From: Gemmatimonadota bacterium
GTDB taxonomy: Bacteria; GCA-2686955
Direction of reading: 5' to 3'
Length of the DNA: 14,095 nt
NCBI GenBank assembly: GCA_002686955.1
Contig: NYZA01000064.1
Location: 1 to 14,095 of the forward strand
The position numbers and the translations under genes are program-made. Position 1 is the first letter of the stretch. Each line of letters begins with the position of its first letter. The notes below the pieces were generated by a model. It searched no databases and had not been told where the DNA came from. It saw nothing but the letters and a program-made list of their open reading frames with translations. Positions 1-14,095 of the stretch are shown here, one piece after another.

Positions 1-81
1 CAACCAGCACGCCTCCGCGCGAAACGGTGCGAAGCACCGCCAGGGCACGAATCTGCGCCGCCTCGCGACGAAAGTTGGTGA

Positions 82-231
82 GATATCCGGGCGAGCTACG
101 TCGACGTCGGCCGGTCGGTGCTCGGCGGGCGAGATCTCGACGCGGACGGAATCGAAGACGTGGTCCTCGTCCTCAGAACCCAGGATACGGTGAACTGGGA
201 GCAATCGGTCGCCGCCGCCAGATTCCACTAG
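82..231 (+). pseudogene. Possible C-terminal remnant of an exported repeat protein, frame broken at about 80
   Basis: Reading frame 1 from 82 to the TAG at 229-231 gives about 49 residues including RDLDADGIEDVVLVLRTQDT. This resembles the D-x-D-x-D-G calcium-binding-like tails followed by a V-L-x-x-R-T-Q stretch seen at the ends of many exported bacterial proteins. The same frame has a TGA at 79-81, so a normal long gene cannot continue upstream in it. Frame 2 is open from the window edge across that point and would join by a one-base shift. The reading could therefore be a frameshifted gene end, a sequence error, or chance in GC-rich DNA. No start codon with a ribosome binding site is seen. 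The family likeness is from memory and weak. Confidence 0.3.
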
Positions 232-286
232 CCCATCCAAGTCGGGAGTCCCCACTCCCCAAGTTCGTCTTGCGCGGACCCTAAGA

Positions 287-314
287 CGCGAGCGGCTTTC
301 ACTTGCCGCTCGCG
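287..314 (-). terminator. Hairpin downstream of tRNA-Leu
   Basis: A perfect 10-bp inverted repeat (CGCGAGCGGC at 287-296, GCCGCTCGCG at 305-314) encloses an 8-base loop. It begins 17 bases past the 3' end of the minus-strand tRNA gene and so fits a transcription terminator for it. No clear U-tract follows on the minus strand, so intrinsic termination is only likely. It could also end transcription of whatever gene finishes at 231 on the plus strand. Confidence 0.5.
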
Positions 315-331
315 CCTTTGAGCTGTAGATC

Positions 332-416
332 TGGTGCCCAGGGCGGGATTCGAACCCGCACGGGTTGCCCCACTGCCCCCTCAAGACAGCGTGTCTGCCA
401 ATTCCACCACCTGGGC
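332..416 (-). tRNA. tRNA-Leu (anticodon GAG)
   Basis: On the minus strand a full cloverleaf can be drawn. The acceptor stem is GCCCAGG with CCTGGGC, followed by discriminator A and an encoded CCA (332-334). The D-loop contains GGTGGAATTGGCAGAC, typical of leucine tRNAs. The anticodon stem is CTGTC/GGCAG with loop TTGAGGG, placing anticodon GAG at 380-382. A long variable arm follows (TGGGGCAACCCG), as expected for a class II tRNA. The T-arm is GCGGG-TTCGAAT-CCCGC. Length is 85 nt including CCA. It would read CUC/CUU leucine codons. I saw no convincing promoter immediately upstream. The plus-strand open frame crossing this region is an artefact over the tRNA. Confidence 0.97.
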
Positions 417-448
417 GGGTGATCGTTCCTTCGAGCCCACGCGGGCCC

Positions 449-477
449 TGTCGGAGGGGGGATCGGAACGCTATCAT
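449..477 (+). promoter_or_regulatory. Candidate promoter for the outer-membrane protein gene
   Basis: TATCAT at 472-477 matches five of six bases of the sigma-70 -10 consensus. It lies about 50 bases upstream of the ATG at 530, between the divergent tRNA and this gene. The -35 position 17 bases upstream reads TGTCGG, a poor match. Support is therefore mainly the -10 box and its location. Confidence 0.3.
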
Positions 478-529
478 GCCACCCGCCGAACGCTCAACCG
501 CATTCCAGACTACGATACGGAGCCCATCC

Positions 530-1873
530 ATGTTCTTGATCGCTCATCGGCTCACACGATCGATCGCGCTCACCGCCACGGCGATCGGATGCGCAACGGT
601 CCCGGCCCTTGCGTCGGGAGGCTTCCACCTCGCCGCGCTCGAGGGTGTCCTGATGGAAGACGATCCCTCCTCGATCGGCGGCGATCCCTGGGGCGACGAT
701 CAGACGGTCTATGGCGGGCTGGGAATCGATGTCATCGACGGCGATACATGGGTGCTGGTCTCGCTCCGTCCCGAGCTCAGCTTCGGCAAGCTCGGCGTCG
801 GTCTTTACGTGCCGCTGCGCTTCTCCACCTCCGACGGCGAAGTTCGCGGTGAAGACTGGGACTCCTTCTCGGACTACCTCTCGGTCTTCCGTTACGTGCG
901 CTGGGCGCACAAGGGCGATCCCTTCTACGTGCGCGTGGGAGTGCAGGATTCCGCCACGATCGGCCACGGCAGCATCATGCGCCGTTACTCCAACACTCTC
1001 GACGAAGACGAGCGCAAGACCGGATTCGTGCTCGATCTCGATCGAGGGCCGTGGGGCTTCGAGTCGATCTACTCGAATCTGACGCGCGGCGAGATCATGG
1101 GCGGGCGGGTCTATGCGCGTCCCTTCTTCACGCGCGACGATCTTCCCCTTCTCGACTCGATGGCGATCGGCGCGACTCTCATCAGCGATGTAGACCCCAA
1201 CCCCTTCGGCCCCGGTGACGCCGCGGTGGTCATGGGCTTCGATATCGACCTGCCGGTGGTGCGCCGCTCGACCTTCGACCTGACCCTCTACTACGACCAC
1301 GTGCGGATCGTCGACTACGGCGCGGGGAATATCTTGGGCGTCGTGGACGTGCTCCGATTCCCCGCCAATTCCCTGACTCTCACTACGAGACTGGAGCGCC
1401 GCTTCCTCGGCGACGAGATCGTGGTCCCCTACTTCGATCATTTCTACGAGCTCGATCGGGCGACCCGCCTCGAAGGGCTCAAAGGGTTCGAATCGGACTC
1501 GGGATGGTTCGGCGAGGCGATCGCGAATCTGCTCAACACGCTGTACGTCGTAGGGAGCTACGAGTGGAAAGACGGCGACCCGGACGGCCGGCTCCATGCC
1601 GAGACGGTGCTCCCCGACCTCGGCCCGAGTCTGCGCTTGAGCCTGGCCTACGACCGTTTCCATGTGGACGGCTTCGACGATGTCGTGAAGCTCGACGAAG
1701 ACTCGCATCTACTGGCTGAGGCCAAGTACCCCCTGAACAGCTACCTCTGGCTCGTCGGCAGCTTTCATCGTACGTGGATGCTCAGCGAGGTGGTCGACGG
1801 CGTCCCGGTCTACGAGCCGACCGATCGCAGCTCGGTGCGGGTCGAGCTGGCGGTGCCGATTTCGTTCGAGTAG
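530..1873 (+). CDS. Exported beta-barrel-like outer-membrane protein, function unknown
   Basis: The protein has 447 residues. It opens with a clear signal peptide: basic n-region (HRLTR), hydrophobic stretch SIALTATAIG, and likely cleavage after ALA at about residue 28. The rest is dense in alternating aromatic/hydrophobic and polar residues with strands separated by Asp/Gly-rich turns, and it ends in a strand with F near the C-terminus (AVPISFE). These are marks of an outer-membrane barrel. The central YVRWAHKGDPFYVRVG and the GHGSIMRRYSN segment recall a conserved uncharacterised family of outer-membrane proteins. That likeness is from memory. The ATG at 530 is chosen because GGAG lies 7 bases upstream (519-522) and the signal peptide begins there; longer in-frame starts run back through the tRNA. 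comF follows after 34 bases. The transported substrate cannot be told. Confidence 0.85.
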   Translation: MFLIAHRLTRSIALTATAIGCATVPALASGGFHLAALEGVLMEDDPSSIGGDPWGDDQTVYGGLGIDVIDGDTWVLVSLRPELSFGKLGVGLYVPLRFSTSDGEVRGEDWDSFSDYLSVFRYVRWAHKGDPFYVRVGVQDSATIGHGSIMRRYSNTLDEDERKTGFVLDLDRGPWGFESIYSNLTRGEIMGGRVYARPFFTRDDLPLLDSMAIGATLISDVDPNPFGPGDAAVVMGFDIDLPVVRRSTFDLTLYYDHVRIVDYGAGNILGVVDVLRFPANSLTLTTRLERRFLGDEIVVPYFDHFYELDRATRLEGLKGFESDSGWFGEAIANLLNTLYVVGSYEWKDGDPDGRLHAETVLPDLGPSLRLSLAYDRFHVDGFDDVVKLDEDSHLLAEAKYPLNSYLWLVGSFHRTWMLSEVVDGVPVYEPTDRSSVRVELAVPISFE

Positions 1874-1907
1874 ATCATCCGGCACGCCGGTTGCGCTCAA
1901 ATGCGCC

Positions 1908-2726
1908 ATGCTCTCCCCGATCCAGCGGCTCCTCGTCGAGTCGTGGTTCACGATTCTCGATCTGGTCGCGCCGCTCGTCTGCGCGGGCTGCGGCGAAATC
2001 GCAACGCGAGAATCCCCGCTGGTCTGCACGAACTGCCTCGCCCCCCCTGCGTCGCTCCCCCGCCCATTGGCCGTCCCGATCGCAACCGATCCCGGTTTCG
2101 ACGGCCCCGAGTGGTCCGACTTCGACCCAGCCGAGGGTGCGGATGCGACCATCGTGGTCGTCTCGGGCTTCCCTTACGACGGCCCGGTGGGAGCACTGAT
2201 CCAATCGCTCAAGTATCAGCGCCTGGAACCGATCGGTCGCCATTTGGGCCGGGCGCTCGCGGCGATCGTCACGAAGCACGCCCTCGCGGCGGAGGAGGAA
2301 TTGGATGGAGCTGAGGAAGACCCCCTGAAAGCATCGATCCTCGCGATCACCGACGAGGTGAGTCGCGTGGTCCCGGTTCCGCTCCATCTCTCCCGCAAGC
2401 GAGACAGGGGATTCAACCAGAGCCTGCTCGTCGCCGGGGGATACGCCTCGGCGCACCGGCTCCCCCCGCCGAGCGAGGCACTGCGGCGCACCCGCGCCAC
2501 ACGGACCCAGACCGATCTCGATCGTGAGCAACGATGGCGCAATGTCGGCGGCGTCTTCGAACCGATTCACCCGCTGCCCGGCGAGCGCGTGCTCCTGATC
2601 GACGACGTGGTCACGACCGGTGCGACGATCGGGTCGGCGGCGATCGCTCTGCGCGAGGCGGGGGCGGAGGTCGTCGGTGCGGTGACATTGGCGCAGAGTG
2701 AGCTGCGGGGTGGGGGAGCGCGATGA
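1908..2726 (+). CDS. comF: ComF family phosphoribosyltransferase
   Basis: This 272-residue protein has the full ComF layout. A four-cysteine zinc-binding motif sits near the N-terminus (C25-x2-C28, C40-x2-C43). The F-x-Y-D-G-P-V-G-x-L-I-Q-x-L-K-Y segment lies at about 88-103, and VPVPLH with the R-x-R-x-R-G-F-N-Q motif at 155-171. The type I phosphoribosyltransferase PRPP-binding loop LLIDDVVTTGAT is at 229-240. Family members are linked to uptake and processing of transforming DNA (ComF, GntX), but many occur in non-competent bacteria and the biochemical role is unsettled. An acidic insert at about 128-140 (AAEEELDGAEEDP) lengthens it over the usual 230-250 residues. No good Shine-Dalgarno precedes 1908; an ATG seven bases upstream is in another frame. 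It may be read through from the upstream gene. Confidence 0.95.
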   Translation: MLSPIQRLLVESWFTILDLVAPLVCAGCGEIATRESPLVCTNCLAPPASLPRPLAVPIATDPGFDGPEWSDFDPAEGADATIVVVSGFPYDGPVGALIQSLKYQRLEPIGRHLGRALAAIVTKHALAAEEELDGAEEDPLKASILAITDEVSRVVPVPLHLSRKRDRGFNQSLLVAGGYASAHRLPPPSEALRRTRATRTQTDLDREQRWRNVGGVFEPIHPLPGERVLLIDDVVTTGATIGSAAIALREAGAEVVGAVTLAQSELRGGGAR

Positions 2727-2867
2727 TCGATCCGGTGCCTTTCTTCGGCGCGGCGGCCGGCCCGGGCCTTGTCTCCAGCGGTCGATTCCCGGTACGTTCG
2801 TCGCTCGTTCTGATCGAGCTTCTCGGTGGCCTCGCGGCCGCGGAGATCCCGCTGGAGCCTCTTCGCC

Positions 2868-4109
2868 ATGACCAGTGTTCGCACAACCTGGATCGTCGCA
2901 GCGATCACGCTGGCCGCCTGCCTGCGCATCTATCTCTTGGTAACCTACGCCGATCTCGCCGATCCGCACCTGTGGGAGTTCGGTCGAATCGCCCGCAACA
3001 TCGTTGAGAGCGGAACCTTCTCGTACTACACGCCCGGAGTACCGACCGCCTACATCCCCCCCGCCTACCCCCTTCTCATCGCCGGACTGTACACACTTTT
3101 CGGAATCGGTCTCACGGCACATGCACTTCTTGGTGCGATGCTCCTGCTCGTCGAAATCGCGATCCCCTTCCTGGTCGCCGGAGTCACGGTCCGCATTTTC
3201 GGTCGCCGCGCGGGATTGGTGGCGTTGCTCTCTAGCCTCTTCTGGCCCAGATTCCTGATCATCAGTGGGCGATTGCATGATGTTCCGATCAGTATGGCTC
3301 TTCTGCTGCTCGTCTTCTGGCTTCTGTTGGCCCCGTCCGGGAAGGGCATGAAAAAGGCGGTGCTGTGCGGAGCGACCTTGGGTCTTCTGGGGAACTTCAG
3401 ATTCGAAGCGATACTCTTCAGCCTGCCGATCGGCTACTACCTGCACCGTGTAGAGGCACGAAGTTTGCTCGCGACGCTGCGTCTGGTATCGGTTCTGTTA
3501 CTATCTTTCGCGATCCTCATGGCTCCCTGGACCGTCAGGAACTACTACACTTTCGATCGTTTCGTCTTGGGCACATCGGGAGCATACAATCTTCTGCGGG
3601 GGCACAATGAGAACGCATCGGGAACGGGGCGTGACGCCTGGCCGGCCGCGAAGATCGATCCAGATCGTGCGACGCCACTTCCAGGAGACGCTTTTCTCGA
3701 CTCGCTCAATTACTCCGTCCCCGCGGACGAATTGGCGGCGGGCGACCGTTACTTCGAGCTTGCGATTCGACACATGCTCGATCACCCCGGCCGCGAGCTG
3801 AAGCTTCTTGGACTCAAGACCTACTATTTCTTGTGCGCCGACTTCACACACCCCACGGCCAGATTTTGGCCGATTTGGCTGCCTTCGCTCGCGGCACTGC
3901 TGGTTGGCCTTCAGCATTGGATGAGGCAAGGACTCGGCGATCCGAGGCAACAGATCCTGTGGATGATCTTCTTTCTTCAGATGGCATTGATGCTGCTTTT
4001 GTTCGTGCTACCTCGCTATCGCATCGCCGTGGATTTCGTTCCCGTTGTCTTCGCATCGAGCTGGCTCGCCAATCGACCAGATCTGAAGCACATCCGGGCG
4101 CCAAAATAG
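2868..4109 (+). CDS. Multi-pass membrane glycosyltransferase, GT-C / GT39-like
   Basis: This is a 413-residue polytopic membrane protein. An N-terminal transmembrane helix (about 7-25) leads to an extracytoplasmic loop. The loop has the pattern typical of ArnT/PMT-like GT-C enzymes: an acidic residue in LWEFGRIARNI (E37) followed by E-S-G-T-F and a Pro-Pro-x-Y-P-L-L segment (64-70) opening the next helix. Many hydrophobic helices follow (about 70-180), then R-N-Y-Y and a soluble stretch with G-H-N-E-N-A-S-G, then C-terminal helices (about 335-400). Such enzymes move sugars from polyprenyl-phosphate donors onto lipid or protein acceptors on the outer face of the inner membrane; donor and acceptor are unknown here. 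ATG 2868 is preferred over 2826 because GGAG lies 10 bases upstream and the extra residues are unlike a membrane N-terminus. Its third-base GC looks lower than in neighbouring genes. Confidence 0.8.
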   Translation: MTSVRTTWIVAAITLAACLRIYLLVTYADLADPHLWEFGRIARNIVESGTFSYYTPGVPTAYIPPAYPLLIAGLYTLFGIGLTAHALLGAMLLLVEIAIPFLVAGVTVRIFGRRAGLVALLSSLFWPRFLIISGRLHDVPISMALLLLVFWLLLAPSGKGMKKAVLCGATLGLLGNFRFEAILFSLPIGYYLHRVEARSLLATLRLVSVLLLSFAILMAPWTVRNYYTFDRFVLGTSGAYNLLRGHNENASGTGRDAWPAAKIDPDRATPLPGDAFLDSLNYSVPADELAAGDRYFELAIRHMLDHPGRELKLLGLKTYYFLCADFTHPTARFWPIWLPSLAALLVGLQHWMRQGLGDPRQQILWMIFFLQMALMLLLFVLPRYRIAVDFVPVVFASSWLANRPDLKHIRAPK

Positions 4110-4317
4110 CATTCCATTCTTGCGCGTCCGCGCTCGAGATTTTGTGCAACGTTGGGGTAGAGATTCCTCCGCCGCGGCGCACGCGTTCAAAAGCAGCGGC
4201 GGTCCCGTCCCATTCGTGGATGACGGCCGTTGGAGCTTGCGTCGCATCCTCGTGCGGAGAGTGGATGTCGCGTATCGCCTCCCGGCCTATCCGAGTCTCG
4301 GGGCGCTCGGCGCATGC

Positions 4318-4346
4318 TTGACGACTCGACGGCCGGCGCTTACGGT
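4318..4346 (+). promoter_or_regulatory. Candidate sigma-70-like promoter of the beta-helix gene
   Basis: TTGACG at 4318-4323 matches five of six -35 bases. After a 17-base spacer, TACGGT at 4341-4346 matches three of six -10 bases, including the conserved TA and final T. It lies 36 bases before the GTG start at 4383. It is the only such pair I noticed in the 273-bp gap 4110-4382, which otherwise shows no gene or clear hairpin. Confidence 0.4.
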
Positions 4347-4382
4347 TTGGGGTTAGGGGGGATGATACAGAGGGGAAGAGCC

Positions 4383-7300
4383 GTGAGAGACGCGAGGATC
4401 GTCATCGGATCGAGTCTAGCACTCGTCTCCGGCGCCTGGGCGAGTGATCGGCGTCCCCCGCCTACCCTCCATGTCCCGAGTGAGTACGGGAGCATTCAAG
4501 AAGCGATCGACGCCGCCTCGGCCGGCGATCGTGTGCTCATACAGCCCCGCGCTTACTACGAGACGATCGATTTCCACGGAAAGGCGATCATCGTCACGGG
4601 AATCGCGCCGGAGGACAGATCTGTCGTGGAGCGGACGACACTGCACGGGCTCTCGGCTGGAGCGGTGGTTCAATTCCACTCCGCTGAAGGAAGGTCGTCG
4701 ATTCTGCGCGGGCTCACGATCCCCGGTGGAAACGGGGTGGATGGGAGCTACGGAGGCGGGATCTACTGCCGATCGAGCTCGCCGACTATCGATCACTGCA
4801 TCATACGTAACAACACGGTCTCTCAGAGGGGAGGTGGCGTCTATGCACGACTCGGATTTCCGCGTCTGGAATCCTGCGAGCTGATCCACAATCAGGCCGG
4901 TGTGCGCGGGGGAGGCGTGGAGGTTCGTTTGGGAACGATGGAGCTGATCGACTGCCTGATCCAGGACGGGAAAGCTGGCCAGGGCGGTGCCGTCTCCGTG
5001 CAGCGGGGTGTGCTCGCTATCGAGGGAGGTGAGCTCTCCGACAACCATGCGCCCCAGGGCGGGGGCGGGCTCTATCTGAAGGAGTCGGAGGTTCAACTGG
5101 TGGGCGTCACGATCGACGAGAACCGAGCCGACGGTTCGGGGGGAGGAGTGCTCTGCGTCGATGGCACGGAGTTGACCGCTCTCGACTGCACGATGGCGCA
5201 CAACAGAGCCGTCGAGGAGGGAGGGGCGGTCTTCGTCGAAAGTGGGTCGTCGTTGCGGTTGACCTCGTGCAGCCTGATCGCCAACGAGAGCACCCGGGGG
5301 GATGGAGGGGGCATCGCAACCAGCGGCGCCGACTCGACCCTCCTCGATCGTTCCGAGCTCCGTGGGAATCGGTCGGCGGGCAACGGTGGAGGCCTGTTCT
5401 CCATCGACGGCTCGCTCTCTCTCAGCAATTGCACGATCGTGGAGAACGAATCTCAGGGCCGTGGTGGCGGGCTCTATGTAAATGGCTGCAGGGCAATGAA
5501 CTGCACTTTTGCGGCCAATAGGTCGGAAGCGCTCGGGGGCGCCGCGCACATCGATGGCTCGGCCCAGTTCGTGAATTCGGTGTTCTGGGGCGATTTTCCG
5601 CAGGAGATTCGTGTGCGGACGGGCGCCATCCAGGTGAGTCACTGCAATGTGCAGGGGGGCTGGCCGGGACCCGGGAATCTGGACTCCGATCCTCGATTCC
5701 AGGATAGAAGCTCGGGGAACTACCACATCGAAGACGGGTCCCCCTGCATCGATGCTGGAACCCTCGAGAGTGCCCCCGAGCAGGACCGAGACGGTGACCC
5801 ACGCCCGACCGGAGCCGGCATCGACATCGGCTCCGACGAGTATGTGGGTCCTTGTCGCCTGACCATCGATCTGGAGGATCTGCCGCGGACGGTCCATCGA
5901 GGAGGCGGGTTGCGTCTGAGCCTGGGCATCCGAAACCGATGCGCCGAGCCCGGCGCTTTCGATCTCGCTCTGCTCGTCGGTCCTCGGGGGGGCGAGCGGG
6001 TGCTTCACGAGGGCCGGAGCGTCGAGATCCCGGCGGGCGAACGGATCACGGTCGAATCGGATCTGAGTCTCCCCGAACGCACGCCTCTGGGCGAGTTCGA
6101 GATTTCGTTCGAGCTGTATCTGGGCGGCGCGCTGTTGGCTCGACGTTCAGCCGCGATCTGGGTGCTCGGCGAAGGAGGGGGACTGAGGGTTCCGCTCGAC
6201 TTCCCGAGCATTCAGTCCGCGATCGATGCGGCCAGTGAGGGAGATTCCATATCGGTCTGGCCCGGAACCTACAACGAGACGATCGCATTTCGAGGAAAGA
6301 CGATCACCCTCGCGGGGCTCGCGCCGAGCGACTCGGTCACGGTCGCCGAGACGGTTCTCGACGCGGAGAGCGCCGGCACGGCGGTTCGATTCACGGGCGG
6401 TGAGGGTCCGGCCACAGTGCTGGCGGGTCTCACAATTCGGGGGGGATTGGGGAAGAACCAGCTTCCCGGTGGGGTTCTAATCGCCGGCGCCTCCCCGACC
6501 TTCATCGACTGCGTCATTCGTGAGAATCGCGCGACAGGTCCAGTCTACACGGGCCGCAGTCGAGGCGGCGGCCTTGTCTGCATCAACGCGAACCCGACCC
6601 TGCTCCGGTGCCGAATCGTCAACAACGTCGCCTCAGTCGCGGGTGACGGGGGATCGGGAGAGGGAGGTGGGATCCGTGCCGAATCGTCTCACCTCACGCT
6701 CGTGGCTTGCGTGATTGCCGGCAATACTGCGGGCTCCGAGGCCGCCGACAACGCCTTTGGCGGAGGTCTTCACTGCCTGGAATCCAGCCTACGTCTCGTG
6801 CGCTGCATCGTGAAAGACAATCGCTCCAGAGCCGGATCGGATTGGTTTCCCTTCGCGAGCGGCGGGGGAATCAACGCGACCGATTCCCGACTCTTCCTCT
6901 CCGACTGCGAGATCCGAGGGAATTCCAGCGCGGCGGAACAAGCCACTGGTGGCGGGATCAAGGGGACACGTTGCGAGGGCTGGATCTCGGACTCCGTGAT
7001 CGCCGCCAACAGTGCGTACGGTTCCAACGGTGCGTGGGGCGGGGGGATCAATCTCTACGAAAGCCCCATCGACATCTCCCGCACCATCCTGGAATGGAAC
7101 AGTGCTACCGGGGATGACGGCTCGGGAGGGGGTATGTACATCAGTCGCTCTTGGCCGGTTATTCGTAACTGCAGGATCGAACACAACGAAGTGCCCGCTA
7201 CATCCAGTTTCGGTCGTGGGGGAGGCATCTACTGCAAGGGGTCGGCGCCGGTATTTGCAAACTGTGTCATCGCCAGCAACAAGGGTGACGACGGGCCTGG

Positions 7301-7736
7301 GGCCTACTGCGGTGGTGGGACCAGCCCCATGTTCAGTAACTGTGTCTTCACCGGCAATACCGGTCACGGCGGAGCGCTCACCATCGACAACCCAAAGCAC
7401 GCGTGGGTCTACGTCCACAACTCGATCCTGTGGGACAATGCCCGGAGAGACATCCAACTCGATTCGGGGAAGATCTCGGTGCTCTATTCGGATGTGTCGC
7501 AAGGGTGGCCGGGAAAGGGCAACCTGCAAGACGATCCGCTTTTCGCCGGCATCCATGGCTTCGAGTACGCCCTGTCACTCGGATCGCCCTGTATCGACGC
7601 CGGCGGCCCCGATCGGAAGGATGGACTGCCGTGGCCCCCGAGGTACTACAACGAGCCGTCCCGATCCGACATGGGCGCCTATGGTGGCCCCGGCGCGGCG
7701 TTGTGGCTTCCGCTCATGAGTCACGGATGGAAATGA
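4383..7736 (+). CDS. Exported protein with two tandem right-handed parallel beta-helix modules
   Basis: This is an exported protein of 1117 residues. GTG 4383 is preferred because a strong purine-rich site (AGGGGAAG, 4371-4378) lies five bases upstream; the result is a short signal peptide ending A-W-A. An ATG at 4362 in the same frame is the alternative. Module 1 (about 28-487) starts with P-S-x-Y-G-S-I-Q-E-A-I-D-A-A and runs through about ten coils, each with GGG(I/L/V) and N-C/x-N motifs. It ends with W-G-D, Q-G-G-W-P-G-x-G-N, G-S-P-C-I-D-A-G and D-I-G-S-D-E-Y. An Ig-like domain follows (about 490-598). Module 2 (about 601-1110) repeats the whole plan from FPSIQSAIDAA to SPCIDAG and DMGAYGG. 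The signature resembles pectate-lyase-like folds and 'choice-of-anchor Q' type proteins. Enzyme activity is not shown; polysaccharide binding or a surface role is possible. No C-terminal barrel or sorting tag is seen. Confidence 0.9.
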   Translation: MRDARIVIGSSLALVSGAWASDRRPPPTLHVPSEYGSIQEAIDAASAGDRVLIQPRAYYETIDFHGKAIIVTGIAPEDRSVVERTTLHGLSAGAVVQFHSAEGRSSILRGLTIPGGNGVDGSYGGGIYCRSSSPTIDHCIIRNNTVSQRGGGVYARLGFPRLESCELIHNQAGVRGGGVEVRLGTMELIDCLIQDGKAGQGGAVSVQRGVLAIEGGELSDNHAPQGGGGLYLKESEVQLVGVTIDENRADGSGGGVLCVDGTELTALDCTMAHNRAVEEGGAVFVESGSSLRLTSCSLIANESTRGDGGGIATSGADSTLLDRSELRGNRSAGNGGGLFSIDGSLSLSNCTIVENESQGRGGGLYVNGCRAMNCTFAANRSEALGGAAHIDGSAQFVNSVFWGDFPQEIRVRTGAIQVSHCNVQGGWPGPGNLDSDPRFQDRSSGNYHIEDGSPCIDAGTLESAPEQDRDGDPRPTGAGIDIGSDEYVGPCRLTIDLEDLPRTVHRGGGLRLSLGIRNRCAEPGAFDLALLVGPRGGERVLHEGRSVEIPAGERITVESDLSLPERTPLGEFEISFELYLGGALLARRSAAIWVLGEGGGLRVPLDFPSIQSAIDAASEGDSISVWPGTYNETIAFRGKTITLAGLAPSDSVTVAETVLDAESAGTAVRFTGGEGPATVLAGLTIRGGLGKNQLPGGVLIAGASPTFIDCVIRENRATGPVYTGRSRGGGLVCINANPTLLRCRIVNNVASVAGDGGSGEGGGIRAESSHLTLVACVIAGNTAGSEAADNAFGGGLHCLESSLRLVRCIVKDNRSRAGSDWFPFASGGGINATDSRLFLSDCEIRGNSSAAEQATGGGIKGTRCEGWISDSVIAANSAYGSNGAWGGGINLYESPIDISRTILEWNSATGDDGSGGGMYISRSWPVIRNCRIEHNEVPATSSFGRGGGIYCKGSAPVFANCVIASNKGDDGPGAYCGGGTSPMFSNCVFTGNTGHGGALTIDNPKHAWVYVHNSILWDNARRDIQLDSGKISVLYSDVSQGWPGKGNLQDDPLFAGIHGFEYALSLGSPCIDAGGPDRKDGLPWPPRYYNEPSRSDMGAYGGPGAALWLPLMSHGWK
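4464..5843 (+). repeat. Beta-helix module 1 (protein-level duplication)
   Basis: This is the first copy of a large duplicated module within the beta-helix gene, starting at L-H-V-P-S-E-Y-G and ending at D-I-G-S-D-E-Y. Its internal coils carry GGG followed by I/L/V at roughly 26-residue spacing. It is detected in protein translation; the DNA copies are diverged. Confidence 0.75.
6183..7706 (+). repeat. Beta-helix module 2 (protein-level duplication)
   Basis: This second copy aligns with module 1 at both ends. The shared start is Y/F-x-S-I-Q-x-A-I-D-A-A-S, then T-Y-N-E-T-I-x-F-x-G-K-x-I and A-P-x-D/S, with a common end at G-W-P-G-x-G-N and S-P-C-I-D-A-G. Its coils are longer and less regular (about 30-40 residues between GGG motifs) because of inserted loops such as SVAGDGGSGE and SRAGSDWFPFAS. 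Confidence 0.75.
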
Positions 7737-8830
7737 CCATGATCGATTTCGAGCGAATCGCGAAGGTTCTGGTGGAGCGACAGCTTCGAGTACGGCCGGG
7801 GGAAGTGGTCCGTGTAACGGGCGGCCCGCACAATCTCGAATTCGTCGAGGAGATCGCGCTGGCGGTGCGCAAGAGCGGCGCCTTTCCGATGGTCGAAATC
7901 GGCTGGGCGAGCCTGGCCAAACGAATGATCAACGAGGTTCCCGATGAGATGCTGAAGCTGGGCGCCCCCCATCTGATCGATATCGAGAAGATGGTGGACT
8001 GTTCGATCTCGGTCGCTCCGATAGACGATCCGGCGCTCCTGACCGGGCTCGATCCGGAGAAGAGCCGACTGCGGGCAGAAGCGGGGATGGCCGTGCGGGA
8101 GGCGGGCGTGGCGAAGGGGGCGAGGCGGATCGGCATCGGCTTCCCCACTCAGGCACAGGCGCGGATCTACGCGATCGAGTTCGAGGACTACCACGAGCTC
8201 TTCTGGTCCGCCGTGCAAGCCGACGTAGACCGAATCGCCGACACCTGCCACAGGATCAGGGAGCGGCTCGTCGCACGCCGCGATGTGGAGATCGTTGCGC
8301 CCGGCGGCTGCCGACTCACCTTTTCGATCGAGAAGCGCCGGACCAACATGGACGACGGCGTGATCAGTGACGAAGATCTCGAGACGGGAGACATAACCGC
8401 GAACCTGCCCTTCGGCGAAGTGTACTTGGCGCCGATCGAGGAGAGCGTCGAGGGAGAGGCGATATTCCCGGGGGTTTTCCACGGCGGTACCCGAATCGAG
8501 GATTTGAATTTGCGATTCGAGGGGGGCAGGCTCACGGGATCGTCGGCCCGTTCGAACCATAAGATCTTCCTCGACGCCATGAGCAAGCACACAGGAGACA
8601 AAGACCGATTGGGCGAGTTCGGCATCGGCACCAACCACGAAGTACATGTGCCGATCGGCGACAATCTGCTCGACGAAAAGATCTTCGGCTCGATCCACCT
8701 CGCCCTCGGCGAAAACCGAAGCTACGGGGGCATCAATTCGTCGTCACTTCATTGGGACATGATCATGCTGCGGCCGACGGTGACGATCGATGGAGAGCTG
8801 TTGATCGATGAGGGGCGCTTTTCTTTTTAG
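7733..8830 (+). CDS. M29-family metallo-aminopeptidase
   Basis: This 365-residue protein fits the thermophilic-type aminopeptidase family M29 (AmpS/AmpT/PepS), cytosolic enzymes that remove N-terminal residues with a two-metal centre. The expected metal and catalytic residues are visible: E229 in P-F-G-E-V, E295 in L-G-E-F-G-I-G-T-N, H322 in I-H-L-A-L-G, Y331, and H340/D342 in L-H-W-D. The E229 to E295 spacing of 66 equals that of the known E250/E316 pair. The N-terminal half has the usual R-P-G-E-V-V-x-V motif. No signal peptide is seen. ATG 7733 overlaps the stop of the beta-helix gene as ATGA, with GGA five bases upstream; ATG 7727 or 7739 are alternatives. The overlap suggests translational coupling, though one product is exported and the other cytosolic. 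It is usually a little longer (about 400 residues) in other bacteria. Confidence 0.92.
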   Translation: MTMIDFERIAKVLVERQLRVRPGEVVRVTGGPHNLEFVEEIALAVRKSGAFPMVEIGWASLAKRMINEVPDEMLKLGAPHLIDIEKMVDCSISVAPIDDPALLTGLDPEKSRLRAEAGMAVREAGVAKGARRIGIGFPTQAQARIYAIEFEDYHELFWSAVQADVDRIADTCHRIRERLVARRDVEIVAPGGCRLTFSIEKRRTNMDDGVISDEDLETGDITANLPFGEVYLAPIEESVEGEAIFPGVFHGGTRIEDLNLRFEGGRLTGSSARSNHKIFLDAMSKHTGDKDRLGEFGIGTNHEVHVPIGDNLLDEKIFGSIHLALGENRSYGGINSSSLHWDMIMLRPTVTIDGELLIDEGRFSF

Positions 8831-8870
8831 GATCCGCGCAGGATCAAATTCCCGTATTGGCGACGCGGAA

Positions 8871-8904
8871 TCGAGGGCCCGCGGCTGCTCCCACGGACCC
8901 TCGA
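8871..8904. terminator. Bidirectional terminator-like hairpin between convergent genes
   Basis: TCGAGGG (8871-8877) pairs with CCCTCGA (8898-8904). After one mismatch, CCG (8879-8881) pairs with CGG (8894-8896). It lies in the 93-bp gap between the stops of the convergent aminopeptidase and BNR genes, where a shared terminator is expected. A smaller GATCC/GGATC stem-loop is at 8831-8845. Neither has a strong U-tract. Confidence 0.5.
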
Positions 8905-8923
8905 GGAACCGCCCATCCTCAAA

Positions 8924-11107
8924 TCACGGCACCACCGAGAACTCGAAGCAATCCTCGCTCCACACCTGATCCGGCGCGACTCCGCCCCTCGCGCAGATCT
9001 CATAGGGTCCACCCAATGGTGCGTTCATCGGGATCTCCACGGCGTTCGGGGCGGTTGCGGCGAACCACGGTGGAAGGGTGCCTTCGTAGGGGCCGTCGAA
9101 GGGGTTCCAGGGATGGGGCGCACCTCCGATCAGATAGGCGTCGAACCAACCCTGCGCTGCTCTCGGATCCCCGGTGTCGTTGGCGATCGAGAAGCGCCAG
9201 CGGAGCATTTCTCCTCTCGCCACGCTCGCCGGGGAATCGACGATCGTCACGGTCAAGGGACTCACCATGCTCACGTCCACCCTGAGGTCGAGCTCGTAGA
9301 GATCGCTGAAGCTCAACGCAATGGGGCACTGATGGTCACCGGGCGGCAGCCCCTCGGAGTCGTAGCTCAGAACCACCTCGGCGGAGCTGCTGGGTTGAAG
9401 GGTGAGGGGATCGGGCGCGACCTGGAGCCAGGTGCAATCGGTATCGAAGTCGACAGTGAGCTCATCCTGATCAGAGAAGTTGATGATCTCCCAGACACCT
9501 TCCGCCGTGTCGCCCAGATAGACGGAGTCGGGTTCCTCGACACGGAGCACTCTGTCGAAACGGGTGTCGATCGAATCGGGGCGAAAGAACATCACGTCGG
9601 TCGGGGGCGCGCCGGAGAACATCTCCGACCAAAGGAAACCCGGACCGGCGGTCGGTACCTCGTGGGTAGTGTGCACGAACATCGGTTGGCGATCGAGCAT
9701 CGCATCTTCGATCGAAATGTCGGAGACCTGCGTGCGCTCTGACCAGCCGGCGCTCGATCCCGCGGCACTGATGAGATTGCTCTGCATCCACACCTGAAAG
9801 GAGGGACCACAGATTGTCCAGCCACCGCTCTCGGCGGACACGCTCATGTAGCTCGATATGAAGCCGACATAGAGAAGGTCTGAATTGAGGCCTCGGTATA
9901 TGCCGAGCTGCGGAAGGCCGGTCAGGGAATCGGTCGCGATATTCTCGATGGTCGGCTCGAATTCGCAGCTGTCGGGCAGCCCGGCGAGAACCGCGCGATC
10001 CTGCAAGGGCTCACGGGCTTCTTCGACCCAAGTATTGCCATCGAAATGTCCCATCACGTACTGGGCCGGACCGATCAGTATGCCGTTGTTCTGAAGCCCG
10101 GAGAGGCCGCCGGAAGCGTCTGGAGCCATGTTTTCCTGGTAGACCATATGAACTCGATGGTGGCGGTCGACCACGACCGAAGGCTCGACACACTGCTTTG
10201 ACGGGGCACCGATGGCTACGGTCTGCGCGGGGCTCCAGGTCGCACCGCCGTCGGTCGAACGATGAATGAAGGTATCGAGCAGATTGTCGCGTTCGGTGTC
10301 CCCATTGTAGGCAACATAAAGATCACCGTTGCTCGGATCGGCCGCGCCGCTCGGCAGGAGCCACATATCATTGACACCGGTCGCGACGGTGGTCTGGGTC
10401 CATGTGGCTCCATCATCATCGGAGATATTGGCAACGACATCGGCGTTGCCGTCGCCCTGCTGCGACACGATCATCCACTTGCCGTCGGAGGAGCGATCGA
10501 GGAATGGGAATGTGTTCGCGACAGGGTGCTCGGTCACTTGGAGGCTCGTGCCCCACTCCTGGGTGGTGAAATCGAAGGTGTTGACCCAAACATTGTAGCG
10601 ACTGGGATTGGGATCACCGTCGAGATGGGCGTGGTAGGCCACCATCATGCCGCCATCGAGCTCGTGGCCGCTCGGACGCCCGCTATCGTCCTGCATGTCG
10701 GGCTCGTTGACGGTGCCCTCGAAGGACCAGAAGCCGATGCCGACGATCTCATCCCAGTATCTGGCCGTGACGGCATAGTCGTTTTCGCCGTTCCACTCGT
10801 AGAGGCCGAAGTATGTGTCTTCCGACGGAATGTAGACGGAGTGACGCTCCGGCGGGTAGTCCGTCGGGGATTGCAGGCCGGGAATCCAGCCGCCACGATC
10901 CACGCCCTCCCTGACAATCTGCACCTCGTCGCTGGGTGGAACGGCGAAGTAAGAGTCCGGTTCCTTGCTCAACTCGTTACCGAGGCTCGCATTCGGCACG
11001 AGCACCGACTCGGCTCTGGTGGATGATGACGCTTTTGCCACTCCAGTGATGCTCTATGAGAGGGTGAAGGCGAGCGCCGCGACTGCCAACGCGTGATTCC
11101 TGCTCAT
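8924..11107 (-). CDS. Exported BNR/Asp-box beta-propeller-like protein; in-frame TAG in signal peptide
   Basis: The frame covers 727 codons from ATG 11107, with TAG at codon 18 (11054-11056). Codons 1-17 (MSRNHALAVAALAFTLS) and 19-26 (SITGVAKA) would form one good signal peptide with AKA cleavage if the stop were a sense codon. Intact translation without the leader could begin at GTG 11041. The mature part holds Asp-box motifs (SDDDGATW, STDGGATW) and repeated strand patterns of a BNR/sialidase-like propeller (about 130-420). A BACON-like Ig-fold domain follows (about 540-625; W-E-I-I-N-F, then W-L-Q-V-x-P), then a C-terminal Ig-like domain (about 625-727) ending in ICARGGVAPDQVWSEDCFEF. No sialidase F-R-I-P motif or arginine triad is recognisable, so no enzyme activity is assigned. 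It converges on the aminopeptidase gene and diverges from gap. Confidence 0.85.
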
Positions 11108-11110
11108 GTT

Positions 11111-11120
11111 CTCTCCTCCA
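11111..11120 (-). promoter_or_regulatory. Strong Shine-Dalgarno fixing the BNR gene start at 11107
   Basis: The minus strand reads TGGAGGAGAGAACATG. GGAGG lies seven bases before ATG 11107, among the best ribosome binding sites in the window. It shows that the natural start is upstream of the in-frame TAG rather than at GTG 11041, which has no comparable site. Confidence 0.8.
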
Positions 11121-11177
11121 ATAGGGGTCTTCCGCATCTGGGGGCTGTCGATCTCCGGCAACCCGTGTTTCCTCGGC

Positions 11178-11186
11178 ATTTTATCA
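11178..11186 (-). promoter_or_regulatory. Extended -10 promoter candidate for the BNR gene
   Basis: The minus strand reads TGATAAAAT, that is TG-n-TAAAAT. This is an extended -10 with five of six consensus bases, about 70 bases upstream of ATG 11107. No good -35 is present at 17 bases, which extended -10 promoters do not require. Confidence 0.4.
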
Positions 11187-11259
11187 CAGCCGGCGGCAAT
11201 CGGGGGCGAGTCGAGCCGGTGACCAATGGGCGGAGCCCCTTGGGAGTCGCCCCGGAAAA

Positions 11260-12358
<1,099 letters not shown>

Positions 12359-12387
12359 ACCTTCCTCCAGCGTACCTTCGGTAAACC

Positions 12388-13587
12388 ATGGTCACGAAGA
12401 AGACGATCAGAGATCTGGATCCGCACGGGCGGGTGGTGCTCGTCCGCGTCGATTTCAATGTGCCGCTCGATGGCGGATCGGTCGCGGATGACACACGCAT
12501 TCGGGCGGCACTGCCGACGATTCGGGCGTTGCGAGCAGCCGGCGGTCGCTTGGTGCTCTGTTCACACCTCGGGCGGCCAAAGGGCAAGGTGGTTCCGGAG
12601 ATGAGTCTTCGCCCAGCGGCCGAGCGACTGGCGACACTGATCGAACATCCCGTTGCTTTCTCGGAGAAGTGTGTTGGCGACGATGTTCACGCCGGAGTGG
12701 CGGCGATGGGCGACGGCGATCTCTTGCTGCTGGAGAACCTGCGCTACCACAAAGGGGAAACCGACAACGATCGCGACTTCGCTCAGGCACTGGCGTCGCC
12801 AGCGGAACTCTTCGTAAACGACGCTTTCGGTTCCGCCCATCGAGCGCATGCTTCGACGGCCGGGGTGACGGAACATCTCTCGCCTTGCGTCTCCGGTCTG
12901 CTCCTGGAAAGAGAGCTGCGCTACTTGGAGGGAGCGCTCCAGGCGCCCGCTTCGCCTTTCGTGGTGATTCTGGGTGGCGCAAAGATCAGTGGCAAAATCG
13001 AAGTGCTGACCAATCTGGCCGAGCGTGCCGACACCATTCTCGTGGGTGGTGGGATGGTCTTCACTTTTCTCGCGGCCCGGGGGCTGCCGGTCGGGTCGTC
13101 GCTGCTCGAAATGGAGCGGATCGAGACCGCGAACGAGGTGACGAGCGCGGCCGAGAGCGCGGGCTGCAAACTGCTCCTGCCCGTCGATTTCTTGATCGCT
13201 GACCGCTTCGCCGAGGATGCTTCGACTCGGACAATCGAGGCCACGGGAGGGGTCCCCGAGGGATGGATGGGGCTCGATATCGGCCCGCGCAGCGTCGAGC
13301 TTTTCGCGGTCGAAGTGTCGCGAGCGAGCACCGTAGTCTGGAACGGACCGATGGGGGTCTTCGAGATGGCGCCATTCCGCGAGGGAACCATGGCGTTGGC
13401 GAGGGCGATGGCCGCCGCGACCGATGCCGGCACCACCACGATCGTCGGTGGAGCCGATTCGACGGCCGCCCTCAATCTGGCCAAGCTCGGCGATCGCATG
13501 ACCCATGTATCGACGGGCGGCGGAGCTTCTTTGGAGCTACTCGAGGGCAAGACGCTTCCGGGTGTCGCGGCTCTCGACGACGCATGA
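12388..13587 (+). CDS. pgk: Phosphoglycerate kinase
   Basis: This 399-residue monomeric kinase transfers the acyl phosphate of 1,3-bisphosphoglycerate to ADP. Substrate-binding motifs in the N-terminal domain are complete: VRVDFNVPL with D22 and N24 (19-27), R37, H60-L-G-R-P-K, L-E-N-L-R-Y-H-K-G-E (115-124) and F-V-N-D-A-F-G-S-A-H-R-A-H-A-S (142-156). The nucleotide domain has G-G-A-K-I-S-G-K-I (196-204), N-G-P-M-G-V-F-E (319-326) and G-G-A-D-S-T-A (354-360). The commonly seen S-D-K-I is S-G-K-I here, a substitution that I believe occurs in other bacterial enzymes. No strong Shine-Dalgarno precedes ATG 12388, which fits translation from a shared gap-pgk message. tpiA begins 22 bases downstream. 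Confidence 0.98.
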   Translation: MVTKKTIRDLDPHGRVVLVRVDFNVPLDGGSVADDTRIRAALPTIRALRAAGGRLVLCSHLGRPKGKVVPEMSLRPAAERLATLIEHPVAFSEKCVGDDVHAGVAAMGDGDLLLLENLRYHKGETDNDRDFAQALASPAELFVNDAFGSAHRAHASTAGVTEHLSPCVSGLLLERELRYLEGALQAPASPFVVILGGAKISGKIEVLTNLAERADTILVGGGMVFTFLAARGLPVGSSLLEMERIETANEVTSAAESAGCKLLLPVDFLIADRFAEDASTRTIEATGGVPEGWMGLDIGPRSVELFAVEVSRASTVVWNGPMGVFEMAPFREGTMALARAMAAATDAGTTTIVGGADSTAALNLAKLGDRMTHVSTGGGASLELLEGKTLPGVAALDDA

Positions 13588-13609
13588 GCCGAAAACGAAA
13601 GTAGAAACG

Positions 13610-14095
13610 ATGCGCAGACCCTTCATCGCCGGCAATTGGAAGATGCACAAGACGATCGGAGAGTGCGTCCAGCTCGCGAAGCTCTTGAAGGTGAAGCTCG
13701 CCGACAGCCATGGGGTGGATGTCGCGGTTTGCCCGCCGTTTACCGCGATCGCGGCGACGGTCGAGGTGCTGAGGGGCAGCCGCATCCGAGTGGGGGGCCA
13801 GACCTGCCACGGCGAGGCATCGGGCGCTTTCACCGGCGAGGTCGCGGCCGAGATGCTTGCCAACGCCGGCGCAACCCTTGTGATCTTGGGGCACTCAGAG
13901 AGGCGACAGTACTTCGCCGAGACCGATGAGACGGTGAATGGGCGGTTGGCGGGCGCGTTGCGGGTGGGGTTGCGCCCGATCGTATGCGTCGGCGAGACCT
14001 TGGAGCAGCGCGAAGCAAGCAAGACCTTCGATGTGATCGAGCGCCAAGTTCGCGGAGGGCTGTGCGGCTTCTCCGCGGCCGAGCTCAGTGATCTG
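13610..14095 (+). CDS. tpiA: Triosephosphate isomerase, 3' end beyond window
   Basis: The first 162 codons of tpiA are present; the usual length is about 250, so roughly the last third lies outside the window. The enzyme interconverts dihydroxyacetone phosphate and glyceraldehyde 3-phosphate. It starts MRRPFIAGNWKMHK with N9 and K11 of the active site. The V-G-G-Q-T-C-H segment (61-67) and S-G-A-F-T-G-E-V (71-78) follow, then V-I-L-G-H-S-E-R-R with catalytic H95, and P-I-V-C-V-G-E-T (123-130). The catalytic glutamate (about 165) would fall just past the edge. It is third in the gap-pgk-tpiA run and presumably co-transcribed. No good ribosome binding site is visible before ATG 13610. Confidence 0.97.
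   Translation, partial: MRRPFIAGNWKMHKTIGECVQLAKLLKVKLADSHGVDVAVCPPFTAIAATVEVLRGSRIRVGGQTCHGEASGAFTGEVAAEMLANAGATLVILGHSERRQYFAETDETVNGRLAGALRVGLRPIVCVGETLEQREASKTFDVIERQVRGGLCGFSAAELSDL

Follow-up and report, generated by a model that had tools for sequence, protein, structure and literature searches.

Bacterial nonsense alleles and young pseudogenes are marked by one in-frame stop near the 5' end of a gene whose remainder is intact, by intact copies of the gene elsewhere and by an unchanged genetic code. All of these features are present in the gene described here, which lies on the minus strand of a 14,095-nucleotide stretch of DNA (the window). It differs in that it carries a single lesion so far, and in that the lesion is in a member of a paralogous family. 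Amber recoding, in which UAG is read as Gln or another amino acid, including pyrrolysine, likewise places an in-frame TAG within a long coding frame. However, the genome of the window has RF1, neither a CUA tRNA nor PylS was found in it, and TAG ends about a third of its genes. In programmed or context-dependent stop readthrough, the frame downstream of the stop is open and constrained, as it is in the window, but the window stop is not conserved among the homologues and no readthrough context was seen. In reporter assays in E. coli, as much as 80% readthrough of premature stops has been seen in some contexts during stress, and the residues inserted at TAG are Tyr, Gln or Lys; there TGA is the leakiest stop, and a G after the stop favours readthrough (PMC11126739). 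The BNR/Asp-box sialidase-like proteins (PF13088) resemble the predicted product in its BNR_2 match and in the Asp-box profile matches to solved sialidases, and differ from it in that the C-terminus of the window protein carries other domains.

Is the TAG the result of a recent change in the cell? Or is it a single wrong base in the assembled sequence? It looks like one of these two, and the mutation would be an ordinary one; it does not look like a new reading of the genetic code. Here we investigate the interrupted gene, its relatives and the use of TAG across its genome.

The interrupted leader and the frame behind it

The features of the locus are collected in Table 1. The first-pass annotation had identified the Shine-Dalgarno sequence, the start, the TAG, the residues SITGVAKA and the long open frame from the letters of the window, and its frame and coordinates were correct. 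The hydrophobic segment of the leader, ALAVAALAFTL, has a hydropathy of 2.43, inside the range of the paralogues' intact leaders. Past the TAG the frame has codon statistics of the coding type, and from base composition alone the chance of a run of 705 open codons is about 8e-10. No Rfam family matched at the TAG site. The genes gap, pgk and tpi stand consecutively at 11354-14095 on the plus strand, divergent from the interrupted gene.

Table 1. Features of the interrupted gene, in window coordinates.
Feature	Position	Strand	Remarks
Shine-Dalgarno sequence GGAGG	11115..11119	-	within GGAGGAGAG; direct reading
Start codon ATG	11107-11105	-	then MSRNHALAVAALAFTLS up to the TAG; direct reading
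Signal-peptide coding region	11030..11107	-	26 codons, AKA cleavage motif at the end; cut at codon 18
In-frame amber codon TAG	11054..11056	-	codon 18 of the leader; SITGVAKA follows
GTG, first start candidate past the TAG	11039..11041	-	no usable Shine-Dalgarno sequence, no hydrophobic leader behind it
Open frame past the TAG	8924..11053	-	709 codons and stop TGA (8926-8924); putative BNR/sialidase-like exported protein
BNR_2 (PF13088) match	10139..10594	-	E 1.6e-12
C-terminal domain	8930..9259	-	absent from C159; common to G001:C698 and other proteins of the genome

The closest comparison is with a paralogue in the same genome (C159). Its DNA aligns with the window gene over 1,548 columns at 78% identity with no net indel, and the homology begins about 10 nt upstream of the ATG, in the Shine-Dalgarno region. 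At the stop the window reads CTC TCA TAG AGC, C159 reads CTC TCG TCG AGC, and the nearest homologue in a genome of another genus (G001) reads CTC TCG GCG GGG, so that the intact relatives have Ser (TCG) and Ala (GCG) at the position of the TAG. Since the alignment with C159 is gapless and has TCG at this position, the lesion is one substitution. The first-pass annotation had suggested TTG (Leu) as the codon lost, where the closest paralogue has Ser (TCG) instead.

The protein family and the age of the stop

As judged from its sequence, the product is an exported BNR/sialidase-like protein of a multi-copy family. The family profile matches solved bacterial sialidases around one Asp-box; the predicted structure, with a mean pLDDT of 41, was too poor for use. 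C159 is 78% identical over 490 residues and has a FlgD-like C-terminus, and a second paralogue in the same genome (C207) is 49% identical. Two genomes of the phylum were compared, and the other of these, G001, has four homologues at 53-56% identity. A scan of the genome collection returned homologues only in JALXCG01, which are the same four. These paralogues and homologues make six relatives in all, and every one of them has an intact hydrophobic signal peptide.

The window protein and its paralogue (L002) have the propeller part in common, and their C-termini are wholly different past about residue 511. That of the window protein is of an Ig-like type and that of the paralogue is FlgD-like, an example of C-terminal domain exchange. 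Exported repeat proteins are abundant in the whole genome (G000, 4.3 Mb), with 133 beta-helix and 40 FlgD_ig matches.

Over 510 codons compared between the window gene and C159, dN is 0.146 and dS 0.883, a dN/dS of about 0.17. Purifying selection has acted on the gene throughout nearly the whole period since the two paralogues diverged. Amino-acid relative-rate counts with the nearest outgroup are 28 for the window copy and 26 for C159, and with the other outgroups the window copy is again not faster (18:33, 21:27 and 16:28); significantly faster amino-acid change on the window copy was seen with no outgroup. When nucleotides at codon positions 1 and 2 are counted, the two copies are uneven (65:41) with the nearest outgroup and not uneven with the others. 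No second lesion was found in the window gene besides the TAG. Given the codon make-up of the frame, neutral drift would have produced another stop, with a probability of 95%, by the time 0.043 substitutions per site had accumulated. This value is far below the distance between the paralogues, so the lesion is recent. Constraint, the lack of a consistent acceleration on the branch and the lack of a second lesion together imply that the stop is either young or absent from the cell. Relaxed selection and further lesions, which characterize young pseudogenes, are thus not seen here, as is expected of a recent stop or of an error. The choice of TAG needs no explanation, since 56% of the nonsense substitutions in the codon usage of this frame yield TAG.

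The reading of TAG and explanations for the stop

TAG is a stop codon in this genome. RF1 is present, with a prfA match of 516 bits that is above the cut-off. No tRNA with a CUA anticodon is among the 21 tRNAs found in this 84.5% complete genome, and the best match to PylS reaches 28 bits against a cut-off of 178. TAG terminates 256 of 763 coding frames in a 1.17 Mb sample. There are no in-frame stops in the 41 ABC, 133 beta-helix and 40 FlgD_ig matches of the whole genome (214 together), a count that may miss some because profile matches may break at a stop. Amber recoding, including the use of pyrrolysine, is ruled out by the presence of RF1, by the failure to find a CUA tRNA or PylS and by the use of TAG as a common terminator. 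The first-pass annotation had judged general amber recoding unlikely on the strength of four neighbouring genes that end in TAG; these genes do so, and its judgement holds genome-wide for the release factor, the tRNAs, the terminators and the stop-free family matches. The gene prfB (RF2, L024), flagged for an internal TAG, was rejected as a case of recoding. That TAG is taken as the gene's own terminator, ahead of lysS in the same frame, and the break upstream, on a by-eye reading (CTT TGA C), is taken for the in-frame stop at which RF2 genes usually shift frame.

The TAG probably arose recently, when a change of one nucleotide placed a nonsense codon in one gene of a small paralogous family that encodes exported BNR/sialidase-like proteins. 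Translation would begin at ATG 11107 and end after 17 residues, and the secreted protein would not be produced from the TAG allele. The remainder of the gene would be undecayed because the mutation is young. C159, at least, remains as a close full-length paralogue, so the loss of the window copy would probably be tolerated. We infer that cells truly carry the base, that it silences the gene and that they tolerate this. Genes with several lesions elsewhere in the genome (L086 and L076, below) count towards a nonsense mutation. Against it count the single lesion of the window gene, which leaves no classic decay visible, and the fragmentation of the assembly, which is in 270 contigs and 84.5% complete. 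The lesion would be an ordinary one, with one paralogue of an exported BNR family out of use, or seemingly so, in this lineage.

The main rival is an error in the consensus base of a metagenome assembly, in which case the real gene would have a sense codon and would encode a normal exported protein. It fits the observations nearly as well as a recent nonsense mutation, and we regard it as possible but less likely. A lone substitution in an otherwise intact and constrained gene is the pattern of an isolated base error. If the ancestral codon was TCG, the implied change is C to A, a type known from oxidised sequencing libraries. The contigs of the sister genome (G001; JALXCG01, Gemmatimonadetes bacterium) have a low stated coverage, 1.8 to 2.9, which shows that thin data can underlie genomes of this lineage. 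On the other side, none of the 214 family matches, which together span very approximately 25,000 codons, contains a stop, and stops in leaders are rare (one in about 98). The assembly is therefore not full of such errors, although the bound on the error rate that the 214 matches set, about 1e-3 errors per base, is a weak one. Comparison of the codon with that of relatives, which the first-pass annotation had proposed, returned sense codons; it does not separate a sequence error from a mutation, because the relatives are paralogues or belong to a different genus. Of the explanations that it had listed, two remain standing, the recent nonsense mutation and the error in the assembly. One base in an assembled genome can easily make an intact secreted protein look leaderless, with an internal GTG start, and gene callers may annotate such proteins as cytoplasmic.

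Readthrough of the TAG by a near-cognate tRNA or a suppressor, which would allow some exported protein to be made, possibly conditionally, is unlikely. The frame past the TAG is intact and constrained, as readthrough would have it, but a recent loss accounts for it just as well. None of the six relatives shares the stop, the 21 tRNAs found include none with a CUA anticodon, and no other stop was found in the leaders of the 1.17 Mb sample. The stop is TAG followed by A, rather than the leakier TGA or a stop followed by the favourable G. It is more improbable still that the amber codon exists in the cells, has become fixed in the population and is leaky, such that stop readthrough in the signal peptide, for example under stress, would determine how much of this surface protein is exported.

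Equally remote is translation from GTG 11041, which would give a cytoplasmic protein and leave the 17-codon frame as a leader peptide or translational coupler. This GTG is in frame and 12 nt past the TAG, and bacterial ribosomes can reinitiate after a nearby stop. However, there is no spaced Shine-Dalgarno sequence ahead of it and no hydrophobic segment behind it. The leader is present in all homologues, and homology shows the short upstream frame plainly to be a signal peptide rather than an independent leader. A reversible on/off switch through point mutation at the TAG codon within the population is the least credible explanation, since nothing speaks for it except that the stop falls within the leader of a protein that is secreted or at the surface, and no homopolymer or repeat was seen at the site on inspection by eye, so that no known hypermutable mechanism would switch the codon. 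Readthrough or suppression and phase switching had both been offered by the first-pass annotation. Neither has positive support, nor has the use of GTG 11041. No suppressor tRNA was found, the stop is absent from all six relatives, and the 1.17 Mb sample has no other leader stop.

Other interrupted genes in the genome

How unusual is such a stop? The assembly is fragmented and incomplete, as given above, and leaders and terminators were counted in the 1.17 Mb sample. Of about 98 leader-like frames in that sample, 97 look intact and are led by a Shine-Dalgarno sequence, and only that of the window has a stop. Composition-based scans for stop-interrupted genes returned, for the most part, neighbouring genes that share a frame, and only two loci looked truly interrupted. 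The first (L086; G000:C92:1-6514, minus strand, about 4413-5500) encodes an exported protein with repeats and a beta-helix and has two in-frame TAG codons at positions where, on a by-eye reading, such repeats usually carry Tyr and Trp; it is probably a decayed gene. The second (L076; G000:C48, 2-871, plus strand) encodes an exported protein with Ig-like and FGE-sulfatase parts. It has an in-frame TAA and an apparently truncated FGE domain downstream, and is probably a pseudogene. In addition, the stop of another gene is directly followed by a fragment that is similar to an ABC transporter ATPase in its C-terminal part (L052; G000:C159:1-20000, 17699-17974, minus strand), which suggests a truncated gene or a chimeric assembly.
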